DNA from: an uncultured Spirochaetaceae bacterium
GTDB lineage: Bacteria > Spirochaetota > Spirochaetia > Sphaerochaetales > Sphaerochaetaceae
Reading direction: 5' to 3'
Assembly (NCBI GenBank): GCA_944390015.1
Contig: CALXOL010000011.1
Location: forward strand, 1 to 64,000
Length of the DNA stretch: 64,000 nucleotides
Below are positions 1 through 64,000 of this stretch, piece by piece (position 1 is the stretch's first letter; every line of letters starts with the position of its first letter). The position numbers and the translations under genes were made by a program. Below the pieces are notes generated by a model, which saw only the letters and a list, made by a program, of their open reading frames with translations, had not been told where the DNA came from and ran no database searches.

Positions 1-2
1 TC

Positions 3-146
3 TTGGAACATAAGGGTCTTGCCGCATTCATCCTGCAGGACGAGCCTGTCAGGTTTTCTGACGGCATATCTTATAAATGTAACAAGAATTTAACATCTTT
101 TTATGAGCAAATAATGTATCATGATAGTAGTACTATTTTCCTATGA
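3..146 (+). other. Open frame at the window edge, possible 3' end of an upstream gene
   Basis: Frame 3 is open from the window edge to a TGA at 144-146 (47 codons), stopping 7 bases before the flavodoxin start. It could be the C-terminus of a gene that begins outside the window. The opposite strand is also open over the first ~75 bases, so coding strand cannot be decided here. No family was recognised. Confidence 0.25.
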
Positions 147-153
147 GGTTTTT

Positions 154-663
154 ATGAGGATTGCTTTGGTCTACAAAAGTTCAACGGGTTTTACGGAGCG
201 CTATGCGAAATACATTGCAGAAGAAACAGGTGCGGACCTTTTTAAATTCGCAGAAAGAAAGATAATCAAAAGTTGTGATTACGACATCCTTGTTTTCGGT
301 TCATCAATTATTGCTGCAAAAATCTCAGGTGTGGAGTGGTTCGATAAGGTGAAAAAAGAATTTAAGCACTCATTTCTTTTTGTAACAGGAGCCAATCCAA
401 AAGAGAATAATCCCGATCTTGAGAAGTATTTGGAAGCTGAGAAGGTAAAAGGACATGATGTTTTCTACATGCCAGGGGGCCTTAATTATGAGAAAATGAG
501 CACACCGATTCGCTTTATAATGAAGAAGATGTTTCTGCCCATGGTCAAGAAAGAGCAGGGGGAGGACAGCCTCATGTACAAGATGGTCTCTTCCTCATAC
601 AGCCTCTATGATGAGAAATATGCTCAGCCTCTGCTTTATGAAATTCAAAGAGTTGTTGTCTAA
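154..663 (+). CDS. Flavodoxin-domain protein (HemG-like flavodoxin family)
   Basis: A 169-residue flavodoxin-fold protein expected to bind FMN and act as a cytoplasmic redox carrier or reductase. The N-terminal strand is followed by SSTGFT at residues 9-14, the phosphate-binding loop of flavodoxins, and later strands such as DILVFGSSI fit the fold. An upstream ATG at 121 is in frame, but the ATG at 154 has GAGG five bases before it and starts directly at the first strand, so it is preferred. It resembles the short flavodoxin-domain group that includes protoporphyrinogen oxidase HemG. The substrate cannot be told from sequence. Confidence 0.75.
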   Translation: MRIALVYKSSTGFTERYAKYIAEETGADLFKFAERKIIKSCDYDILVFGSSIIAAKISGVEWFDKVKKEFKHSFLFVTGANPKENNPDLEKYLEAEKVKGHDVFYMPGGLNYEKMSTPIRFIMKKMFLPMVKKEQGEDSLMYKMVSSSYSLYDEKYAQPLLYEIQRVVV

Positions 664-768
664 AATGGAGACTGATCTGATCTAAGCATGAATTTCTTTG
701 CCGTTGATAATTGGAGCCTCAATTGACATTGAAATGTTACATTGTCATCATGTGAATATAAAGGAGAA

Positions 769-787
769 GTCGCCAGCAGACGGCGAC
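769..787. repeat. GC-rich hairpin without T-run
   Basis: GTCGCC at 769-774 and GGCGAC at 782-787 form a perfect 6-bp stem around a 7-base loop, in the gap between the convergent flavodoxin and cation-efflux genes. No T-run follows on either strand, so it is not a typical intrinsic terminator. Confidence 0.45.
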
Positions 788-825
788 ATCAAGTATTAAG
801 GGAAACAATCCATCCTTACCATTTT

Positions 826-841
826 GGTTTACATGTAAACC
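826..841. promoter_or_regulatory. Perfect 16-bp palindrome
   Basis: GGTTTACATGTAAACC is a perfect, spacer-less 16-bp palindrome lying 22 bases beyond the stop of the cation-efflux gene. The form is that of a site for a dimeric DNA-binding protein, but it sits between two gene ends and no promoter was recognised beside it. Role unknown. Confidence 0.4.
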
Positions 842-863
842 TGGAGAAATTATTTAATTCTGC

Positions 864-1985
864 TCAAGCGTAGTCTGGATCGATGTTAAACTGGAATGAG
901 TAGGTTGGGAATTCCTTTTCCAAAGCTTCCGTTGCTTTTTTCCTGAAATCTGAGATGTCTTTCAGATTAAAGTCTACAACCACATCGAAATGAACTCTTG
1001 AGTCGTTGAAATGTACGTGGAATGCGTGCATGCCTATTACCGAAGGGCTTACGTTTTTAAGCACTTTCAGAACCTCTTTCTTCATAAGACGTACTGTCGG
1101 GTTTATATCGTTTACCGCATACATGCCGAACGTGAAATATATGCCAAGCTCATCCATGATTTCAATCTGGGCTTCAGTCATGGCATCGAATATCTCCTCT
1201 CCTTTTGCATCCGAGGGAACTTCCACATTACAGGTTCCAACCGCCCTCGTAGGACCGTAGCTATGAATCTGGATATCATATCCACCATGAAGCGGGGGAT
1301 GACGGTTTATAATCGCCCTGATTTCATTCACCGTTGATTTCTCCGGCCTCTCTCCGACAATTGAAGAGACCGTGATGAGAATGTTCTTTATCCCAGAATA
1401 GAGGATAAAGAGCGATACTACAAGACCCGCCCATCCATCGAGATTAACTGGGGCTATATAGGAGATGATTACGGCAAGAACAGTAACAGATGAACTTAAA
1501 GCATCTATGAGGGAGTCTGTTGCGCTTGCCTTTAGTGCGTCGGAGTCCGTCTTAACAGCAGCCTTGCTGTTCATCCTCCATAAGAAGAGTTTCATGAATA
1601 TCGTGATGATGATTATGAGCACCATCATCTGGCTCATATCCATCATTGTAGGTTCGATTATTTTTGAAATCGAAGAGGAGAGAAGTTCAAATCCTGCAAA
1701 AAGTATGATGAAGGAGACGATAAGCGCAGATAGGTACTCAATTCTTCCAAATCCGAGAGGATGTGAGTGAGTTGGCCTTCTCTTTGCTAAGATGTTCCCC
1801 AGCATAGTCACAAAAGATGAGAGGATATCCCCTGCGTTGTTGATACCATCGGAGACGATTGCAACCGAGCCGCTTATGAGACCGATTATGATTTTCACAG
1901 CAGCCATAATTGAGTTAAGCACAATTGATAGAAGTGATGTCTCTCTTATTATCTTATCCCTGTCGGGATTCTTACCTTTAAGCAT
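864..1985 (-). CDS. Cation diffusion facilitator family transporter
   Basis: A 373-residue CDF antiporter that would export a divalent metal (Zn, Mn or Fe) in exchange for protons across the inner membrane. About six hydrophobic segments are followed by a cytoplasmic C-terminal domain with histidines (HAFHVHFN). The first metal-site helix reads SDGINNAGD near residues 45-53, the second DALKASATD, and HPLGFGRIEYLSA lies between. The Asn-Asn-x-x-Asp form differs from the His/Asp set of Zn exporters such as YiiP, so Mn or Fe is possible. An ATG 39 bases upstream lacks a ribosome site; the chosen ATG has AGAGGA four bases before it. Confidence 0.85.
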   Translation of the reverse strand: MLKGKNPDRDKIIRETSLLSIVLNSIMAAVKIIIGLISGSVAIVSDGINNAGDILSSFVTMLGNILAKRRPTHSHPLGFGRIEYLSALIVSFIILFAGFELLSSSISKIIEPTMMDMSQMMVLIIIITIFMKLFLWRMNSKAAVKTDSDALKASATDSLIDALSSSVTVLAVIISYIAPVNLDGWAGLVVSLFILYSGIKNILITVSSIVGERPEKSTVNEIRAIINRHPPLHGGYDIQIHSYGPTRAVGTCNVEVPSDAKGEEIFDAMTEAQIEIMDELGIYFTFGMYAVNDINPTVRLMKKEVLKVLKNVSPSVIGMHAFHVHFNDSRVHFDVVVDFNLKDISDFRKKATEALEKEFPTYSFQFNIDPDYA

Positions 1986-2032
1986 TCTGTCCTCTTTTAA
2001 ATTTAAGAAATGATAGTTTTCCATTCATTTAT

Positions 2033-2061
2033 TTGCAATAGAGATTGCTAAATTCTATAAT
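2033..2061 (+). promoter_or_regulatory. Leaderless-type promoter of yqeC
   Basis: TTGCAA (2033-2038), a 17-base spacer and TATAAT (2056-2061) form a near-consensus sigma-70 promoter. Only six bases separate the -10 box from the ATG at 2068, so transcription should begin at or next to the start codon. There is no Shine-Dalgarno sequence. Confidence 0.7.
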
Positions 2062-2067
2062 TTATTC

Positions 2068-2775
2068 ATGCAGCTTACTAAAGAGTTATATTCAGCGGTG
2101 GTGAAAAACGGAGGCGCGGTCGTTGCAATAACGGGCGCAGGAGGGAAGACCACGCTTTTAAAGAAATTCTCAACATATCTGAAAAAACAGGGGCTGAGCG
2201 TTCTTATTACCACGACAACCAAGATTCAAAATCCTCTTTTCTACGATTATGAAGCGGATTACGTGTTCAAGGATGAGCTTGGCGTTCTTACCCATGATGT
2301 TAAGAAAGGGGAGAAAGTTTTCTATGCTGAATCATCTAAATATGACATAAAGAAGGCGGTCTCTCCCAGACTGGAGCTCTTATCGGTTTTAAAAGATAGA
2401 TACGATGTCATTCTCTATGAGGCTGATGGCTCAAGGGGGCTGCCTCTTAAGATACACTCAGAGCGTGATCCCGTCATAGTGGAAGGAACTACGGCAGTGA
2501 TTGCAATAATGGGACTCGGTGCGATTGGGAATAAGGCATATTCCGTCGTATTCGGAGATGACAGTGAAAAAAGTGTGGATTCAAGATATTTAGAATCATA
2601 CTTAAAGAATCCTGATGGACTTTTGAAAGGGATGAGCACTGGTACGGAGAACATTATAGTCGTCAACCAGGCTGACAGCTATGAGGATAAGATTGAGGAA
2701 GTGAGGAAAGTCAAATTCCCATATCCTGTATTTATTGCTTCGGAGGAGATGGATGAGATCTACCTATCTATTTGA
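2068..2775 (+). CDS. yqeC: Selenium cofactor/hydroxylase accessory protein YqeC
   Basis: A 235-residue P-loop protein of the YqeC family, associated with maturation of selenium-dependent molybdenum hydroxylases. GAGGKTT at residues 23-29 is the Walker A motif and YEADGSRGLPLK a conserved family block; VVNQAD near the C-terminus fits a nucleotide-binding fold. The gene overlaps the next one by 23 bases, and that gene encodes further factors of the same system, which supports the call. No hydroxylase structural gene lies in the window, so the target enzyme must be elsewhere. The ATG is directly preceded by a promoter, suggesting a leaderless message. Confidence 0.85.
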   Translation: MQLTKELYSAVVKNGGAVVAITGAGGKTTLLKKFSTYLKKQGLSVLITTTTKIQNPLFYDYEADYVFKDELGVLTHDVKKGEKVFYAESSKYDIKKAVSPRLELLSVLKDRYDVILYEADGSRGLPLKIHSERDPVIVEGTTAVIAIMGLGAIGNKAYSVVFGDDSEKSVDSRYLESYLKNPDGLLKGMSTGTENIIVVNQADSYEDKIEEVRKVKFPYPVFIASEEMDEIYLSI

Positions 2776-4234
2776 TGGCGCAGAGCAAAAAGAGAGAGAA
2801 GGGCTTGGAATAGCGATAGTGACACTGCTTAAAAAGAGTGGAATTGCCTCAAGAGACGTAAGCCGCATGATAGTCTATTCAGATGGTTCAACCTCTGGGA
2901 CGATTGGAGGCGGAGATGTTGAACGTACCGTTGTGAAAGATGCCATGCTCGCAATTAAGGATGGAAAAAGTGGAAGAAAAGAGTATCGGAACAGGCATAA
3001 AGGTGTGCTTGATATCATGATTGATGTCGTATCTCAGGAGAAGAAGGCGATAATCTTTGGAAGCGGGCATGTATCAAGAGCATTGAAGGAAGTGCTATCG
3101 TTCCTTCACTTTCATGTTCTCATTGTCGATTCCTTCCTTTCTGGAAGAGGAGATGATTTTTCATCTTCCGATGCTGATTTGAATACTGCAATCATCTTCA
3201 CGGATCATGAGAGCAGGAACATGTACTACGATGAGGCGCTAAAGAGCGATGCCTTCTATATCGGAGCACTATCATCAAGGGTGAAGCCCCCTATGGAAGG
3301 AGAGAGAATATTTTCCCCTTCAGGCCTTGATATCGGAGCAGAGAGTCCAGAGGAGGTTGCCGTAAGCATCGCCTCTGAGGTGCTGGCATCTCTGAATAAA
3401 AGGAGAGGAATCAGCATGAAGGAGGAGAGAAGACGGTTTATAATCGTGCGTGGAGCAGGTGACCTTGCCACAGCCGTGATAATAAGGCTAAAAAGAGCAG
3501 GATATAATGTGCTTGCCCTTGAGACTGAGAGGCCGAGTGTTATCAGGCGTACTGTGAGCCTTGCTGAGGCAGTATACGATAAAGAAGCTGTAGTCGAGGG
3601 GGAGAAAGCGGTATTAATCGATTCTATTCACGAGGTCTTTCAATCTTTTGACCGTGGTCTGATTCCCATACTCATAGATGAAAATGGATCTACGATTGAG
3701 GCATTAAAGCCTACTGTTGTCGTTGATGCGATAATAGCAAAAAGAAATCTTGGAACAAAGATTGATGATGCACCTCTTACTATTGCGCTTGGTCCTGGCT
3801 TTACTGCAGGATGCGATGTCGATGTTGTAATAGAGACTAAGAGGGGGCACTCCCTTGCTCGAATAATAAGAGAAGGCTCTGCTATAGAGAATACAGGAGT
3901 TCCTGGCATTATTGAAGGTTACGGCAAAGAACGTGTCATCCATAGTCCTGCAGACGGGGTGATCAGGAATATGAGAAAAATAGGTGATATCGTAAAAAAA
4001 GATGATATCATCGCATATGTCGGACCTACACCTGTCATGGCCTCAATCGATGGCATGCTCCGTGGTCTTATCAGGACCGGGTATGAGTGTCATAAGGGTC
4101 TTAAGATCGCAGACATCGATCCAAGAGGGGATAAGGCCGAGTACACTACGATGAGTGATAAGGCACGATCTATTTCGGGATCTGTGCTGGAAGTCGTTGA
4201 TTCGTTCTTTTCTTGCCCCAATAAGTGGAAATAA
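2753..4234 (+). CDS. XdhC-YqeB fusion, molybdenum hydroxylase maturation protein
   Basis: A 493-residue protein that joins two maturation factors usually encoded separately. The first ~225 residues are XdhC/CoxI-like: a glycine-rich GTIGGGD segment, then a Rossmann-type IIFGSGHVS and IGALSSR. XdhC proteins bind molybdenum cofactor and help its sulfuration and insertion. From about residue 230 the protein is YqeB-like (EF2563 family): VRGAGDLAT, LGPGFTAGCD and a biotinyl-like end (SPADGVIRN, GDIVKKDD). The ATG at 2753 has GGAGGAG correctly spaced; an in-frame ATG at 2735 does not. Together with yqeC it forms a compact operon for a selenium-dependent hydroxylase not seen here. Confidence 0.85.
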   Translation: MRSTYLFDGAEQKEREGLGIAIVTLLKKSGIASRDVSRMIVYSDGSTSGTIGGGDVERTVVKDAMLAIKDGKSGRKEYRNRHKGVLDIMIDVVSQEKKAIIFGSGHVSRALKEVLSFLHFHVLIVDSFLSGRGDDFSSSDADLNTAIIFTDHESRNMYYDEALKSDAFYIGALSSRVKPPMEGERIFSPSGLDIGAESPEEVAVSIASEVLASLNKRRGISMKEERRRFIIVRGAGDLATAVIIRLKRAGYNVLALETERPSVIRRTVSLAEAVYDKEAVVEGEKAVLIDSIHEVFQSFDRGLIPILIDENGSTIEALKPTVVVDAIIAKRNLGTKIDDAPLTIALGPGFTAGCDVDVVIETKRGHSLARIIREGSAIENTGVPGIIEGYGKERVIHSPADGVIRNMRKIGDIVKKDDIIAYVGPTPVMASIDGMLRGLIRTGYECHKGLKIADIDPRGDKAEYTTMSDKARSISGSVLEVVDSFFSCPNKWK

Positions 4235-4252
4235 GGTATCATCATAAGGTAT

Positions 4253-5539
4253 ATGGAAAAAGAAGTTTTTGAAAACAATATTGCAGCTTTGAAGAAAGCA
4301 CAGCTTCACCTCTCCGCTTCCTCAGAAAGTGTGCGGAATGGGGCGCTTCGCTTGATTTATGAGGAGCTGGAGAGAGATAAGGATTTTATTTTTGCTGAGA
4401 ACAAAAAGGATTTGGAAGAGGCAAAAGGAAAGATAGGAGAAGCCGTACTCGGGCGGTTAAAATTCGATGAGAAGAAACTTAAGAGCGTTAGAGATGGAAT
4501 TCTTGATCTCATAGCACTTAGTGATCCAATTGGAAGAATCGAGGAGAAAAGGGAGCTTGATTTCGGTTTTATTCTGACGAAAAAGAGCGTTCCAATCGGC
4601 GTGATCGGTATGATATTCGAAGCCCGTCCAGATGCTCTTGTACAGATAGCCGCACTATGCATAAAGAGCGGAAACGCAGTGATTTTAAAGGGTGGAAAGG
4701 AGGCTGTGAACTCAAACAGGGCGCTGTTCAAAGTCATATCGGCAGCACTTGAAAAGACATCCCTGACATCGGCATTCCTGATGCTCATTGAAAGCCATGA
4801 GGATGTCGCATCGATTCTAAAAATGGATAAGTACATAGATCTCATCATCCCAAGGGGCTCTAATGCCTTTGTGCGTTATGTCATGGACAACACCAGGATT
4901 CCTGTTCTTGGTCATGCGGATGGAATCTGCTCGATATATGTTGATGAATATGCCAATATGGATATAGCGGTTCCTATCGTATTAGACAGTAAGATCCAGT
5001 ATCCAGCAGCATGTAATGCTGTTGAAATGGTTCTAGTGAATGAGAAGATAAAGGAGTGCTTCCTTCCTAAAATCAAGAAGGTTTTCAACGATAATGGTGT
5101 CATCATCCACGGTGATGAAGAGGTAAGGAACATCATTGAATGTGAATCGCTCGGAGATGACGACCTCTTTAAGGAATTTCTTTCTCTCGAGGTATCCATA
5201 AAGTGTGTGAAAGACACGGCAGAGGCGATAGACCTCATAAACAGAAATGGCTCTCATCACACCGATGCTATCATCACGGAAAATGCAGAGAACAAGAATC
5301 TCTTCTTCTCCCTTGTTGATAGTGCGGATGTCTTTGCAAACTGCTCAACCAGGTTTTCCGATGGCTATCGTTTCGGTCTTGGCGCTGAAGTCGGCATCTC
5401 CACAAGCAAGATACATGCCCGTGGTCCTGTGGGGCTTAACGGTCTTATGAGCTATAAATGGCTTTTAGAAGGGCATGGGGAGATTGTCTCTGATTACGCT
5501 AATGGGAAGAAGGTTTTTCATCATAAGGATCTGGTATGA
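4253..5539 (+). CDS. proA: Gamma-glutamyl phosphate reductase
   Basis: A 428-residue, full-length ProA, which reduces glutamyl-5-phosphate with NADPH to the semialdehyde, the second step of proline synthesis. The aldehyde-dehydrogenase fold is clear: GMIFEARPDA in the N-terminal half, IIPRGSNAFVRYV, and the catalytic cysteine in PAACNAVE (Cys254). The C-terminal RFGLGAEVGIST and KIHARGPVGL blocks are typical of ProA. Its stop overlaps the proB start by four bases (ATGA), so the two are translationally coupled. It begins only 18 bases after the xdhC-yqeB gene and may be cotranscribed with it. Confidence 0.97.
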   Translation: MEKEVFENNIAALKKAQLHLSASSESVRNGALRLIYEELERDKDFIFAENKKDLEEAKGKIGEAVLGRLKFDEKKLKSVRDGILDLIALSDPIGRIEEKRELDFGFILTKKSVPIGVIGMIFEARPDALVQIAALCIKSGNAVILKGGKEAVNSNRALFKVISAALEKTSLTSAFLMLIESHEDVASILKMDKYIDLIIPRGSNAFVRYVMDNTRIPVLGHADGICSIYVDEYANMDIAVPIVLDSKIQYPAACNAVEMVLVNEKIKECFLPKIKKVFNDNGVIIHGDEEVRNIIECESLGDDDLFKEFLSLEVSIKCVKDTAEAIDLINRNGSHHTDAIITENAENKNLFFSLVDSADVFANCSTRFSDGYRFGLGAEVGISTSKIHARGPVGLNGLMSYKWLLEGHGEIVSDYANGKKVFHHKDLV

Positions 5540-6657
5540 GGGATTTTTCAAAGATTAAGAGAATCGTCGTAAAGGTCGGAACCAATCTCCTTACGGATGA
5601 GAGCGGCATAAACGAGGAAAGGATAAAAGAAATATGTTCACAGCTTGCTGAGCTTAAGAACATGGGCTACCAGGTCATACTCGTTTCTTCCGGTGCGATC
5701 GGAATGGGTGCAAAGGTCCTTAAGCATACGAATCCTGTAGTGCATATCCCTCTTAGACAGGCTTTTGCCGCTATCGGTAATCCTATACTGATGACTGCTT
5801 ATCAGATGGAGCTTGAAAAGTACAATATCATAGCCGCTCAGGTACTTATTACCAAGAGCGTTCTGAATAACAGGAAAAGCTATGTGAATCTGAGAAGCTC
5901 GGTCTCCACGCTTCTTGCCCTTGGAGCCGTGCCGATTTTCAATGAGAACGATGTCGTATCGACAGCTGAGATTGGGAATGTCTTTGGGGATAATGACAGG
6001 ATGAGTGCCATGGTCGCATCAAAGATAGAAGCCGATCTTTTGATTCTTTTAACGGATATTGACGGCATATATACGGCTAACCCTAAGAAGGATAAGGATG
6101 CGACTCTTATTAAGACCATCGATAAGATAACACCTGAGATCATGTCTTTTGCAAAAGGAAAGGGGAGCGCTTTCTCTACGGGGGGAATGAAGACCAAACT
6201 CTATGCCGCGGAGATCGCCCAGGATGGAGGATGTGCGACGATAATCGCATCGGGCTATGAGAAGGACGTGCTCACCCGTATCGTCAAAGGGGAGGATATC
6301 GGAACCCTGATACTCCCGTCAAAGCGTCTTAGTGCCAGGGAGCGCTGGATAATGGATGCCTCAGTAAGTGGTACGATTGTTGTCGATGATGGTGCTAAGA
6401 AGGCTCTTTTTGAAAATAAGTCGTTGCTTCCTTCCGGTATTGTTTTAATAAAAGGTAATTTCAATGAAAAGGACGTTGTGCTTGTAACGGACAAGGAAGG
6501 AAAGGGTTTACTTAAAGCAGTTACAAATTTCAATTCTGCAGATCTAAGGGCCTTGGCAGGGCATAAGAGCTCGGAGATTGATGAGATACTTGGAAAGGGG
6601 AGAAGGGATGTTGTCTTCCGCCCGGAAGATACGAGTCCTGTAGAACACAATGTCTGA
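5536..6657 (+). CDS. proB: Glutamate 5-kinase
   Basis: A 373-residue ProB, which phosphorylates glutamate in the first and usually feedback-inhibited step of proline synthesis. The amino-acid kinase domain shows VVKVGTNLL at the N-terminus, VSSGAIGMG, NENDVVST and LLTDIDGIYTANP, followed by FSTGGMKTKL. A C-terminal PUA domain of about 100 residues is present (SGTIVVDDGAKKAL onward). Gene order is proA then proB, the reverse of Escherichia coli. The last 8 bases overlap the next gene. Confidence 0.97.
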   Translation: MRDFSKIKRIVVKVGTNLLTDESGINEERIKEICSQLAELKNMGYQVILVSSGAIGMGAKVLKHTNPVVHIPLRQAFAAIGNPILMTAYQMELEKYNIIAAQVLITKSVLNNRKSYVNLRSSVSTLLALGAVPIFNENDVVSTAEIGNVFGDNDRMSAMVASKIEADLLILLTDIDGIYTANPKKDKDATLIKTIDKITPEIMSFAKGKGSAFSTGGMKTKLYAAEIAQDGGCATIIASGYEKDVLTRIVKGEDIGTLILPSKRLSARERWIMDASVSGTIVVDDGAKKALFENKSLLPSGIVLIKGNFNEKDVVLVTDKEGKGLLKAVTNFNSADLRALAGHKSSEIDEILGKGRRDVVFRPEDTSPVEHNV

Positions 6658-7564
6658 TTACAAAGTCATTCACAGAAAACAGGATCTGGAGATGAAGATA
6701 TCCAGCTTATACCATCAGGCTCAGCTTGCAATCGGCCTGATTGATTGCTCAAGCAAGGATGATCTGATCTCCTCTCTTGACTGGTTTACTGCGAACATGA
6801 ATTTCTGCCTCCATCTCATTACGACACAGGAGAGGGAGGAAGAGATGAACCTCTCTGACAGGTATCCAGATGTAACTTTCATCCTTTTCAAAAACACATC
6901 AACAACCGGAGAGTATATCAACGCACTCTCTGATGAGTGCTATACGACTTATTTCCTTGTTTTGAGAACAGATACCATTCTTATTGAATATCAGGGGCAG
7001 GAATTGATGAGGATTATGAGCGATAAGAACCGCCCTGCAATCATAGCACCGGTGATGCTCTCCAGTCAGCTCGAGGTTATTCCAACCCTCCGTGCCCCTC
7101 ACCTCAGCGGGAAGGATTTTGATCCGTTGAGCTTCACTCCAACAGTCAGCGAGGTCAGAGAGGAGGAGAATCTGTATCCGCTGATGGGACTAGGGCTGTA
7201 TGACAGGGCACTCTTCCAGAGGCTCAGGGTGTATGACAGCCAGATAACCGGGGAGTTCTTCCAGATGGCGGATTTCGGCATCAGATGCTACCTTTTAGGA
7301 TACAGTATCATTACGACAAGGAATATCGTGATACAGTTTCCACAGAAGCTTAGTATCGTTGAGGATAGAAGCCCATGTGAGGGGATGAACCGATTCTATA
7401 CCAAAGCGATGAGCATCAGGCGCATAGCGGGGAAGAACATGGTTGAGAAATGGAAGCCTTATGTGGATAAATCACTGCTTAATGAGGAGATAAAGAAGAA
7501 GCAGATCATATTGCAGAAGACAGACTTCTTTACTCTCATGGATAACTGGAAAGAGAAAGAGTGA
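6650..7564 (+). CDS. Glycosyltransferase-like protein, function unassigned
   Basis: A 304-residue soluble protein without signal peptide or membrane segments. The layout suggests a GT-A (family 2) fold: an N-terminal alpha/beta region, a TYFLVLRTDTILI segment where a DxD-like site would fall, and ADFGIRCYLLGYSII, which resembles the late (E/D)D-x2-R-x3-GY block of family 2 glycosyltransferases. The match is weak and a canonical DxD motif is not evident, so this may be a degenerate or non-catalytic relative. It overlaps proB by eight bases and is presumably translated from the same message. Confidence 0.45.
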   Translation: MSDYKVIHRKQDLEMKISSLYHQAQLAIGLIDCSSKDDLISSLDWFTANMNFCLHLITTQEREEEMNLSDRYPDVTFILFKNTSTTGEYINALSDECYTTYFLVLRTDTILIEYQGQELMRIMSDKNRPAIIAPVMLSSQLEVIPTLRAPHLSGKDFDPLSFTPTVSEVREEENLYPLMGLGLYDRALFQRLRVYDSQITGEFFQMADFGIRCYLLGYSIITTRNIVIQFPQKLSIVEDRSPCEGMNRFYTKAMSIRRIAGKNMVEKWKPYVDKSLLNEEIKKKQIILQKTDFFTLMDNWKEKE

Positions 7565-7566
7565 AA

Positions 7567-8430
7567 TCAACTTTTTGTTGTAAGATATGTTCCTGCTGCC
7601 ATTATCGCAAGTGCAATCCAGAAAGTGGAATTCGGTACTTCCTTAAATATTAAGAGCGCAAGGATTACTCCGATGAATGGATTGATGGCGTAATATGCGC
7701 TGGTCTTCGCCGCACCTAGAAAGCGCTGGGCATATACGTAGAAGAATATGCTAAGCCCATAGGAAATGAAACCTAAAAGCAGAGCGGAGCATGCAAGCGG
7801 AAATGAAGGTAGCTTCTCTTTCATGTAAAAGGCTATTAGAAGCGATCCGATTCCCGAGCCAAAACCTTTGATTGCTACAATTTCCAAAGGATCGCTTTTG
7901 CTAAGCATCCTGGTACAGTTGTTCTCAAATCCCCAGAAAACGGAAGCAAGCAGTACTAGTAGGGCTCCTGGAGAGAGGGCAAATGATTGTATGTCCTCAA
8001 AAGAAAGCAGTATGCTGGATGCCGTAATGAGTGCTATTGCAAGCCAAAGTCTTAAACTGACTTTCTCTTTGAATATTACGAGTGCTATCAGGCTTGTTGC
8101 AACTATCTCAAAATTATTTAGGAGGGACACGCTCTCGGCACTGGCAATAGCAAGGCCTGTCATGAGCGAAATCGGGGCTGCTATGTCGAGAGCAATCATT
8201 GAGGCAGTGTATGGCAAATCGCTCTTTGATAACGCTTTCTCATTTTTCCCAATGCCAAGTATTTTCCTGATAATGAGTATGAACAGCATGCCTATTCCCG
8301 CACCAAGATATAAGAGACCTGCCATGATAGTACTTGGTACATCAGCAAGCAGTACCTTTGAAAACGGTGCGTTGAGCGAGTAGAATAGGGCTGCAAGAGC
8401 TGCTAGTAGTGCTGCTTTGTTTTTTCTCAT
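7567..8430 (-). CDS. EamA/DMT family permease
   Basis: A 287-residue integral membrane protein with ten predicted helices in two EamA repeats, the drug/metabolite transporter superfamily that exports amino acids, nucleosides or drugs. The N-terminal FYSLNAPFSKVLL and the second-repeat GFGSGIGSLLIAFY are typical. A GTG at 8454 is in frame with an apparent AGGAGG upstream, but that AGGAGG is the 5' arm of the terminator of the preceding pncB gene; the ATG at 8430 starts after the hairpin and just before the first helix. The substrate is not predictable. Confidence 0.8.
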   Translation of the reverse strand: MRKNKAALLAALAALFYSLNAPFSKVLLADVPSTIMAGLLYLGAGIGMLFILIIRKILGIGKNEKALSKSDLPYTASMIALDIAAPISLMTGLAIASAESVSLLNNFEIVATSLIALVIFKEKVSLRLWLAIALITASSILLSFEDIQSFALSPGALLVLLASVFWGFENNCTRMLSKSDPLEIVAIKGFGSGIGSLLIAFYMKEKLPSFPLACSALLLGFISYGLSIFFYVYAQRFLGAAKTSAYYAINPFIGVILALLIFKEVPNSTFWIALAIMAAGTYLTTKS

Positions 8431-8437
8431 ACCATGC

Positions 8438-8465
8438 TTAAAAAGAGGCTGCACAAAACAGCCTC
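8438..8465 (-). terminator. Intrinsic terminator after pncB
   Basis: On the minus strand GAGGCTG, a 7-base loop and CAGCCTC form a perfect stem followed by TTTTT, eight bases after the pncB stop. It would separate the trmL-proC-serS-pncB operon from the downstream permease gene. Confidence 0.8.
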
Positions 8466-8472
8466 CTTAGAT

Positions 8473-9921
8473 TCAGTTGTCTTTATCTTCTTCTATCTTT
8501 GCTTCCATTATGAGTTTCGTCTTAAGCTCTCTGAGCTTTGAAGAAAGACTTACCTTATAGATGTGAGGATTAATCTGTCTCTTATAGCTCTTATCGAACT
8601 CGGTAAGAAGCTCAGCACTTCTTCTCTGAAGCTCATGAATGTTGATCTCGGGGTAGACTCTCTTTCCTCCCTCCATCTTCTTATTCAGCATGGCTTTAAA
8701 GTGAGAATACTTCTTTTTCTTCATGATGAAGAAGTCCTGGGTACTAAACGGATGGTAGAATGGGATGTTAACACCCTCTTCAAGGTGCTCATCATCAAGC
8801 GTGATTAAATCGGCCAATGCAGAGCCGAACTCATCATAGAACCTGTATACCTGTTTGATTCCCGGATTCGTGGTTTTCTCATAGCTGCTCGATACTTTGA
8901 GCGTAGGGATGAATACACCGTCCTCCTCTTTTGCAGCCAGTTTATACACTCCGTTTAAACTTGCCTGGTTTCCTCCTGTGACGAGATGTGTTCCGATTCC
9001 CCATGAATCAATAGGGGCTCCATCGTTGACAAGATTGAGGATGATTTCCTCTGTCAGATCGTTTGAAATGCAGATGGTTGCATCAAAAAGTCCAGCCTCA
9101 TCAAGCTTTCTTCTTACGGCCTTTGAAAGATAGCTGAGGTCTCCGGAGTCGATCCTGACTCCGATTCTCTTCCCTTTCTTCTTCATCTCAAGGCCGACCT
9201 TGATTGCACTTTCTATTCCACTTGTAAGCGTGTCATATGTATCGATGAGGAATATCGCATTATCTGGATAAAGCTCTGCGAACGCTCTGAAAGCCTCGAC
9301 CTCGTTCTCAAAACTCATGATCCAGGAATGTGCCATCGTACCTGCAACGGGTATGCCGTATTTTTTACCCGCATAGGTATTGCTTGTAACCTTTGTCCCT
9401 CCAATGAATGAAGCCCTGGATGCGGAGTGCCCTCCGTCCTCACCTTGGGCACGCCTTAGTCCGAATTCCATGATTGCCCCACGTCCTTTTGTCGCAATGG
9501 TCATCCTGCTTGCCTTAGTCGCAATCAGTGACTGGAAGTTGATGGTGTTGAGAATGATAGTCTCAACAAGCTGGGCATCAATTAAATCCGATTCAACCCT
9601 GATAAGCGGCTCGCCCGGGAAGACTGGTGTTCCCTCATCGAAAGCGTATATGTTTCCATGGAAACGATACTCCGAGAGGTAGGAGAGAAAAGATTCGTCA
9701 AACTGTCCCAGACTTCTTAAGTAGTCGATATCCTCTTTAGAGAAACGGAAGTTCTCCAGCTTCGTAAGTAGCTCTTCCAGTCCTGTGAAAATCAGGTATC
9801 CACCATTAAATGGATTTGTCCTGTAAAACATGTCGAAGACGACACGTGGGTTGTGTTTCTTTAAAAAATATCCCTGAGCCATTGCAAGCTCATAAAAATC
9901 GGTTATAAGCGCGCTTGTCAT
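8473..9921 (-). CDS. pncB: Nicotinate phosphoribosyltransferase
   Basis: A 482-residue type II phosphoribosyltransferase that converts nicotinate and PRPP to nicotinate mononucleotide in NAD salvage. Diagnostic segments are TDFYELAMAQGY at the N-terminus, EFGLRRAQG, GTMAHSWIM, DTYDTL and VRIDSGDL, the last being part of the PRPP and substrate site. It is the final gene of a four-gene minus-strand operon. Its start overlaps the serS stop by one base (TAATG), and a strong terminator follows. Confidence 0.95.
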   Translation of the reverse strand: MTSALITDFYELAMAQGYFLKKHNPRVVFDMFYRTNPFNGGYLIFTGLEELLTKLENFRFSKEDIDYLRSLGQFDESFLSYLSEYRFHGNIYAFDEGTPVFPGEPLIRVESDLIDAQLVETIILNTINFQSLIATKASRMTIATKGRGAIMEFGLRRAQGEDGGHSASRASFIGGTKVTSNTYAGKKYGIPVAGTMAHSWIMSFENEVEAFRAFAELYPDNAIFLIDTYDTLTSGIESAIKVGLEMKKKGKRIGVRIDSGDLSYLSKAVRRKLDEAGLFDATICISNDLTEEIILNLVNDGAPIDSWGIGTHLVTGGNQASLNGVYKLAAKEEDGVFIPTLKVSSSYEKTTNPGIKQVYRFYDEFGSALADLITLDDEHLEEGVNIPFYHPFSTQDFFIMKKKKYSHFKAMLNKKMEGGKRVYPEINIHELQRRSAELLTEFDKSYKRQINPHIYKVSLSSKLRELKTKLIMEAKIEEDKDN

Positions 9922-11192
9922 TAGTCTATCCTATCAAAACCGCAGTACGGTACAAGAGCTGGAGGAATGGATACCGATCCATCCTCATTCTGGTAGTTCT
10001 CCAAGATTGCTACAATCGCCCTTGAGAGTGCGACCGCAGTTCCGTTGAGCATGTGCACGAACTTGATTTTCCCATCATCATCACGGAAGCGGATATTAAG
10101 GCTCCTTGCCTGATAATCCGTACAGTTACTCGTACTTGTCACTTCTCCGTATTCACCCTCATCCCCGCGTCCCGGCATCCATGCCTCGATATCGAATTTG
10201 CGGTATGCTGGAGCTCCGAGATCTCCCGTCGCCGTGTCTACGACGCGGTATGCAAGTCCAAGTCCAGAGAAGATCTCCTCTTCGATTGAAAGAATCTCAC
10301 TATGGTATTTCTCAGACTCCTCAGGCAGGCAGTATATGAACATCTCAAGTTTTGAGAACTGGTGAACCCTATATAGCCCCTTTGAATACTGCCCGGCTCC
10401 ACCGGCTTCTCTTCTGAAGCAGTGGGAGAGACCCGTCATCTTAATAGGAAGGTCCTTCTTATCCAGAATCATGTTGGAGTAGTATCCACCAAGGGTTATC
10501 TCAGCCGTTCCAACGAGACATGTGCCAGTACCTTCTATCGTATATATGTTGCTCTCTTCTCCGCGTGGATTGAAGCCTATGCCGTTTAGGATCTCTTCTT
10601 TTGCGATATCAGGGGTGATGAATGGTGTAAATCCATGCTTTAACACTATGTCCATCGCATAGCGCTCAAGTGCCATCTGCAGTATTACGCCCTTGTTCTT
10701 TATGTAGTAGAATTTCTGTCCTGCGACTTTTGCTCCGCTATCAAAATCAAGAATATCGAGGCTCTCTCCAAGTTCAACATGGTCTTTTGCCTTGAAAGAG
10801 AACTTCTTCGGCTCACCTACGAACTTGATAGCGAGGCTGTCCTTGTCCTCTTTCCCAACGGGTGCCTTTGGGCTTGCGTAGTTGGGAATTGTTCTTGCTT
10901 TCTCCATGAAAAGGGCATCGAGCTCACTCAGCTTCTCCTCTTTCTCCTGAAGAGAGGCCTTGATTCTTTTTCCTTCCTCAATAAGCTCCGCTCTCAGACT
11001 CTGCTCGATCTTGCCTTTCATCTTCGCAGCGTTCTCATTTCTTTTTGCCCTGAGAACCTCGACCTCCTGAAGGATTGTGTATCTCTCATCCTGAATTGCG
11101 ATAATCGCATCCAGATCGACATTCATATAGCGGTCTGCTATGTTTTTCTTTATCTCATCATATCTTGATTTCAGTTCCTTGATATCTATCAT
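9921..11192 (-). CDS. serS: Seryl-tRNA synthetase
   Basis: A 423-residue class II synthetase that charges tRNA-Ser and tRNA-Sec. The N-terminal ~110 residues form the long coiled-coil arm that contacts the tRNA variable loop (the lysine- and glutamate-rich LREAK-type region). The catalytic core shows motif 2 (SHCFRREAGGAG, YRVHQFSKLE) and motif 3 (LNGTAVALSRAIVAILE). Length is normal. Its 5' end overlaps proC by four bases and its 3' end abuts pncB, all in one operon. Confidence 0.97.
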   Translation of the reverse strand: MIDIKELKSRYDEIKKNIADRYMNVDLDAIIAIQDERYTILQEVEVLRAKRNENAAKMKGKIEQSLRAELIEEGKRIKASLQEKEEKLSELDALFMEKARTIPNYASPKAPVGKEDKDSLAIKFVGEPKKFSFKAKDHVELGESLDILDFDSGAKVAGQKFYYIKNKGVILQMALERYAMDIVLKHGFTPFITPDIAKEEILNGIGFNPRGEESNIYTIEGTGTCLVGTAEITLGGYYSNMILDKKDLPIKMTGLSHCFRREAGGAGQYSKGLYRVHQFSKLEMFIYCLPEESEKYHSEILSIEEEIFSGLGLAYRVVDTATGDLGAPAYRKFDIEAWMPGRGDEGEYGEVTSTSNCTDYQARSLNIRFRDDDGKIKFVHMLNGTAVALSRAIVAILENYQNEDGSVSIPPALVPYCGFDRID

Positions 11193-11974
11193 GCTAATCT
11201 CTCCTTGCTCTCTATTTCTAATTCATCAGACCTAACGGCCGATGCTTTTACTGCCTTATATAATGCATTGGCAAATCCATTCTCCTCAAGAGCTTCCATA
11301 CCTTTTATCGTGGTTCCTGCAGCTGAGCAGATTGATGGGATTACTTCTCCTGCGCTCTTTCCATCCTTTAAAAGTGTTAATGCCGATGAGACTGTGTCTG
11401 CGACTATCTTCTCAGCTTCCCTATATGGGATTCCCATGTTCACGGCTCCCATCGCCGATGCTCTTATGAATTCCAAGGCAAATGCTATTAAAGAACCGGA
11501 TGCACCTATGAAAGCGGAGAAGCTCTTTTCTGGTAGGATGAATGCGCTTCCAATCGCATTGGCAATCTCCATGGCATCGTTTTTGAAAGCATTATCTGCC
11601 TCCGTTGAGAAACATACCGCCGTTACCGCTTTCCTCTCCCGTGCTGCGAGATTCGGCATGAATCGTGCTATGTTCCGGCTCCTTAGATTCTTCTCAAGAG
11701 AAGAGAGTGGGATGCCTGCGGCTATCGAGATATATGCTTTGCCTTCTTCCCTGATGCTTGAAAGGAAATTCTTATCAATGAACTGCGGCTTAATTGCGAT
11801 AAGCACGATATCTGCATCTTTAATCGCCTCTTGAATGCTCTCACACGGTTTAAAGCCGAGAGCTTCAACCTTTGCTTTGTCTATATCAAATGTGGTTAAT
11901 GAGAATCTGTCTTTGATGCTCTGTGCTATGGCAGAACCCATGTTGCCCATTCCTATTACTGCGACTTTTCTCAT
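11189..11974 (-). CDS. proC: Pyrroline-5-carboxylate reductase
   Basis: A 261-residue ProC, which reduces pyrroline-5-carboxylate to proline and so completes the pathway begun by proBA elsewhere in the window. The Rossmann motif VIGMGNMGSA lies at the N-terminus; FMPNLAA, FIGASGSLIAF and the C-terminal PGGTT-like SAAGTTIKGM are family landmarks. An in-frame ATG 15 bases upstream is rejected because GGAGG lies between it and the chosen ATG, which also overlaps the trmL stop as ATGA. Confidence 0.95.
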   Translation of the reverse strand: MRKVAVIGMGNMGSAIAQSIKDRFSLTTFDIDKAKVEALGFKPCESIQEAIKDADIVLIAIKPQFIDKNFLSSIREEGKAYISIAAGIPLSSLEKNLRSRNIARFMPNLAARERKAVTAVCFSTEADNAFKNDAMEIANAIGSAFILPEKSFSAFIGASGSLIAFALEFIRASAMGAVNMGIPYREAEKIVADTVSSALTLLKDGKSAGEVIPSICSAAGTTIKGMEALEENGFANALYKAVKASAVRSDELEIESKERLA

Positions 11975-12486
11975 ATGGCATCCTCCCATGAGTATTTTCT
12001 TAAATTACCTGCTCTCTTGAAAGAGGGGAAACCCTGCTGTCTCAATACCTCATATACGGCGATTGCCACACTGTTGGATAGGTTCAGGCTTCTGGTCTCT
12101 CCTATCATGGGAATTCTTACCGTGTGGTCTTTATGTGCAAAAAGGATATCCTCTTCAATTCCCTTGCTCTCTTTGCCGAAAATAAGATATATGTCTTCAT
12201 CCGGTAAGCCGTACTGGATGTCCGAATAACATTTCTGAGCTTTGGTTGAAAAGAAATAAAGGTGCTTATTCTCTTCATGTTTTTTTAAAAAATCATCGAC
12301 ATCCGTATATTCGAATATCTCTACGTCCTTCCAGTAATCGAGTCCCGCATGCCTTACGGCTTTTTCTGAGATACTGAAGCCCAGAGGGTGTACCAGATGC
12401 AACCTTGTTCCAGTTGCGGCACATGTTCGTGCTATGTTCCCCGTGTTCTGTGGAATCTCGGGCTCGAAAAGACAGACGTTAAGCAT
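11971..12486 (-). CDS. trmL: tRNA (cytidine(34)-2'-O)-methyltransferase
   Basis: A 171-residue SPOUT methyltransferase that 2'-O-methylates the wobble base of tRNA-Leu isoacceptors. The family signature is complete: PEIPQNTGNIARTC at residues 9-22, the HPLGF and HAGLDYW segments, FGKESKG, and the C-terminal knot region RIPM...SLNLSNSVAIAVYE. It is the first gene of the trmL-proC-serS-pncB operon, a mix of translation and small-molecule genes. No Shine-Dalgarno is present; a -10 box ends six bases before the ATG. Confidence 0.95.
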   Translation of the reverse strand: MLNVCLFEPEIPQNTGNIARTCAATGTRLHLVHPLGFSISEKAVRHAGLDYWKDVEIFEYTDVDDFLKKHEENKHLYFFSTKAQKCYSDIQYGLPDEDIYLIFGKESKGIEEDILFAHKDHTVRIPMIGETRSLNLSNSVAIAVYEVLRQQGFPSFKRAGNLRKYSWEDAI

Positions 12487-12492
12487 ATGCTA

Positions 12493-12521
12493 GTTATATA
12501 CTTTTTCCTCATATTACTCAA
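12493..12521 (-). promoter_or_regulatory. Leaderless-type promoter of the trmL operon
   Basis: On the minus strand TTGAGT, exactly 17 bases, and TATAAC are followed by only six bases before the trmL ATG at 12486. As at yqeC, transcription should begin at the start codon. Confidence 0.65.
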
Positions 12522-12586
12522 TAAAGAGCAGGGGAGGGAGAGATGAGTACTTGCTAAGAAAAGAGAGGATTATGTAAACTCGAGCT

Positions 12587-13390
12587 ATGGAATTTATCAA
12601 GGTAGCAGTCTTAGGTATCATACAGGGGATCACCGAGTGGCTTCCAATCAGCAGCACCGGTCACCTTATCCTCGCAGATGAGTTCATTCATCTATCTGGA
12701 AGTGATGAGTTCAAATATCTTTTCAACGTTGTCGTCCAGCTTGGATCAATACTTGCAGTAGTCGTGCTTTATTGGTCCACTTTGAATCCTTTTAAACGGG
12801 ATAGGAATGAAAGGATTAAATGCCTCACTCTTTGGGCAAAAGTCCTTGTAGCCTCCATTCCTGCAGGCATTGTTGGTATTCTTCTTGATGACATCGTGGA
12901 TGAGAAGCTCTCCACATGGTACGTCATTGCCGCAGCTCTTTTTATTTATGGAGTGCTTTATATAATTATAGAGAAGAAAATAAAGATAAAAGTACGGATA
13001 AAGGATACGGAGAGCGTAACATATATGGATGCCCTTAAACTCGGCGTATTCCAGATGCTTGCCTTGATTCCAGGAACAAGTAGGAGTGGCTCAACTATTC
13101 TAGGTGGTATGCTTCTGGGTTTTGACAGAACCGTTGCCGCCAGATTCTCTTTCTTCATGGCGATTCCTGTAATGGCGGGGGCCTCCCTTCTTCGTCTTTT
13201 AAAGAGCGGCTTTGCCTTAACTGGAGAGGAGTGGATTCTGCTTCTTGTCGGAACTCTTGTCTCTTTCCTGGTATCATTGGTAGTTATAAAGAAGCTCGTC
13301 GATTTCGTAAGAAGTCACGATTTCTCCGTTTTCGGTGTCTATCGAATTATACTTAGCGTATTAATTGTGATTTATTTCTTGATGTTCTAA
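12587..13390 (+). CDS. uppP: Undecaprenyl-diphosphate phosphatase (BacA/UppP)
   Basis: A 267-residue polytopic membrane enzyme that dephosphorylates undecaprenyl pyrophosphate to recycle the carrier lipid for peptidoglycan and glycan export; family members confer bacitracin tolerance. Both signature motifs are present: ITEWLPISSTGH with the essential glutamate near the N-terminus, and PGTSRSGSTI in the middle. Eight hydrophobic segments are visible and the length is standard. It is flanked by genes on the other strand and appears monocistronic. Confidence 0.96.
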   Translation: MEFIKVAVLGIIQGITEWLPISSTGHLILADEFIHLSGSDEFKYLFNVVVQLGSILAVVVLYWSTLNPFKRDRNERIKCLTLWAKVLVASIPAGIVGILLDDIVDEKLSTWYVIAAALFIYGVLYIIIEKKIKIKVRIKDTESVTYMDALKLGVFQMLALIPGTSRSGSTILGGMLLGFDRTVAARFSFFMAIPVMAGASLLRLLKSGFALTGEEWILLLVGTLVSFLVSLVVIKKLVDFVRSHDFSVFGVYRIILSVLIVIYFLMF

Positions 13391-13396
13391 ATAAAT

Positions 13397-13431
13397 GAAA
13401 GCCTGTCAGAAATGTTGCTGATAGGCTTTTC
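13397..13431. terminator. Bidirectional terminator between uppP and dinB
   Basis: AAAGCCTGTCAG (13398-13409) pairs with CTGATAGGCTTT (13418-13429) with one G-T wobble, and T-rich sequence follows on both strands. It lies between the convergent uppP and dinB stops and can serve both. Confidence 0.8.
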
Positions 13432-14596
13432 ATTCTTTCTTTTTCATCGTTCCCGCTTTTACTATTTTTATATCTTTATTCTTTGTGTTTATATCCAGTA
13501 TGGCTTTTTCAATCAGGCGTTCCTTCTCACTTTTTTCCCTAAAGAGTTCCATCTGTTCTACGTTCTCACCTTCATAGACTTGTGCGAGTGTAAGTCCGAG
13601 TAGGCGTACCCCTTGGTTGTTATAGACTTTCTTAAGCAATGCTTCAGCATGCTTAAATATATCTGAAGAGGAGTAGATTGCCTCATCAGGGGTAGTTTGT
13701 GCATTAAATGTTGAGAAATCACCATAGCGTATTTTTATCCCGATTGTTCGTGGTATTACCTTTTCTTTAAGAGCCCTTAGTGATAGCTCCTGTGACATCT
13801 CAAGAAGTAGGCTTGATAGCGTATCTATCCCATAAACATCGGGGTAGTAGGTATTCTCAGTTGAGATTGAGTGGCTTTTTGCCTCTCCTTGGTAGATGCC
13901 TGGATCTATTCCCCGTGATGCATTATACAGGTAATCTGCAAGAGACGAGCCGAACATCGATTCAAGACGTTCGTACGAGATAGCCCTGATATCCTTCGTG
14001 CTTGTAATTCCTTTTTTCAACAGGCGCTCATATGTCTTTTCCCCGATTCCCCAGAGTTTTCTAAGTCCAACCTTGTCTACGAACTCCTCGTTTCTCGAAG
14101 GTGGGACAATCGTAAGTCCGTCAGGTTTATGATAGTCTGAGGCGAGTTTTGCAACGAACCGTGAGGATGCGACTCCTATCGATACGCTAAGCGCGGTCTC
14201 TTCTTTTATCTTCTGCTTTAGAATTCTTGCAGCTTTGCCGGGAAGACCGTAGATGTTCTCCATATTGCTTAAATCAAGAAACGCCTCATCCACGCTTACC
14301 TGGAGAAAGCCAGGGGCGAAATCTCTTATGATGCTCATCACCTCATGGCTTTTCTCACTATATCGCCTCATCCTCGGCTCTACGACAAGCGCATTGGGGC
14401 AGAGGCGTAAAGCGGTTGACATCGGCATTGCAGAGTGAACACCGTATTTCCTTGCCTCATAAGAGCATGTAGAGACAACGCTTCTTTCACTTCTCGAGCC
14501 GATAATCAGAGGTTTTCCCTTGTACTCGGGATGGTCAAGAATCTCAACTGAAGCGAAAAACGCATCCAGATCTATGTGAAAGAATACCACGCTCAT
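13430..14596 (-). CDS. dinB: DNA polymerase IV (Y family)
   Basis: A 388-residue translesion polymerase. The palm starts with FFHIDLDAFFASVE, carrying the first catalytic aspartate, and SVDEAFLD near residue 102 supplies the catalytic Asp-Glu pair. YEARKYGVHSAMP is the finger segment, KLASDYHKPDGL and KLWGIGEKT are the palm/thumb HhH region, and a little-finger domain follows. An in-frame ATG 18 bases upstream lacks homology; the chosen start gives the usual MSVV-type N-terminus. The gene ends on the bidirectional terminator shared with uppP. Confidence 0.95.
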   Translation of the reverse strand: MSVVFFHIDLDAFFASVEILDHPEYKGKPLIIGSRSERSVVSTCSYEARKYGVHSAMPMSTALRLCPNALVVEPRMRRYSEKSHEVMSIIRDFAPGFLQVSVDEAFLDLSNMENIYGLPGKAARILKQKIKEETALSVSIGVASSRFVAKLASDYHKPDGLTIVPPSRNEEFVDKVGLRKLWGIGEKTYERLLKKGITSTKDIRAISYERLESMFGSSLADYLYNASRGIDPGIYQGEAKSHSISTENTYYPDVYGIDTLSSLLLEMSQELSLRALKEKVIPRTIGIKIRYGDFSTFNAQTTPDEAIYSSSDIFKHAEALLKKVYNNQGVRLLGLTLAQVYEGENVEQMELFREKSEKERLIEKAILDINTKNKDIKIVKAGTMKKKE

Positions 14597-14663
14597 ACTC
14601 CTATGATAGCACAAATGATTCTTTTCCCGTTACACTCTGCGTTCTTTCTGCTATAGTAGGAAT

Positions 14664-15698
14664 ATGCGTAAGAAGGCCACTATCATTTTCATATTTCTAT
14701 CTGTCATCTTATGTGGGGCATATTCCATTCCTCATTCGGCATACGGATATGACGATCTTTCCTTCTCGGCGCTTTATAACCCCTCATATTTTGGACGATA
14801 TGGCGATGCAATGGTAAATCCCGCAGAATTCAGCAGGGTAGAGGAGGACAATCTCTTTTATTTCACTTTCATCACTTCCGAGAGCTGGGATATCGACCTG
14901 ATGAGGCGTAATGAGGATTTATCATATCTACAGAATCTTAATACGGAGATGTACTTCAGCTTCGTAGGTAACTCCCTCAGCTTGACCGCCATGGCTAAGA
15001 CATGGTTTGCAGAGCGTAATTTCAGCCCTGATTCGCTTACTTTCGATATCTATAACAGGCTCGGAATACAGATTGACTGGGCAGAGTCGTTTGATTTCTT
15101 CTCTTTCGGCATCAGAATTGAGGGCGGTGGTGATATGCGCAGGCGAAACAGGCCGATTACAGGATTTGTAAATGCCATTGAGAATGCATATTTCGCATCA
15201 TTTGACAGCCTCGATGGCTCAGAGTATTTTAACCTGGGGGCATCCCTTGCTTTTAATTTTGAGGTCATATCGGCTACTTATGCGATAGAAAACATAATCA
15301 GCTACAGAAGCAATGAGTTCTTCATTGGATGGAATGAGCTCCTCGATACCTCTTCCTTTGCATTCTCTCTGCGCTATCCTGAATTTACTGCTATGGGGGA
15401 TCTTACTCTCTTTAGACCGAAAATAGGCTTTTCCATTCATGGCAATCTTTTTACACTCTCCACAATCACGTTTAATGCGGCATTGGAGATGCAGCTCATG
15501 CCGACTCTCTCCCTCGAGCTTGCCGCGGCATACCGTGAGTATGATCATAAAGTTTTCACCTTCAACAGGTATAACGGTGTAATGATGTTTGCTTTCGCCA
15601 TAGAGAGTGACGACTGGGCTTTGAGGCTGATGTGCAATGTGGATACAGGGGATTTCAAGTACGTGTATCCCTCTCTTTCCCTTACTCTCATGAGGTGA
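14664..15698 (+). CDS. Exported protein, probable outer-membrane beta-barrel
   Basis: A 344-residue protein of unknown function with a signal peptide (basic start, hydrophobic stretch, cleavage near SIPHSAYG). The mature part is rich in aromatic residues alternating with polar ones, as in outer-membrane barrels, and begins NPSYFGRYGDAMVNPAEF. No enzyme motif was seen. The ATG is six bases from a TATAGT -10 box with TTACAC 16 bases before that, so it may be leaderless, although AGGA is also present. The hemA-like gene follows after 4 bases, suggesting cotranscription. Confidence 0.6.
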   Translation: MRKKATIIFIFLSVILCGAYSIPHSAYGYDDLSFSALYNPSYFGRYGDAMVNPAEFSRVEEDNLFYFTFITSESWDIDLMRRNEDLSYLQNLNTEMYFSFVGNSLSLTAMAKTWFAERNFSPDSLTFDIYNRLGIQIDWAESFDFFSFGIRIEGGGDMRRRNRPITGFVNAIENAYFASFDSLDGSEYFNLGASLAFNFEVISATYAIENIISYRSNEFFIGWNELLDTSSFAFSLRYPEFTAMGDLTLFRPKIGFSIHGNLFTLSTITFNAALEMQLMPTLSLELAAAYREYDHKVFTFNRYNGVMMFAFAIESDDWALRLMCNVDTGDFKYVYPSLSLTLMR

Positions 15699-15702
15699 TG
15701 GG

Positions 15703-16794
15703 ATGCTTTATCTGAGAGAACTCGATTATAGGTGTGATGCAGAGGCATTGAAGAGCGCATACGAATCGTCTTTCGATGCTCGAGTGAAGGCTGAGGAGAA
15801 AATAAGGAAAGAGAACAGGAAGACACCTTTCATCCTGATAATAACCTGCACAAGGGTTGCAGTTTATTCATACGGAAATCCTATTTCTTTTGAGAGCATA
15901 GAGAGGGCATTGTCCCTTAACCACATCAGAAGCATGGATAAGAGGAGGAAAGCTGAAGGAAAGGATGCTTTAAGGCATTTCTATACTCTATCTCTCGGGA
16001 TTGAGTCCCCGCTTTTCGGGGAGGCTCTTATACTCTCTCAGATAAAGGAGGCCAGGGAGAGGGCGATAAGAACAAGAAACGCATCATCTTATCTTCTTCG
16101 GCTATCTCAGGATGTGATTGCCTTTGCAAAAGAGATGCATTCCCGTTTTAAGATAAGGGTGTTTGATGCTCAGATTGGAGATGCAGTGGCCTCTTATATC
16201 GATAAGGGAAAGAAGGTATTAATCATCGGCAGTGGAGAACTTAGCCGGATTGTTGCTGATGCCATGGTAGATAAAGGATGTAAGGTCTCAATGACGCTTC
16301 GTGATATGGATAAGACGTTTCTTCTCTCTGTCGGTACTTCTGCTCTCTCTTATGATGAGAGGCATGACAGGCTTAAGGATTTTGATGTTGTCATCTCTTC
16401 ATCCAGTGGGATTTACCATACACTTGATGAAAACGATGCTGAAGCATTATGCGGCAAATTGCTCTTTGATCTTGCCCAGCCTTATGATATCCCATCATCA
16501 CTTAACCCGATAAGGCTTTCTGATATGAATGTCGAAACTCCTTTAAGAGATGCATTGCTCTCTGAGTTGGAGGGACAGATTGAAGCCAGGATGGATAGGT
16601 TCAATAAAGATATAGAGATGAAGGCTGAGGCTATGAGGGCTGAGGATTTCTCAGCATCGGTGCTAAAAAGGATGAGATTCACCATTAGGGATCTTTGCTT
16701 GGATGATGAAAAAGAGAAAAGCCTTGAAGAAACCCTCTTTGAGAGCATCCGCAAGGCTTATATCGAGAATGAGAGGAAAATTAGAAGACAATGA
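15703..16794 (+). CDS. hemA: Divergent glutamyl-tRNA reductase-like protein
   Basis: A 363-residue HemA relative. Glutamyl-tRNA reductase makes glutamate-1-semialdehyde, the first precursor of 5-aminolevulinate, siroheme, heme and corrinoids. Visible landmarks are ITCTRVAVY, where canonical enzymes have STCNRxE (catalytic Cys49 kept, Asn replaced by Thr), GIESPLFGEALILSQIKEA, a nucleotide-binding VLIIGSGELSRIV and FDLAQPYDI. It is shorter than the usual 410-450 residues. No other tetrapyrrole gene is in the window, so activity is uncertain and a repurposed reductase is possible. Start and stop are well placed. Confidence 0.7.
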   Translation: MLYLRELDYRCDAEALKSAYESSFDARVKAEEKIRKENRKTPFILIITCTRVAVYSYGNPISFESIERALSLNHIRSMDKRRKAEGKDALRHFYTLSLGIESPLFGEALILSQIKEARERAIRTRNASSYLLRLSQDVIAFAKEMHSRFKIRVFDAQIGDAVASYIDKGKKVLIIGSGELSRIVADAMVDKGCKVSMTLRDMDKTFLLSVGTSALSYDERHDRLKDFDVVISSSSGIYHTLDENDAEALCGKLLFDLAQPYDIPSSLNPIRLSDMNVETPLRDALLSELEGQIEARMDRFNKDIEMKAEAMRAEDFSASVLKRMRFTIRDLCLDDEKEKSLEETLFESIRKAYIENERKIRRQ

Positions 16795-17641
16795 AGCTGT
16801 TCTCGTAAGTCTCTGTTTCTCCCTTCTTCAGGAGTCTGGTCTCCTTCATCTTATCGATATCGAACTCCCTGGCTGTATCTCCGAATGAGAGCATCGGCTC
16901 AACGCATAAGAACTGTGCCCACTTGTTCAGCGTTGTCCATGCGGTAAACGTAGTCATCCTTCCCATGGTTACAGTCACGCCGTGTTCTCCCAGGGAGGAG
17001 GTGAGGGTAACCTCTCCACTCTTTATGTTGTCAAGCGTGATTGGACCCTTGTCCGTCTCACTTCTCTTGAGTTCTATCTGATCTCCCACCAGATAATCCT
17101 TCTCGTAGACGAATACACCATCTTTAGCATATTTCCTGTCGGCTTTCTCCTCCTGCTCGAAAGAGAGTGTATATGTCTCAAGATCAGCTCCCTTGCCGTT
17201 TATATCCAGGCTGAATGCGGGATGCCAGCCGAATGTGTAGTATAGATCTTCTTTCGCCGTAATCTCCGCTTTCGCCTTATAACCGTTTTCAAGAAGCGTA
17301 TAAGTCACCTTTAGAATAAAACCGAATGGATAGTACTTCTCTCTCGTCTCCTCGCTGTCCTCAAGGACGAATGTGGCTGAATCCTCTTTCTGTGAGACGA
17401 GGGTGAATTCAGTGTCCCTTGCGAACCCGTTCCCCGGCATCTTATATTCCTTTCCCTTGTAGCCGATCATGTCGTTCTTCGTCGGCCCGATAATAGGGAA
17501 TAAAAGGGGGGCTCTCCTGAACCAGTATTCCTTGTCCCCGTTCCAGATATATTCACGTCCCTCTGTTACAAGGCTTTGAGGCTCCGCACCGAGGGTGGAG
17601 ATTATCATAGTCATTTTCTCGTTTTTTAGTGTTACAAGCAT
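16781..17641 (-). CDS. Aldose 1-epimerase family protein (LacX-like)
   Basis: A 286-residue galactose-mutarotase-fold protein of the LacX group, expected to interconvert anomers of a hexose or hexose phosphate. Landmarks are LGAEPQSL, YIWNGDKEYWFRRAPLLFPIIG, GNGFARD with the usual region of the catalytic histidine, and FGWHPAFSL, whose histidine is typically catalytic. GGAGG lies six bases before the chosen ATG; the longer reading frame begins upstream of that ribosome site. It overlaps the hemA-like gene by 14 bases, tail to tail. Confidence 0.85.
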   Translation of the reverse strand: MLVTLKNEKMTMIISTLGAEPQSLVTEGREYIWNGDKEYWFRRAPLLFPIIGPTKNDMIGYKGKEYKMPGNGFARDTEFTLVSQKEDSATFVLEDSEETREKYYPFGFILKVTYTLLENGYKAKAEITAKEDLYYTFGWHPAFSLDINGKGADLETYTLSFEQEEKADRKYAKDGVFVYEKDYLVGDQIELKRSETDKGPITLDNIKSGEVTLTSSLGEHGVTVTMGRMTTFTAWTTLNKWAQFLCVEPMLSFGDTAREFDIDKMKETRLLKKGETETYENSFIVF

Positions 17642-17705
17642 TTTTTCCTCCGTTAACAACTATATCATAGAACAATGGAAAAGAAAAAAGATATTATATG
17701 CTCAT

Positions 17706-18197
17706 ATGAAGAATGTGTTGGCGATTACCGCAGACCGTAATAGCGGAAAGACGAGTGCTGCCTTAGGTTTGATTAAAATGATTCCTGGCCTCAAAGGCTT
17801 CATAAGCCTCAGCGAAGGGAATAAGGATGAGATAACCCTGCTTGATGTAGAAAATGGGAACCGTCTTCCCCTCATGTCGCGTCATTTTACTTTTCCTACG
17901 CGTGTCGGGGCATATAGCTATCTTGAAAGCACATTCTCTTATGCAAATGAGAAGGTTTTTAATGATGGCGATGTTATTATCATCGACGAGATTGGTCGCC
18001 TCGAGTGCGAGGGTAAGGGTTTTGATGCTCTTATGAGGAGATCTCTCTCTTCATCATCTAATCTAGTTATAACGGTAAGAACCCAATTCATTGAGATGGT
18101 AGAAAATCATTATGGTATCAAGATAATTCCGTGCTCTCCTGATAAAATAATAGAAAAAGCCTCAACCCTGTTAAGAGCTGAGGCTCCATACGCCTGA
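17706..18197 (+). CDS. THEP1-type nucleoside-triphosphatase
   Basis: A 163-residue P-loop NTPase resembling the THEP1/MJ1559 family, which hydrolyses nucleoside triphosphates in vitro and has no firm cellular role. Walker A is ITADRNSGKTS near residues 6-16 and the Walker B block VIIIDEIGRLE is the family signature. The frame extends upstream, but the N-terminus before this ATG does not look coding. Unusually, the last ~15 codons overlap the antisense terminator of the neighbouring tRNA-Arg gene and the stop codon lies inside that gene's 3' end. Confidence 0.75.
   Translation: MKNVLAITADRNSGKTSAALGLIKMIPGLKGFISLSEGNKDEITLLDVENGNRLPLMSRHFTFPTRVGAYSYLESTFSYANEKVFNDGDVIIIDEIGRLECEGKGFDALMRRSLSSSSNLVITVRTQFIEMVENHYGIKIIPCSPDKIIEKASTLLRAEAPYA
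18152..18185 (-). terminator. Terminator of tRNA-Arg(UCU)
   Basis: Minus-strand AGCCTCA and TGAGGCT pair, and the stem extends with wobbles to about 12 bp around a TAAC loop, followed by TTTTT. It starts four bases past the tRNA-Arg 3' end and lies inside the coding region of the NTPase on the other strand. Confidence 0.75.
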
Positions 18198-18262
18198 TTG
18201 GGATCGAACCAATCACCTACTGCTTAGAAGGCAGTTGCTCTATCCAAATGAGCTACAGGCGC
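18189..18262 (-). tRNA. tRNA-Arg(UCU)
   Basis: A full cloverleaf reads on the minus strand: acceptor GCGCCTG paired with CAGGCGT, D arm with GCTC/GAGC, anticodon stem ACTGC/GCAGT with loop CTTCTAA (anticodon TCT), and T arm with GGTTCGATCC. The 3' CCA is not encoded. It would read AGA codons. Confidence 0.93.
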
Positions 18263-18281
18263 ATTTATCGTTAGCTCAATT

Positions 18282-18310
18282 ACTATACAAACTTTAAACT
18301 ACAAATACAA
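18282..18310 (-). promoter_or_regulatory. Promoter of tRNA-Arg(UCU)
   Basis: On the minus strand TTGTAT, a 17-base spacer and TATAGT lie about 20 bases before the mature tRNA 5' end, an expected arrangement for a short tRNA leader. Confidence 0.6.
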
Positions 18311-18328
18311 CCCCTTTTTCAAAAAATA

Positions 18329-19165
18329 TCAATTTTGTTCTTCAGGATCTGTCATCGGTTCCAGTATGCCTTTGCCTTTTTCCCTCGTCGTGATGGTATA
18401 GCGGTACTCAGTACGTTCAAGATAATTGGTATATGTGTGTCCGAGCGAGATATATCCTATGATTGTGGTCGAGGAATCCTTGACATTCAAATCTGGATAT
18501 AAGTTCTGTATGAATGAGTATTCTGGCTCTCCTTTCTCTCCGTTCCTGACGCTATAGCTCTCGTTAAGCGTGAATATCGGGCGTGTAAGATATAAGCCTA
18601 TGCGCAGGCTCGTATGGATGTCTGCAGTGAGCCTGAAGCCGAAATCAACATCAGTTGATACGAGATATGATACATCCACGCTTTTCAGTGTCGTGTCGGT
18701 GATGAATGTCGTGCGGTCAATCTCGGCCTTAACACCTAGTCCCATGTACCAGGATAGTGTAGGGGAGACGAAACGGCGGAAGGACGGGCCTAGGGCGATG
18801 AGGAACTTGTATTCTCTCATCCTGCTTTCAAGCTGAGCCTCCGCACTCTGTATTTGTCCTGGAACTTCTGAAATGGAATCTGTTGAACTCTCTTGCTCCG
18901 AGCCTCCAATTAGGTCATCCAGGGTGTATAGCAGGGTTGAATATGGAGCCTGCAGCCCAAGGCGTATGAAAATCCCCGTAGTCATGTCCCCCAGATAGCC
19001 GTATCCGGTGTAATCAAGGCCGATACTATCAGAGGATGAGGTTGCAACGGAGTTTGCTACTGATTTAAAAAACGTGAAATCATAACCTGAGAAAAGCGAT
19101 GCTGTTACCTCAGCTAGGGTAATTAGGAGCATTAACACGGTGGTAATCACTTTTCTCATAATCAT
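18329..19165 (-). CDS. Exported protein, possible outer-membrane barrel
   Basis: A 278-residue protein of unknown function with a signal peptide ending near EVTASLFSG. The mature part alternates hydrophobic and polar residues with many Tyr, Thr and Ser (YLVSTDVDFGFRLTADI, IGYISLGHTYTNYL), as in outer-membrane barrels. A low-complexity Ser/Glu-rich stretch near residues 90-115 may be a surface loop. An ATG two codons downstream (19159) is an equally possible start. It appears monocistronic. Confidence 0.55.
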   Translation of the reverse strand: MIMRKVITTVLMLLITLAEVTASLFSGYDFTFFKSVANSVATSSSDSIGLDYTGYGYLGDMTTGIFIRLGLQAPYSTLLYTLDDLIGGSEQESSTDSISEVPGQIQSAEAQLESRMREYKFLIALGPSFRRFVSPTLSWYMGLGVKAEIDRTTFITDTTLKSVDVSYLVSTDVDFGFRLTADIHTSLRIGLYLTRPIFTLNESYSVRNGEKGEPEYSFIQNLYPDLNVKDSSTTIIGYISLGHTYTNYLERTEYRYTITTREKGKGILEPMTDPEEQN

Positions 19166-19221
19166 TATGATAGCAATTTTGCCATGATGTTGTAACTATT
19201 TTGTTTTTAAGGGATAATAAA

Positions 19222-19248
19222 TAAAAAAGTGGTACTTCTCAGTACCAC
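19222..19248 (-). terminator. Terminator of tRNA-Pro(UGG)
   Basis: GTGGTACT and AGTACCAC form a perfect 8-bp stem with a 4-base loop, followed on the minus strand by TTTTTT, four bases after the tRNA 3' end. Confidence 0.85.
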
Positions 19249-19252
19249 CAAG

Positions 19253-19325
19253 TCGGGATGAATGGACTCGAACCATCGATATCCTGCTCCCAAAGCAGGC
19301 GCCATAGCCGCTAGGCGACATCCCG
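19253..19325 (-). tRNA. tRNA-Pro(UGG)
   Basis: The minus strand gives acceptor CGGGATG paired with CATCCCG, anticodon stem CCTGC/GCAGG with loop TTTGGGA (anticodon TGG), T arm with GGTTCGAGTCC, and discriminator A. CCA is not encoded. It can read all four proline codons. Confidence 0.93.
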
Positions 19326-19338
19326 GACAACGAGAGAG

Positions 19339-19368
19339 ATGATAAAACAAAAATGGAAAATAAGTCAA
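19339..19368 (-). promoter_or_regulatory. Promoter of tRNA-Pro, overlapping the nth start
   Basis: On the minus strand TTGACT, 18 bases and TATCAT precede the tRNA by about 14 bases. The -35 box lies inside the first codons of nth on the other strand, so the two genes are divergent with overlapping 5' regions. Confidence 0.5.
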
Positions 19369-19985
19369 TAGAGATTTTCAAGAAATTGGATGAAGCGTAT
19401 CCAAAAGATATAAAATTCATAAAAAGAGATGATCCTTTCAGATTCCTCTGCGCCGTAATCCTCTCCGCTTCAAGTACCGATCGGGAGGCGATGAGGGCAG
19501 AGGAGAGGCTTAATTCTGTATTTGATACTGCGAAGAAAATCGCAGAGGCGGACATTGCTCAGATTGAGAATCTGATTAAAAGTGCCGGATTATATAAGAA
19601 CAAGGCAAAGAGTATTAAAGCACTGGCAGAGGTATATGTCCGTGATAACAAAATTCCTGAGACCGTTGAAGAACTCATCAAGATACCTGGCATTGGAGTC
19701 AAGAGCGCAAACTGCTATCTCGTTGATGTTCTCGGCCTGCCCGGTGTGATTGTGGATACACATTTTGCACGGGTTGTTTACAGGCTTGGGCTTACAAGCA
19801 GCTTAGACCGGGATAAGGTATATAAGGAGATAAGAAAAACTTTTGACTCTTCTCTCTGGTCGCGTCTGAGTATGACTGCGAACCTGCATGGCAGAACATA
19901 TTGCAAGGCATCTTCACCGCTATGCTCTTCCTGTTTCCTCTCATCTATATGCCCATCGCGAGCTTCTTTCTGTAAAGAATCCTGA
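19353..19985 (+). CDS. nth: Endonuclease III
   Basis: A 210-residue bifunctional DNA glycosylase/AP lyase for oxidised pyrimidines. The helix-hairpin-helix IPGIGVKSAN carries the catalytic lysine (Lys117), and VDTH gives the catalytic aspartate (Asp135). Near the C-terminus cysteines with spacing C-x6-C-x2-C-x5-C would bind a [4Fe-4S] cluster. Length is typical. No Shine-Dalgarno is evident. The 3' end overlaps the convergent hypothetical gene by 41 bases. Confidence 0.95.
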   Translation: MENKSIEIFKKLDEAYPKDIKFIKRDDPFRFLCAVILSASSTDREAMRAEERLNSVFDTAKKIAEADIAQIENLIKSAGLYKNKAKSIKALAEVYVRDNKIPETVEELIKIPGIGVKSANCYLVDVLGLPGVIVDTHFARVVYRLGLTSSLDRDKVYKEIRKTFDSSLWSRLSMTANLHGRTYCKASSPLCSSCFLSSICPSRASFCKES

Positions 19986-20379
19986 AACTATGCTCATCAA
20001 GAAGCGCTGATGCTATCGCCCTGATTCTGATTTCCTTCATCTCGATAGGATATTGAATCGGCTCGGCCTCCATGTCCAGATGAAGACCCGTCTCAAGTAT
20101 CTCGAGGTTCAACAGCCGCTCAATCTTTTCGATCTCATCATTTTCCCTGATGGCGAAAAATGATCCGAATTCGTTGCACTTTACTTCCCCTGAGAGATGG
20201 AATGCTGCGCTTAGTGGGATATGCCTGCTTATATCCGCTTTTCCTCCTAATACGATCACAGGATCCATGAGATAAACGCTTTTTCTTCCCGTAGCTCTGA
20301 AATAGGAGGTATAAATCTTTCTCATCCTGATTCTTTCAGATTCTGCAAGTTCAAGTACGGTGATGATCTTAGCCTTCAT
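19945..20379 (-). CDS. Conserved-looking hypothetical protein
   Basis: A 144-residue soluble protein, not recognised. It begins MKAKIITVLELAESERIRMRK and contains alternating strand/helix segments (PVIVLGGKADISRH, EIRIRAIASALLDEHSF) without cysteine clusters or nucleotide motifs. A TATAAT at 20388-20393 (minus strand) ends eight bases before the ATG, with TTGCCC 18 bases further up and no ribosome site. It is divergent from vsr and overlaps nth tail to tail. Confidence 0.6.
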   Translation of the reverse strand: MKAKIITVLELAESERIRMRKIYTSYFRATGRKSVYLMDPVIVLGGKADISRHIPLSAAFHLSGEVKCNEFGSFFAIRENDEIEKIERLLNLEILETGLHLDMEAEPIQYPIEMKEIRIRAIASALLDEHSFRILYRKKLAMGI

Positions 20380-20448
20380 ATCTGTTGATTATAAATATTG
20401 GAATTTTGAGGGGCAAGATGTTTTGTATTCTGATATAATGCAATTGAA

Positions 20449-20916
20449 ATGGATTGTTTCAGCCCCAATGATAGAAGCATCATAATGTCGAGAATAAAAG
20501 GAAGGGATACTAAAATAGAGGTGTTACTGCGCCGTTTCCTCTTCTCCTTGGGATACAGGTTCAGGAAAAATGATAAGAGATACCCCGGGCATCCTGATAT
20601 TATTCTTCCCAAATATAGGGTTGCCGTCTATGTTAATGGATGTTTCTGGCATGGTCATGACTGCGCTCTTAACCGTGGTGTTAAGAGCAATGTTGAATTC
20701 TGGAATGAAAAGATTGAGAAAAACAAGGCAAGAGATGAGAGAAACCATGAAGCGATGATGGCTCTTGGCTTCCGTGTGATAGTCGTATGGGAGTGCGCAA
20801 TCAGATTAAGCCGTGATGTTCCCTCCTTTCTTCTCTCTTTTGAGGAGGAGATTAGGGAAGGAAGGAACGGCTATGTCGAGTTTCCAATTATTAACAGTAG
20901 CAGTGATTGCTCTTAA
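20449..20916 (+). CDS. vsr: Very-short-patch repair endonuclease (Vsr)
   Basis: A 155-residue Vsr-family endonuclease, which nicks next to T:G mismatches left by deamination of 5-methylcytosine. MSRIKGRDTKIE opens the fold, HPDIILP carries the catalytic aspartate (Asp50), CFWHGHDC at 65-72 supplies zinc and catalytic histidines, and VVWEC closes it. Vsr genes normally accompany a C5-cytosine methyltransferase, but none is in this window. TATAAT ends nine bases before the ATG and no ribosome site is seen. The stop overlaps the convergent ppk gene by 26 bases. Confidence 0.92.
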   Translation: MDCFSPNDRSIIMSRIKGRDTKIEVLLRRFLFSLGYRFRKNDKRYPGHPDIILPKYRVAVYVNGCFWHGHDCALNRGVKSNVEFWNEKIEKNKARDERNHEAMMALGFRVIVVWECAIRLSRDVPSFLLSFEEEIREGRNGYVEFPIINSSSDCS

Positions 20917-22957
20917 GACACTCCTCCTGACTGTCTATAGGAGGGGACAGCGTCTCTATTTTCGAGTACGTGCCATCGCTGTTCAGCCTTCTTCCTTTCA
21001 CTGTATCGCTCAGTATCAAAGTAAGCAGTGCCTTGATTCTCTGATGGACACTCTTATCCAGAACCGGTGTTGCAATCTCAACTCTTTTGTTGATGTTCCT
21101 CGTCATTAAATCCGCAGATCCGATATAGAGCCTCTCATCCTTTCCTTTTCCGAACGAGTAGATTCTTGAATGCTCGAGGAACCTTCCTACGATACTTATA
21201 ACGCTGATGTTCTCCGTGCTTCCCTTGACTCCTGGCAGCAGGCAGCAGATGCCTCTTACACAGAGGTATATCTTTACTCCCGCCTGGCTGGCTTCAATGA
21301 GTTTCTCAATCATGTCACGGTCTGTAAGGCTGTTCATCTTTGCCATGATTAGGCCGTCCTCACCTTTTTCAATCTCCTTGTCTATCTCTGCCATAAGGCC
21401 TTTTTTAAGACTGTATGGTGCGACCAGCAGACGTTTGTACTCTCCATCAAGGTTCAATATCGCAAGGTTGCGGAAGAATGCGACCCCGTCTTCTCCGATT
21501 TCCCTGTTGCTCGTAATGATGTTCAGATCCGTATACTGTCTGCTTGTTCCCTCGTTATAGTTACCCGTCCCGATGTGTGTGATATACGATACCTTCCCAT
21601 CCTTTTCCCTGGTTATGCTTATTATCTTACTGTGTACCTTGTAATCACCAAGTCCGTAGAAAACAGTACATCCCGCATCTCTGAGCTGGTTCGCATAATA
21701 GAGGTTGTTCTCCTCATCAAAGCGTGCGCAAAGTTCCATTACGGCAGTTACGTCCTTACCTCTTTCCGCAGCCCTTAAAAGTGCATTTGCGATTCTTGAA
21801 TGATCCATGAGGCGATAGATTGTGATTTTTATGTTTGTCACGCTCTTATCCTCTCCAGCCTGCTCAAGCAGGTTTATAAGAGTATCCATACTGTCATACG
21901 GGTAGGAGAGGAAGATATCTTTTTTCTCCACGTAATTAAGTAGATTTACCCCCTTGAGCTTAGGATCAATCTGCGGCTTAAATGGCTTATATTGAAGGTG
22001 AGGGAGGACTTCATCCGAAAAATAAGATGAGAGCTTGAACAGGAATTTGAAATCGAAGTATGTCCTGCTTTCAAAGATGTGGTTCTTCTTTATTCCCGTC
22101 TGTTTCGCAATATAGCTTTTTATCTCATCTGATGAGCTGTTTATCTCGACCCTCACAGGAGATAGGTTAGTCCTTTCTTCTATTTTAGTTTTTATCAGCT
22201 TGGAGAAATCGAAGTTGTAATCGACATCGGCTTCTTCCATGCTTGCCTCGAAATCCGCATTCCTGGTGATGCGGATTAGAGCCTTCTCTTTCACGCTATA
22301 GCCTGGGAATGCAAGATTTCCAAAGAGGTATAGCAGCTCCTCAGAGAGTATGAGATGTACTTTTTTCCCCCCGTCGATTCTGTATATCCTTTCTATGCTC
22401 GGAGAAAGCGTTATTACTCCGAACATCTGGCGATTGTTCCTCTCCAGGAGTAGGACCATATAGGTCCTAAGATTCTGGAATCTTATCATCGGATGTTTCT
22501 GATCCAGAACAAGGGGGTTGATGCGGGGAAGAATGTATGCTGAGAAGTGCTCAAGACATTTTGTTTTCTGTTTCTGACTCAGATCCTCTGCCTTGAGTAT
22601 GCTCACACCTTTGTCGTACAGCTCGGATTTAAGAAAGTTGAACGTATGGTCAGCTCTCTTATAGAGCTTAGGGTAGATTGATAGGATTGCCTCAATCTGT
22701 TCATCCGCAGTTAGGCCGGTCTTGTTCTCGGTCTCATCCGGGCTTGATAGCTTCTGGTTCTCAAGGCTTCCAAGACGAACCATCGTGAACTCGTCGAGGT
22801 TGCTTTTGAATATGGAAAGGAACTTACAGCGCTCCAATAGCGGATTCGTCAGATCCATTGCCTGGTCGAGTACCCTGTTGTTGAATTCGAGCCATGAGTA
22901 CTCCCTGTTTATTGTATTGCCTTTTATGAGTCTGGAGAGAATCTTATTCTGTGTCAT
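20891..22957 (-). CDS. ppk: Polyphosphate kinase 1
   Basis: A 688-residue PPK1, which reversibly polymerises ATP gamma-phosphate into polyphosphate at the inner membrane. The N-terminal REYSWLEFNNRVL block, HSKI (the autophosphorylated histidine in KVHSKIISI), THIGTGNYNE and a second active-site histidine in LEHSRIYSF are all present. Its start overlaps the upstream ppx-like gene by 14 bases, so synthesis and degradation of polyphosphate are coupled in one operon behind pfkA. Confidence 0.96.
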   Translation of the reverse strand: MTQNKILSRLIKGNTINREYSWLEFNNRVLDQAMDLTNPLLERCKFLSIFKSNLDEFTMVRLGSLENQKLSSPDETENKTGLTADEQIEAILSIYPKLYKRADHTFNFLKSELYDKGVSILKAEDLSQKQKTKCLEHFSAYILPRINPLVLDQKHPMIRFQNLRTYMVLLLERNNRQMFGVITLSPSIERIYRIDGGKKVHLILSEELLYLFGNLAFPGYSVKEKALIRITRNADFEASMEEADVDYNFDFSKLIKTKIEERTNLSPVRVEINSSSDEIKSYIAKQTGIKKNHIFESRTYFDFKFLFKLSSYFSDEVLPHLQYKPFKPQIDPKLKGVNLLNYVEKKDIFLSYPYDSMDTLINLLEQAGEDKSVTNIKITIYRLMDHSRIANALLRAAERGKDVTAVMELCARFDEENNLYYANQLRDAGCTVFYGLGDYKVHSKIISITREKDGKVSYITHIGTGNYNEGTSRQYTDLNIITSNREIGEDGVAFFRNLAILNLDGEYKRLLVAPYSLKKGLMAEIDKEIEKGEDGLIMAKMNSLTDRDMIEKLIEASQAGVKIYLCVRGICCLLPGVKGSTENISVISIVGRFLEHSRIYSFGKGKDERLYIGSADLMTRNINKRVEIATPVLDKSVHQRIKALLTLILSDTVKGRRLNSDGTYSKIETLSPPIDSQEECLKSNHCYC

Positions 22958-23894
22958 TTTTCCCTCTCTTCGTTATAATGAGCGGCTGAGCATTTACCGC
23001 TCCTTTCTTTATCAGTTTTAAAAATCCTTCCTTTACCCCATAGCTGGATACTGTGATGTTCCCTATGTTAAAGTATTTGAGCATCACTTTCAGGCAGATG
23101 GCGCTTGGAACGATCAGATGGGTCTTCTCTGGAACGTTCTTAATGATCAGGGTGTTCCGCTTCTTGTCATTCATGAGCACTTTTATGAGCTTCTTGAGTT
23201 TCTTATATTGCATGAGGCGCTCATGTCCCTGAGGCACGTCATAGTAATCCTGATAGATCTTATAAAGGGCGTTCATATTGCTTCCCGAGAGTATGGCATT
23301 CTCCATCTCCCGCTTTTCAACGTGTTCTTTTAAGATGCCCTTTACGTACGCTTTTATCTCCTCTTCCTCTTCTTTTGTAGGGTAGACGTCTTTTACGAAG
23401 GCGTTTCTTATTGTGCTTGTTCCGAAGTCGAGGCTGATCATGTCACTCTCATATGGGCGGGAGAAATCGCATATTTCGGTACTCGTTCCTCCGATATCGA
23501 AGAGAACGGCCTTCTTCAAGACCTTATAATTCTCATTCGCATACCATGCCGCATATGCTTCCTCTTTTCCACTGAGGGAGCGGATGTCCAGCCCTGTCTT
23601 CTCTTTTATTGCTCTTGTTACTTCTTCGCTGTTCTGTATGTTTCTCAGCAGTGTGGTACTAATGCCATAGATTTCATCGGCATCAAGATTCCTCGCACTT
23701 TCGATAAGCTCCTGGGCCTCGGTAATTATCTTGTTCATTCCCTTTTCCGTGAGCTTTTCCTTCCTGTTTACGAGGTCCCCGATTAAAATAGGACGATACG
23801 TCTTAAAAACTATCTCAAGACGGCTCATCTCCTCATTTGCTACCAATAAGGAGAGGCTTGTCCTTGAGAAATCTATGACAGCATACTTTTTCAC
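22944..23894 (-). CDS. ppx: Ppx/GppA family exopolyphosphatase
   Basis: A 316-residue member of the actin-like ASKHA fold that removes terminal phosphate from polyphosphate or pppGpp. The N-terminal phosphate-1 loop region (AVIDFSRTSLSLLV) and the phosphate-2 loop LFDIGGTSTEI are visible, with STTLLRN and SLSGKEEAYAAW between. It is the short form lacking the C-terminal HD domain. It starts one base inside the pfkA stop and overlaps ppk. Confidence 0.88.
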   Translation of the reverse strand: MKKYAVIDFSRTSLSLLVANEEMSRLEIVFKTYRPILIGDLVNRKEKLTEKGMNKIITEAQELIESARNLDADEIYGISTTLLRNIQNSEEVTRAIKEKTGLDIRSLSGKEEAYAAWYANENYKVLKKAVLFDIGGTSTEICDFSRPYESDMISLDFGTSTIRNAFVKDVYPTKEEEEEIKAYVKGILKEHVEKREMENAILSGSNMNALYKIYQDYYDVPQGHERLMQYKKLKKLIKVLMNDKKRNTLIIKNVPEKTHLIVPSAICLKVMLKYFNIGNITVSSYGVKEGFLKLIKKGAVNAQPLIITKRGKNDTE

Positions 23895-24982
23895 TATCTG
23901 ATCTCCTTGAATTTCTTTCCATCCCCGAATGTTATTCCGATGGAGCGTGCTACTTCAACCATCTGGTGATCCTCAGGGACGAATTTTGTCTTTCCTGCGA
24001 TTGAGGAGAGCCTGTTATAGGTTATCTGGTTGTTCTCAAGAGCTACAGTGGTACCGAAAATTCCATCTTTTGCTAGTTTTCCTGCAAAAGATCCCATCTC
24101 TGTTGAAAGCAATCTGTCGTAGGGACTTGGATTTCCACCCCTCTGCAGATGTCCAGGTACTACCGTTCTTGTTTCAACATCGGCATGCTCGCTGATGTAT
24201 TGAGCAAGAGCGTTCGTTATTGTGGCATCCCCACCTCGCTTTTCCAGTCTCTCCTGCTTCTTCATCTTGCTTTCATCCCTTGTCATTGCACCTTCGGCGA
24301 TTGCGATGATATTGAAATCCTTTCCACTGTCTAAGCGGTGCTTTACGGTCTTTACGACCTCATCTGGATCGAAAGGAATCTCTGGAATGAGGATTATGTC
24401 CGCACCTCCGGCAATACCTGAGTAAAGCGTGAGCCATCCTACCTTGTTACCCATGATTTCGATAAGCATTGTTCTTCCATGGCTTGCAGCAGTGGTGTGA
24501 ATCCTGTCTATGCATTCCGTTGCGATATCGACAGCAGTATGGAAGCCGAATGTAACATCTGTTCCGTAGATATCGTTATCAATAGTCTTTGGAATTCCGA
24601 TGACGTTTAATCCGTTTCCTGAAAGAAGGCCTGCCGTCTTATGGGTTCCTGCGCCTCCGAGCGTTACAAGCAGATCAAGACCAAGCTTCTTATAGTTCTT
24701 TTTCATCATATCAAGCTTGCTCTCTCCGTTTTGATCCTGTGCTGTCATCTGCTTGAAAGGCTGCCTGCTTGTTCCCAATATGGTTCCTCCAACGTTCAAT
24801 ATACCGGAGAAATCCGATTCTTTCAGACTTTTTGCCTCACCCGTGATAAGACCGCCATATCCATCTGAGATTCCTATGATCTCTGCTTTTGGAATGTTGT
24901 TGTAAACGTATTTAGCGAACCCCCTTATTACGGCATTCAATCCGGGGCAGTCTCCTCCGCTGGTAAGAATTCCAATTTTCAT
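23894..24982 (-). CDS. pfkA: 6-phosphofructokinase, atypical nucleotide-site signature
   Basis: A 362-residue phosphofructokinase. The catalytic PKTIDND block (residues 131-137) and PGHLQRGGNPSPYDR are intact. The phosphoryl-donor loop reads GGAGT at 109-113, where Escherichia coli has GGDGS: the metal-binding Asp103 equivalent is Ala111, the next residue is Gly112 (ATP type), and Lys132 replaces Gly124 (PPi type). Clostridial and spirochaete enzymes of a related clade have GGNGT here. Donor specificity is therefore not obvious. It leads the pfkA-ppx-ppk operon with GAGGTG upstream of the ATG. Confidence 0.93.
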   Translation of the reverse strand: MKIGILTSGGDCPGLNAVIRGFAKYVYNNIPKAEIIGISDGYGGLITGEAKSLKESDFSGILNVGGTILGTSRQPFKQMTAQDQNGESKLDMMKKNYKKLGLDLLVTLGGAGTHKTAGLLSGNGLNVIGIPKTIDNDIYGTDVTFGFHTAVDIATECIDRIHTTAASHGRTMLIEIMGNKVGWLTLYSGIAGGADIILIPEIPFDPDEVVKTVKHRLDSGKDFNIIAIAEGAMTRDESKMKKQERLEKRGGDATITNALAQYISEHADVETRTVVPGHLQRGGNPSPYDRLLSTEMGSFAGKLAKDGIFGTTVALENNQITYNRLSSIAGKTKFVPEDHQMVEVARSIGITFGDGKKFKEIR

Positions 24983-25014
24983 ATTTCACCTCTTTTTTTG
25001 TTGAACTTTCAAAT

Positions 25015-25044
25015 AGTATACAACCTAAATTAAGAGTTTGTGAA
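25015..25044 (-). promoter_or_regulatory. Promoter of the pfkA-ppx-ppk operon
   Basis: Minus-strand TTCACA, an 18-base spacer and TATACT lie about 33 bases before the pfkA ATG, with a conventional ribosome site in the leader. Confidence 0.55.
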
Positions 25045-25062
25045 AATTTGTTTTCTTCCCTG

Positions 25063-25833
25063 TTAAATAACTTGGAAATGTTTTAAGGCATTGTATATGC
25101 CGTCATCATCAATGTCGCTTGTAACATAAGAGGCATGCTTTTTCACCTCATCAATGGCATTGCCCATAGCTACAGAGTAGGGTGTCATCTCAAGCATCGG
25201 AATATCATTATGACCATCTCCGAAAGTCATGATTTCGCTCTCTTTTATTCCTAGCTCGTCAATCAGCGCCTTTACGCCCTTGTCTTTGCCTCCTTCCAAA
25301 GGGATGATATCTGCGCTTTTCTCATTCCACCAGACGGCTTTAGCATTTATCTTCGATGTAACTTCGTTTATCTCGTCAACGCTACCATAGCATATCAGCT
25401 GGTAGAGAGGCTTTCCCGAGAGAGTGCCAAGCTTTGGAACTGGGATTGCAACGGCTTTATTCGCCTCCTCAGTCTCTTTTGTGACCGTATTCATGTACAC
25501 ATCATCCTCTTCAACCGCCATTATCGAGATCTTCTTCTGGTTGAAAAGATCATCTATGTTTTTAAGGTCTTCTTTTTTGAAGGGGAAAGCTTTGATTATC
25601 CTGCCACTTTCATCTCTTATCATCTGGCCGTTAAGCGTTATTACGTAATCGAATATGAGCCCATCAAGATCAAGCTTGACAACCTCAGATGTATGTCTTC
25701 CCGTGCATATTACAGTAATGATTCCTTTTTCCCTAAGTGCCCGTATCGCATCTGATGTTGATTGCGGAACCCTGTTGCTGTTATGGGAGAAAAGAGTTCC
25801 GTCTATGTCGAAGAACGCCGCTTTTATACTCAT
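25063..25833 (-). CDS. Cof-type HAD-superfamily phosphatase
   Basis: A 256-residue HAD hydrolase of the Cof/IIB subfamily, which dephosphorylates sugar phosphates or phosphorylated cofactors. Motif I is FDIDGT near residues 8-13, motif II ICTGR, motif III lies in the GGKDKGVKAL region and motif IV is GDGHNDIPML, with the cap domain between II and III. Substrate cannot be inferred. Its start overlaps the stop of the upstream XRE regulator (ATGA). Confidence 0.9.
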   Translation of the reverse strand: MSIKAAFFDIDGTLFSHNSNRVPQSTSDAIRALREKGIITVICTGRHTSEVVKLDLDGLIFDYVITLNGQMIRDESGRIIKAFPFKKEDLKNIDDLFNQKKISIMAVEEDDVYMNTVTKETEEANKAVAIPVPKLGTLSGKPLYQLICYGSVDEINEVTSKINAKAVWWNEKSADIIPLEGGKDKGVKALIDELGIKESEIMTFGDGHNDIPMLEMTPYSVAMGNAIDEVKKHASYVTSDIDDDGIYNALKHFQVI

Positions 25834-26144
25834 AGTCTATTTAAGAATTCATCCAGCTCATTAAGCTGATTCTCATCGTATGAAGAATCTTCTATCTTCT
25901 TTATTATCCTCTTCTTGAGCTTTTCCCGGTTGTACTTATCTCCTTCACCTGAGAGAATCCACTCGTGTGAGTAGCCATAAATATATTCGATTAGAAGCGC
26001 GAGGGTGGGGGAAATCAGTTCTTTTTTCCCATGAATGATCATGGAAATGTAGTTCGGGGTTACTCCTACGGACTTTGCGAATACGGTCTGTTTGATGCCG
26101 CACTCATCTATTATTATCTCCATTCTCTCTGCAAGTGTACTCAT
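25830..26144 (-). CDS. XRE-family DNA-binding protein
   Basis: A 104-residue protein with a Cro/CI-type helix-turn-helix: CGIKQTVFAKSVGVTPNYISMIIHGKKEL near residues 13-42 has the expected helix 2 - turn - recognition helix pattern. A charged C-terminal helix follows. The frame extends 126 bases upstream, but the chosen ATG has AGGAG eight bases before it and begins at the HTH. It is cotranscribed with the HAD phosphatase and could regulate its own operon; no operator was identified. Confidence 0.8.
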   Translation of the reverse strand: MSTLAERMEIIIDECGIKQTVFAKSVGVTPNYISMIIHGKKELISPTLALLIEYIYGYSHEWILSGEGDKYNREKLKKRIIKKIEDSSYDENQLNELDEFLNRL

Positions 26145-26300
26145 CTCTTTCTCTCCTATAAACGCCCCTATGTCATGCCTATATTTTAGCATATCTTTAA
26201 TACTTCTTGTTATAAACATTTCAATGTGTTTTTTCTTTGTCTTTTCGTTGTGGAATACTGCTATGGTCAAAGAGAGAGCATACCTTTTATAATAGTGGGC

Positions 26301-27575
26301 ATGAAAGATAGAAAAGCTGTGATTGATTTACTTGAGTTTATAAAAAAGAGTCCTACATCATTTCATGCCGTAGCCAATTTTGAGAAGATGGCAATGGAAA
26401 ATGGATTCATTGAGCTGGATGAGAAAGAGCCTTTTTCTTTGCAAAAGGGAAAGAAGTATTATATTAAGAGGGGTGGATCCAGTATCATCGCATTCTGCAT
26501 TCCAAAGGCTGGGCTCAAAGCATTTTCAATAATCGCAGCACATACCGACAGCCCTACATTCAAGCTGAAGAGAAATCCTGAGAGCCGTATCACGCCTTAT
26601 TATACGGCGCTGAATGTCGAGGGGTATGGCGGCATGATAATCAGCACATGGTTTGATAGGCCTCTCTCAATCGCGGGAAGATGCTTTTATAAAATAAATG
26701 GGGCAATCCAGGAGAGCCTAGTGGATTTTGATAGGGATCTTGTACTTATTCCAAGTCTTGCAATCCACCAGAACAGGGATGTAAATAGTGGCTATCATTA
26801 TCACATCCAGAAGGATGTGGCTCCGCTGATTTCTTTAAGCGGAAGTGGGTTTGATTTTTCTTCACTTCTTGAAAATTTACTCGGGGTAAGGAAAGAGGAT
26901 ATCCTCGATTATGAACTCTACTTATATAATAGGACACCTTATTCTGTCTGGGGCGCAAACGATGAGTTCATCTCATCTCCTCGACTTGATGACACTGAGT
27001 GCGCATATTCCGCTTTCAAAACTCTTATGGAGGTAGATGGCTATTCAGCATGTCCCATGGTCGCCCTCTTCGATAGTGAGGAGGTGGGGTCATCCTCTTT
27101 GAATGGGGCACTTTCTGATTTTCTTATGAGCACTGTGGAGCGCATATGTCTATCACTCGGTCTTGATAGGGAGCATCAGATGATGGCTCAGGCCTCATCG
27201 TTCATCATAAGTGCGGATAATGCTCATGCCTTACATCCGAACTACCCGGAAAAATCGGATCCGACCAATAAGGTAGTGCTCAACGGCGGTATCGTTATAA
27301 AATATTCTTCAAATAAGAAGTATACTACGGATGCGTATAGCGCAAGCGCAATCCGTCTTCTGATGGAAGAGAATTCAATACGCCATCAATCCTTTTTTAA
27401 TAATTCTGACATCCCAGGGGGATCTACCCTCGGAAATCTCAGCATGGAGAAGATAAGTATTCCGAGTGTTGATATCGGGCTTGCTCAGCTTGCGATGCAT
27501 TCAAGTTACGAGAGCGCAGGAGCCGAAGATCTGATTGAGATGGATAAACTTTTCAGGATATTCCTATCAAGATAG
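26301..27575 (+). CDS. M18 family aminopeptidase
   Basis: A 424-residue zinc aminopeptidase of the M18 family (aspartyl aminopeptidase type), tetrahedral cytosolic enzymes that remove N-terminal residues. SPTSFHAV near the start, AAHTDSPTFKLK with the first metal histidine, SPRLDDT with the bridging aspartate, FDSEEVGSSS with the catalytic glutamate, and MHSSYE at the end are all present. An upstream in-frame ATG at 26226 lies before the promoter and is rejected. TATAAT (26288-26293) ends seven bases before the ATG, so the mRNA may be leaderless. Confidence 0.92.
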   Translation: MKDRKAVIDLLEFIKKSPTSFHAVANFEKMAMENGFIELDEKEPFSLQKGKKYYIKRGGSSIIAFCIPKAGLKAFSIIAAHTDSPTFKLKRNPESRITPYYTALNVEGYGGMIISTWFDRPLSIAGRCFYKINGAIQESLVDFDRDLVLIPSLAIHQNRDVNSGYHYHIQKDVAPLISLSGSGFDFSSLLENLLGVRKEDILDYELYLYNRTPYSVWGANDEFISSPRLDDTECAYSAFKTLMEVDGYSACPMVALFDSEEVGSSSLNGALSDFLMSTVERICLSLGLDREHQMMAQASSFIISADNAHALHPNYPEKSDPTNKVVLNGGIVIKYSSNKKYTTDAYSASAIRLLMEENSIRHQSFFNNSDIPGGSTLGNLSMEKISIPSVDIGLAQLAMHSSYESAGAEDLIEMDKLFRIFLSR

Positions 27576-27962
27576 TCTCTTCAGAAAGGGTGGAAAAGCA
27601 TTACCTGAAAATTGAATATAATGAAAAAGTTGTCTGTTTTTCGAAATTCAGATGTCTGAAATAAGTATAAATCTGATGAAAGATCAGAGCTTTCTTTTGA
27701 TTTATATGAAAGAAAATATTATTGATGATTCATAAGAATAGTGTATTTTCAATAATAATTATTTCTTATTTTGAAAAAAATTAAGACGGTTTTATTATAA
27801 TTTACTCGTTTTAGTTCAAAAAAACTTACATGAAATATTGTTTCAAAAATATTAATAAATAGGGGATAAATCAATTTTTTCTCTTGTGAAAAATATAGAC
27901 ATGTTTTAAGATTCTACCATACAACTTTTGTTACTTAATCAGTAAACAAAAAGGAGAAAAAG
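27576..27962 (+). promoter_or_regulatory. AT-rich regulatory region of TRAP operon A
   Basis: No gene was found in these 387 very AT-rich bases. A likely promoter is TTGAAA (27771-27776) with TATAAT (27796-27801), spacing 19. Downstream of the presumed start lies an interrupted palindrome at 27830-27846, TGAAA-TATTG-TTTCA, which matches 13 of 17 positions of a perfect palindrome at the same relative place before operon B. GGAG precedes the dctP ATG. Confidence 0.5.
27830..27846. promoter_or_regulatory. Putative operator of TRAP operon A
   Basis: An inverted repeat of the form TTGAAA-n5-TTTCAA, imperfect at the left end, 116 bases before the dctP ATG and about 22 bases downstream of the predicted transcription start. 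A better copy lies at 31304-31320. Confidence 0.45.
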
Positions 27963-28970
27963 ATGAAAAAACTAATTGTTATGTTGCTTGCAATCATGAT
28001 AGTGGCTGTTCCTGTATTTGCAGGCGGAGCAAGTGAGGGCGGCAGCTCAGAGACTATCAACCTCGTACTTTCCGAAGTACACGCAGAGGGCTATCCAACG
28101 ACTCTCGCAGACTACGAGTTCGCACGTCTTGTCAATGAGAGAAGTAACGGAAGGATCAACATCCAGGTCTACTCCGGTGGAACACTCTACGGGGAGGAGA
28201 CTGGATCAATCGAAGCTCTTCAGATCGGAGACCTCGCATTCGCACGTGTATCCGCATCCCCAGTTGCATCATACGTACCTGCACTGAACGTTATTCAGCT
28301 TCCATACCTTTATAGGGATGCTGACCACATGTGGGCGGTACTCAACGGAGAGATCGGACAGCAGATGCTCGCAGACATTCAGACATCAGGATCCGGACTC
28401 GTAGGACTTGCATACTATGACGCAGGAGCAAGAAACTTCTACACTGTTAAGCCAGTAAGAAGCCTTGAGGACATGAAGGGACTCAAGATCAGGCTTCAGA
28501 ACAATGCGATGATGGTAGAGATGGCTGAGCTTCTCGGAGCAAACGGAGTAACGGGAATCGGACCGAACGACGTATACTCGGCAATCCAGCAGGGAACGAT
28601 CGACGGAGCTGAGAACAACTGGCCTACATACGAGTCGATGGGAGACTACGAGGCTGCTCCATACTTCACGCTCGACGCACATACAAGGGTACCAGAGATT
28701 CTTCTCGCATCAGAGGCGATCATGAACACGCTGAGCGAAGAGGACCAGCAGCTGATCAAGGAATGTGCAAAAGAGACACAGGAGTACGAGATCGAGCAGT
28801 GGAACCTCAGAGAGAAGTCGGCAGAGGAGAAGGTAACGGCAGCAGGAGTAGAGGTAATCGAGCTCTCAGCAGAGGAGCTTGCCAAGTTCCAGGAGAGGAT
28901 GGCACCTCTGTATACCAAGTACGGTGCTGGTTACGAGGATATCATCGCTTCTATCCAGAACGATTATTGA
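27963..28970 (+). CDS. dctP: TRAP transporter substrate-binding protein, copy A
   Basis: A 335-residue DctP-type periplasmic receptor that delivers a carboxylate or sugar-acid ligand to the DctQM permease. The signal peptide ends in VPVFAGGASEG, with no lipobox cysteine. LKIRLQNN and GTIDGAENNW are the DctP signature segments; the arginine in KIRLQN normally pairs with the ligand carboxylate. The first 19 codons differ slightly from copy B at 31407; from 28020 on the DNA looks identical. Strong AGGAG ribosome site. Codon choice is biased to GCA, ATC and CTC compared with neighbours, suggesting high expression. Confidence 0.95.
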   Translation: MKKLIVMLLAIMIVAVPVFAGGASEGGSSETINLVLSEVHAEGYPTTLADYEFARLVNERSNGRINIQVYSGGTLYGEETGSIEALQIGDLAFARVSASPVASYVPALNVIQLPYLYRDADHMWAVLNGEIGQQMLADIQTSGSGLVGLAYYDAGARNFYTVKPVRSLEDMKGLKIRLQNNAMMVEMAELLGANGVTGIGPNDVYSAIQQGTIDGAENNWPTYESMGDYEAAPYFTLDAHTRVPEILLASEAIMNTLSEEDQQLIKECAKETQEYEIEQWNLREKSAEEKVTAAGVEVIELSAEELAKFQERMAPLYTKYGAGYEDIIASIQNDY

Positions 28971-28992
28971 TTTAGCTTAGTTTCAAACTTTT

Positions 28993-29013
28993 GGGGGAGA
29001 GGCGTTCTCCCCC
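28993..29013 (+). promoter_or_regulatory. Intercistronic hairpin dctP-dctQ, copy A
   Basis: GGGGGAGA and TCTCCCCC form an 8-bp GC-rich stem with loop GGCGT between dctP and dctQ. No T-run follows, so it more likely protects the 3' end of dctP mRNA or causes partial attenuation than full termination. Confidence 0.55.
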
Positions 29014-29037
29014 ATATTAGATAAAAGGGGGAAAACT

Positions 29038-29688
29038 TTGTCAGGTTTTTCATTTTCGAATTGGCTGGAGAAAAACAAGATAGTTTTTCATCGCGAGAAC
29101 TGTAAAAGCGCATGGGGATGGATTAAAGAGATCTTATTGCTTGTTAACCATATCTGCCATAGGATCCTGCTCTCTATTGCACAGCTTTCGCTAATCATCA
29201 TGCTCGTGACGGTATTCATGAACGTAATTCTACGTTTCTGCTTCAATTCCGGTATCAAATGGGCAGAAGAGGTACCAGGACTGCTGGTAACCTTATTCAC
29301 ATTCCTTGCATGTGCGATCGGATGCCGTGACCATATGCATATATCAGTGGGAATTATTTACAACCGTTTTAAAGAGGGCGGCAAAGTAAGGAAAGCACTC
29401 GATGTTTTATCGGATATCGCAGTACTCTTCTGTGGAATCGCACTTTTTTATTACGGTCTTACATATATAATCAAGCTGCGACCGGGCTCGATGCCGATGA
29501 CAGGCTGGCCTACATGGCTTAGGTACATCCCGGCTCCGATCGGAGGTTTCTTAATGACGTTCGACCAGCTCTTATTCCTCTTCGGCATAGTCGATAGGAA
29601 CGATCTTCTCTATTCCGAGGCCGAGGTGGACTATGCGAAGCTTGTGAAGGAGAACGAGGCGGAAGCCGCGAAGGGAGGTGCTAAATGA
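29038..29688 (+). CDS. dctQ: TRAP transporter small permease, copy A
   Basis: A 216-residue DctQ subunit with four hydrophobic helices and the family segment RFCFNSGIKWAEEVPGLLVTLFTF. It pairs with DctM in a sodium- or proton-coupled importer. The start is TTG at 29038, with GGGGG seven bases before it. The C-terminus is acidic (YSEAEVDYAKLVKENEAEAAK). Its stop overlaps the dctM start as ATGA. The protein is identical to copy B. Confidence 0.93.
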   Translation: MSGFSFSNWLEKNKIVFHRENCKSAWGWIKEILLLVNHICHRILLSIAQLSLIIMLVTVFMNVILRFCFNSGIKWAEEVPGLLVTLFTFLACAIGCRDHMHISVGIIYNRFKEGGKVRKALDVLSDIAVLFCGIALFYYGLTYIIKLRPGSMPMTGWPTWLRYIPAPIGGFLMTFDQLLFLFGIVDRNDLLYSEAEVDYAKLVKENEAEAAKGGAK

Positions 29689-31097
29689 TTACTAACATAC
29701 CGGCAGCAATAGTACTTCTGGCAGGATTCATCGGCCTCATGCTTCTGAGGGTGCCAGTAACATTCTCGATGCTGATTGCGGCATTCGCATCGGCGCTGTT
29801 CGTTCCTGGGACGAACCCGACAACGATGATCCGCATGATGCTCGACGGAGTAAACAACTTCACGATGCTCGCGATTCCGTTCTTCATCGTAATGGGCGAG
29901 ATCATGGCGATTGGAGAGATATCGGACAAGATAGTAGATCTTGCGAACCTGATAGTCGGACGCTTCCGCGGAGGACTGGCGTACGTCAACTGTATCGACT
30001 CGATGTTCTTCGGAGGAATCTCAGGCTCTGCGGTAGCTGACGTATCATCTCTTGGATCCGTAGTAATCCCGATGATGGAGAAGCAGGGTTATGACAGGGA
30101 GTTCGCGGTAGGACTTACAGTAACTACGGCATGTCAGGGAGTTCTGATTCCACCATCGCACAACATGGTCATCTACGCACTCGCAGCTGGAGGCGGAGTC
30201 TCGATCGGAGATCTGTTCATAGCGGGATTCGCACCTGGAATTGCACTCGGACTTGCATTCATGGTTCTCTGTTTCTTCCTTGGAAGGAAGTACAACTTCC
30301 CGAAAGGCAGCAAGCTGTTCGTAGGAGACAGTGCAAGGTGGCTCAAGTTCAAGAAGCACAGTGGGGACAAGGCGTTTGCGGCCCATAAGGTTGAAACCAG
30401 CTGGATTGAGCTACAGACACCGTTATTTGATCTTGAGATGGGAAAGTGCATCCAGGTAATCTGCAATGCAATTCTTCCTATGATGACGCTCGTAATCATC
30501 ATGGTCGGTACTGGTGTAGGTATCTTCACGGCGACAGAAAGTTCTGCTGTAGCATGTTTCTATACTTTCATTCTTACCTACTTTATCTTCCGTAAGGCAA
30601 AAATTAAGGACTTTGGAAACGTTCTAAAGAACTCGCTCAAGACACTTGCTGTCGTACTTACGCTTATTGCTACGGCAAAGGCGTTCGCATACATGATGAC
30701 GCTCTTAAGGATTCCTACGGCCGTTACGAACGGACTTATCGGAATCTCGGACAATCCGATCATCATCCTGCTGATCATCAACCTTCTCCTGATGGTACTC
30801 GGATGCTTCATGGATATGGCACCGCTGATTATCATCATGACACCGATTCTGCTTCCTGTAGTTGAGTCGATTGGAATGAGCAGGATACACTTTGGAATCA
30901 TGCTCATCTTCAACCTTGCAATCGGACTTTGCACACCACCGGTTGGAAGTGCGCTCTTCGTAGGATGTGCAGTTGGTAAGACGAGCCTTGAGAGTACGGC
31001 AAAGAAGATGCTTCCTCTTTTTGCATGTATGATCTTTGTCCTTTTGGTTGTTACCTATCTTCCGTTCTATGTGCATATGCCATTGTTCGGATATTGA
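29685..31097 (+). CDS. dctM: TRAP transporter large permease, copy A
   Basis: A 470-residue DctM subunit, the ion-coupled translocator, with about 12 helices. Landmarks are FFGGISGSAVADVSSLG, LIPPSHNMVIYA, TATESSAVACFYT and DMAPLIIIMTPILLPV. A cytoplasmic insert of ~45 residues around KGSKLFVGDSARWLKF makes it longer than the usual ~430. The last ~200 codons differ from copy B at scattered synonymous sites and about a dozen residues (for example VGI/MGV, KIK/KVR), whereas the earlier part looks identical. Confidence 0.95.
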   Translation: MITNIPAAIVLLAGFIGLMLLRVPVTFSMLIAAFASALFVPGTNPTTMIRMMLDGVNNFTMLAIPFFIVMGEIMAIGEISDKIVDLANLIVGRFRGGLAYVNCIDSMFFGGISGSAVADVSSLGSVVIPMMEKQGYDREFAVGLTVTTACQGVLIPPSHNMVIYALAAGGGVSIGDLFIAGFAPGIALGLAFMVLCFFLGRKYNFPKGSKLFVGDSARWLKFKKHSGDKAFAAHKVETSWIELQTPLFDLEMGKCIQVICNAILPMMTLVIIMVGTGVGIFTATESSAVACFYTFILTYFIFRKAKIKDFGNVLKNSLKTLAVVLTLIATAKAFAYMMTLLRIPTAVTNGLIGISDNPIIILLIINLLLMVLGCFMDMAPLIIIMTPILLPVVESIGMSRIHFGIMLIFNLAIGLCTPPVGSALFVGCAVGKTSLESTAKKMLPLFACMIFVLLVVTYLPFYVHMPLFGY

Positions 31098-31110
31098 TTG
31101 ATAATATTTT

Positions 31111-31140
31111 TAAGGCTGGGGGAGACCTCAGCCTTTTATA
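31111..31140 (+). terminator. Terminator of TRAP operon A
   Basis: AAGGCTGGGG and CCTCAGCCTT form a 10-bp stem with one wobble and a GAGA loop, followed by TT-ATA, shortly after the dctM stop. It keeps the two tandem operons as separate units. Confidence 0.75.
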
Positions 31141-31406
31141 CAACTTTAAAATTAATTTAATTTATCTTGTCTAAAATACTTAGATACAAATTTTCTCCTA
31201 AAATAAAAACTTGTCTATAAGAAAATATTCTAATTTTAGTTTGTCTCTAATTGCAAAATTCTAATATATAAAGATTTGTTGTATTTCTCATGTTTTTATT
31301 CATTTGAAACCGTGTTTCAATAGTGAAAAATTAAATATTGCATGCACTTTTTTTCTATTTTAATCTTTTCAGAAGATAATATTTTACTCTGAAAAAGGAG
31401 AGAAAA
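31141..31406 (+). promoter_or_regulatory. AT-rich regulatory region of TRAP operon B
   Basis: No gene was found here. TTGTCT (31241-31246), 18 bases and TATATA (31265-31270) form a plausible promoter. About 27 bases past the predicted start lies the perfect palindrome at 31304-31320. The region is unlike that of operon A except for this palindrome and the ribosome site, so the two operons could answer to different upstream signals. Confidence 0.5.
31304..31320. promoter_or_regulatory. Putative operator of TRAP operon B
   Basis: TTGAAAC-CGT-GTTTCAA is a perfect inverted repeat with a 3-base centre, 86 bases before the dctP ATG. Its form resembles sites of LacI/GalR-type repressors, and a degenerate version stands at the equivalent place in operon A. 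Confidence 0.55.
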
Positions 31407-32414
31407 ATGAGAAAACTAATTGTTATGTTGCTTGCAATCATGATGGTAGCTGTTCCTGTATTCGCAGGCGGAGCAAGTGAGGGCGGCAGCTCAGAGACTA
31501 TCAACCTCGTACTTTCCGAAGTACACGCAGAGGGCTATCCAACGACTCTCGCAGACTACGAGTTCGCACGTCTTGTCAATGAGAGAAGTAACGGAAGGAT
31601 CAACATCCAGGTCTACTCCGGTGGAACACTCTACGGGGAGGAGACTGGATCAATCGAAGCTCTTCAGATCGGAGACCTCGCATTCGCACGTGTATCCGCA
31701 TCCCCAGTTGCATCATACGTACCTGCACTGAACGTTATTCAGCTTCCATACCTTTATAGGGATGCTGACCACATGTGGGCGGTACTCAACGGAGAGATCG
31801 GACAGCAGATGCTCGCAGACATTCAGACATCAGGATCCGGACTCGTAGGACTTGCATACTATGACGCAGGAGCAAGAAACTTCTACACTGTTAAGCCAGT
31901 AAGAAGCCTTGAGGACATGAAGGGACTCAAGATCAGGCTTCAGAACAATGCGATGATGGTAGAGATGGCTGAGCTTCTCGGAGCAAACGGAGTAACGGGA
32001 ATCGGACCGAACGACGTATACTCGGCAATCCAGCAGGGAACGATCGACGGAGCTGAGAACAACTGGCCTACATACGAGTCGATGGGAGACTACGAGGCTG
32101 CTCCATACTTCACGCTCGACGCACATACAAGGGTACCAGAGATTCTTCTCGCATCAGAGGCGATCATGAACACGCTGAGCGAAGAGGACCAGCAGCTGAT
32201 CAAGGAATGTGCAAAAGAGACACAGGAGTACGAGATCGAGCAGTGGAACCTCAGAGAGAAGTCGGCAGAGGAGAAGGTAACGGCAGCAGGAGTAGAGGTA
32301 ATCGAGCTCTCAGCAGAGGAGCTTGCCAAGTTCCAGGAGAGGATGGCACCTCTGTATACCAAGTACGGTGCTGGTTACGAGGATATCATCGCTTCTATCC
32401 AGAACGATTATTGA
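31407..32414 (+). CDS. dctP: TRAP transporter substrate-binding protein, copy B
   Basis: A 335-residue receptor identical to copy A from residue 20 on; the signal peptide differs by Arg for Lys at position 2 and Met for Ile at position 13. The same DctP signature (KIRLQNN, GTIDGAENNW) and the same cysteine-free FAGGASEG junction are present, so ligand specificity must match copy A. AGGAG precedes the ATG. Keeping a second, separately promoted copy may raise dosage or widen expression conditions. Confidence 0.95.
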   Translation: MRKLIVMLLAIMMVAVPVFAGGASEGGSSETINLVLSEVHAEGYPTTLADYEFARLVNERSNGRINIQVYSGGTLYGEETGSIEALQIGDLAFARVSASPVASYVPALNVIQLPYLYRDADHMWAVLNGEIGQQMLADIQTSGSGLVGLAYYDAGARNFYTVKPVRSLEDMKGLKIRLQNNAMMVEMAELLGANGVTGIGPNDVYSAIQQGTIDGAENNWPTYESMGDYEAAPYFTLDAHTRVPEILLASEAIMNTLSEEDQQLIKECAKETQEYEIEQWNLREKSAEEKVTAAGVEVIELSAEELAKFQERMAPLYTKYGAGYEDIIASIQNDY

Positions 32415-32436
32415 TTTAGCTTAGTTTCAAACTTTT

Positions 32437-32457
32437 GGGGGAGAGGCGTTCTCCCCC
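32437..32457 (+). promoter_or_regulatory. Intercistronic hairpin dctP-dctQ, copy B
   Basis: The same GGGGGAGA/TCTCCCCC stem as in operon A, in the identical spacer and again without a T-run. Confidence 0.55.
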
Positions 32458-32481
32458 ATATTAGATAAAAGGGGGAAAACT

Positions 32482-33132
32482 TTGTCAGGTTTTTCATTTT
32501 CGAATTGGCTGGAGAAAAACAAGATAGTTTTTCATCGCGAGAACTGTAAAAGCGCATGGGGATGGATTAAAGAGATCTTATTGCTTGTTAACCATATCTG
32601 CCATAGGATCCTGCTCTCTATTGCACAGCTTTCGCTAATCATCATGCTCGTGACGGTATTCATGAACGTAATTCTACGTTTCTGCTTCAATTCCGGTATC
32701 AAATGGGCAGAAGAGGTACCAGGACTGCTGGTAACCTTATTCACATTCCTTGCATGTGCGATCGGATGCCGTGACCATATGCATATATCAGTGGGAATTA
32801 TTTACAACCGTTTTAAAGAGGGCGGCAAAGTAAGGAAAGCACTCGATGTTTTATCGGATATCGCAGTACTCTTCTGTGGAATCGCACTTTTTTATTACGG
32901 TCTTACATATATAATCAAGCTGCGACCGGGCTCGATGCCGATGACAGGCTGGCCTACATGGCTTAGGTACATCCCGGCTCCGATCGGAGGTTTCTTAATG
33001 ACGTTCGACCAGCTCTTATTCCTCTTCGGCATAGTCGATAGGAACGATCTTCTCTATTCCGAGGCCGAGGTGGACTATGCGAAGCTTGTGAAGGAGAACG
33101 AGGCGGAAGCCGCGAAGGGAGGTGCTAAATGA
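32482..33132 (+). CDS. dctQ: TRAP transporter small permease, copy B
   Basis: A 216-residue DctQ identical in sequence to copy A, including the TTG start with GGGGG upstream and the ATGA overlap with dctM. Being identical at DNA level, either DctQ can assemble with either DctM. Confidence 0.93.
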   Translation: MSGFSFSNWLEKNKIVFHRENCKSAWGWIKEILLLVNHICHRILLSIAQLSLIIMLVTVFMNVILRFCFNSGIKWAEEVPGLLVTLFTFLACAIGCRDHMHISVGIIYNRFKEGGKVRKALDVLSDIAVLFCGIALFYYGLTYIIKLRPGSMPMTGWPTWLRYIPAPIGGFLMTFDQLLFLFGIVDRNDLLYSEAEVDYAKLVKENEAEAAKGGAK

Positions 33133-34541
33133 TTACTAACATACCGGCAGCAATAGTACTTCTGGCAGGATTCATCGGCCTCATGCTTCTGAGGGTGCCA
33201 GTAACATTCTCGATGCTGATTGCGGCATTCGCATCGGCGCTGTTCGTTCCTGGGACGAACCCGACAACGATGATCCGCATGATGCTCGACGGAGTAAACA
33301 ACTTCACGATGCTCGCGATTCCGTTCTTCATCGTAATGGGCGAGATCATGGCGATTGGAGAGATATCGGACAAGATAGTAGATCTTGCGAACCTGATAGT
33401 CGGACGCTTCCGCGGAGGACTGGCGTACGTCAACTGTATCGACTCGATGTTCTTCGGAGGAATCTCAGGCTCTGCGGTAGCTGACGTATCATCTCTTGGA
33501 TCCGTAGTAATCCCGATGATGGAGAAGCAGGGTTATGACAGGGAGTTCGCGGTAGGACTTACAGTAACTACGGCATGTCAGGGAGTTCTGATTCCACCAT
33601 CGCACAACATGGTCATCTACGCACTCGCAGCTGGAGGCGGAGTCTCGATCGGAGATCTGTTCATAGCGGGATTCGCACCTGGAATTGCACTCGGACTTGC
33701 ATTCATGGTTCTCTGTTTCTTCCTTGGAAGGAAGTACAACTTCCCGAAAGGCAGCAAGCTGTTCGTAGGAGACAGTGCAAGGTGGCTCAAGTTCAAGAAG
33801 CACAGTGGGGACAAGGCGTTTGCGGCCCATAAGGTTGAAACCAGCTGGATTGAGCTACAGACACCGTTATTTGATCTTGAGATGGGAAAGTGCATCCAGG
33901 TAATCTGCAATGCAATCCTTCCTATGATGACGCTCGTGATCATCATGGTCGGTACTGGAATGGGTGTCTTCACGGCGACGGAGAGCTCTGCAGTTGCATG
34001 TTTCTATACGTTTATCCTGACCTATTTCATATTTAGAAAAGCTAAGGTCAGAGACTTTGGAAATGTTCTTAAGAACTCACTTAAGACGCTTGCTGTCGTA
34101 CTTACGCTCATTGCTACGGCAAAGGCGTTCGCATACATGATGACGCTCTTAAGGATTCCTACAGCCGTTACGAACGGACTTATCGGAATCTCGGACAATC
34201 CGATTATCATCCTGCTGATCATCAACATTCTTTTGATGCTCCTCGGATGTTTCATGGATATGGCACCGCTGATCATTATCATGACACCGATTCTGCTTCC
34301 TGTGGTTGAGTCGATTGGAATGAGCAGGATACACTTTGGAATCATGCTTATCTTCAACCTTGCAATCGGACTTTGTACACCACCGGTTGGAAGTGCGCTC
34401 TTCGTAGGATGTGCAGTTGGTAAGACGAGCCTTGAGAGTACGTCTAAAAAGATGTTCCCTCTCTTTGCATGCATGCTCGTAGTTCTGCTCGTGGTTACAT
34501 ACCTTCCATTCTACGTGCATATACCATTATTCGGATATTAA
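33129..34541 (+). CDS. dctM: TRAP transporter large permease, copy B
   Basis: A 470-residue DctM, identical to copy A through about residue 263 and then diverging at many synonymous sites. Replacements include GMGVF for GVGIF, KVRD for KIKD, INILLMLLG for INLLLMVLG and a different C-terminal helix (MFPLFACMLVV). Changes are conservative and confined to hydrophobic segments, so both permeases should be functional. A UUCG-capped terminator follows. Confidence 0.95.
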   Translation: MITNIPAAIVLLAGFIGLMLLRVPVTFSMLIAAFASALFVPGTNPTTMIRMMLDGVNNFTMLAIPFFIVMGEIMAIGEISDKIVDLANLIVGRFRGGLAYVNCIDSMFFGGISGSAVADVSSLGSVVIPMMEKQGYDREFAVGLTVTTACQGVLIPPSHNMVIYALAAGGGVSIGDLFIAGFAPGIALGLAFMVLCFFLGRKYNFPKGSKLFVGDSARWLKFKKHSGDKAFAAHKVETSWIELQTPLFDLEMGKCIQVICNAILPMMTLVIIMVGTGMGVFTATESSAVACFYTFILTYFIFRKAKVRDFGNVLKNSLKTLAVVLTLIATAKAFAYMMTLLRIPTAVTNGLIGISDNPIIILLIINILLMLLGCFMDMAPLIIIMTPILLPVVESIGMSRIHFGIMLIFNLAIGLCTPPVGSALFVGCAVGKTSLESTSKKMFPLFACMLVVLLVVTYLPFYVHIPLFGY

Positions 34542-34545
34542 CGGT

Positions 34546-35133
34546 TTAAGAGGGCTGCTTCGGCAGCCTTCTTTTCAGCAGTAACACTCCAAAATTCTCA
34601 AGAGTGAATTCCTTAGTGCCGTCGAATTCAATCTCTATAGTGATTAAATCACCTGATTTAGCTTCGAAATACATTGGTTTCATATAGCTTTCAAAACCTT
34701 CAAATCTTCTTGATACCATCCCATTTATATTTAGTGTAATAGCGCTTATGCTTTCAAAATCTGGATCGGTCGAGAAGAAAAATGCGGCGATTCTGTCTAC
34801 TCCTTTTTCAATTACGTAATAGCCAAGACTTTTCGTCTCTATTTGCTTATTCCCGCTCTCCTTCTCGTATACTAAATCGTTAAAAGGATGAAAGAGAATA
34901 TCATAGTCTTTCTCAGCGTTCTTTAAGAAAGCTGTTCTTTCTTTCATGGATAAGGAATAAATTAGCGATTTCTCTTCTTCGCTTAGCGCCTTCAGTCCTT
35001 CTTTTCTCTTCCTTTCCCTATCAAGCCTTTCAATCTCAAGTCGTTCACTTTCTTTTTTCTCACCTCTTTTTCTTAAAACGACAAACAAAATTATCAATAA
35101 GACAAGCAGAAGAATAAGGATAGACTCTCTCAT
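34546..35133 (-). CDS. Membrane-anchored hypothetical protein
   Basis: A 195-residue protein with one N-terminal transmembrane helix (residues 5-20), then a highly charged Lys/Arg/Glu coiled-coil segment (21-65) and a C-terminal domain of predicted strands (SAITLNINGMVSRRF, ITIEIEFDGTKEF). It is not a lipoprotein: no signal cysteine. No family was recognised. Its last codons overlap the UUCG terminator of the TRAP operon. The start has only a weak ribosome site. Confidence 0.6.
   Translation of the reverse strand: MRESILILLLVLLIILFVVLRKRGEKKESERLEIERLDRERKRKEGLKALSEEEKSLIYSLSMKERTAFLKNAEKDYDILFHPFNDLVYEKESGNKQIETKSLGYYVIEKGVDRIAAFFFSTDPDFESISAITLNINGMVSRRFEGFESYMKPMYFEAKSGDLITIEIEFDGTKEFTLENFGVLLLKRRLPKQPS
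34550..34577. terminator. UUCG-loop terminator of TRAP operon B
   Basis: GGCTGC-TTCG-GCAGCC is a stable UUCG tetraloop hairpin, extendable by weaker pairs, followed by TTCTTTT. It lies just past the dctM stop and inside the last codons of the convergent hypothetical gene. Confidence 0.85.
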
Positions 35134-35243
35134 TTATTTACTCCTTCAATAAATATAGCATCAGAGCATTGGATGACATAGTCTCAAATTGAATATGTTT
35201 TGATTTTCCTAGCCAACGGTCATTTAAAATGGTATAAATAGGT

Positions 35244-35762
35244 ATGGCCGATAGATATAGTGCGAAAGAATATGTTGATGCGATTGCAAGCGAGATTGAT
35301 GAGGCTGCAAAAGCTGCTTTGGATGCTACTAGAACGCTGATAGAGACAGTCCAGAATACAGAGCAGGATCTTGCCGAGCTTAAGAGCGATGAGGAAAAGG
35401 AGTATATGCTGGCATCTGGTTTCCTTTATATTTCTCCAGCTATGGTCTCTTTGGAATTGGCGGTCAATAATATCGAAAGGCTTCTGAACATAATGAATAT
35501 AACTGCCTCTTTAAAAGGTCTTGAGCCAAAGGAGGCATCGGTAATCGATAAAGAGGGGTATTCGATTTTCAATTACTACATTCCGTTTGTAGATGATGAG
35601 TATGTGCTTCTGGATTACTATGAATCAATTATGAATATGGATGGTTCTAAGAATTCTGTTCAGCTCTTGGAAAAGCAGCTTAAGGATTTGAAGAGTATCG
35701 CAATGAAGATTATGAGTGATTATGGTAATATTGTTGTAAGGAGGAAAGGGCGTGAAAAGTAA
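35244..35762 (+). CDS. Small acidic helical protein, orphan 1
   Basis: A 172-residue, mostly alpha-helical, acidic protein without signal peptide or membrane helix. Long amphipathic stretches (SEIDEAAKAALDATRTLIETVQN, LEKQLKDLKSIAMKIMSDY) suggest a helical bundle or coiled coil. TATAAA at 35233-35238 lies five bases before the ATG and there is no ribosome site, hinting at a leaderless transcript. It overlaps the next gene by 11 bases, so the two are coupled. No family recognised. Confidence 0.65.
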   Translation: MADRYSAKEYVDAIASEIDEAAKAALDATRTLIETVQNTEQDLAELKSDEEKEYMLASGFLYISPAMVSLELAVNNIERLLNIMNITASLKGLEPKEASVIDKEGYSIFNYYIPFVDDEYVLLDYYESIMNMDGSKNSVQLLEKQLKDLKSIAMKIMSDYGNIVVRRKGREK

Positions 35763-36315
35763 ATCTCTGAGCTTGTATGACATAGCATTTAATGAAGAGG
35801 AGTATGTGAAGGATTCCACTTCGGAGGCATTTGAAACCTTATTTTCAATCATTGATGAACTTGATGGAGTTCTTCCACTTTATGAGAATGTAGAGTTTGA
35901 TGCTGAGAGCTTCATTCCTCTTTTCTCTTCCTATTCATTCATAGAGACTGCGCTCCTGCATCTTGATGATCTCATGGATGACATACTAGATTCCGCTAAC
36001 AGGATTCATCCTCTTTCTAAAATTGAAGGAATTGATAAGAAGGAAAAGAAAGCCATAAGGGATCTGGCAGATTCTACGATATCCGCTGTGGATGATTTTG
36101 TTTCAGCAGTAGATGAGCTGCTTGATTATTTTGCTGAGAGGAACCCTGAGGAAATCAGGAGTAGTGCACTTGCCCCACATTTCGTAGAGACTCTTGAGAA
36201 CATCCTTCCTCGATGTGAGGAGGTCGTTGAGAGCTATTACGATACTGCGATTTGGGCAAACCCTGCTTTTGAAGATTATTATAGCGAAGAACAAGATGAA
36301 GAAGATGAGCAATGA
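35752..36315 (+). CDS. Small acidic helical protein, orphan 2
   Basis: A 187-residue, very acidic, helix-rich protein starting with GTG at 35752 (GGAGG six bases upstream). It resembles its upstream neighbour in style: helical, aromatic-spiced, Asp/Glu-rich (LLHLDDLMDDILDSANR, ISAVDDFVSAVDELLDYF), ending in EEQDEEDEQ. The pair probably interact. It abuts the convergent orphan 3, whose stop lies at the next base. Nothing in it indicates an enzyme. Confidence 0.65.
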   Translation: MKSKSLSLYDIAFNEEEYVKDSTSEAFETLFSIIDELDGVLPLYENVEFDAESFIPLFSSYSFIETALLHLDDLMDDILDSANRIHPLSKIEGIDKKEKKAIRDLADSTISAVDDFVSAVDELLDYFAERNPEEIRSSALAPHFVETLENILPRCEEVVESYYDTAIWANPAFEDYYSEEQDEEDEQ

Positions 36316-36606
36316 TCAGATGTAGTTTCTAATCTCTTCAAGCGCACAATTGATTTTCCATATTGATTTTCTGATGTCATCCAGACTGTCATAGAGCCCA
36401 TCAAGTTCCTGATAGTCTGGATTCTCATTTGCGATATCATCGCTCTTAGAATCATTTTTGATATCATTCATCTCATTTTCTATCTTCTCCTCAAGAAGGA
36501 TTATCTCCTCTTTGTAACAAGAGATGATGTTTTCCACGTCCATGGTGAAAGAATCAGAAAGATGACTTATTTTCTCTTCAATCTTCTCAATTAGTCCATA
36601 TTCCAT
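36316..36606 (-). CDS. Small coiled-coil protein, orphan 3
   Basis: A 96-residue acidic protein predicted to be almost entirely helical coiled coil (IEEKISHLSDSF, EIILLEEKIENEMNDIKND, LYDSLDDIRKSIWKIN). The frame runs 51 bases further upstream, but the chosen ATG has GGAG correctly spaced. It converges exactly on orphan 2, and similarity of composition suggests the three genes form one unit of unknown role. Confidence 0.55.
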   Translation of the reverse strand: MEYGLIEKIEEKISHLSDSFTMDVENIISCYKEEIILLEEKIENEMNDIKNDSKSDDIANENPDYQELDGLYDSLDDIRKSIWKINCALEEIRNYI

Positions 36607-36864
36607 TCTCTGCTCCTTTAATGCAGAATAAATCAGAAAACATGGAAATGATAGCAAAATCTTTAAAGCATAGCGAAATGGTACTAGCTTTACTTATTAT
36701 TTATAGTTTTTAAATATAAAAACAAATTAAAACGATACTGTAATTATATTATTTTAATTTATTTAAATTTGATTTTGATATTCAGTTTTGAAAAATCGAA
36801 AAGTGTTAATTCATATCTATATTTTGATTCCTTTCATCGAGTTTCCAAAATAGTGGATATTAAG

Positions 36865-36889
36865 TTAAAAGGCCAGGATTGCTGGCCTT
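36865..36889 (-). terminator. Terminator of the pit-DUF47 operon
   Basis: AAGGCCAG and CTGGCCTT form a perfect 8-bp stem with a 5-base loop; on the minus strand TTTTAACTT follows. It lies 20 bases beyond the DUF47 gene stop. Confidence 0.8.
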
Positions 36890-36909
36890 ATCAATGAATA
36901 GTGCTTATA

Positions 36910-37530
36910 TCAGGTGTTTGTAAGAACAACACGCTCACATACGTCTGCAACATGCTCGGTAGCATCGGTACATTTTTCAAGGTAAATGAGGATTTCCCTC
37001 CATGTGATTACCTTCAAAGGATCTTTTTCCTTTGTGTGAAGTTCTCTTAAACCTTCAATAAAGAGTCTGTCTCCATCCTCTTCAAGAGTGTTGATTCTTA
37101 TGATTATGTCCTTAAGATCTTTCGACTTCTTGAAGTTCTTGAACTCCTCGAGCATCACGACCATCTCCCTGCAGCTGTCGATTACTACGCGGACCATCTC
37201 TTTCGCCGGTTCGAAAATCTCGTCGATATCGTTGCAATACATTCTGAGTGCTACATCCTCGATCTTATCGGTAACCTCATCAAGACAAGAGGAGAGGAGA
37301 AGGATGTCATCCCTCTCAATAGGTGTCATGAACGCCTTAAGCAGAACTTCAAGCATCTCATGCTTCTTCTTATCTCCTGAGTGCTCGATCTCATGCATCT
37401 TATCAACATATGACTTGATGGTATCCTTGCTGTAGTTGTTCATGATCTCATCAAGAAGATTAGCTGCCTTTAATGAATACTCCGCGCACTCCTTGAAGTT
37501 ATCAAAATAGAAAGTATCCTGTTTTTTCAT
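36910..37530 (-). CDS. DUF47/PhoU-like Pit accessory protein
   Basis: A 206-residue helical protein of the DUF47 family, PhoU relatives encoded with Pit phosphate transporters and thought to control their activity. The pattern of repeated helices with conserved acidic positions is visible: MHEIEHSGDKKKHEM, FMTPIERDDILLLSSCLDEVTDKIED, INTLEEDGDRLFIEGLREL. The ATG at 37530 is chosen because GGAGG precedes it; the longer frame starts before that site. It begins 12 bases after pit. Confidence 0.92.
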   Translation of the reverse strand: MKKQDTFYFDNFKECAEYSLKAANLLDEIMNNYSKDTIKSYVDKMHEIEHSGDKKKHEMLEVLLKAFMTPIERDDILLLSSCLDEVTDKIEDVALRMYCNDIDEIFEPAKEMVRVVIDSCREMVVMLEEFKNFKKSKDLKDIIIRINTLEEDGDRLFIEGLRELHTKEKDPLKVITWREILIYLEKCTDATEHVADVCERVVLTNT

Positions 37531-37542
37531 TTTTTCCTCCAC

Positions 37543-38595
37543 TTAGAACAGAAGCATGAATAGCTTCGCCATTAAGAAACTTATAAGCCCGCATCCGGGG
37601 AATGTGAATATCCAAGTAAGAACCATCTCCTTTACGACGGAGAAGTTGATGGCAGAGAGCCTCCTGGAAGCTCCGACTCCCATTATTGCACTGGTCTTCG
37701 TATGTGTCGTAGAAACTGGTATGCCGAATAGGGATGAGAAAAGCAGGCAGAGGGATGCGGAGATATCCGCACTGAAACCCTGGTACTTTTCAAGCTTCAC
37801 CATATCCATTCCAACACTCTTAATTATCTTCTCACCGCCTACGCTCGTTCCAATTCCCATGACGAGCGAGCAGAGCAGCATCAGCCATACTGGAATCAGA
37901 ACGCCTTCAACGCCCGGTGCACCGTTTGAAAATGCTATGGCGAGAAAAAGAACACCGATGAATTTCTGTCCATCCTGAGCACCGTGCATGAAGCTCATGG
38001 ATGCCGCTCCTGCGATCTGCGCATAAGTGAAGAATGTGTTTGCTTTTCTTCTTTCAACCTTTCTGAATAGGAAGGCTACGCCCTTTGCAACGACGAATCC
38101 AATTGCGAATCCTAGAATCAGGGATGCGAAAAGGCCATATATGACCTTTACCCATTCTTCTCCGTTAACACCGCCAAGTCCATTCTGTGTCGCAATGGCA
38201 GCCCCTGTGAGTCCAGCTATAAGAGAGTGGCTCTCACTAGTCGGAATTCCGAGTTTAGATGCCCCAGTGGAATAGACGACAATGGAAAAGAGGGATGCGG
38301 AGAGTGCGACCAAAGCCGTATGCGTGTCAGATCCGAAATCAACCATGTTGGATATAGTCGATGCGACGCTCGCATTGATGTGCGTCATTATCAGGACTCC
38401 GAAAAAGTTGAAGACGGCACTCATCATGATGGCCTTTCTCGTTGACATGCATCTGGTAGTTATGCACGTCGCAATCGCATTAGGAGCATCCGTCCATCCG
38501 TTTACGAATATTACGGCAAGCGTCAGCAATGCGGATATAAAAAGCATCGGAGAAGAGAAAATCTCATTTACAAAGTAAGAAAATGTTACGTCCAC
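37543..38595 (-). CDS. pit: Low-affinity inorganic phosphate transporter (Pit)
   Basis: A 350-residue PiT-family permease importing metal-phosphate with protons or sodium. The two inverted repeats carry the family signatures VNGWTDAPNAIAT at the N-terminus and the matching FMHGAQDGQKFIGV plus GTSVGGEKIIKSVG in the second half; GIPTSESHSL and GIPVSTTHTKT are the paired re-entrant motifs. About ten helices. The start is GTG with AGGAG six bases upstream. It heads the operon with the DUF47 partner. Confidence 0.95.
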   Translation of the reverse strand: MDVTFSYFVNEIFSSPMLFISALLTLAVIFVNGWTDAPNAIATCITTRCMSTRKAIMMSAVFNFFGVLIMTHINASVASTISNMVDFGSDTHTALVALSASLFSIVVYSTGASKLGIPTSESHSLIAGLTGAAIATQNGLGGVNGEEWVKVIYGLFASLILGFAIGFVVAKGVAFLFRKVERRKANTFFTYAQIAGAASMSFMHGAQDGQKFIGVLFLAIAFSNGAPGVEGVLIPVWLMLLCSLVMGIGTSVGGEKIIKSVGMDMVKLEKYQGFSADISASLCLLFSSLFGIPVSTTHTKTSAIMGVGASRRLSAINFSVVKEMVLTWIFTFPGCGLISFLMAKLFMLLF

Positions 38596-38619
38596 GTATA
38601 CTCCTGATGTGAATAAAAT

Positions 38620-38648
38620 ATTACATCCATGTTAATAGATTATCACAA
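38620..38648 (-). promoter_or_regulatory. Promoter of pit
   Basis: Minus-strand TTGTGA, a 17-base spacer and TGTAAT precede the pit GTG by about 24 bases. Confidence 0.5.
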
Positions 38649-38658
38649 GTGTAAAGTA

Positions 38659-38675
38659 CTTAAGTAGGACTTAAG
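38659..38675. promoter_or_regulatory. Perfect palindrome upstream of the pit promoter
   Basis: CTTAAGT-AGG-ACTTAAG is a perfect 7-3-7 inverted repeat located 10 bases upstream of the pit -35 box, a position typical for an activator or repressor site. It does not look like the direct-repeat Pho box. Confidence 0.5.
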
Positions 38676-38936
38676 ATGATTTTTTGCAATTAAATTTTAT
38701 GTTTTACCCAAGAAAGAGGTGGAAATCATGGATTTAGACCACTTTTGTTGAAAAAGAATTCAGTAATGATGCTGTTTCTTTCCATCTATTTTAGCCGTTG
38801 TCTAGCCAATTACTTATAATACCAATTATATCAATATTTTTGATTAGCTATGTCTCATAGCGCATAAAGTCAATGCATATATGTAATTATAATTTAGTTG
38901 TATTGAAACGTATTATGATGTTATAATGGTGTTATC

Positions 38937-39743
38937 ATGATAACAGCTGATTTGCATATACATAGCAAGATGAGTCCTGACAGTAAGGAGGAAATCGATA
39001 ATATCTGTTTAAGAGCTATAGAATTAGGTCTTAAGACAATTGCAATTTCAGATCATTATGAATTTTATTGGCCAAATAGATATCATAATGTTTTTAACCC
39101 AAAACATGTCGAAGAAGAGCTGAAAATCATAGAAAAAGCTAAAATTCGTTATAATGGAGAATTAAATATCCTTTTCGGTATTGAAATAGGTCAGCCGCAT
39201 TTTGATTACCATAACGCCTTGAATCTTATTTCTTCTTTCGATTTTGATTTCATACTTGCATCCTATCACAAAGTGGGAGGCTCAGACCTAATGAGCCATG
39301 ATTATATCGATAGCGATGACAGGAAGGAGACTCTTTACTCCTATCTGGACGGGCTGCTTGTAATCGCATCTCTTTTTGATTTCGATTCAATGGCGCACAT
39401 CGATCTTATAAAGAGGTATTCTTTAAAAGCCGGGCATATTGAGAGAATCGAGGATGAGGAGGAGAGGGTCAGGCGAATACTAAGGACTCTTGCCGAGCGC
39501 GATAAGGCGCTTGAGATAAACACAAGCCTGCTTTGTGATTTTTCAGAGCCGATGCCTGGTGAACGTGTCATAAAGTGGTTCAGAGAGGAAGGGGGAAAGA
39601 GAATCACAGTCGGTTCCGATGCCCATAGGGCGGAGCGTATTGCCTATGGTTTTGATGTGGCAGAGAATCTGATTAGAAAGTGTGGATTTGAAAGCTTTAC
39701 GATATACGAGGGTAGGAAACCTCGATTTATAAGCTTGGTTTAG
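38937..39743 (+). CDS. PHP-domain phosphatase (HisJ-like)
   Basis: A 268-residue PHP-superfamily metal-dependent phosphoesterase most like histidinol-phosphatase HisJ. Metal ligands appear in order: HIHSKMSPDS, ISDHYEFY, GIEIGQPH, ASYHKVGG, HIDLIKR and VGSDAH. No other histidine-synthesis gene is nearby, and the gene stands 8 bases before a GntR regulator of a sugar-amine operon, so its natural substrate may be another sugar phosphate. TATAAT ends nine bases before the ATG without a ribosome site. Function beyond the superfamily is inferred. Confidence 0.8.
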   Translation: MITADLHIHSKMSPDSKEEIDNICLRAIELGLKTIAISDHYEFYWPNRYHNVFNPKHVEEELKIIEKAKIRYNGELNILFGIEIGQPHFDYHNALNLISSFDFDFILASYHKVGGSDLMSHDYIDSDDRKETLYSYLDGLLVIASLFDFDSMAHIDLIKRYSLKAGHIERIEDEEERVRRILRTLAERDKALEINTSLLCDFSEPMPGERVIKWFREEGGKRITVGSDAHRAERIAYGFDVAENLIRKCGFESFTIYEGRKPRFISLV

Positions 39744-39751
39744 GAGGAAGT

Positions 39752-40516
39752 ATGTTGGAATTGAACTCGTCCGTTCCGCTTTATGAGCAGCTTATGAACG
39801 CCATACGTTCGGATATCGACTCCGGCCTATTCAAGGCAGGGGAGAAGATGCCCTCGGAGATGGAGCTTGAAGAGAAGTATCAGGTGAGCCGCATAACGGT
39901 ACGCCGGGCCATTAAGGAACTATGCGATGATGAGATCCTCGTGAAGAAACAGGGAAAGGGGACGTTCGTCCTTCAGTCCTTACCTCCGATTCCTCTTGTG
40001 GAAAATGTCGGCTTCCATGATTATTTTGAGGCGAAGGGGCTTAAGGTAACCAGCAGCCTTGTGGAGAAGAAGATTGTCAAGGTAAAGAAAAGCATAGCAG
40101 AGGACCTAAGGATAAGCACGGATGACGACGTGCTCTATTTAAAGAGGGTGATGTATGCCGGTAGTGAGCCGAAGATGGTGGATTCAAACTATCTTCCTTT
40201 GAAACTGTATCCTTTGATTTATGAGAAGATAGCCGGTGATTTCTCCCTATTCAGAATTCTTAAAAGTGAATACGGTGTCGAATCCTATCAGCAGAGGAAG
40301 GTCATGAAAGTAAGGGTGGCGGATAAGGAGCTCTCCGAGCTGCTCGGAACCAAGGAGGGCGCTCCCTTGTTTGACATGTACAAGGTTTCCTTCATGGCGA
40401 ATGGAGATCCAATCCACGTTTCTATCAGTTACATCGATGGGAAAAATGCGAGTTATGTGATTTCCGGTGATGATAACAGCCGTCAGTTCTATAGCGGTTT
40501 TAACTGGAAAGATTGA
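39752..40516 (+). CDS. frlR: GntR-family (HutC/UTRA) regulator, probable FrlR
   Basis: A 254-residue repressor with an N-terminal winged helix (YEQLMNAIRSDI, MPSEMELEEKYQVSRITVRRAIKEL, GKGTFV) and a C-terminal UTRA ligand domain (LYLKRVMYAGSEPKMV to the end). Members of this subgroup sense phosphorylated sugars. It stands directly before the fructoselysine genes, as frlR does in Bacillus, and should bind palindromes at 40590-40641. AGGAGG precedes the ATG. The frl name rests on context. Confidence 0.85.
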   Translation: MLELNSSVPLYEQLMNAIRSDIDSGLFKAGEKMPSEMELEEKYQVSRITVRRAIKELCDDEILVKKQGKGTFVLQSLPPIPLVENVGFHDYFEAKGLKVTSSLVEKKIVKVKKSIAEDLRISTDDDVLYLKRVMYAGSEPKMVDSNYLPLKLYPLIYEKIAGDFSLFRILKSEYGVESYQQRKVMKVRVADKELSELLGTKEGAPLFDMYKVSFMANGDPIHVSISYIDGKNASYVISGDDNSRQFYSGFNWKD

Positions 40517-40539
40517 TATATTATTAATTCTTTTTAGAT

Positions 40540-40567
40540 TCCTCAGCATGGCCTGAGGATTTTTTTG
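40540..40567 (+). terminator. Terminator after frlR
   Basis: CCTCAG and CTGAGG form a stem around CATGGC, followed by A and seven T. It separates the regulator from the frlB operon promoter. Confidence 0.8.
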
Positions 40568-40587
40568 AAAAGTTAAAAAAATTTTTA

Positions 40588-40641
40588 TTGACAGATAGAA
40601 TGTCATCATTCATCATATAACCATATATAACGTCTTATATA
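40588..40641 (+). promoter_or_regulatory. Promoter/operator region of the frl operon
   Basis: TTGACA at 40588-40593 is a perfect -35 box overlapped by an inverted repeat TGACA-n7-TGTCA (40589-40605). A second, perfect palindrome TATATAA-CGTC-TTATATA lies at 40624-40641, just before the ribosome site. The -10 box is probably within CATATAAC (40614-40621), although spacing is long. Two palindromes suit binding by a GntR dimer. Confidence 0.55.
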
Positions 40642-40658
40642 GGTTTTAGGAGGTAATA

Positions 40659-41636
40659 ATGAAAACCGAACATGTAAGCGCAATTGAAAATGCAGTAAAA
40701 GCTGTAGTAGGGAAGGAGAAAATCAATCATTTCTACTTCGTCGCATGTGGAGGATCCCTGGCGTTCATGATGCCTGCTGCCTTCATCTTCTCAAGAGAGA
40801 TTGACATTCCTGCCAGCTATCATCCTGCAAATGAATTTGTTCATATGCAGCCGAAGTCTCTTGGAAAGGATTCCGTAGTCATCACATGTTCTCATTCTGG
40901 AACAACCCCTGAAACAGTAAAGGCAACAGAGTATGCCCGTTCCCTTGGTGCGACTACCATTTCCCTTACACATCTTGAGGACTCTCCTCTTTGGAAGGCT
41001 GCTGAGTATCCTCTGCACTACGACTGGGGAAAGGAAGCGGATTCAAGCGATCTTAATAAGGGCGTTCTTTATAGCCTTATATTCCGCATTCTTGATGCCA
41101 TCAGCCCCTCAGAGAAGTACAAGAAGGGAATCAGAAGCATCGATGGTCTTGATAGTGCAATGAAGAAAGTAAGGGAGCAGTACAAGGATATCACGGCTCA
41201 GTGGGGAAAGAAATATAAGAGGGAAAGCCTCATCTACACGATGGGAAGCGGCGTTGACCTTGGAGAGACATATTCATTCTCCATCTGTCTTTTGATGGAG
41301 ATGCAGTGGATCAATTCAAGCTGCATACACTCTGGAGAGTACTTCCATGGGCCGTTTGAAGTTACAGATTTTGACGTTCCGTTCATTATCGTCAAAGGGC
41401 TTGGATCGACAAGACCTCTTGATGAGAGAGCGTATAACTTCTGCTCAAAGTACAGTGAGAAGATCATGCTCGTCGATGAGGCTACATTCGACATGTCCGA
41501 TATCGATGAGGAGGTAAGGGAGTACTATGCGCCACTTCTTACCGGTGCTGTCCTGAGAAGCCTCGCAGACGCTCTTGCATATGAGAGAGGACATGATCTC
41601 GGAGTAAGACGCTACATGTGGAAGATGCAGTATTAA
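40659..41636 (+). CDS. frlB: Fructoselysine-6-phosphate deglycase-like SIS protein
   Basis: A 325-residue SIS-domain enzyme resembling FrlB, which splits fructoselysine 6-phosphate into glucose 6-phosphate and lysine. Two SIS domains are seen: VACGGSLAF with TCSHSGTTPET (sugar-phosphate loop) in the first, and TMGSGVDLGETYSF in the second; HSGEYFHGPFE carries the conserved Glu/His active-site residues. It opens an operon whose last gene is a FrlD-like kinase, in the same order as Bacillus frlBONMD. A deglycase for a different Amadori compound is possible. Confidence 0.85.
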   Translation: MKTEHVSAIENAVKAVVGKEKINHFYFVACGGSLAFMMPAAFIFSREIDIPASYHPANEFVHMQPKSLGKDSVVITCSHSGTTPETVKATEYARSLGATTISLTHLEDSPLWKAAEYPLHYDWGKEADSSDLNKGVLYSLIFRILDAISPSEKYKKGIRSIDGLDSAMKKVREQYKDITAQWGKKYKRESLIYTMGSGVDLGETYSFSICLLMEMQWINSSCIHSGEYFHGPFEVTDFDVPFIIVKGLGSTRPLDERAYNFCSKYSEKIMLVDEATFDMSDIDEEVREYYAPLLTGAVLRSLADALAYERGHDLGVRRYMWKMQY

Positions 41637-41663
41637 TCATCATTCATTAAAAGGAGGAGATAA

Positions 41664-42938
41664 ATGAAGAAATTATTAGTGGCATTAATGCTTTTGCTCG
41701 TACTTGCACCTATCTTCGCAGGTGGAGCATCCGAAGGACCTGAAGAGGGTCAGACCGAGATTTTCTTCTTCCATCGCTGGCCAAACGATCCGAAGAACTC
41801 GATGTTCAACGAGCTTCTTGCCCAGTACATGGAGGAGAATCCTGACGTATATATCAGCATGGACTGTATTCTTAACGACCAGTACAAGGAGAGAATCCGC
41901 ATGATCGTTCCGACGGAAGATGTCCCTGATGTATTCTCATCATGGTCTGGCACATTCGCTCAGGAGATGGTCGCATCTGGTAACGTACTCGCTCTCAATG
42001 ATATCTATGAGGCGGATCCAGAGTGGTCGGAAAAACTGGCAGCGGCATCCGTTGCGGGCTTTACATTCGATGGCACGATCTATGGTATTCCATGGAGCCA
42101 GGATGGAAAGGTATTCTTCTACAATAAGAAGATATTCAACGAGCTCGGTCTTGAAGAGCCTAAGACATGGGGCGAGTTCATTGAACTTCTCGATACCCTC
42201 AAGGCAAACGGTTATGAGACACCGGTCGCAGAAGGTCTTGTAGACCAGTGGGCTGTCCTCCATTACCTTGGAACAATCAACCAGAGGATGATTGATGAAG
42301 AGACACTGGCAAAGGATTATGATGCGGCAACAGGCGAGTTCACGGATCCAGGCTATGTGCGTGCCCTCGAGTACTGGCAGCAGCTGACTACTTACATGGG
42401 AGAGGTTGCTTCTGCTATCGACCATGAGACTGCCAGGAACACGCTATTCGCAACAGGCGAGGCTCCGATCATGTACCTGCAGTTTGCGGAAATCCCACAG
42501 CTTGAGCAGGTAATCCCAGATGATTTCGAGTATGGATTCTTCAACTTCCCAGCATTTGAGGATGGAGAGGGAGACCCGAACGCACTCACAGGAGCTCCAG
42601 AAGGATTCATGATCAGCAATAAGGCTGAGAACATCGATGCATGTGTCGATTTCCTCAAGTGGCTCGTAAGCCCGGAGAGGGGATACATCCTTTCAACGGT
42701 CGGCGGAGACATGTCATGTGTAGCCGGTGCCCTTGACGGGGACGGCGTTATCGATGCGCAGAGAGAGGCTCTTGAGATGATTCAGAACGCTTCTTATCTC
42801 GCAGCATGGTTCGACAATGCTTGTGATCCTTCCGTATACGTAGTATATGGCCAGGGTGGACAGGCGATAGCAACAGGAGATGCAACACCAGAAAGTGTCA
42901 TGGCGCAGGTAAGGACTGCAGCAGCATCTCTGCACTAA
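41664..42938 (+). CDS. frlO: ABC transporter substrate-binding protein, FrlO-like
   Basis: A 424-residue family 1 solute-binding protein for an oligosaccharide- or amine-sugar-type ligand. The signal peptide ends in LAPIFAGGASEG and lacks a lipobox cysteine. Typical fold segments are IFFFHRW, MIVPTEDVPDVFSSWSG, GTIYGIPWSQDGKVFFYNKKIF and AATGEFTDPGY. It occupies the frlO slot of the operon and is expected to bind fructosamines. GGAGG precedes the ATG. Confidence 0.88.
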   Translation: MKKLLVALMLLLVLAPIFAGGASEGPEEGQTEIFFFHRWPNDPKNSMFNELLAQYMEENPDVYISMDCILNDQYKERIRMIVPTEDVPDVFSSWSGTFAQEMVASGNVLALNDIYEADPEWSEKLAAASVAGFTFDGTIYGIPWSQDGKVFFYNKKIFNELGLEEPKTWGEFIELLDTLKANGYETPVAEGLVDQWAVLHYLGTINQRMIDEETLAKDYDAATGEFTDPGYVRALEYWQQLTTYMGEVASAIDHETARNTLFATGEAPIMYLQFAEIPQLEQVIPDDFEYGFFNFPAFEDGEGDPNALTGAPEGFMISNKAENIDACVDFLKWLVSPERGYILSTVGGDMSCVAGALDGDGVIDAQREALEMIQNASYLAAWFDNACDPSVYVVYGQGGQAIATGDATPESVMAQVRTAAASLH

Positions 42939-42948
42939 GTTTTCCTTA

Positions 42949-42979
42949 AGGCTGGCGGGTCTTATTCGCCCGTCAGCCT
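42949..42979 (+). promoter_or_regulatory. Intercistronic hairpin frlO-frlN
   Basis: AGGCTGGCGGG and CCCGTCAGCCT pair over 11 bp with one wobble around a 9-base loop, 10 bases after the frlO stop. No T-run follows. It matches the hairpins between receptor and permease genes in the TRAP and liv operons. Confidence 0.6.
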
Positions 42980-43002
42980 ATGTATTAAAAAAGGAGGGAT
43001 GA

Positions 43003-43893
43003 ATGAATACAAGAAAAAAGAACCTGGGTGCTTTCATCTTCTGCATTCCCGGGTTGCTCATACTGGCGATATTCGTCTACTTCCCGCTTATCGAGAACAT
43101 AATATACAGTTTCCAGGGTTTCTCGCTCTCTTCTACGAGCAAGGAATTCGTTGGACTGGATAACTATAAGGAACTCTTTAGCGATCCGATTATATGGCAG
43201 TCGATAAAAAACAACGTCCTTTATGCTGTCATATCGATAATATTCCAGGTCATGTTCGGCCTTGTAATCGCTGCAATTCTTGAGGATAAGGTGTTCAGGA
43301 AGAGCGAGAGGTTCTTCCAGACGATTTTCTTCATTCCGACGCTTCTTTCTCTTACCGTCGTATGTCTTCTTTTTGAATTCATATATAATCCGCAGATGGG
43401 ACTGCTAAACAGTTTCTTTGAAGCTGTCGGGCTGGACGGCCTAACCAGGATATGGCTCGGAACGAGAGATACAGCGATGCTCTCAATCATCGCCGTCTCA
43501 CAGTGGCAGAGCTTCGGATATATCACGATGCTCTTCATCGTTGCTATTCAGAAGATTCCAAGTGACCTCTATGAGGCCGCGATCGTGGATGGTGCTGGTA
43601 AGATAAGGAGGTTCTTCACCATCACATGCCCAATGGTAAAACAGATGTTCTTTGTAACGATGGTACTTACCGTATCCGGTGCGTTCACCGTTTTCAATGA
43701 GCCGTACATCCTCACAGGTGGTGGTCCTGGAACTGCAACGATGGTGCTTTCCCTGCACATGTATCAGACAGGATTCGTAAAGAACAGGATGGGATATGCA
43801 TCCGCGATAGCAATGCTTATTTTCGTAATAACCGCAGTGCTCTCGTCCGTGCAGTTCTTCTCATTCGGAACAGGAAAGGAGGAGAGGGAATGA
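43003..43893 (+). CDS. frlN: ABC sugar transporter permease, FrlN-like
   Basis: A 296-residue MalF-type inner-membrane permease with six helices. The EAA loop that contacts the ATPase is EAAIVDGAGKIRRFFTITCPMVK. The N-terminal CIPGLLILAIFVYFPLIENIIYSF is typical of the MalF/UgpA group. It overlaps frlM by four bases. No ATP-binding gene occurs in the operon, so a shared ATPase like MsmX must serve it. Confidence 0.92.
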   Translation: MNTRKKNLGAFIFCIPGLLILAIFVYFPLIENIIYSFQGFSLSSTSKEFVGLDNYKELFSDPIIWQSIKNNVLYAVISIIFQVMFGLVIAAILEDKVFRKSERFFQTIFFIPTLLSLTVVCLLFEFIYNPQMGLLNSFFEAVGLDGLTRIWLGTRDTAMLSIIAVSQWQSFGYITMLFIVAIQKIPSDLYEAAIVDGAGKIRRFFTITCPMVKQMFFVTMVLTVSGAFTVFNEPYILTGGGPGTATMVLSLHMYQTGFVKNRMGYASAIAMLIFVITAVLSSVQFFSFGTGKEERE

Positions 43894-44732
43894 AGAAGAA
43901 AGAGACTATTATTCCTAGAAGCATACCAGGGCTGCTGATGTTCCTTTTCTGCATCATACTCTCAATTGTGATAATTTATCCTCTGCTTTGGATCATCATG
44001 TCATCATTCAAGGATTACATGAGCATCTATCAGGATGTATGGGGCATGCCGGAGGAGTGGCTGTTCTCAAACTATTCAAGGGCATGGACAAGGGGAATCT
44101 CACAGTATTTTCTGAACAGTATAATCGTAACGATCTGCACTCTGATAGGACTACTGTTCGTAGCATCCACGCTCGCATTCGGAGTCACGCAGCTGAGGGG
44201 CAGGTTAGGTTATGCGGTATTCCTTGCCGTGATGATCTGCATGCTGCTCTCTCCGCAGGTATGCGTGCTCCCGCTGTTCATTCTTCTTAGAAGCGTCGGC
44301 CTGAATAAGACCTATCTTGCCATGATACTTCCTTATATCGCATTCCGCTTACCGATGTCGGTCATGCTCATCCGTTCGTTCTTCGTGGGGATTTCGAAGG
44401 AGATGGAGGAGGCTGCGGTTATAGACGGTGCGACGCTTTGGCAGATATTCTACAAGATATATGTTCCACTTTCAAAGCCGATTCTTTCCACTGTTACCAT
44501 CATGACGATCTACTATGCATGGAATGAATTCCTTTTTGCGACCATCCTTGTGGACAGTTCCTCTCTAAGGACTATTCCTGTAGGATTGATGGTATTCCGT
44601 GATGGACTGATGACAGAGTGGGGCGTTGTAATGGCAGGAATGGTAATCTCATGCATTCCGCTGATCATCGTATATCTTTGCATGTCACGAAATTTCATTC
44701 GTGGACTGACTGCTGGTTCGGTAAAGGGGTGA
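43890..44732 (+). CDS. frlM: ABC sugar transporter permease, FrlM-like
   Basis: A 280-residue MalG-type permease partner of the preceding gene, with six helices and the EAA loop EEAAVIDGATLWQIFYKIYVPLSKP. The C-terminal NFIRGLTAGSVKG is the standard end of MalG-type subunits. The start GAGGGAATGA is coupled to the frlN stop. It ends directly before frlD. Confidence 0.93.
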   Translation: MKKKETIIPRSIPGLLMFLFCIILSIVIIYPLLWIIMSSFKDYMSIYQDVWGMPEEWLFSNYSRAWTRGISQYFLNSIIVTICTLIGLLFVASTLAFGVTQLRGRLGYAVFLAVMICMLLSPQVCVLPLFILLRSVGLNKTYLAMILPYIAFRLPMSVMLIRSFFVGISKEMEEAAVIDGATLWQIFYKIYVPLSKPILSTVTIMTIYYAWNEFLFATILVDSSSLRTIPVGLMVFRDGLMTEWGVVMAGMVISCIPLIIVYLCMSRNFIRGLTAGSVKG

Positions 44733-45551
44733 TTGGGTATGAAACTTATTTGTATCGGAGACAATGTCGTAGACTGCTATCTGGATGATGGAATTTACTA
44801 TCCAGGGGGAAACGCCGTTAATGTCGCAGTAAACGCAAAGAAGGATGGAGCTGAGAAGGTAGGCTACATCGGAGTTTTCGGAGATGATGAAGAAGCGGAG
44901 AACATAATAAGAGACCTTCATCTGGAAGGTGTTGACACTACGCGTTCAAGAAGGGTATACGCCCCTTCCGCACACCCTGGGGTCAAGCTTGTTAATGGGG
45001 ACAGGGTGTTCGTAAAAGGGCTGAGGGACACATGTCAGCACCTTTTTTCGATAAGGATTGTGGATGAGGATATCTCTGTAATAAAAGATTATGATCTGAT
45101 CCATACCAGCTGCTTTTCAAACCTCGAATATGAGCTTAGCAGTCTTTCAAAACTTCTCGATGTCTCATTTGATTACTCTGAGAGGATGGATGATGAGTAT
45201 CTTGAGCGCACGATAAAGTATGTGAAATATGCGTTCTTCTCCGCATCTGACTTCTCAGATGAGGAGGCAAGAGCATTTCTCCGCCATGCCCATGAGATGG
45301 GGGGAACCGTCATAGGTGTTACAAGAGGAAGCAAGGGTGCGCTCTTCTATGATGGAAAAGACTACTATGCACAGCCTGTTAAATTCGTCCCTCCTGTGGA
45401 TACCATGGGAGCAGGGGATAGTTTCATCGCTGGGTTCCTGGTGAAGATAGCCGACGGGGCAAGCATTCCTGATGCCTTGGATTACGCTGCCTCTGTCAGC
45501 GCCCAGACATGCCTCGTGCACGGTGGATGGGGTCATCCACATAAGCTTTAG
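44733..45551 (+). CDS. frlD: Fructoselysine 6-kinase-like PfkB sugar kinase
   Basis: A 272-residue ribokinase/PfkB-family kinase close to FrlD, which phosphorylates fructoselysine at C6 with ATP. IGDNVVDCYLDDG and YPGGNAVNVAVNA mark the substrate lid, and VDTMGAGDSFIAGFL carries the catalytic aspartate and anion hole. CLVHGGWGHP at the end matches the FrlD C-terminus. An ATG two codons later is also a possible start. With FrlB it would convert the imported Amadori product to glucose 6-phosphate and lysine. Confidence 0.88.
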   Translation: MGMKLICIGDNVVDCYLDDGIYYPGGNAVNVAVNAKKDGAEKVGYIGVFGDDEEAENIIRDLHLEGVDTTRSRRVYAPSAHPGVKLVNGDRVFVKGLRDTCQHLFSIRIVDEDISVIKDYDLIHTSCFSNLEYELSSLSKLLDVSFDYSERMDDEYLERTIKYVKYAFFSASDFSDEEARAFLRHAHEMGGTVIGVTRGSKGALFYDGKDYYAQPVKFVPPVDTMGAGDSFIAGFLVKIADGASIPDALDYAASVSAQTCLVHGGWGHPHKL

Positions 45552-45578
45552 TCCTCCTTTTTTTTTCAGAATAAACTT

Positions 45579-45615
45579 GGTCGTAAGGAGTTCCTTGCGG
45601 CCATTTTCTTTTTCT
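45579..45615 (+). terminator. Terminator of the frl operon
   Basis: GGTCGTAAGG pairs with CCTTGCGGCC over 10 bp with two wobbles around a 4-base loop, followed by ATTTTCTTTTT. Confidence 0.75.
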
Positions 45616-45657
45616 TCCCTCCCGATTTCGTGCGATAATCGATAATGGAGGCACATC

Positions 45658-46452
45658 ATGATAAGAAAGGCTTTGTTCAAGGGAACTTGGTATCCATCAT
45701 GCGGTGAGACACTTGATCGGATAGTCAATGTGGCAGGATCCGGAGAGTACGTCTCTGCTGTCCTTCCACATTCGGGGCTCTATTATAGTGGTCCTCTGAT
45801 TTCAGATTTCTTTCGCAATCTGAGTCCGGGTATAATGAAAATCCTCATAATCAGTCCTTCTCACTATTTCATGCTGGAAAAAGACACTTTATATACTTGC
45901 TCTCACACGCTCTCCGAGACTCCATATGGAAGTTTGGAAACATTAGCTTTTCCTGTTTCCGGAGAGAGATTCGATATTGCCCTAGAAAAGGAGCATGGCA
46001 TAGAGATGTTTCTTCCGTTTGTTAAGAGGAAAGGGCTTAGTGTCTCCTATGCGCTTCTTTCCTCTTTTTCATCTCTAAGCGAGGTTGAGAGGATGGCAGA
46101 GAAGTTCTTAGCCATACTGGATGATGAGACTGCGATAATAGCTTCAAGCGATTTCACACATTACGGCAAGCGTTTTGGTTATATGATCTATGGCGAAGAT
46201 GCCCATGCAAAGGTCATCAGCCATGATTATGAGATTGCATCCCTTATCGCCCAAGGAATGGTCGATGATGTATTTGCCGTCCATGAAAGGACCACGATAT
46301 GTGGAATAGCACCACAGATGCTCCTTTCTATGATCATGAAAATAAAGGGTTGCATTGGAAAAGTCGGAGGGCACTACAGCTCGAATGATGTATATGATGC
46401 GGGCTCTTTGGATTTTGTCTCTTATTTTGATGTTTTCTGGAGCAGAAAATGA
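45658..46452 (+). CDS. amrB: AmmeMemoRadiSam system protein B (Memo family)
   Basis: A 264-residue Memo-family protein, structurally related to class III extradiol dioxygenases. KGTWYPSCGETLDRIV at the start, LPHSGLYYSGPL, LIISPSHYF and SSDFTHYGKRFGY provide the conserved histidine/aspartate positions of the vestigial metal site. It is the first of three overlapping genes encoding the complete AmmeMemoRadiSam set (order B-A-S). GGAGG precedes the ATG. The physiological reaction of the system is not established. Confidence 0.92.
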   Translation: MIRKALFKGTWYPSCGETLDRIVNVAGSGEYVSAVLPHSGLYYSGPLISDFFRNLSPGIMKILIISPSHYFMLEKDTLYTCSHTLSETPYGSLETLAFPVSGERFDIALEKEHGIEMFLPFVKRKGLSVSYALLSSFSSLSEVERMAEKFLAILDDETAIIASSDFTHYGKRFGYMIYGEDAHAKVISHDYEIASLIAQGMVDDVFAVHERTTICGIAPQMLLSMIMKIKGCIGKVGGHYSSNDVYDAGSLDFVSYFDVFWSRK

Positions 46453-46976
46453 ATGAAAGTGAAAAAAAAGAAATTCTGGATTTTGCCTATGATGTACTAA
46501 AAGGACTTTTTACTGGAAAGAGGGTAGACATACCGACCTATACTGAGAGCTTTGGTGCTTTTGTCACGCTGAGAAAGAAGGGCTCTCTCAGGGGGTGCAT
46601 AGGGTACATGGAACCGGTTGCACCTCTTTATCGGATGATAGCACTTCTAGTAAAGGATGCGGCGTTCAATGACTTCAGATTCCCACCCCTTGATGAGAGT
46701 GAGGTAAATGATGTGAGCATTGAGATATCATTGCTTACACCTCTTAAGAGGATAGACAGTCTGGATGATTTCATCCTTGGCAGAGATGGTATTATCATGA
46801 GCTTGAATGGAAGGAAAGCGGCATTCCTTCCTGAGGTTGCAATTGAGACGGGATGGGATAAGAAGACGTTTTTAGAGCAGCTATCTCTCAAAGCTGGACT
46901 TCAGAGCTCTGCATACCTCGATCCTGGTGCAGAGTTCAGAATCTTCCAAGCGGAGGTAATCAGGGATGATTTGTGA
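46449..46976 (+). CDS. amrA: AmmeMemoRadiSam system protein A (AMMECR1 domain)
   Basis: A 175-residue AMMECR1-domain protein. The diagnostic block GAFVTLRKKGSLRGCIG (invariant LRGCIG) lies near residues 36-52, followed by AAFNDFRFPPLDESEV and FLPEVAIETGWDKKTFLEQLSLKAG. It overlaps the Memo gene by four bases and the radical-SAM gene by 11, so all three are coupled. Function unknown; the LRGCIG cysteine is thought to be important. Confidence 0.94.
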   Translation: MNESEKKEILDFAYDVLKGLFTGKRVDIPTYTESFGAFVTLRKKGSLRGCIGYMEPVAPLYRMIALLVKDAAFNDFRFPPLDESEVNDVSIEISLLTPLKRIDSLDDFILGRDGIIMSLNGRKAAFLPEVAIETGWDKKTFLEQLSLKAGLQSSAYLDPGAEFRIFQAEVIRDDL

Positions 46977-47874
46977 TTTCTGCTATCGCCATTGTGATAT
47001 AAAAGAGGGAAATTTCGGAGTTTGCGAATCCAGAATGTGTAAAAATGGGCAGATAATAAGTCCTTATTACGGCGCACTTTGTGCAATAGCGATTGATCCT
47101 GTTGAGAAGAAACCTCTTTATCACTATCATCCGGGAAAAAAGACAGTCTCGATTGCTCAGGAGCGGTGTAATTTCTTTTGCTCTTTCTGTCAGAACCATA
47201 CGATAAGCCGCCATCATAGGATGCGAGAGAAGGTGGCAGAGGATGATATTGTAAGCTATGCCATTCAAAGAGGTTTCCCATCAGTCAGCTATACATATTC
47301 AGAACCACTGGTCTGGCAGGATTATATGCTCTCTGTTTCAAAAAAAGCAAAGGCTAAAGGGTTGGAGAACATAATGGTGAGTAACGGAAGTTTCTCAGAT
47401 GAATCACTTGAGCGTATCCTTCCTCTTATTGATGCGTTCAATATTGATTTGAAAGGAGATGAGGCCTTTTATAGAACTTTTATTAAGGCAAGTTCTGATC
47501 CCGTAAGAGCATCCATCAGGAGAATTGCCGGATCCTCTGCTCATCTTGAAGTCACCACCATGGTGATAGAGGATATCCACACTCCGAATATGATTAGCGA
47601 GCTTGGATCTTTTCTAAGGGAAGCCGGGGTAAAAGTCTGGCATCTGACAAGATTTTTTCCTTCCTATCTTCTTTCGGATAGAAAGGAGACGAGTGAGAGC
47701 TATTTGATGAAGATATATGAAGTTGCAAGAGAAAGCGGAATCCCATATATCTATAGGGGAAACACGGCTTTTCATGATGAGGCCATATGTCCAAGCTGTG
47801 GAAAAAGAGTAGATAGATACCGTATAAACGGGAAGTGCCCGAATTGCGGAGAATTAATTTACGGCAAATTCTGA
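46966..47874 (+). CDS. amrS: AmmeMemoRadiSam system radical SAM enzyme
   Basis: A 302-residue radical SAM enzyme. The [4Fe-4S] motif CNFFCSFCQN (CxxxCxxC) lies near residues 66-75; an extra N-terminal cysteine cluster CDFCYRHC and the PLYHYHPG segment are typical of AmrS and pyruvate-formate-lyase-activating-type enzymes. The C-terminus is a zinc ribbon with two CxxC pairs (CPSCG, CPNCG). The ATG at 46966 overlaps amrA and has GGAGG ten bases upstream. The target of the radical reaction is unknown. Confidence 0.95.
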   Translation: MICDFCYRHCDIKEGNFGVCESRMCKNGQIISPYYGALCAIAIDPVEKKPLYHYHPGKKTVSIAQERCNFFCSFCQNHTISRHHRMREKVAEDDIVSYAIQRGFPSVSYTYSEPLVWQDYMLSVSKKAKAKGLENIMVSNGSFSDESLERILPLIDAFNIDLKGDEAFYRTFIKASSDPVRASIRRIAGSSAHLEVTTMVIEDIHTPNMISELGSFLREAGVKVWHLTRFFPSYLLSDRKETSESYLMKIYEVARESGIPYIYRGNTAFHDEAICPSCGKRVDRYRINGKCPNCGELIYGKF

Positions 47875-47878
47875 ATAT

Positions 47879-47907
47879 TTGTACGATTTTAGTAACCTGT
47901 TTATATT
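47879..47907 (+). promoter_or_regulatory. Promoter of the barrel-protein cluster
   Basis: TTGTAC, 17 bases and TATATT, about 45 bases before the first barrel gene, whose ATG has GGAG upstream. TATACT at 47916-47921 is an alternative -10 box. Confidence 0.45.
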
Positions 47908-47952
47908 TTCTCTGTTATACTTATAAAAAAACAAATGGCATTGGAGTAAGAT

Positions 47953-48558
47953 ATGAAGAAAACATTATTAGTCTTATTGTTAATCGCATCCTTAATTACT
48001 ACTGCTTTCGCAGCAAAAGGGCAGGAGGTCATGCTTGGTGTGTCTTCAGGTTTTAATGAAGAAGTAGAATTTCATGAAAACTTCGATCCTACTACTAGGG
48101 ATATAGTACCAATTAAAGCAGATGCGCTCTTTTATTTGGGAGACAGTCTTGCATTTAATACCGCACTAGGTATGGATATTTACATCCATAATAGCGATTC
48201 TAGCGATCCTTCCGTAGGTTTTGTTGCTGACATTCTTGCTTATTACCGTATGAACATTGGAAAGAATGCAGATTTCCTCGTTGGAGGCGGCGCTGCTTAT
48301 AAGTATAAGGGTGAAACGACAGAGATTGGTCCGCTTAATATGACAACATATAAGCACACTCTGGCTTTACTTGCATCTCTTAGACTTCAGCTTGGTATCA
48401 CAGACAATATTTCCGCATTTGCTGGTGCGGATATCGGTTATAACATTGTGAACATCGTTGGTGGTAGTTCTGATTTAGGCAGTGGTGGAAGCTCCGACGA
48501 TACAGGAGAGACAATAATGCCTTGGGCTATTAAGGCAGGAGTCAATTACAAGTTCTAA
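47953..48558 (+). CDS. Small outer-membrane beta-barrel protein, paralogue 1
   Basis: A 201-residue exported protein: signal peptide cleaved near TTAFA-AKG, then about eight amphipathic strands (ALFYLGDSLAFNTALGMDIYI, FVADILAYYRMNI, LALLASLRLQLGITDNISAFAGADIGYN) and a terminal aromatic residue in AGVNYKF, the usual BAM recognition signal. It is the first of three tandem paralogues sharing the strands and YKF end but differing in loops. GGAG precedes the ATG. Function is unknown; porin-like or structural roles are possible. Confidence 0.7.
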   Translation: MKKTLLVLLLIASLITTAFAAKGQEVMLGVSSGFNEEVEFHENFDPTTRDIVPIKADALFYLGDSLAFNTALGMDIYIHNSDSSDPSVGFVADILAYYRMNIGKNADFLVGGGAAYKYKGETTEIGPLNMTTYKHTLALLASLRLQLGITDNISAFAGADIGYNIVNIVGGSSDLGSGGSSDDTGETIMPWAIKAGVNYKF

Positions 48559-48567
48559 TAACGTTTC

Positions 48568-48600
48568 ATAGCTCCTGAGAGATCGGGAGCTATATTTTTA
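48568..48600 (+). terminator. Terminator between barrel paralogues 1 and 2
   Basis: ATAGCTCC and GGAGCTAT form an 8-bp stem with a 10-base loop followed by ATTTTTAT. It may reduce rather than abolish read-through, since the next gene starts 13 bases further on. Confidence 0.7.
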
Positions 48601-48612
48601 TCTGGAGATGAT

Positions 48613-49215
48613 ATGAGAAGATTGTTAATTGTTTTTGTAATTTCACTTACAGTCATCTCAGCCTCTTATGCTGCTGAGACTACAGTCATGGCTGGAGGAG
48701 AGAGCGGCTTCAGTCAGCTTGTAATGTTTTCTAATGATAGGGGTGATAGGACAGGGAATATCGTACCTATAAAGATGGATGCACTTTTCTATTTGGGAAC
48801 TAATTTCGCTCTGAATACAACCGTAGGAATGGATATCTATCTGCCGCAGAATAAAAACATGGATACTTTTCTTGGCTTATCTGCAGATGTTTTTGCTTAT
48901 TACAGACTTCCTATTTCTGAATCCATAAGTTTTCTTGCAGGTGGAGGATTATCTTATAGGCTCTGTAATCTTCTTTCCTTCCGTGGTGAAAACTCTTCTG
49001 CGGAGATAAATCTTCATATGCTTGCTCTTCTTGCATCAGCTCGTATGCAGTTTGGAATAACGGAGAACATATTTGCATTTGCATCGGCTGACATCGGATA
49101 CAATGTGCTTAATATTACATCCGGGCGAGGAGGCGGAGTTTCCGGATCTGGTGTCGTAAAAGGTATGAATGCGATGCCATGGGCTATAAATGCAGGAATA
49201 AATTATAAGTTCTGA
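48613..49215 (+). CDS. Small outer-membrane beta-barrel protein, paralogue 2
   Basis: A 200-residue paralogue of the preceding protein: signal peptide ending near SASYA-AET, the same run of strands (ALFYLGTNFALNTTVGMDIYL, LSADVFAYYRLPI, LALLASARMQFGITENIFAFASADIGYN) and the C-terminal AGINYKF. The loops before strand 2 and near the C-terminus differ most, as expected for surface-exposed loops under diversifying change. GGAG precedes the ATG. Confidence 0.7.
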   Translation: MRRLLIVFVISLTVISASYAAETTVMAGGESGFSQLVMFSNDRGDRTGNIVPIKMDALFYLGTNFALNTTVGMDIYLPQNKNMDTFLGLSADVFAYYRLPISESISFLAGGGLSYRLCNLLSFRGENSSAEINLHMLALLASARMQFGITENIFAFASADIGYNVLNITSGRGGGVSGSGVVKGMNAMPWAINAGINYKF

Positions 49216-49228
49216 TATGGAGGAGATG

Positions 49229-49846
49229 ATGAAGAAAGTAGTTTCAACAATGTTTGTTATCATGATGGTTATTTCTGGTGTATATGCAGCTATCGATACC
49301 GATATCATGCTAGGACTCTCCAGCGGATACAACCAGCTCATTCCTATTGAGAGCAAAAATGAGGAAGATGGTGATATTAAAATCCCACCAGGCTCTTTTG
49401 ATGGCGATTATGTGCCTGTTAAGGCAGATTTGCTGGTTTATATGGGAGATGGCTTTGCCTTCAATACTGCACTGGGACTAGATATCCGTCTTCCTGATAA
49501 TGATTTTTCAGAGGTTGATCTTGGATTCATCGCTGATGTTTTTGCCTATTACAGATTGCAGCTCATAGAGAATATAGATTTACTTGCAGGTGGTGGCGTC
49601 TCTTATAAGATGTATGTGGTTGACGAGGAGGCTGGCGCTACACTGCACTCTGTTTCCCTTATGGCATCAATGAGGTTCCAGTTCGGCGTTACAGATTTCC
49701 TCAGCGTGTTTGCTGGTGTGGATGCAGGTTATAATATACTGAACGCAGTATATGGTTCGATTCCTGGAGGTGTGAATTTGGCCTTCTCTTTGAAAGCGCC
49801 TGTAATACCGTGGGCTGTTAAAGCCGGTATAAGTTATAAGTTCTAA
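49229..49846 (+). CDS. Small outer-membrane beta-barrel protein, paralogue 3
   Basis: A 205-residue paralogue with signal peptide ending near SGVYA-AID, a longer first loop (SKNEEDGDIKIPPGSFDGD), the shared strands (LLVYMGDGFAFNTALGLDIRL, FIADVFAYYRLQL, SMRFQFGVTDFLSVFAGVDAGYN) and the AGISYKF end. Of three adjacent ATGs the one at 49229 is best spaced from GGAGGAG. It follows paralogue 2 without a terminator, so the two share a transcript. Confidence 0.7.
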   Translation: MKKVVSTMFVIMMVISGVYAAIDTDIMLGLSSGYNQLIPIESKNEEDGDIKIPPGSFDGDYVPVKADLLVYMGDGFAFNTALGLDIRLPDNDFSEVDLGFIADVFAYYRLQLIENIDLLAGGGVSYKMYVVDEEAGATLHSVSLMASMRFQFGVTDFLSVFAGVDAGYNILNAVYGSIPGGVNLAFSLKAPVIPWAVKAGISYKF

Positions 49847-49863
49847 ATTTGGTTTTTCTTTCC

Positions 49864-49893
49864 AGCTCCCTTCTGTTGGGAGCTTTATTTTTG
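49864..49893 (+). terminator. Terminator of the barrel-protein cluster
   Basis: AGCTCCC, 7-base loop and GGGAGCT, followed by TTATTTTT. The stem resembles that at 48568. Confidence 0.8.
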
Positions 49894-49930
49894 TCTTTTT
49901 TTGTGTATCATGTAGCCTTAGGGAGGAGCC

Positions 49931-50842
49931 ATGGCAGATATCATAATAAGGGCCTCATTCTTCTTTGGAATGATAGTACTTGCATATGTCTTAAAGAAAG
50001 CGGGAGTTATAAAGAAGAGTGATGCGGAGGCTCTTGGCCGCATAATAATGAACATAACCCTTCCTGCGGCGATCCTATCATCTTTCAGAACTTATGTTTT
50101 TGATGTCTCTATGATGCTTTTAACCTTAGCTGGTTTCCTATCCACCATATTTATGAGTGCTCTAGGGTATTTTATTTCAATGAGGAAAAGCAGAGAAGAG
50201 CGAATATTCTACATGCTTAATCTTCCTGCTTATAACATAGGAAATTTCACCCTTCCGTTCGTCTCGGGTTTCTTAGGTGCGGTTGGTACGGTTGCAACAT
50301 GCCTTTTTGATATGGGCAATGCTTTGATGTGTGTCGGTGGCAATGTCGTAGTTACGGAACTCGCAGTGGACGGAAGAAAGAAGGGTAGGAGTATACCGCT
50401 TTCTCTTCTTTCTGTGTTTACAAAGCCATCTGTTGCGGTTTACACCCTTATGACTATATTTGCCATAGTCGGATTTAAGCTTCCAGATGTAATATTCGAT
50501 TTTGCTGCTGCAATAAGCCCTGCAAACGGGGTAATTGCGATGTTCATGATAGGAATAATGTTTGAGTTTACATTCAGTAAGGAAAATCTCAAGGAAGTTC
50601 TGATTGTAAACATCATCCGTCTTGCTCTTGCCGCTCTTATCGCATATTTCTTTTATGCAATGACCGATTTTTCATATGAGGTGAGAAAGGCAGTCGCGAT
50701 AACCGCTTTTGCACCTATAAGCAGTGCGGCAAGTGCTTTCTGCCAGGATTTAGGCGGTAATCAGGAGCTAGAAGGATTCGCAAGTACTCTATCCATAGTG
50801 ATTTCCTTGGTAATTATTCCCATACTGTTGATGGTGCTTTGA
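49931..50842 (+). CDS. AEC family transporter (auxin efflux carrier family)
   Basis: A 303-residue membrane protein with ten helices in two five-helix halves, the AEC family that exports or imports small carboxylates such as malate or malonate. AYVLKKAGVIKKSDAEALGRIIMNITLPA at the N-terminus and the LPAYNIGNFTLPFV mid-segment are family hallmarks. GGAGG precedes the ATG. The last 54 bases overlap the reading frame of the convergent methyltransferase. Confidence 0.9.
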   Translation: MADIIIRASFFFGMIVLAYVLKKAGVIKKSDAEALGRIIMNITLPAAILSSFRTYVFDVSMMLLTLAGFLSTIFMSALGYFISMRKSREERIFYMLNLPAYNIGNFTLPFVSGFLGAVGTVATCLFDMGNALMCVGGNVVVTELAVDGRKKGRSIPLSLLSVFTKPSVAVYTLMTIFAIVGFKLPDVIFDFAAAISPANGVIAMFMIGIMFEFTFSKENLKEVLIVNIIRLALAALIAYFFYAMTDFSYEVRKAVAITAFAPISSAASAFCQDLGGNQELEGFASTLSIVISLVIIPILLMVL

Positions 50843-51571
50843 TTGCCCGTACTGCGATGAATGACGGGATGTTGAGCTCATCCAGAAGGCATAGCCGTTT
50901 GTATCCTCGTAAAGATCTGTGATGATGAATCCAGATTTTACTAATCCTCCGATCTGTTCTGTTATGGAGTGGGAGAACTGCATGCCGTCTTCCTCCCTGA
51001 AAAGGGAAGGATCTTTTAAAGGATTGAAAGGAAGGGACTGTGCAATCTTAGATTCATCATTGATATCAGTAATGTAATTGATGCCGTTCTCAAAGGTTAT
51101 CATCAGAATTCCCTTGTCTTTTAGTATTCTTGCACATTCATTCAACAGAGGTTCCACTTTCTCAATATAGCATAGGGAAGGTGGGCAGAATATGATATCG
51201 AAATGGGCATCAGGAAAAGGAAGCGGCTTTGACATGTCAGCTTTTACGATATCTACGCTATATCCCTCTCTTTTTGAGACTATACGTTCCGATTCAAGTT
51301 GCATGTCATTGTAATCAAGAACCGTGCATTCTGCTCCAAGTGCAGAAAAGATTGGAATCTGCTGGCCTCCTCCTGATGCAAGTCCAAGAAGTCGTTTTCC
51401 TTTTAAGTTTCCAAACCAGGAATGTGGGACATTCTTCTTCGGGGTAAGCTTTACATCCCATTCTCCTTGTAATGCTTTTTTATATGTTTCACTGTCGATG
51501 GGGATCCCCCATTCCCAGCCATCCTTGATCCAATTTGAAATAGTCTCTGCGTTTATATCCTGATAGTTCAT
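50789..51571 (-). CDS. Class I SAM-dependent methyltransferase, C-terminus frameshifted
   Basis: A 260-codon frame for a small-molecule methyltransferase. The SAM motif is LLGLASGGGQQIPIFSALGA near residues 60-80, followed by VLDYNDMQ and DIIFCPPSLCYI. After GYAFW (about 50890) the frame gives a Ser/His/Gln-rich tail that does not fit the family. In the next frame the DNA reads LDELNIPSFIAVRAIK, the usual family ending (IPSFIATRAIK), and stops at 50814-50816. One base appears missing near 50880-50890. The enzyme may be damaged, or the base may be an assembly error. Confidence 0.8.
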   Translation of the reverse strand: MNYQDINAETISNWIKDGWEWGIPIDSETYKKALQGEWDVKLTPKKNVPHSWFGNLKGKRLLGLASGGGQQIPIFSALGAECTVLDYNDMQLESERIVSKREGYSVDIVKADMSKPLPFPDAHFDIIFCPPSLCYIEKVEPLLNECARILKDKGILMITFENGINYITDINDESKIAQSLPFNPLKDPSLFREEDGMQFSHSITEQIGGLVKSGFIITDLYEDTNGYAFWMSSTSRHSSQYGQSKHHQQYGNNYQGNHYG

Positions 51572-51998
51572 GATTGAATGCTAACATAATTGTCTTTGCA
51601 TTGCCATTCATCTTCAAGAAGGTAGCTATAACTTTGGAAGAGATCCAGAAATAAATCCTGAAACATTGAGAATGCTGAGAAGAAATCATTACCATCTATA
51701 TCATTGAACGTAAGGTATAAAACAGGAATTTTGTTCATCCAATTTTTGCATGCTTCCATATCCTTGCGCACTGATAGGCCTTTAAAAGCCCTTCATTTCT
51801 TTCCCTTATATCGAAAAAATATCTGAGCATTGTTGTGAAAGTTGTTTTTCCAAAGCGTCTAGGACGAGTAAAAAGAATGGCTCTGGAACTGTCGTTCATA
51901 AGTTCTCTTATTGAATCTGTCTTATCTACATAATAATCTCAGAGGCCATGATATCCCTAAAATCCGCAGATCCTATTGGTAAAGCTATTTTTTTTCAT
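51568..51998 (-). pseudogene. Decayed AAA-ATPase gene (PF09820-like), frameshifted and truncated
   Basis: Three frames on the minus strand stitch together into the N-terminal part of a predicted AAA-ATPase common in gut anaerobes: KIALPIGSADFRDIMASE, then YYVDKTDSIRELMNDSSRAI, LFTRPRRFGKTTFTTMLRYF (Walker A), then DMEACKNWMNKIPVLYLTFNDIDG. Frame changes are needed in the A-run after the ATG, at GAGATTATTATG, and at GCGCAAGGATATG, each a one-base slip. AGGAG precedes the ATG at 51998. The rest of the gene, including the nuclease-like C-terminal domain, is absent. Confidence 0.8.
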
Positions 51999-52134
51999 AA
52001 AATCTCCTGGATAAGCATAACAGAAAATTCAGTTCTTGATTTTCTTACTTCTTCAAAAACTATAAAAATAAGTAAAAGTATCAATCAAAAAAACAGTACA
52101 TCATAAAATAGATAAAAAAATTTTTACAAATGTG

Positions 52135-52165
52135 TTGACATCTCTCTTTGTTTTTGGCATATTAT
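52135..52165 (+). promoter_or_regulatory. Promoter of the tRNA array
   Basis: A perfect TTGACA at 52135-52140 is followed by CATATT at spacing 17 or TATTAT (52160-52165) at spacing 19. The predicted start lies about 40 bases before tRNA-His. Confidence 0.65.
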
Positions 52166-52209
52166 CGTACGTTGAAATTGCACTGGCAAAGCCATGGAAT
52201 TTCCATTAT

Positions 52210-52282
52210 GGTGGAAGTAGTTCAGTGGTAGAGCGCCAGATTGTGGATCTGGTTGTCGAGGGTTCGAATCCCTTCTTCCACC
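52210..52282 (+). tRNA. tRNA-His(GUG)
   Basis: Acceptor GTGGAAG/CTTCCAC preceded by the extra G(-1) at 52210 that pairs with discriminator C, D arm GTTC/GAGC, anticodon stem CCAGA/TCTGG with loop TTGTGGA (anticodon GTG), and T arm GGGTTCGAATCCC. CCA is not encoded. Confidence 0.95.
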
Positions 52283-52292
52283 CAAAACCTAA

Positions 52293-52365
52293 GCGCTCGT
52301 AGCTCAACGGATAGAGCGTCGGACTTCGAATCCGCAGGTTACAGGTTCGAGTCCTGCCGGGCGCA
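52293..52365 (+). tRNA. tRNA-Arg(UCG)
   Basis: Acceptor GCGCTCG/CGGGCGC with one wobble, D arm GCTC/GAGC, anticodon loop CTTCGAA (anticodon TCG) on a CGGA/TCCG stem, T arm CAGGTTCGAGTCCTG, discriminator A. Second arginine tRNA in the window after tRNA-Arg(UCU). Confidence 0.93.
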
Positions 52366-52375
52366 TAAGACATTT

Positions 52376-52448
52376 GGGCCGCTAGCTCAGCTGGTAGAGC
52401 AGCAGACTCTTAATCTGCGGGTCAAAGGTTCGATCCCTTTGCGGCTCA
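52376..52448 (+). tRNA. tRNA-Lys(CUU)
   Basis: Acceptor GGGCCGC/GCGGCTC with one wobble, anticodon stem GCAGA/TCTGC with loop CTCTTAA (anticodon CTT), T arm AAAGGTTCGATCCCTTT, discriminator A. Confidence 0.94.
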
Positions 52449-52484
52449 TAAATATACCAAGCACTACGAAAGTGGTGATTAACT

Positions 52485-52564
52485 GCGAGAGTGGTGGAAT
52501 TGGTATACACGCTAGTCTTAGGAACTAGTGCTTCGGCTTGCGGGTTCGAGTCCCGCCTCTCGCA
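52485..52564 (+). tRNA. tRNA-Leu(UAG)
   Basis: An 80-base class II tRNA: acceptor GCGAGAG/CTCTCGC, anticodon stem CTAGT/ACTAG with loop CTTAGGA (anticodon TAG), a variable arm TGCTTCGGC, and T arm CGGGTTCGAGTCCCG. Discriminator A is that expected for leucine. Confidence 0.94.
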
Positions 52565-52576
52565 AGACCAAAATAT

Positions 52577-52648
52577 GCGAAAGTAGCTCAGTGGTAGAGC
52601 TCCACCTTGCCAAGGTGGATGTCGCGGGTTCAAGTCCCGTCTTTCGCT
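52577..52648 (+). tRNA. tRNA-Gly(GCC)
   Basis: Acceptor GCGAAAG/CTTTCGC, D arm GCTC/GAGC, anticodon stem CCACC/GGTGG with loop TTGCCAA (anticodon GCC), T arm GCGGGTTCAAGTCCCGT, discriminator T. Confidence 0.94.
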
Positions 52649-52655
52649 CTTTGAT

Positions 52656-52686
52656 AAGTCCTTACATTGTAAGGACTTTTTATTTT
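52656..52686 (+). terminator. Terminator of the tRNA array
   Basis: AAGTCCTTAC and GTAAGGACTT form a perfect 10-bp stem with a 3-base loop followed by TTTATTTTC, eight bases after tRNA-Gly. Confidence 0.88.
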
Positions 52687-52739
52687 CTTCATATTAATTT
52701 AACTGGTTTACGGGGAATTTCTGGAGTATAGTGGATTTA

Positions 52740-52800
52740 AATGACTTTTATCTTCATAAAAATCAAATTGAAAATGATTTTTCTGGACTTAAAAGTCATT
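52740..52800. repeat. 61-bp nested palindrome upstream of the AAA/DUF4143 gene
   Basis: Outer arms AATGACTTTTA (52740-52750) and TAAAAGTCATT (52790-52800) are perfectly complementary. Inside them AAAAATCA (52758-52765) and TGATTTTT (52775-52782) form a second perfect stem with a 9-base loop; 7 unpaired bases lie on each side between the stems. It ends seven bases before the -10 box of the ATPase gene. It may be an operator, an RNA structure or a trace of past recombination beside the tRNA array. Confidence 0.7.
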
Positions 52801-52819
52801 TTGATGTTAAAATAACGGT

Positions 52820-54127
52820 GTGTATAGGAAAATCGAAAAAATACTTGCGGAGTGGAAGAACGAAGCAAGGCGCAAGCCACTTCTCATCACAGGAGCACGA
52901 CAGACTGGAAAGACCTACATTATGGAGAAGTTCGGTAGAAAAGAATTTGATGCCGTTATTGCCGTTGATTTCGAAAAAAATCCAGCTGCGAAGACTGTAT
53001 TTGATGGAGACCTTGGACCTGAGTCCATCATCCCTCAGCTTGAAGCGTTCTCCGGCGTTAGGTATGTTTCTGGAAGGACCCTGATGATATTGGACGAGAT
53101 ACAGGTGTGTCCGCGAGCCATAACAGCTCTAAAGTACTTTTATGACAGTGGTCTCGACCTGCACGTCATAGGTGCTGGAAGTCTGCTCGGTGTCGCAATA
53201 AGCAGGCGTGACTTCTCATTTCCCGTGGGCAAGGTAAGAACTGTTAGGTTGTGTCCTCTTGATTTCGAGGAATTTCTTATTGCATCAGGCGATGAGGCCC
53301 TGATTATCATGTGCCGGGAGGCGTATGAGAAACGATCTCCTCTTCCATCTGCCATTCATGAAAGACTTCTGGAGATTTACAGGACGTATCTCGTCATAGG
53401 TGGAATGCCTGATGTCGTCTCGACTTATCTGGAGAGGGGAAGCTACGTCGATGCGGGGGAGGTACAAGAAGGCATACTCTTGGATTATAGGGCGGATATC
53501 GCCAAATATGCGGATGACACGCAGAAGGTGCTTTCTCAGCGTGCATTCGATACGATCCCAATGCAGCTAGCGAAAGATAACAGGAAATTCCAGTACAACT
53601 TGATAAGAAAGGGTGCGACATCTACGATATTCGGGGAGTCTCTAGAATGGCTCTGTGCTGCTGGGCTCACACTTAGATGTGGGAAGGTTACGAATCCTGA
53701 GATTCCACTCAAAGCCTATGAGAACCTCTCATCGTTTAAGCTCTATATTCTCGATCCTGGACTTCTTGTGCGTATGTCCGGTATGCCGAGGGAGAGCGTG
53801 CTTAACAGGATGGGGGAGCGTTTCATGGAAGGGCTGACAGAGAACTATGTGGCCGCCATGTTCACTGCGTCAGGAGTCCCGCTTTATTACTGGGTGTCGT
53901 CGGGGCAGGCTGAAATAGATTTTCTACTGCAGTCCGGCGTCTCTGTAGTACCTGTCGAGGTCAAGGCGGGGGAGCATGTGCGTTCGCGAAGTCTATCCGT
54001 CTACAGAAATAGTTTCTCGCCTTCACTCTGTATCAGACTTTCGACTCGGAACTTCGGATTAGAGGATGGACTTTTCTCTGTACCTCTATATGCAGCATGG
54101 CTGGTTGCCGGAGAATACGGAATCTGA
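52820..54127 (+). CDS. AAA-family ATPase with DUF4143 domain
   Basis: A 435-residue member of the AAA_14/DUF4143 family, common in anaerobes and often variably present. Walker A is GARQTGKTYIM near residues 25-35, Walker B LMILDEIQ near 92-99, followed by IGAGSLLGVA and FPVGKVRTVRLCPLDFEEFL. The DUF4143 C-terminal part ends in a restriction-like-fold segment (YYWVSSGQAEIDFLL, VEVKAGEHVRSRSL). The start is GTG; TAAAAT at 52808-52813 ends six bases before it and no ribosome site is seen. Cellular role unknown; defence or toxin-like roles have been proposed for the group. Confidence 0.88.
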   Translation: MYRKIEKILAEWKNEARRKPLLITGARQTGKTYIMEKFGRKEFDAVIAVDFEKNPAAKTVFDGDLGPESIIPQLEAFSGVRYVSGRTLMILDEIQVCPRAITALKYFYDSGLDLHVIGAGSLLGVAISRRDFSFPVGKVRTVRLCPLDFEEFLIASGDEALIIMCREAYEKRSPLPSAIHERLLEIYRTYLVIGGMPDVVSTYLERGSYVDAGEVQEGILLDYRADIAKYADDTQKVLSQRAFDTIPMQLAKDNRKFQYNLIRKGATSTIFGESLEWLCAAGLTLRCGKVTNPEIPLKAYENLSSFKLYILDPGLLVRMSGMPRESVLNRMGERFMEGLTENYVAAMFTASGVPLYYWVSSGQAEIDFLLQSGVSVVPVEVKAGEHVRSRSLSVYRNSFSPSLCIRLSTRNFGLEDGLFSVPLYAAWLVAGEYGI

Positions 54128-54397
54128 GTTGACAGAAATCTCTAGTTCACGGTTGCTCTCTCATTACATGGTGCGTAGCCGTATTTTTATATTTGCAGAG
54201 TATCCTGCAGAGGCAATTACTCATTGTTCCTGTGGATAGTGGGGCAATCTGTGTTTTCTTTTAAGAATACATTATGTTCTGCGTCGATGATTCTTAGTTG
54301 AATCAGATGAAAAAGGATGATGTAATTAGTTTAACTAGAAACTTAATCAGCAAAACAGTTCTTGCCAAACCGACATTATCGTTTCAGAATATTCTCC

Positions 54398-55339
54398 ATG
54401 AAAGGTGTTATAATTGATGGCTATTCTTTAAATCCAGGTGATTTATCCTATGATATTCTCTCATCCCTAGTTCCTTTTGATGTATATGATAGGACGGATG
54501 ATAGTCAAGTGTTGGATCGCTGCAAGGATAAGGAAATAATTATTACAAATAAGATTCCGTTTTCTCGAGAGCGGATGCTCGCCCTTCCAAATTTAAAATA
54601 CATTGGAGTTACTGCAACAGGATACAATATAATAGATGTTGATGCTGCTAAGGAGCTCGGAATTGCCGTTACTAATATCCCGTCATACAGTACAGATGCG
54701 GTTGCACAGCATGTCTTTGCATTCATACTTTCCATTTCAAATGCTGTGATAAAGCATGATGAGGCCGTGAAGAGGGGAATGTGGGAGAATTGTGGAAACT
54801 TCTGTTTCTGGCTTTCTCCTCTTTTCGAGTTGAAAGGAAAGACCATTGGCATCATAGGACTTGGCAGCATAGGGAGAAGAGTTGCGGAGATTGCAAAGAC
54901 CTTCGGCATGGAGGTCCTCTCATATTCACCTCATTCGAGAGTGGAGGGAATAAAGTCCCTAAGCTTTGATGAAGTACTCTCAAAAAGCGATATAATAACA
55001 CTGCATTGTCCTCTGACAAAAAACAATGCAAAGATGATAAACGAAGAGAGCCTTAAGAGGGTGAAGAGGGGAGCTATTTTGATAAACGCCTCCCGCGGAG
55101 GTCTTGTGGATGAGGCTGAGGTCATAAAGGCTTTGGACGACGGGGTTCTCTCACATTACTGTGCAGACGTCCTTTCTAAGGAGCCACCGAAGAACAATAT
55201 TCTTTCTATGCATCCGAAAGCGATTATCACACCGCATATCGCATGGGCTCCACTTGAGACGAGGAAGAGGTTGCTTGGCATGGTATATGATAATCTTAAG
55301 AGCTTTATCGAGGGTAAAAGCCTCAACAGGGTGGTGTAG
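54398..55339 (+). CDS. D-2-hydroxyacid dehydrogenase (glycerate dehydrogenase-like)
   Basis: A 313-residue NAD-dependent dehydrogenase of the D-isomer family, reducing a 2-oxoacid such as hydroxypyruvate or glyoxylate. GIIGLGSIGRRVAEIA is the dinucleotide site, INASRGGLVDE includes the substrate-binding arginine region, and TPHIAWAP holds the catalytic histidine, with the Glu partner in LSKEPP. An in-frame ATG 36 bases upstream is less likely. The gene overlaps nothing and is followed three bases later by a methyltransferase gene. Confidence 0.9.
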   Translation: MKGVIIDGYSLNPGDLSYDILSSLVPFDVYDRTDDSQVLDRCKDKEIIITNKIPFSRERMLALPNLKYIGVTATGYNIIDVDAAKELGIAVTNIPSYSTDAVAQHVFAFILSISNAVIKHDEAVKRGMWENCGNFCFWLSPLFELKGKTIGIIGLGSIGRRVAEIAKTFGMEVLSYSPHSRVEGIKSLSFDEVLSKSDIITLHCPLTKNNAKMINEESLKRVKRGAILINASRGGLVDEAEVIKALDDGVLSHYCADVLSKEPPKNNILSMHPKAIITPHIAWAPLETRKRLLGMVYDNLKSFIEGKSLNRVV

Positions 55340-55342
55340 TCT

Positions 55343-56062
55343 ATGAGCCGAAACGTGTTCGACAATCCTTCTTTCTTTTCTAAGTACATGGAACTTAGGA
55401 AGGACTACAATCATAATGATTTACTTGAGCATCCTGAAATGGAGAAGCTCTGTCCTGATGTAAGGGGTAAGAGGGTTCTGGATCTTGGATGCGGATACGG
55501 CTCCTATGCCCGCTCTTTCATTGAAAGAGGGGCCTCTTATTATCTTGGCATTGATTCTTCTGAGAGCATGATAAGAAAGGCAAATGCGGAGAATGCTGGA
55601 GATAATATAGAGTACAAGCTCATGAATCTTGAAGATCTCGACAGCTTTGAATGTCGTTTCGATTTGGCTTATTCTTCGCTCGTCTTCCATTACATCGATG
55701 ATTTCGATAAGCTGCTACGCGCCATCCATTCCATCTTGAACAATGACGGGATTCTTCTTTTTTCCCAGATGCATCCGATCATCAGCGCAAGCAATGGCTA
55801 TAGTGGATATTTCGAAGGGGAGTATTTTGCCTTCTCTTCCTACCAGGAGGAGGGGAGGAGAGAGGGGCATTGGTTCAAGCAAAAAGTCATAAGCTACCAT
55901 AGGAAGATGTCTACAATCATGAATGCCCTCGCTTCAAATGGCTTTCTAATTGAGAAGGTTTTGGAGCCTCTCCCATCTCTAGAGGCCGTAAGAGAACTTC
56001 CAGCGCTGGAGAAGGATCTGGTGCGTCCTACTTTCCTAATCGTAAGAGCGAGAAGGATTTAG
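55343..56062 (+). CDS. Class I SAM-dependent methyltransferase
   Basis: A 239-residue methyltransferase. The SAM-binding motif VLDLGCGYGSYARSF lies near residues 45-60, the acidic ribose-binding position in YLGIDSSESMI and motif III in FDLAYSSLVFHYIDDF. The C-terminal domain includes a tyrosine- and phenylalanine-rich lid (GYFEGEYFAFSSY). The substrate is unknown. It is probably cotranscribed with the 2-hydroxyacid dehydrogenase. Confidence 0.88.
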   Translation: MSRNVFDNPSFFSKYMELRKDYNHNDLLEHPEMEKLCPDVRGKRVLDLGCGYGSYARSFIERGASYYLGIDSSESMIRKANAENAGDNIEYKLMNLEDLDSFECRFDLAYSSLVFHYIDDFDKLLRAIHSILNNDGILLFSQMHPIISASNGYSGYFEGEYFAFSSYQEEGRREGHWFKQKVISYHRKMSTIMNALASNGFLIEKVLEPLPSLEAVRELPALEKDLVRPTFLIVRARRI

Positions 56063-56087
56063 CTTTTCATTTTTCCAAAAACAGAGA

Positions 56088-56140
56088 GAGGAAGTTTCTC
56101 CGTACCTTCTCTCTATTTCTGTACTCGTTTTTTTTTAAGC
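56088..56140 (+). terminator. Probable terminator before the liv operon
   Basis: A GAGAGAGG stretch pairs with CCTTCTCTC with one bulge, and a run of nine or more T follows after about 17 bases. The stem is imperfect and the T-run distant, so this is tentative. Confidence 0.4.
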
Positions 56141-56275
56141 CATCAGGTTGTTGTTTTTTTGATGTAAAAGGTAAAAAGTAGTATTTTTAGTAGTATTAAT
56201 TGTTTTCGTGTAAAGATGTTATAGTTTTAGTATGAAAATTTTTTAAAAACTTTTATTTAATGCAGGGAATACTCG

Positions 56276-56303
56276 TTGCATATTTATTCACAAAATGTAT
56301 ATT
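56276..56303 (+). promoter_or_regulatory. Promoter of the liv operon
   Basis: TTGCAT and TATATT at 16-base spacing, about 46 bases before the livJ ATG. The preceding ~200 bases are AT-rich and hold no gene. Confidence 0.45.
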
Positions 56304-56349
56304 ATAGGCATAATAAAAATATTCATATTTTTTGAGGAGGGTGAATATT

Positions 56350-57540
56350 ATGAAAAAGATCTTAGCAATAGCTTTAGTTGCTTTCATTGCTGTTTTCTCC
56401 GTTTTCGCAGGCGGCGCAAGCGAAGAGGCTCCTAGTACCCTTAAAATCGGATTTATCGGACCTCTTACTGGAGATAACGCAAACTATGGTATCAGATGCT
56501 CCAATGCGGCTCGTCTTGCTATCAATGAAATCAATGCTGCTGGTGGTGTAAACGGAATGCAGCTTGAACTCATCGCAGAGGACAGCCAGGGTTCTGTTGA
56601 TAGGGCAATCTCAAGCTATGAGAAGCTCGCATATACTGACAACGTAGTCGCAATCATCGGACCAGTTTTTACTTCTCCAGCTCTCGCAGTTGCACAGCGC
56701 TGCTTTGAGGATGGTGTCGTAATGATTTCTCCAAGTGCAACACATAAGGATGTTACGGCTCTTGGCGACTGGGTATATAGAACGGTTCCTTCCGATTCCC
56801 TTCAGTCTGAAGTAGCGGCACACTATTTCTATGAGGTTCTCGGATACAGGAATATCGCATGTCTCTATGCTATGAACGATTACAGCCAGGGACTTGCAGA
56901 AGGTGTTGAGGATACATTCACATCTCTTGGTGGAACGATTACCAGCATGCAGACATGTATGGTAGGAGACAGGGACTTCAGAACTCAGCTCGGAGAAATC
57001 AGAGCTACTAACCCTGAGGCGATTTACATCCCTAACTATACTGTTGAGGATGCTCAGATTCTCGAGCAGGCTTCACAGCTTGGCATGAACATCCCATTCC
57101 TCTCATCCGATGGTTTCTCAGATCCTGAGATCTATAATCTCGCTGGAGATTTTACAGATGGTGTAATCTACGTAGGACCTGCACAGGCAGAGGCTTCAAC
57201 AATCCTTGTTGACTTCCAGGCTGCTTACAGTGAGGCTTATAACGGAGATGCTCCGGACAGCTTCGCTACGAACTCCTATGATGCTACATACATCCTCCGC
57301 GATGCTCTTACAAGAGTTTTTGAGAACGGTGGAGATCTTGCGGATATCGACGCATTCAGAGCTTCGGTAAATGATGAGGTTAAGGCTACGGACGATTTTG
57401 AAGGTGCTAACGGCATCATCAACTTCGCTGCTAATGGAGATATGGTTGCCAGCCAGGGCGTATATGACGTAGAAGGTACAACTCCTGTATATGTCGGATC
57501 CTTCCAGGTTGTTGACAATCACATCGTTCAGGTAGACTAA
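56350..57540 (+). CDS. livJ: Branched-chain amino-acid ABC transporter substrate-binding protein
   Basis: A 396-residue LivJ-type receptor (periplasmic binding-protein fold type I). The signal peptide ends FSVFAGGASEE without lipobox cysteine. Family segments are KIGFIGPLTGDNANYG, INAAGGVNGMQLELIAEDSQG, AIIGPVFTSPALAVA and NYTVEDAQIL. GGAGGG lies eight bases before the chosen ATG; an in-frame ATG further upstream has none. It heads the livJHMGF operon and is followed by a hairpin. Confidence 0.93.
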   Translation: MKKILAIALVAFIAVFSVFAGGASEEAPSTLKIGFIGPLTGDNANYGIRCSNAARLAINEINAAGGVNGMQLELIAEDSQGSVDRAISSYEKLAYTDNVVAIIGPVFTSPALAVAQRCFEDGVVMISPSATHKDVTALGDWVYRTVPSDSLQSEVAAHYFYEVLGYRNIACLYAMNDYSQGLAEGVEDTFTSLGGTITSMQTCMVGDRDFRTQLGEIRATNPEAIYIPNYTVEDAQILEQASQLGMNIPFLSSDGFSDPEIYNLAGDFTDGVIYVGPAQAEASTILVDFQAAYSEAYNGDAPDSFATNSYDATYILRDALTRVFENGGDLADIDAFRASVNDEVKATDDFEGANGIINFAANGDMVASQGVYDVEGTTPVYVGSFQVVDNHIVQVD

Positions 57541-57561
57541 TATAGTATTAGCTTGACAACG

Positions 57562-57584
57562 GCTGTCCGGCATTCCCGGGCAGC
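57562..57584 (+). promoter_or_regulatory. Intercistronic hairpin livJ-livH
   Basis: GCTGTCCGG and CCGGGCAGC pair over 9 bp with one wobble around CATTC, without a T-run. It matches the receptor/permease hairpins of the TRAP and frl operons. Confidence 0.6.
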
Positions 57585-57624
57585 TTAGTCATTTAAGAGA
57601 ACTTATTTTTCGGAGGATGGTATC

Positions 57625-58545
57625 TTGAATACTCTTATCCAGTATCTTCAATATTTTCTCAACGGTATAACACTTGGAGCGATTTATGCACTTATCGCAC
57701 TGGGCTATACCATGGTTTATGGAATATTGAAATTCATCAATTTCGCTCATGGTGATATCCTCATGATCGGTGCCTATACGGGACTTTTTACCTATCTGGC
57801 TCTGCTAGGGGAGAGCACAAATGCGGCATGGATGCTCATTTCATTCTTCATTGCGATGCTTGTGAGCATGGTCTTCTGCGCCGTTCTCGGCATGTTCATT
57901 GAGAAGATAGCATATAAGCCGCTAAGAAATGCGAACCGTCTTGCTCCGCTTCTCTCAGCAATCGGAGTATCCTTCATCCTCAGTAACGGTGCTGCATGGA
58001 TGTTTGGAACACAGTCAAGACGTTTCCCATATCCTTTCGATGACACCCCGATTGTCATTGCAGGGCTTTCAATCACGCCACACCAGATTCTTACGATAGT
58101 CGTATCCATCATAATGATGATTGTTCTTACATCCTTCGTTAATAAGACCAGGATGGGTAAGGCGATGAGGGCTACAAGCCTTGACCAGCCTACAAGTGAG
58201 CTGATGGGAATCGATGTAAACAGGGTAATCTCCATGACTTTCGCAATTGGATCCGCACTTGCCGCTGTAGGCGGTATTCTCGCTTCCTTCGATTTCAGGG
58301 TCTATGCGAGCATGGGAACGATGACGGGACTTAAGGCGTTCGTAGCCGCTGTTATCGGTGGAATTGGAAACATACAGGGGGCTATGCTCGGAGGAATCAT
58401 ATTGGGCATTCTTGAATCCGTAGGCGCACCTTTACTTGGTATCCCAAGTGCTTTGCGCGATACGATTGCATTTGCAACCCTGATTATAATACTGCTTGTG
58501 AAACCGGATGGAATCTTAGGCAAGAATGAGAGGGAGAAGGTATAA
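57625..58545 (+). CDS. livH: Branched-chain amino-acid ABC transporter permease LivH
   Basis: A 306-residue LivH-type permease with about eight helices. NGITLGAIYALIALGYTMVYGILKFINFAHGD at the N-terminus and the GLKAFVAAVIGGIGNIQGAMLGG loop that contacts the ATPase are diagnostic. The start is TTG at 57625 with GGAGG eight bases upstream. It overlaps livM by one base. Confidence 0.95.
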   Translation: MNTLIQYLQYFLNGITLGAIYALIALGYTMVYGILKFINFAHGDILMIGAYTGLFTYLALLGESTNAAWMLISFFIAMLVSMVFCAVLGMFIEKIAYKPLRNANRLAPLLSAIGVSFILSNGAAWMFGTQSRRFPYPFDDTPIVIAGLSITPHQILTIVVSIIMMIVLTSFVNKTRMGKAMRATSLDQPTSELMGIDVNRVISMTFAIGSALAAVGGILASFDFRVYASMGTMTGLKAFVAAVIGGIGNIQGAMLGGIILGILESVGAPLLGIPSALRDTIAFATLIIILLVKPDGILGKNEREKV

Positions 58546-59483
58546 TGTTAAATTTCTTTCAGTTAATCATAATCTATGCCGGAATTTATGCGCTTATGGC
58601 CATCGGTCAGAACTGCATAACCGGAAACACAGGTATGCTTTCCCTCTGCCATGCCGGCTTCTTCTGTATCGGAAGCTATGCGACGGGAATAATCTGTAAG
58701 ATACTGGGCCTCTCATTCTGGATTTCCCTTCCTGTTGCGGCACTATGTTCTGCTGTTGTCGGTTTCTTAATCGGAGTTCCGACTCTCAGACTTAAAGGCG
58801 ATTACCTTTGTATTGCGACGCTTGGACTTGGTGAGATTATCAGGAATATCGCAACGAACATGAACCCTGTTGGAATGATGTCCATCCCGAGGGCTGAGCT
58901 CTTCGGTTATCAGTTTTCATCCAGGAACAAGGTTACCTTCATCATTCTCGTATGGGCATTCGTTCTTGTCGCTTATTTCATTTTCAGACAGCTTGCCCAC
59001 TCTCGTATAGGAAGGGCGATGACTGCGGTAAGGGAGGATGAGGTTGCGGCTCAGTCCAACGGAATCAATGTCGCCACATATAAGATCGGTGCGTTCACTC
59101 TCGGTGCTGCCATCGGAGGAACGGCTGGGTGTTTCGCAACAGCATATACGCTGACAGTTCAGCCGAGTTCTTACACTTTCATGGTATCTGTAATGGTACT
59201 TTGTATGGTAGTTCTTGGTGGAATGGGTAACCTCAAGGGTGTAATCGTCGGAGCTTTCATAATCGAATTCATCCAGTATTTCCCACAGCTTGTAGGATTA
59301 TCTAGTGTTATTCCGGCTCAGGCAACACAGATCATATATGGGCTCTGTCTCGTTATCCTGATGATCTGGAGACCTCAGGGAATCCTCGGGCGTGACAAGT
59401 ACCGTTATGGGGATCCAAGGAGTACAAAGGAGAAATTCATCTCTTATTTCAAGAGGGAAGGAAAGAAGGGAGGTAAGGTATGA
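58545..59483 (+). CDS. livM: Branched-chain amino-acid ABC transporter permease LivM
   Basis: A 312-residue LivM-type permease. GNTGMLSLCHAGFFCIGSYA, LRLKGDYLCIATLGLGEI, the long RIGRAMTAVREDEVAAQSNGI loop and VLGGMGNLKGVIVGAF are family landmarks. The C-terminal basic tail ends KREGKKGGKV. Its start is coupled to livH (TAATG) and its end to livG (ATGA). Confidence 0.95.
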   Translation: MLNFFQLIIIYAGIYALMAIGQNCITGNTGMLSLCHAGFFCIGSYATGIICKILGLSFWISLPVAALCSAVVGFLIGVPTLRLKGDYLCIATLGLGEIIRNIATNMNPVGMMSIPRAELFGYQFSSRNKVTFIILVWAFVLVAYFIFRQLAHSRIGRAMTAVREDEVAAQSNGINVATYKIGAFTLGAAIGGTAGCFATAYTLTVQPSSYTFMVSVMVLCMVVLGGMGNLKGVIVGAFIIEFIQYFPQLVGLSSVIPAQATQIIYGLCLVILMIWRPQGILGRDKYRYGDPRSTKEKFISYFKREGKKGGKV

Positions 59484-60259
59484 AGATTCTGGAAACGGAG
59501 AACCTCTCAAGGATTTTCGGAGGCGTTGTCGCCGTAAACGATGTGAATTTCTCTGTATATGAGGGGATGGTTAACGGTCTGATCGGGCCTAACGGAGCTG
59601 GTAAGACCACGCTGTTTAATCAGATAACTGGTATGGATAAACCAACCCGTGGTAAGATCCTGTTCGACGGAAAGGATATCACGGGGCTTCCTGCTTGGAA
59701 GATCAGCAGACTTGGAATTGCAAGGACATTCCAGAATATCAGGCTCTATAGGGAGCTTACTGTTGTTGAGAATGTAATGATGGGTCTTCACTTCAAAGTT
59801 GGAAAGGATCCTTTCAAAGGGCGTTTTACCCAGGCTGTTAAGAGTTATTTCAGTGCTTCAAAAGAGAATAAGGAACTTTACATGAAAGCCCTTGAATGGC
59901 TTCGGTTCTTTGATCTTGAGAATGAGGCTCAGGAGTTTGCCCGTAATCTTCCTTATGGAAGGCAGAGGGAGCTTGAGATTGCAAGAGCTCTTGCCGCCGA
60001 GCCGAAGGTGCTCTTCTTGGATGAGCCTGCGGCTGGTATGAACCCGGCGGAGACTGAGCATCTGATGAACATTGTCGATAAGATAAAGAAGCATGGAATC
60101 ACCGTGGTTTTAATTGAGCATGACATGAAGCTCGTCATGAATATTTGTGACAACATAACCGTGCTTAGTTTCGGCCAGAAGATTGCTGAGGGCAGCCCTG
60201 AGGAGATTAAGAAGAATCCAATGGTTATTGAAGCATATCTTGGCAGGGAGGAGGACTGA
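59480..60259 (+). CDS. livG: Branched-chain amino-acid ABC transporter ATPase LivG
   Basis: A 259-residue ABC ATPase. Walker A GPNGAGKTTLFN, Q-loop in ARTFQNIRLY, an ABC signature in NLPYGRQRELEIARAL (degenerate LPYGRQ, usual for LivG), Walker B VLFLDEPAAGMNP and the H-loop VVLIEHDMKLVM are present. The C-terminus follows the LivG pattern (GSPEEIKKNPMVIEAYLG). It overlaps livF by one base. Confidence 0.95.
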   Translation: MKILETENLSRIFGGVVAVNDVNFSVYEGMVNGLIGPNGAGKTTLFNQITGMDKPTRGKILFDGKDITGLPAWKISRLGIARTFQNIRLYRELTVVENVMMGLHFKVGKDPFKGRFTQAVKSYFSASKENKELYMKALEWLRFFDLENEAQEFARNLPYGRQRELEIARALAAEPKVLFLDEPAAGMNPAETEHLMNIVDKIKKHGITVVLIEHDMKLVMNICDNITVLSFGQKIAEGSPEEIKKNPMVIEAYLGREED

Positions 60260-60993
60260 TGGACGATTTATTGCTTTCTATAGACAAAATCAGTGTGAAG
60301 TATGGATCGATTGAAGCTCTTCATGAGGTCTCCATGCACGTTAAGAAGGGTGATATCGTCTCTCTGATCGGTGCTAACGGTGCAGGAAAAAGCACTCTTT
60401 TAAAGGCCATCATGGCTCAGGTTCCACTTTCAAATGGATCAATCTCTTTCGAAGGGGAGGAGATATGCTCGGTAAAAAAGCATGGAAAGACAACTCATCA
60501 GCTTGCAGCAATCGGCATGGCCCTTGTACCTGAGGGGCGTCATGTGTTTGCCGACATGACCGTTGAGGAGAACCTGGACATGGGTGCATTCCTGGTTAAA
60601 GATACGAAAGAGATTGCAAGAAAGAAGGAGGAGATGTTCGATTTCTTCCCAATCCTTTCTCAAAGAAGGAAGCAGAAGACCCGTTCTCTCTCTGGTGGAG
60701 AGCAGCAGATGATGGCCATCGCAAGGGCATTAATGTCGTCTCCAAAACTACTCTTGCTGGATGAACCCGGACTTGGACTTGCTCCTCTCATCGTACAGGA
60801 CATCTTCCATAAGATAAGAAAGATTAACGAGGAGGATAAGGTTACCATCTTCCTTGTTGAGCAGAATGCCAGAATGGCTCTTAAGAACTCTACGACCGGC
60901 TATGTCATGGAGACTGGCAACATCGTACTCTCAGATACAAGTGAGAGCCTTTTGAATAACGACAAGGTAAGAGCGGCTTATCTTGGAGAGTGA
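60259..60993 (+). CDS. livF: Branched-chain amino-acid ABC transporter ATPase LivF
   Basis: A 244-residue ABC ATPase, partner of LivG. Walker A GANGAGKSTLLK, VPEGRHVFADMTVEENL after the Q-loop, signature SLSGGEQQMMAIARAL, Walker B LLLLDEPGLGLAP and H-loop FLVEQNARMAL are visible. It is the last transporter gene; the CBS-ACT gene follows after 57 bases. Confidence 0.95.
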   Translation: MDDLLLSIDKISVKYGSIEALHEVSMHVKKGDIVSLIGANGAGKSTLLKAIMAQVPLSNGSISFEGEEICSVKKHGKTTHQLAAIGMALVPEGRHVFADMTVEENLDMGAFLVKDTKEIARKKEEMFDFFPILSQRRKQKTRSLSGGEQQMMAIARALMSSPKLLLLDEPGLGLAPLIVQDIFHKIRKINEEDKVTIFLVEQNARMALKNSTTGYVMETGNIVLSDTSESLLNNDKVRAAYLGE

Positions 60994-61050
60994 AAAAAAG
61001 CTAACAGGGTTGATGCCTTTTAGAGTATCATTTTCCTAAAGGAGGAGAAT

Positions 61051-61695
61051 ATGACGATAGAACGAAGAATGACCCTCAATCCAGTGACGATAAGTCCTGA
61101 TGCAAGCGTTGTGGAGGCTTCCGAGCTGATGAAGAAGGAAAAGGTCCACCGCCTTCCCGTTCTTGATAAGGATAAGAAGCTCGTTGGAGTTATAAGTGAG
61201 AAGGATATCCTCTATGCTTCTCCATCTCCCGCATCAAGTCTTTCCATACATGAGATGGCTTATCTACTAAGCCAGCTTACCGTACGTAAGCTCATGACCA
61301 AGAATCCTGTTACGATAAGCAAGGATGTTCCTGTTGAGGAAGCTGCAAGGATAATGGTAGATGAGGATCTTTCCTGTCTTCCTGTCGTAGAAGGGGATAG
61401 GCTTGTAGGAATAGTAAGCAAGAGCGATCTTTTTAAAATCCTCATAGAACTCTTCGGTGCGAGAACTAAGGGCGTCAGGGTAAGCTTTCTTGTCGATGAT
61501 AAGCCAGGGCTCATCGCAGATACCTCAAGGGATATTGCGAACGCAGGACTTGATATCATCTCTTTTGGAACCTTCATGGGAACGGATCCTACGAACAGGA
61601 TTTGTACAGTAAAGGTTGCATCGACCGATTCAGATAAGGTCATTGCACTATTAAAGCCTCATGTCAAGGCGATTCTTGATGTGAATAATGTCTGA
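61051..61695 (+). CDS. CBS-pair plus ACT domain protein (AcuB-like)
   Basis: A 214-residue regulatory protein with two CBS domains (MTLNPVTISPDASVVEASELM and MTKNPVTISKDVPVEEAARIM) that form an adenosine-nucleotide-binding Bateman module, followed by an ACT-like domain from about residue 142 (RVSFLVDDKPGLIADTSRDIANAGLDIISF), which typically binds amino acids. Similar CBS-ACT genes occur beside branched-chain amino-acid transporters, as here. GGAGG precedes the ATG. It may sense branched-chain amino acids and energy state; this is inference. Confidence 0.85.
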   Translation: MTIERRMTLNPVTISPDASVVEASELMKKEKVHRLPVLDKDKKLVGVISEKDILYASPSPASSLSIHEMAYLLSQLTVRKLMTKNPVTISKDVPVEEAARIMVDEDLSCLPVVEGDRLVGIVSKSDLFKILIELFGARTKGVRVSFLVDDKPGLIADTSRDIANAGLDIISFGTFMGTDPTNRICTVKVASTDSDKVIALLKPHVKAILDVNNV

Positions 61696-61700
61696 CTTAT

Positions 61701-61728
61701 GGGCGCAGGATTCTGCGCCTTATTTGTT
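61701..61728. terminator. Terminator at the end of the liv operon
   Basis: GGCGCAG-GATT-CTGCGCC is a perfect 7-bp stem followed by TTATTTGTTAGTTTTT. It lies between the convergent CBS-ACT and rarA genes and just touches the rarA stop. Confidence 0.82.
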
Positions 61729-63933
61729 AGTTTTTATCTGCACGCTCTGCCATTCCAGAGTACTTTCATTTACATCGGCATGTGTCTTTGGGGGTATTCT
61801 GCGGATTATTGCCGATGTGGATGAGAACGGTACATCTCTGTCTTTCAGAGCTGAGATGAATTCATCTTTTAAAGCAGCATCAAGGTGTTTTGAGTAGGAT
61901 TTTGTCCACCATGATGAAGCAATCTTCTCATCAATATGCCGGCTCTCCCTCATCGTCATATATTCAATCTTTGCCCCAGGGATGTATTTGCCTATAAGAG
62001 ATTCAAGATCTGAATCATCCCATGAGGAAAGCTTCGATGACATGTAGATTTTCTTCTCCGCTCTCTCAGCATCTACTTTTAATTCTCCGCAGAGGAAAGA
62101 GCTTACCCTCGATGCTCTTTTCGCAATTGATGTGGCTATGAGGACTACTGTCTTTGAGTGAATAAATTTCTCAAGCTTCTTTAAAACAGCCTCTCCTTTT
62201 TCAAGATCGACAAGGATGTCCCGCGCAGCAATTAGGGAGAAGTCCATGTCGCTCTCAATACTATCAATGGCGTTTACGTAGCTCTCGTCTATAAGGATGC
62301 GCGGGCGAAGCAGCTCTTCAAGCTCATTTGTTATCTGAGCTATCGCATCTTTTTCCTCTTCCTTCCTGACTATTGCCGTAACCGAGCCTTCGGGTGTCAT
62401 CTTAAGCGCAGGATAGATTAATAGTCCTGTTCCCGCATTTACTATCAGGGCATTCGCATGCCTTGGTATCGTTATATCCTGATAAAGCGCATCCCTGATT
62501 CTTTTAAGCTCTCCGCTTCTCTGGCTCATGGCACGGCTGAGCCATACATCCTTTTTCTTATCTCCGGGAGACCATGTAAGCTCTTCATTACCATCATCGA
62601 TGTTTATGCTTTCTAGCTGGCTCATCCTGTGCTCAATTACACTTTCCTTTATGCTCTGCTCATATCCAAGGTTGCCAGGACGGTAGTATATCTTTCCTAC
62701 AAGAGAGGAGGGCAGGTACTGCTGGGATACCCAGTGATCCTTATAGGAGTGGGGGTAGAGATATCCCTTTCCATGGCCAAAGCCGTCCTTGTCTCTGCTA
62801 TCATCCTTCAAATGATTGGGAACATCGTCCCTGGCTTCCTTCTCCACATCGCTTAGAGCATCAAAAAATGCAAGAGTTGAATTACTCTTTTTTGTGGTTG
62901 CAAGATATAGTGCCGCCTCTGTCAGATGGAATCTTCCCTCTGGCAGTCCGATCCTGTCAAAAGCAGATGCGCAAGCTTCCACGATTCTTATCGCATCAGG
63001 GTCTGCTAGCCCTATGTCCTCACTTGCGCTGATCAGCATTCTTCTGAATATGAATCTGGGATCCTCTCCTGCGGCAACCATACGTGCAAGCCAGTAGAGC
63101 GTCGCATCGGGATCGCTTCCCCTTATGCTCTTTATGAAGGCACTTATAACGTCAAAATGATAATCCCCTTCCTTGTCATACAGTACGGCTTTCTTCTGTA
63201 TCGACTCCTCAGCCGCTTCTTTTGAAATAAATATTTCGGTTCCGCTTGGCGGAGGAAAGGAGTCTACGGATGTCTCTACCGCCAGCTCAAGGGCATTTAA
63301 AAGGCTTCTCGCATCCCCTGATGCGACATCGATAAGATGTTCAAGAGCACCGGATTCGAATGTTACAACATATTCACCATACCCCCTCTCCTTATCTGAG
63401 AGGGCCTGATGAGCAATTTTCTCCAGATCTTCTTTCACAAGCTTTTTTAACTGGAAGATCCTTGAACGGGATACAAGGGCTGCATTGACTTCGAAGTACG
63501 GGTTCTCAGTCGTGGCACCGATTAATATCACGGTACCGTTCTCAACCCATGGAAGCAGTGCATCCTGCTGTCTCTTGTTCCAGCGGTGCACCTCATCTAT
63601 GAATAGGATTGTCTTTATACCATGCAGGCTTCTTCTCTCTCTTGCTGCGTTAATCTCCGTCTCAAGCTCTTTTAGTCCTGCGAGTACCGCGTTGAGCGTG
63701 GAGAAATAACTTTTTGTCGTATTGGCAATCACACGGGCCAGCGTGGTCTTCCCCGTGCCGGGAGGGCCGTAGAATATGATGGATGAGAGCTGATCGAGCT
63801 GGATGGCGCGCCTTAAGAGCCTGCCTTTCCCAAGTATGTGTTCCTGTCCGACATATTCATCGAGCGTGCGTGGCCTCATCCTGCTTGCAAGCGGCTCACT
63901 CTCCTTTGCTACACTGGATTCAAAAAGATCCAC
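61720..63933 (-). CDS. rarA: RarA/MgsA AAA ATPase fused to a C-terminal methyltransferase-like domain
   Basis: A 737-residue protein. The first ~430 residues are a replication-associated RarA/MgsA/WRNIP1 ATPase: [14 protein letters not shown], Walker A [12 protein letters not shown], Walker B [11 protein letters not shown], sensor 1 GATTEN, and the C-terminal [22 protein letters not shown]-type tetramerisation region ending QQYLP. From about 450 to the end is an extra domain seen in spirochaete and cyanobacterial fusions; [15 protein letters not shown] and [14 protein letters not shown] give it a Rossmann/methyltransferase look. GTG start with GGGAGG nine bases upstream. Confidence 0.93.
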   Translation of the reverse strand: [737 protein letters not shown]

Positions 63934-63955
63934 TTCGGATTTCCTCCCAGAAGTA

Positions 63956-63961
63956 AGTATA
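63956..63961 (-). promoter_or_regulatory. Possible -10 box of rarA
   Basis: TATACT on the minus strand, 23 bases before the GTG; no good -35 hexamer was found within normal spacing. Confidence 0.35.
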
Positions 63962-64000
63962 CAGCATGTTGCTCTGCTGGCTCAGCGGTCTGTTCCTAAG

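Follow-up and report, generated by a model that had tools for sequence, protein, structure and literature searches.

A tandem pair of predicted hexuronate TRAP transporter operons in an uncultured spirochaete, probably evolving in concert

When two neighbouring operons of one genome read as identical over most of their length and as clearly different at their edges, two questions arise: which history could have produced such a pattern, and how much of the identity can be trusted? Both are raised by the window analysed here, a 64,000-nucleotide stretch of DNA from an uncultured Spirochaetaceae bacterium, which is part of an 88,761-bp contig in a draft genome of 2.19 Mb and 34 contigs. Two complete TRAP-transporter operons, dctP-dctQ-dctM, lie in this window head to tail, at positions 27963-31097 and 31407-34541. 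An earlier note, made from the sequence of the window, had ascribed their resemblance to recent gene conversion or ongoing concerted evolution rather than to simple recent duplication.

Two transporter units and a KdgR-like regulator

All features of the pair are on the forward strand. Copy 1 consists of dctP (27963..28970), which encodes a substrate-binding protein of the DctP family, dctQ (29038..29688), encoding the small permease, and dctM (29685..31097), encoding the large permease; the corresponding genes of copy 2 occupy 31407..32414, 32482..33132 and 33129..34541. The proteins of copy 1 match the Pfam families DctP (8e-77), DctQ (2.5e-27) and DctM (2.4e-112), and in both copies the three components of a TRAP (DctPQM) transporter are encoded together. 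As predicted from the genes, DctQ and the mature DctP of copy 2 are identical to those of copy 1, and DctM is 98% identical. Copy 1 is followed by a terminator-like hairpin at 31112..31137 (AAGGCTGGGG-GAGA-CCTCAGCCTT, then TT), which was read by eye; a terminator scan did not return it, since the hairpin misses the T-run rule of the scan. The gene at 34546 is convergent with copy 2.

The best sequence matches of DctP in the PDB are 4xfe, 4x8r, 4n8y, 4ovr and 4mhf, and its structure model (pLDDT 88.7) has close fold matches, with Z of 36-39, among TRAP binding proteins. These PDB relatives are taken to be hexuronate-type binding proteins. Among proteins of this type, the literature lists 4MHF and 4N91 by name (PMC7660916). 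The arginines R157 and R177 of DctP are invariant in 19 aligned relatives, in keeping with the conserved carboxylate-binding arginine of such proteins; the pair is matched to R150 and R170 of STM3169 by its 20-residue spacing only. Judged from these sequence and structure comparisons, and from the operator that both promoters have in common with the uxaB-uxaA-uxaC-kdgR cluster described below, dctPQM probably encodes a hexuronate (glucuronate/galacturonate) TRAP transporter.

Each unit has an upstream region of its own. That of copy 1 (27576..27962), which aligns with the upstream regions of the related genomes G002, G010 and G067, carries a KdgR-type palindrome at 27831-27845 (TGAAATATTGTTTCA), a TTGTCT element at 27630 and a AGACATGTTTTA element at 27897. 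The promoter region of copy 2 (31138..31406) has a KdgR-type palindrome at 31305-31319 (TGAAACCGTGTTTCA) and three TTGTCT elements, at 31167, 31211 and 31241. The two regions align with each other only over the ribosome-binding site and the gene start, which bears out the statement of the earlier note that the promoters have diverged.

The pattern TGRAAY-N3-RTTYCA occurs at 7 sites in the 2.19-Mb genome, as compared to 0 sites for the reversed control pattern. Within the window there are only two, at 27831 and 31305, one before each dctP, and one further site lies directly before a uxaB-uxaA-uxaC-kdgR cluster, which encodes a tagaturonate reductase, a protein of the altronate/galactarate-dehydratase family, a glucuronate isomerase and an IclR regulator. 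The palindrome fits the consensus of IclR group 2, TGRAACAN1-2TGTTYCA, and resembles the KdgR motif listed with it (PMC8222616). Among all models, the best match of the IclR regulator is KdgR, at 231.7 bits; since this score does not reach the KdgR equivalog cut-off of NCBIfam (275), we call the regulator KdgR-like and not KdgR. The genome combines the two marks of a KdgR (IclR) regulon: promoters that hold an IclR-type palindrome, and a regulator resembling KdgR. Such operators are not general in the genus: upstream of 25 dctP loci, exact or one-mismatch sites were found only at L076, L081 and L083. Since both units are separately promoted, both promoters have a KdgR-type operator, and mature DctP and DctQ are predicted not to differ, the most likely role of the pair lies in dosage and regulation and not in the uptake of a second substrate. 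It is likely that two separately promoted hexuronate-transporter units stand under the KdgR-like regulator, for dosage or graded expression.

Core, heads and tail of the two copies

The copies are in register at an offset of 3444 bp, the distance at which the earlier note had found dctPQM repeated, and differ at 73 of 3135 bp. As printed, no difference separates the core of copy 1 (28020..30472, 2453 bp) from the core of copy 2 (31464..33916), again in line with the earlier reading, the meaning of this identity being limited by the k=77 assembly that is discussed below. When the positions of the 73 differences were shuffled 20,000 times, the longest clean run was at most 507 bp, so that chance is ruled out as the source of the clean core. 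The signal-peptide codons of dctP contain 4 differences, which replace two amino acids (K2R and I13M). The part of dctM that lies 3' of position 30472 contains the other 69, of which 55 are at third positions and which bring about 11 amino-acid changes, mostly conservative ones.

The last ~200 codons of dctM, previously described as diverged, do contain differences, but not evenly; they form a mosaic of three patches. Patch A (30473..30650) is 82% identical between the copies, with 54% identity at third positions (32/59); patch B (30651..31000) is 96% identical, with 91% at third positions (105/116); and patch C (31001..31097) is 78% identical, with 50% at third positions (16/32). By Fisher's test on third positions, patch B differs from patch A with p=1e-7 and from patch C with p=2e-6. 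Divergence spread evenly along the units, the pattern that had been named as evidence against gene conversion, was looked for and is not what is seen.

Could the identity reflect constraint on codons? At third positions, the copies of the window and the operons of the four closest relatives are about 38-63% identical over all segments. In the closest relative, G063, the operon is single and intact, on a contig of 166 kb (CALXKU010000001.1); third positions of the core and of patch B are 58-62% identical between G063 and the window, and for the core alone the window shares 58-59% of them with G063 or G067. Since third positions of the core and of patch B vary in this way between species, constraint is not what keeps the copies identical there, and strong codon constraint is ruled out as the cause of the identity by the values for the core. 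In patches A and C the divergence of the copies reaches the level seen between orthologues of different species: the copy-copy third-position identity minus that between copy 1 and G063 is -0.07 (95% CI -0.20 to 0.06), and minus that between copy 2 and G063 it is +0.03 (95% CI -0.08 to 0.13). In the core and patch B, by comparison, the paralogues are closer to each other than to the orthologues.

What a short-read assembly allows to be said

How much of the perfect core was written by evolution, and how much by the assembler? Fourteen pairs of contig ends in this genome share exact 77-base overlaps, and the contig to which the window belongs takes part with its left end; no 16S gene was found in this genome, and its smallest contig is 2,694 bp. 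Small contigs and a missing 16S gene are usual for short-read metagenome bins. The exact 77-bp overlaps, together with the lack of a 16S gene, identify the assembly as a short-read de Bruijn assembly with k=77. In a de Bruijn graph, a repeat much longer than k turns the arrangement flank-repeat-middle-repeat-flank into a single loop, in which the repeat is one edge that is printed twice. Because the 2453-bp repeat is far above k, the core is to be read as one assembled sequence printed twice, which weakens both "zero differences" and "exactly two".

Isolated differences that are at least 77 bp away from their neighbours would form bulges, which the assembler, presumably of the SPAdes type as judged from k, could collapse; metaSPAdes is known to collapse bulges (PMC8021871). 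The largest clean gap outside the core is 66 bp, which agrees with the collapse of differences at least 77 bp apart. In a simulation that used assumed bulge-length limits and assembler settings, the chance that divergence would be wholly hidden was 19% for a divergence of 1%, 5% for 1.5% and 1.5% for 2%. The core is probably at least 98.5% identical, and may hide a divergence of up to roughly 1.5%. The contig points to a copy number of two, and three or more units would be expected to yield the same k=77 graph. Graph merging does not touch the heads, the spacer or the three tail patches (A, B and C), all of which are unique sequence.

Since a k=77 graph merges long near-identical stretches and drops isolated differences, the argument from zero differences and sharp edges, on which the preference of the earlier note for gene conversion over simple recent duplication was built, is unreliable. 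The preference itself survives in the form of an older duplication that was homogenised, as patches A and C and the promoters are at between-species divergence and the core and patch B are not. The earlier interpretation is in this way supported in part; its timing, recent or ongoing, is conjecture.

Probable concerted evolution, its rivals and its known counterparts

Taken together, these observations make it probable that an old tandem duplication of a hexuronate TRAP operon, in a gut spirochaete of the Candidatus Ornithospirochaeta group, has been evolving in concert by recombination between the neighbouring copies. Simple recent duplication as the sole explanation is ruled out by the mosaic and by the between-species divergence of patches A and C. 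The orthologue-level divergence of these two patches implies either a duplication of much the same age as the separation of the species or the import of a tail, and the lesser divergence of patch B and the core implies that these were levelled later, at two different times. As to process and timing, homologous recombination between the adjacent copies, by gene conversion or repeated unequal exchange, would have overwritten most of dctP-dctQ-dctM in at least two events, of which the older would account for patch B with its 96% and the later for the core; the promoters, the signal-peptide codons and patches A and C would have stayed outside the tracts and gone on diverging. Recombination of this kind would be expected to depend on RecA.

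A close dctM is present in 29 of the 48 genomes of the genus, and two full copies only in the genome of the window. In three of the four closest relatives the operon is broken by contig ends and its middle is absent, the gap extending from dctP residue 228 to dctM residue 143 in G002, from dctP 49 to dctM 175 in G010, and from about dctP 29 to dctP 280 in G067. The left pieces carry an upstream region of the copy 1 type, and the right pieces adjoin a homologue of the convergent gene at 34546. Breakage in 3 of the 4 closest relatives as compared to 0 of 24 others gives p=0.001, a count that assumes the other 24 to be unbroken, although the operon is split in dctM in G006 and apparently cut by a contig end in G066. 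No second dctPQM copy is readable in the broken assemblies of G002, G010 and G067; their gaps look as unbinned collapsed repeats would, an indirect sign, and, if they are such repeats, the tract edges would vary between species. The upstream region of copy 1 is closer to those of these three sister species than to that of copy 2. A tail tree built from patches A and C joins copy 2, with a weak support of 71%, to those copies of the relatives that have the same gene downstream; the AU test (0.55 vs 0.45) does not reject the two copies as sisters, and third positions are near saturation. One can envisage from these data a tandem hexuronate-transporter operon whose concerted evolution recurs in four or more species of the Ornithospirochaeta group, with tract edges that differ and with an identical transporter whose two promoters diverge under one KdgR-like regulator. 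A nutrient-uptake operon would then join the cases of the tuf and amo type; this wider scenario is tentative, and we hold it to be somewhat doubtful.

The array might instead have cycled through one, two, three or more units by unequal crossing-over, which would homogenise its interior and not its outer edges. This account overlaps with the preferred one, which covers both processes, and it is favoured by the tandem direct repeats, by a k=77 graph that would not tell two units from more, and by the single copy in G063, which could be a product of contraction; diverged patch A, however, lies between the core and patch B, where separate non-crossover tracts are the simpler explanation, and such cycling seems to us rather unlikely. 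Still less probable is a recent simple duplication after which diverged alleles from another, perhaps unsampled, species took the place of patches A and C and of one promoter through recombination. An imported allele would indeed show the interspecies level of divergence seen in these patches, and the AU test leaves room for the copies as sisters there, but several separate imports would be needed at the edges of one unit, patch B with its 91% identity at third positions would need a further age class, and neither tail has a close counterpart among the species sampled, the nearest match, that of G063 to copy 1, reaching 84% for patch A and 83% for patch C.

Finally, cells might hold one operon each, the assembler having joined variants of different strains or species into a tandem. 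The reads were short, the 2453-bp repeat exceeds both k=77 and the usual inserts, so that the path was resolved by graph traversal, and bulges are collapsed by assemblers of the metaSPAdes type. We consider such an artefact very improbable, as the unique sequence at 30473-31463 (the tail of copy 1, the spacer and the head of copy 2) links the end of one unit to the start of the next and presupposes a cell with two or more units side by side, there are two versions of the heads and of patches A, B and C, and three close relatives, assembled separately, are broken at the same operon.

If the reading of an old duplication evolving in concert is true, concerted evolution would act on a carbon-uptake operon of gut spirochaetes, the promoters of which escape homogenisation; by such an escape, dosage could be maintained and regulation divided. 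There is also a warning in this locus: in genomes from short-read de Bruijn assemblies, paralogues that show no difference, and the sharp edges of their identity, can owe part of this appearance to the assembler, an effect for which the overlap length of contig ends provides a simple test. In sister genomes such repeats may show only as gaps, and these loci may be undercounted in metagenome-assembled genomes.

Concerted evolution is a known process, to which a TRAP-transporter operon would be an added case. In its long-lasting form it has been described in bacteria and archaea for tuf, amoCAB, haoAB, cycAB, psbA and mtrA, with the amo and hao operons converting as whole units (PMC6053082). In these cases, as apparently here, gene conversion has kept the paralogues of one genome closer to each other than to their orthologues. 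The 26 genes of that list do not include a TRAP transporter, and, unlike the listed cases, the units described here are direct neighbours, their recurrence across species being only hinted at by the broken assemblies. For the rRNA operons of E. coli, gene conversion has been directly measured (PMC8022953). The likeness consists in non-reciprocal recombination between near-identical multi-gene units of one chromosome, but those operons are dispersed, whereas the units of the window are protein-coding and tandem, and their conversion is deduced from sequence.

The transporter and its control have counterparts as well. The hexuronate-binding TRAP transporters STM3169 (Salmonella), Bpro_3107 and Apre_1383 have been described (PMC7660916), and the operon studied here shares with the STM3169 type a binding protein of the DctP family, two arginines 20 residues apart and hexuronate catabolic genes in the genome; unlike that type, it does not adjoin the uxa genes, is present twice and has a predicted ligand. 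The KdgR regulon (PMC8222616) is resembled in the operator TGAAAC-N3-GTTTCA and in the presence of an IclR regulator, but the regulator of this spirochaete, scoring under the equivalog cut-off, may be a KdgR-like relative.

Assembly of the draft genome and its TRAP operons

The contig ends of the window's own draft genome (C1-C34), the left end of the window's contig C11 among them, share mutual overlaps of exactly 77 bp, which shows a de Bruijn assembly with k=77. Wherever a long exact repeat turns up in this genome, it is to be regarded as a single assembled sequence that has been printed more than once.

As to the transporter itself, DctQ (window 29038-29688) shows just 76% identity to its counterpart in the single intact operon of the closest relative, G063 (locus L076), below the 90% of DctP and the 94% of DctM.

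A predicted hexuronate regulon

The uxaB-uxaA-uxaC-KdgR-like cluster (1365-6698 of locus L262, G000:C1:90500-99500) carries the operator TGAAACCATGTTCCA, of the type common to both dctP promoters (27831-27845 and 31305-31319). The uxa cluster and the dctP promoters, with their like operators, are predicted to form a hexuronate regulon of this uncultured spirochaete.

Exact operator-like palindromes are also found at two other places, one upstream of a pyruvate:ferredoxin oxidoreductase-like gene (L263, G000:C1:194928) and one close to genes for a sigma factor and for a protein like pyruvate phosphate dikinase (L264, G000:C12:49451), the genes being named from their translations.

Further elements upstream of the operons

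TTGTCT/TGTCT elements precede both dctPQM operons (window 27630, 27653, 27897, 31167, 31211 and 31241). The TTGTCT...TGTCT pair, spaced by ~22 bp, is kept in the next relatives G002, G010 and G067, as is the TAGACATGTTTTA element close to the gene start; these upstream elements are possibly the site for a second regulator.
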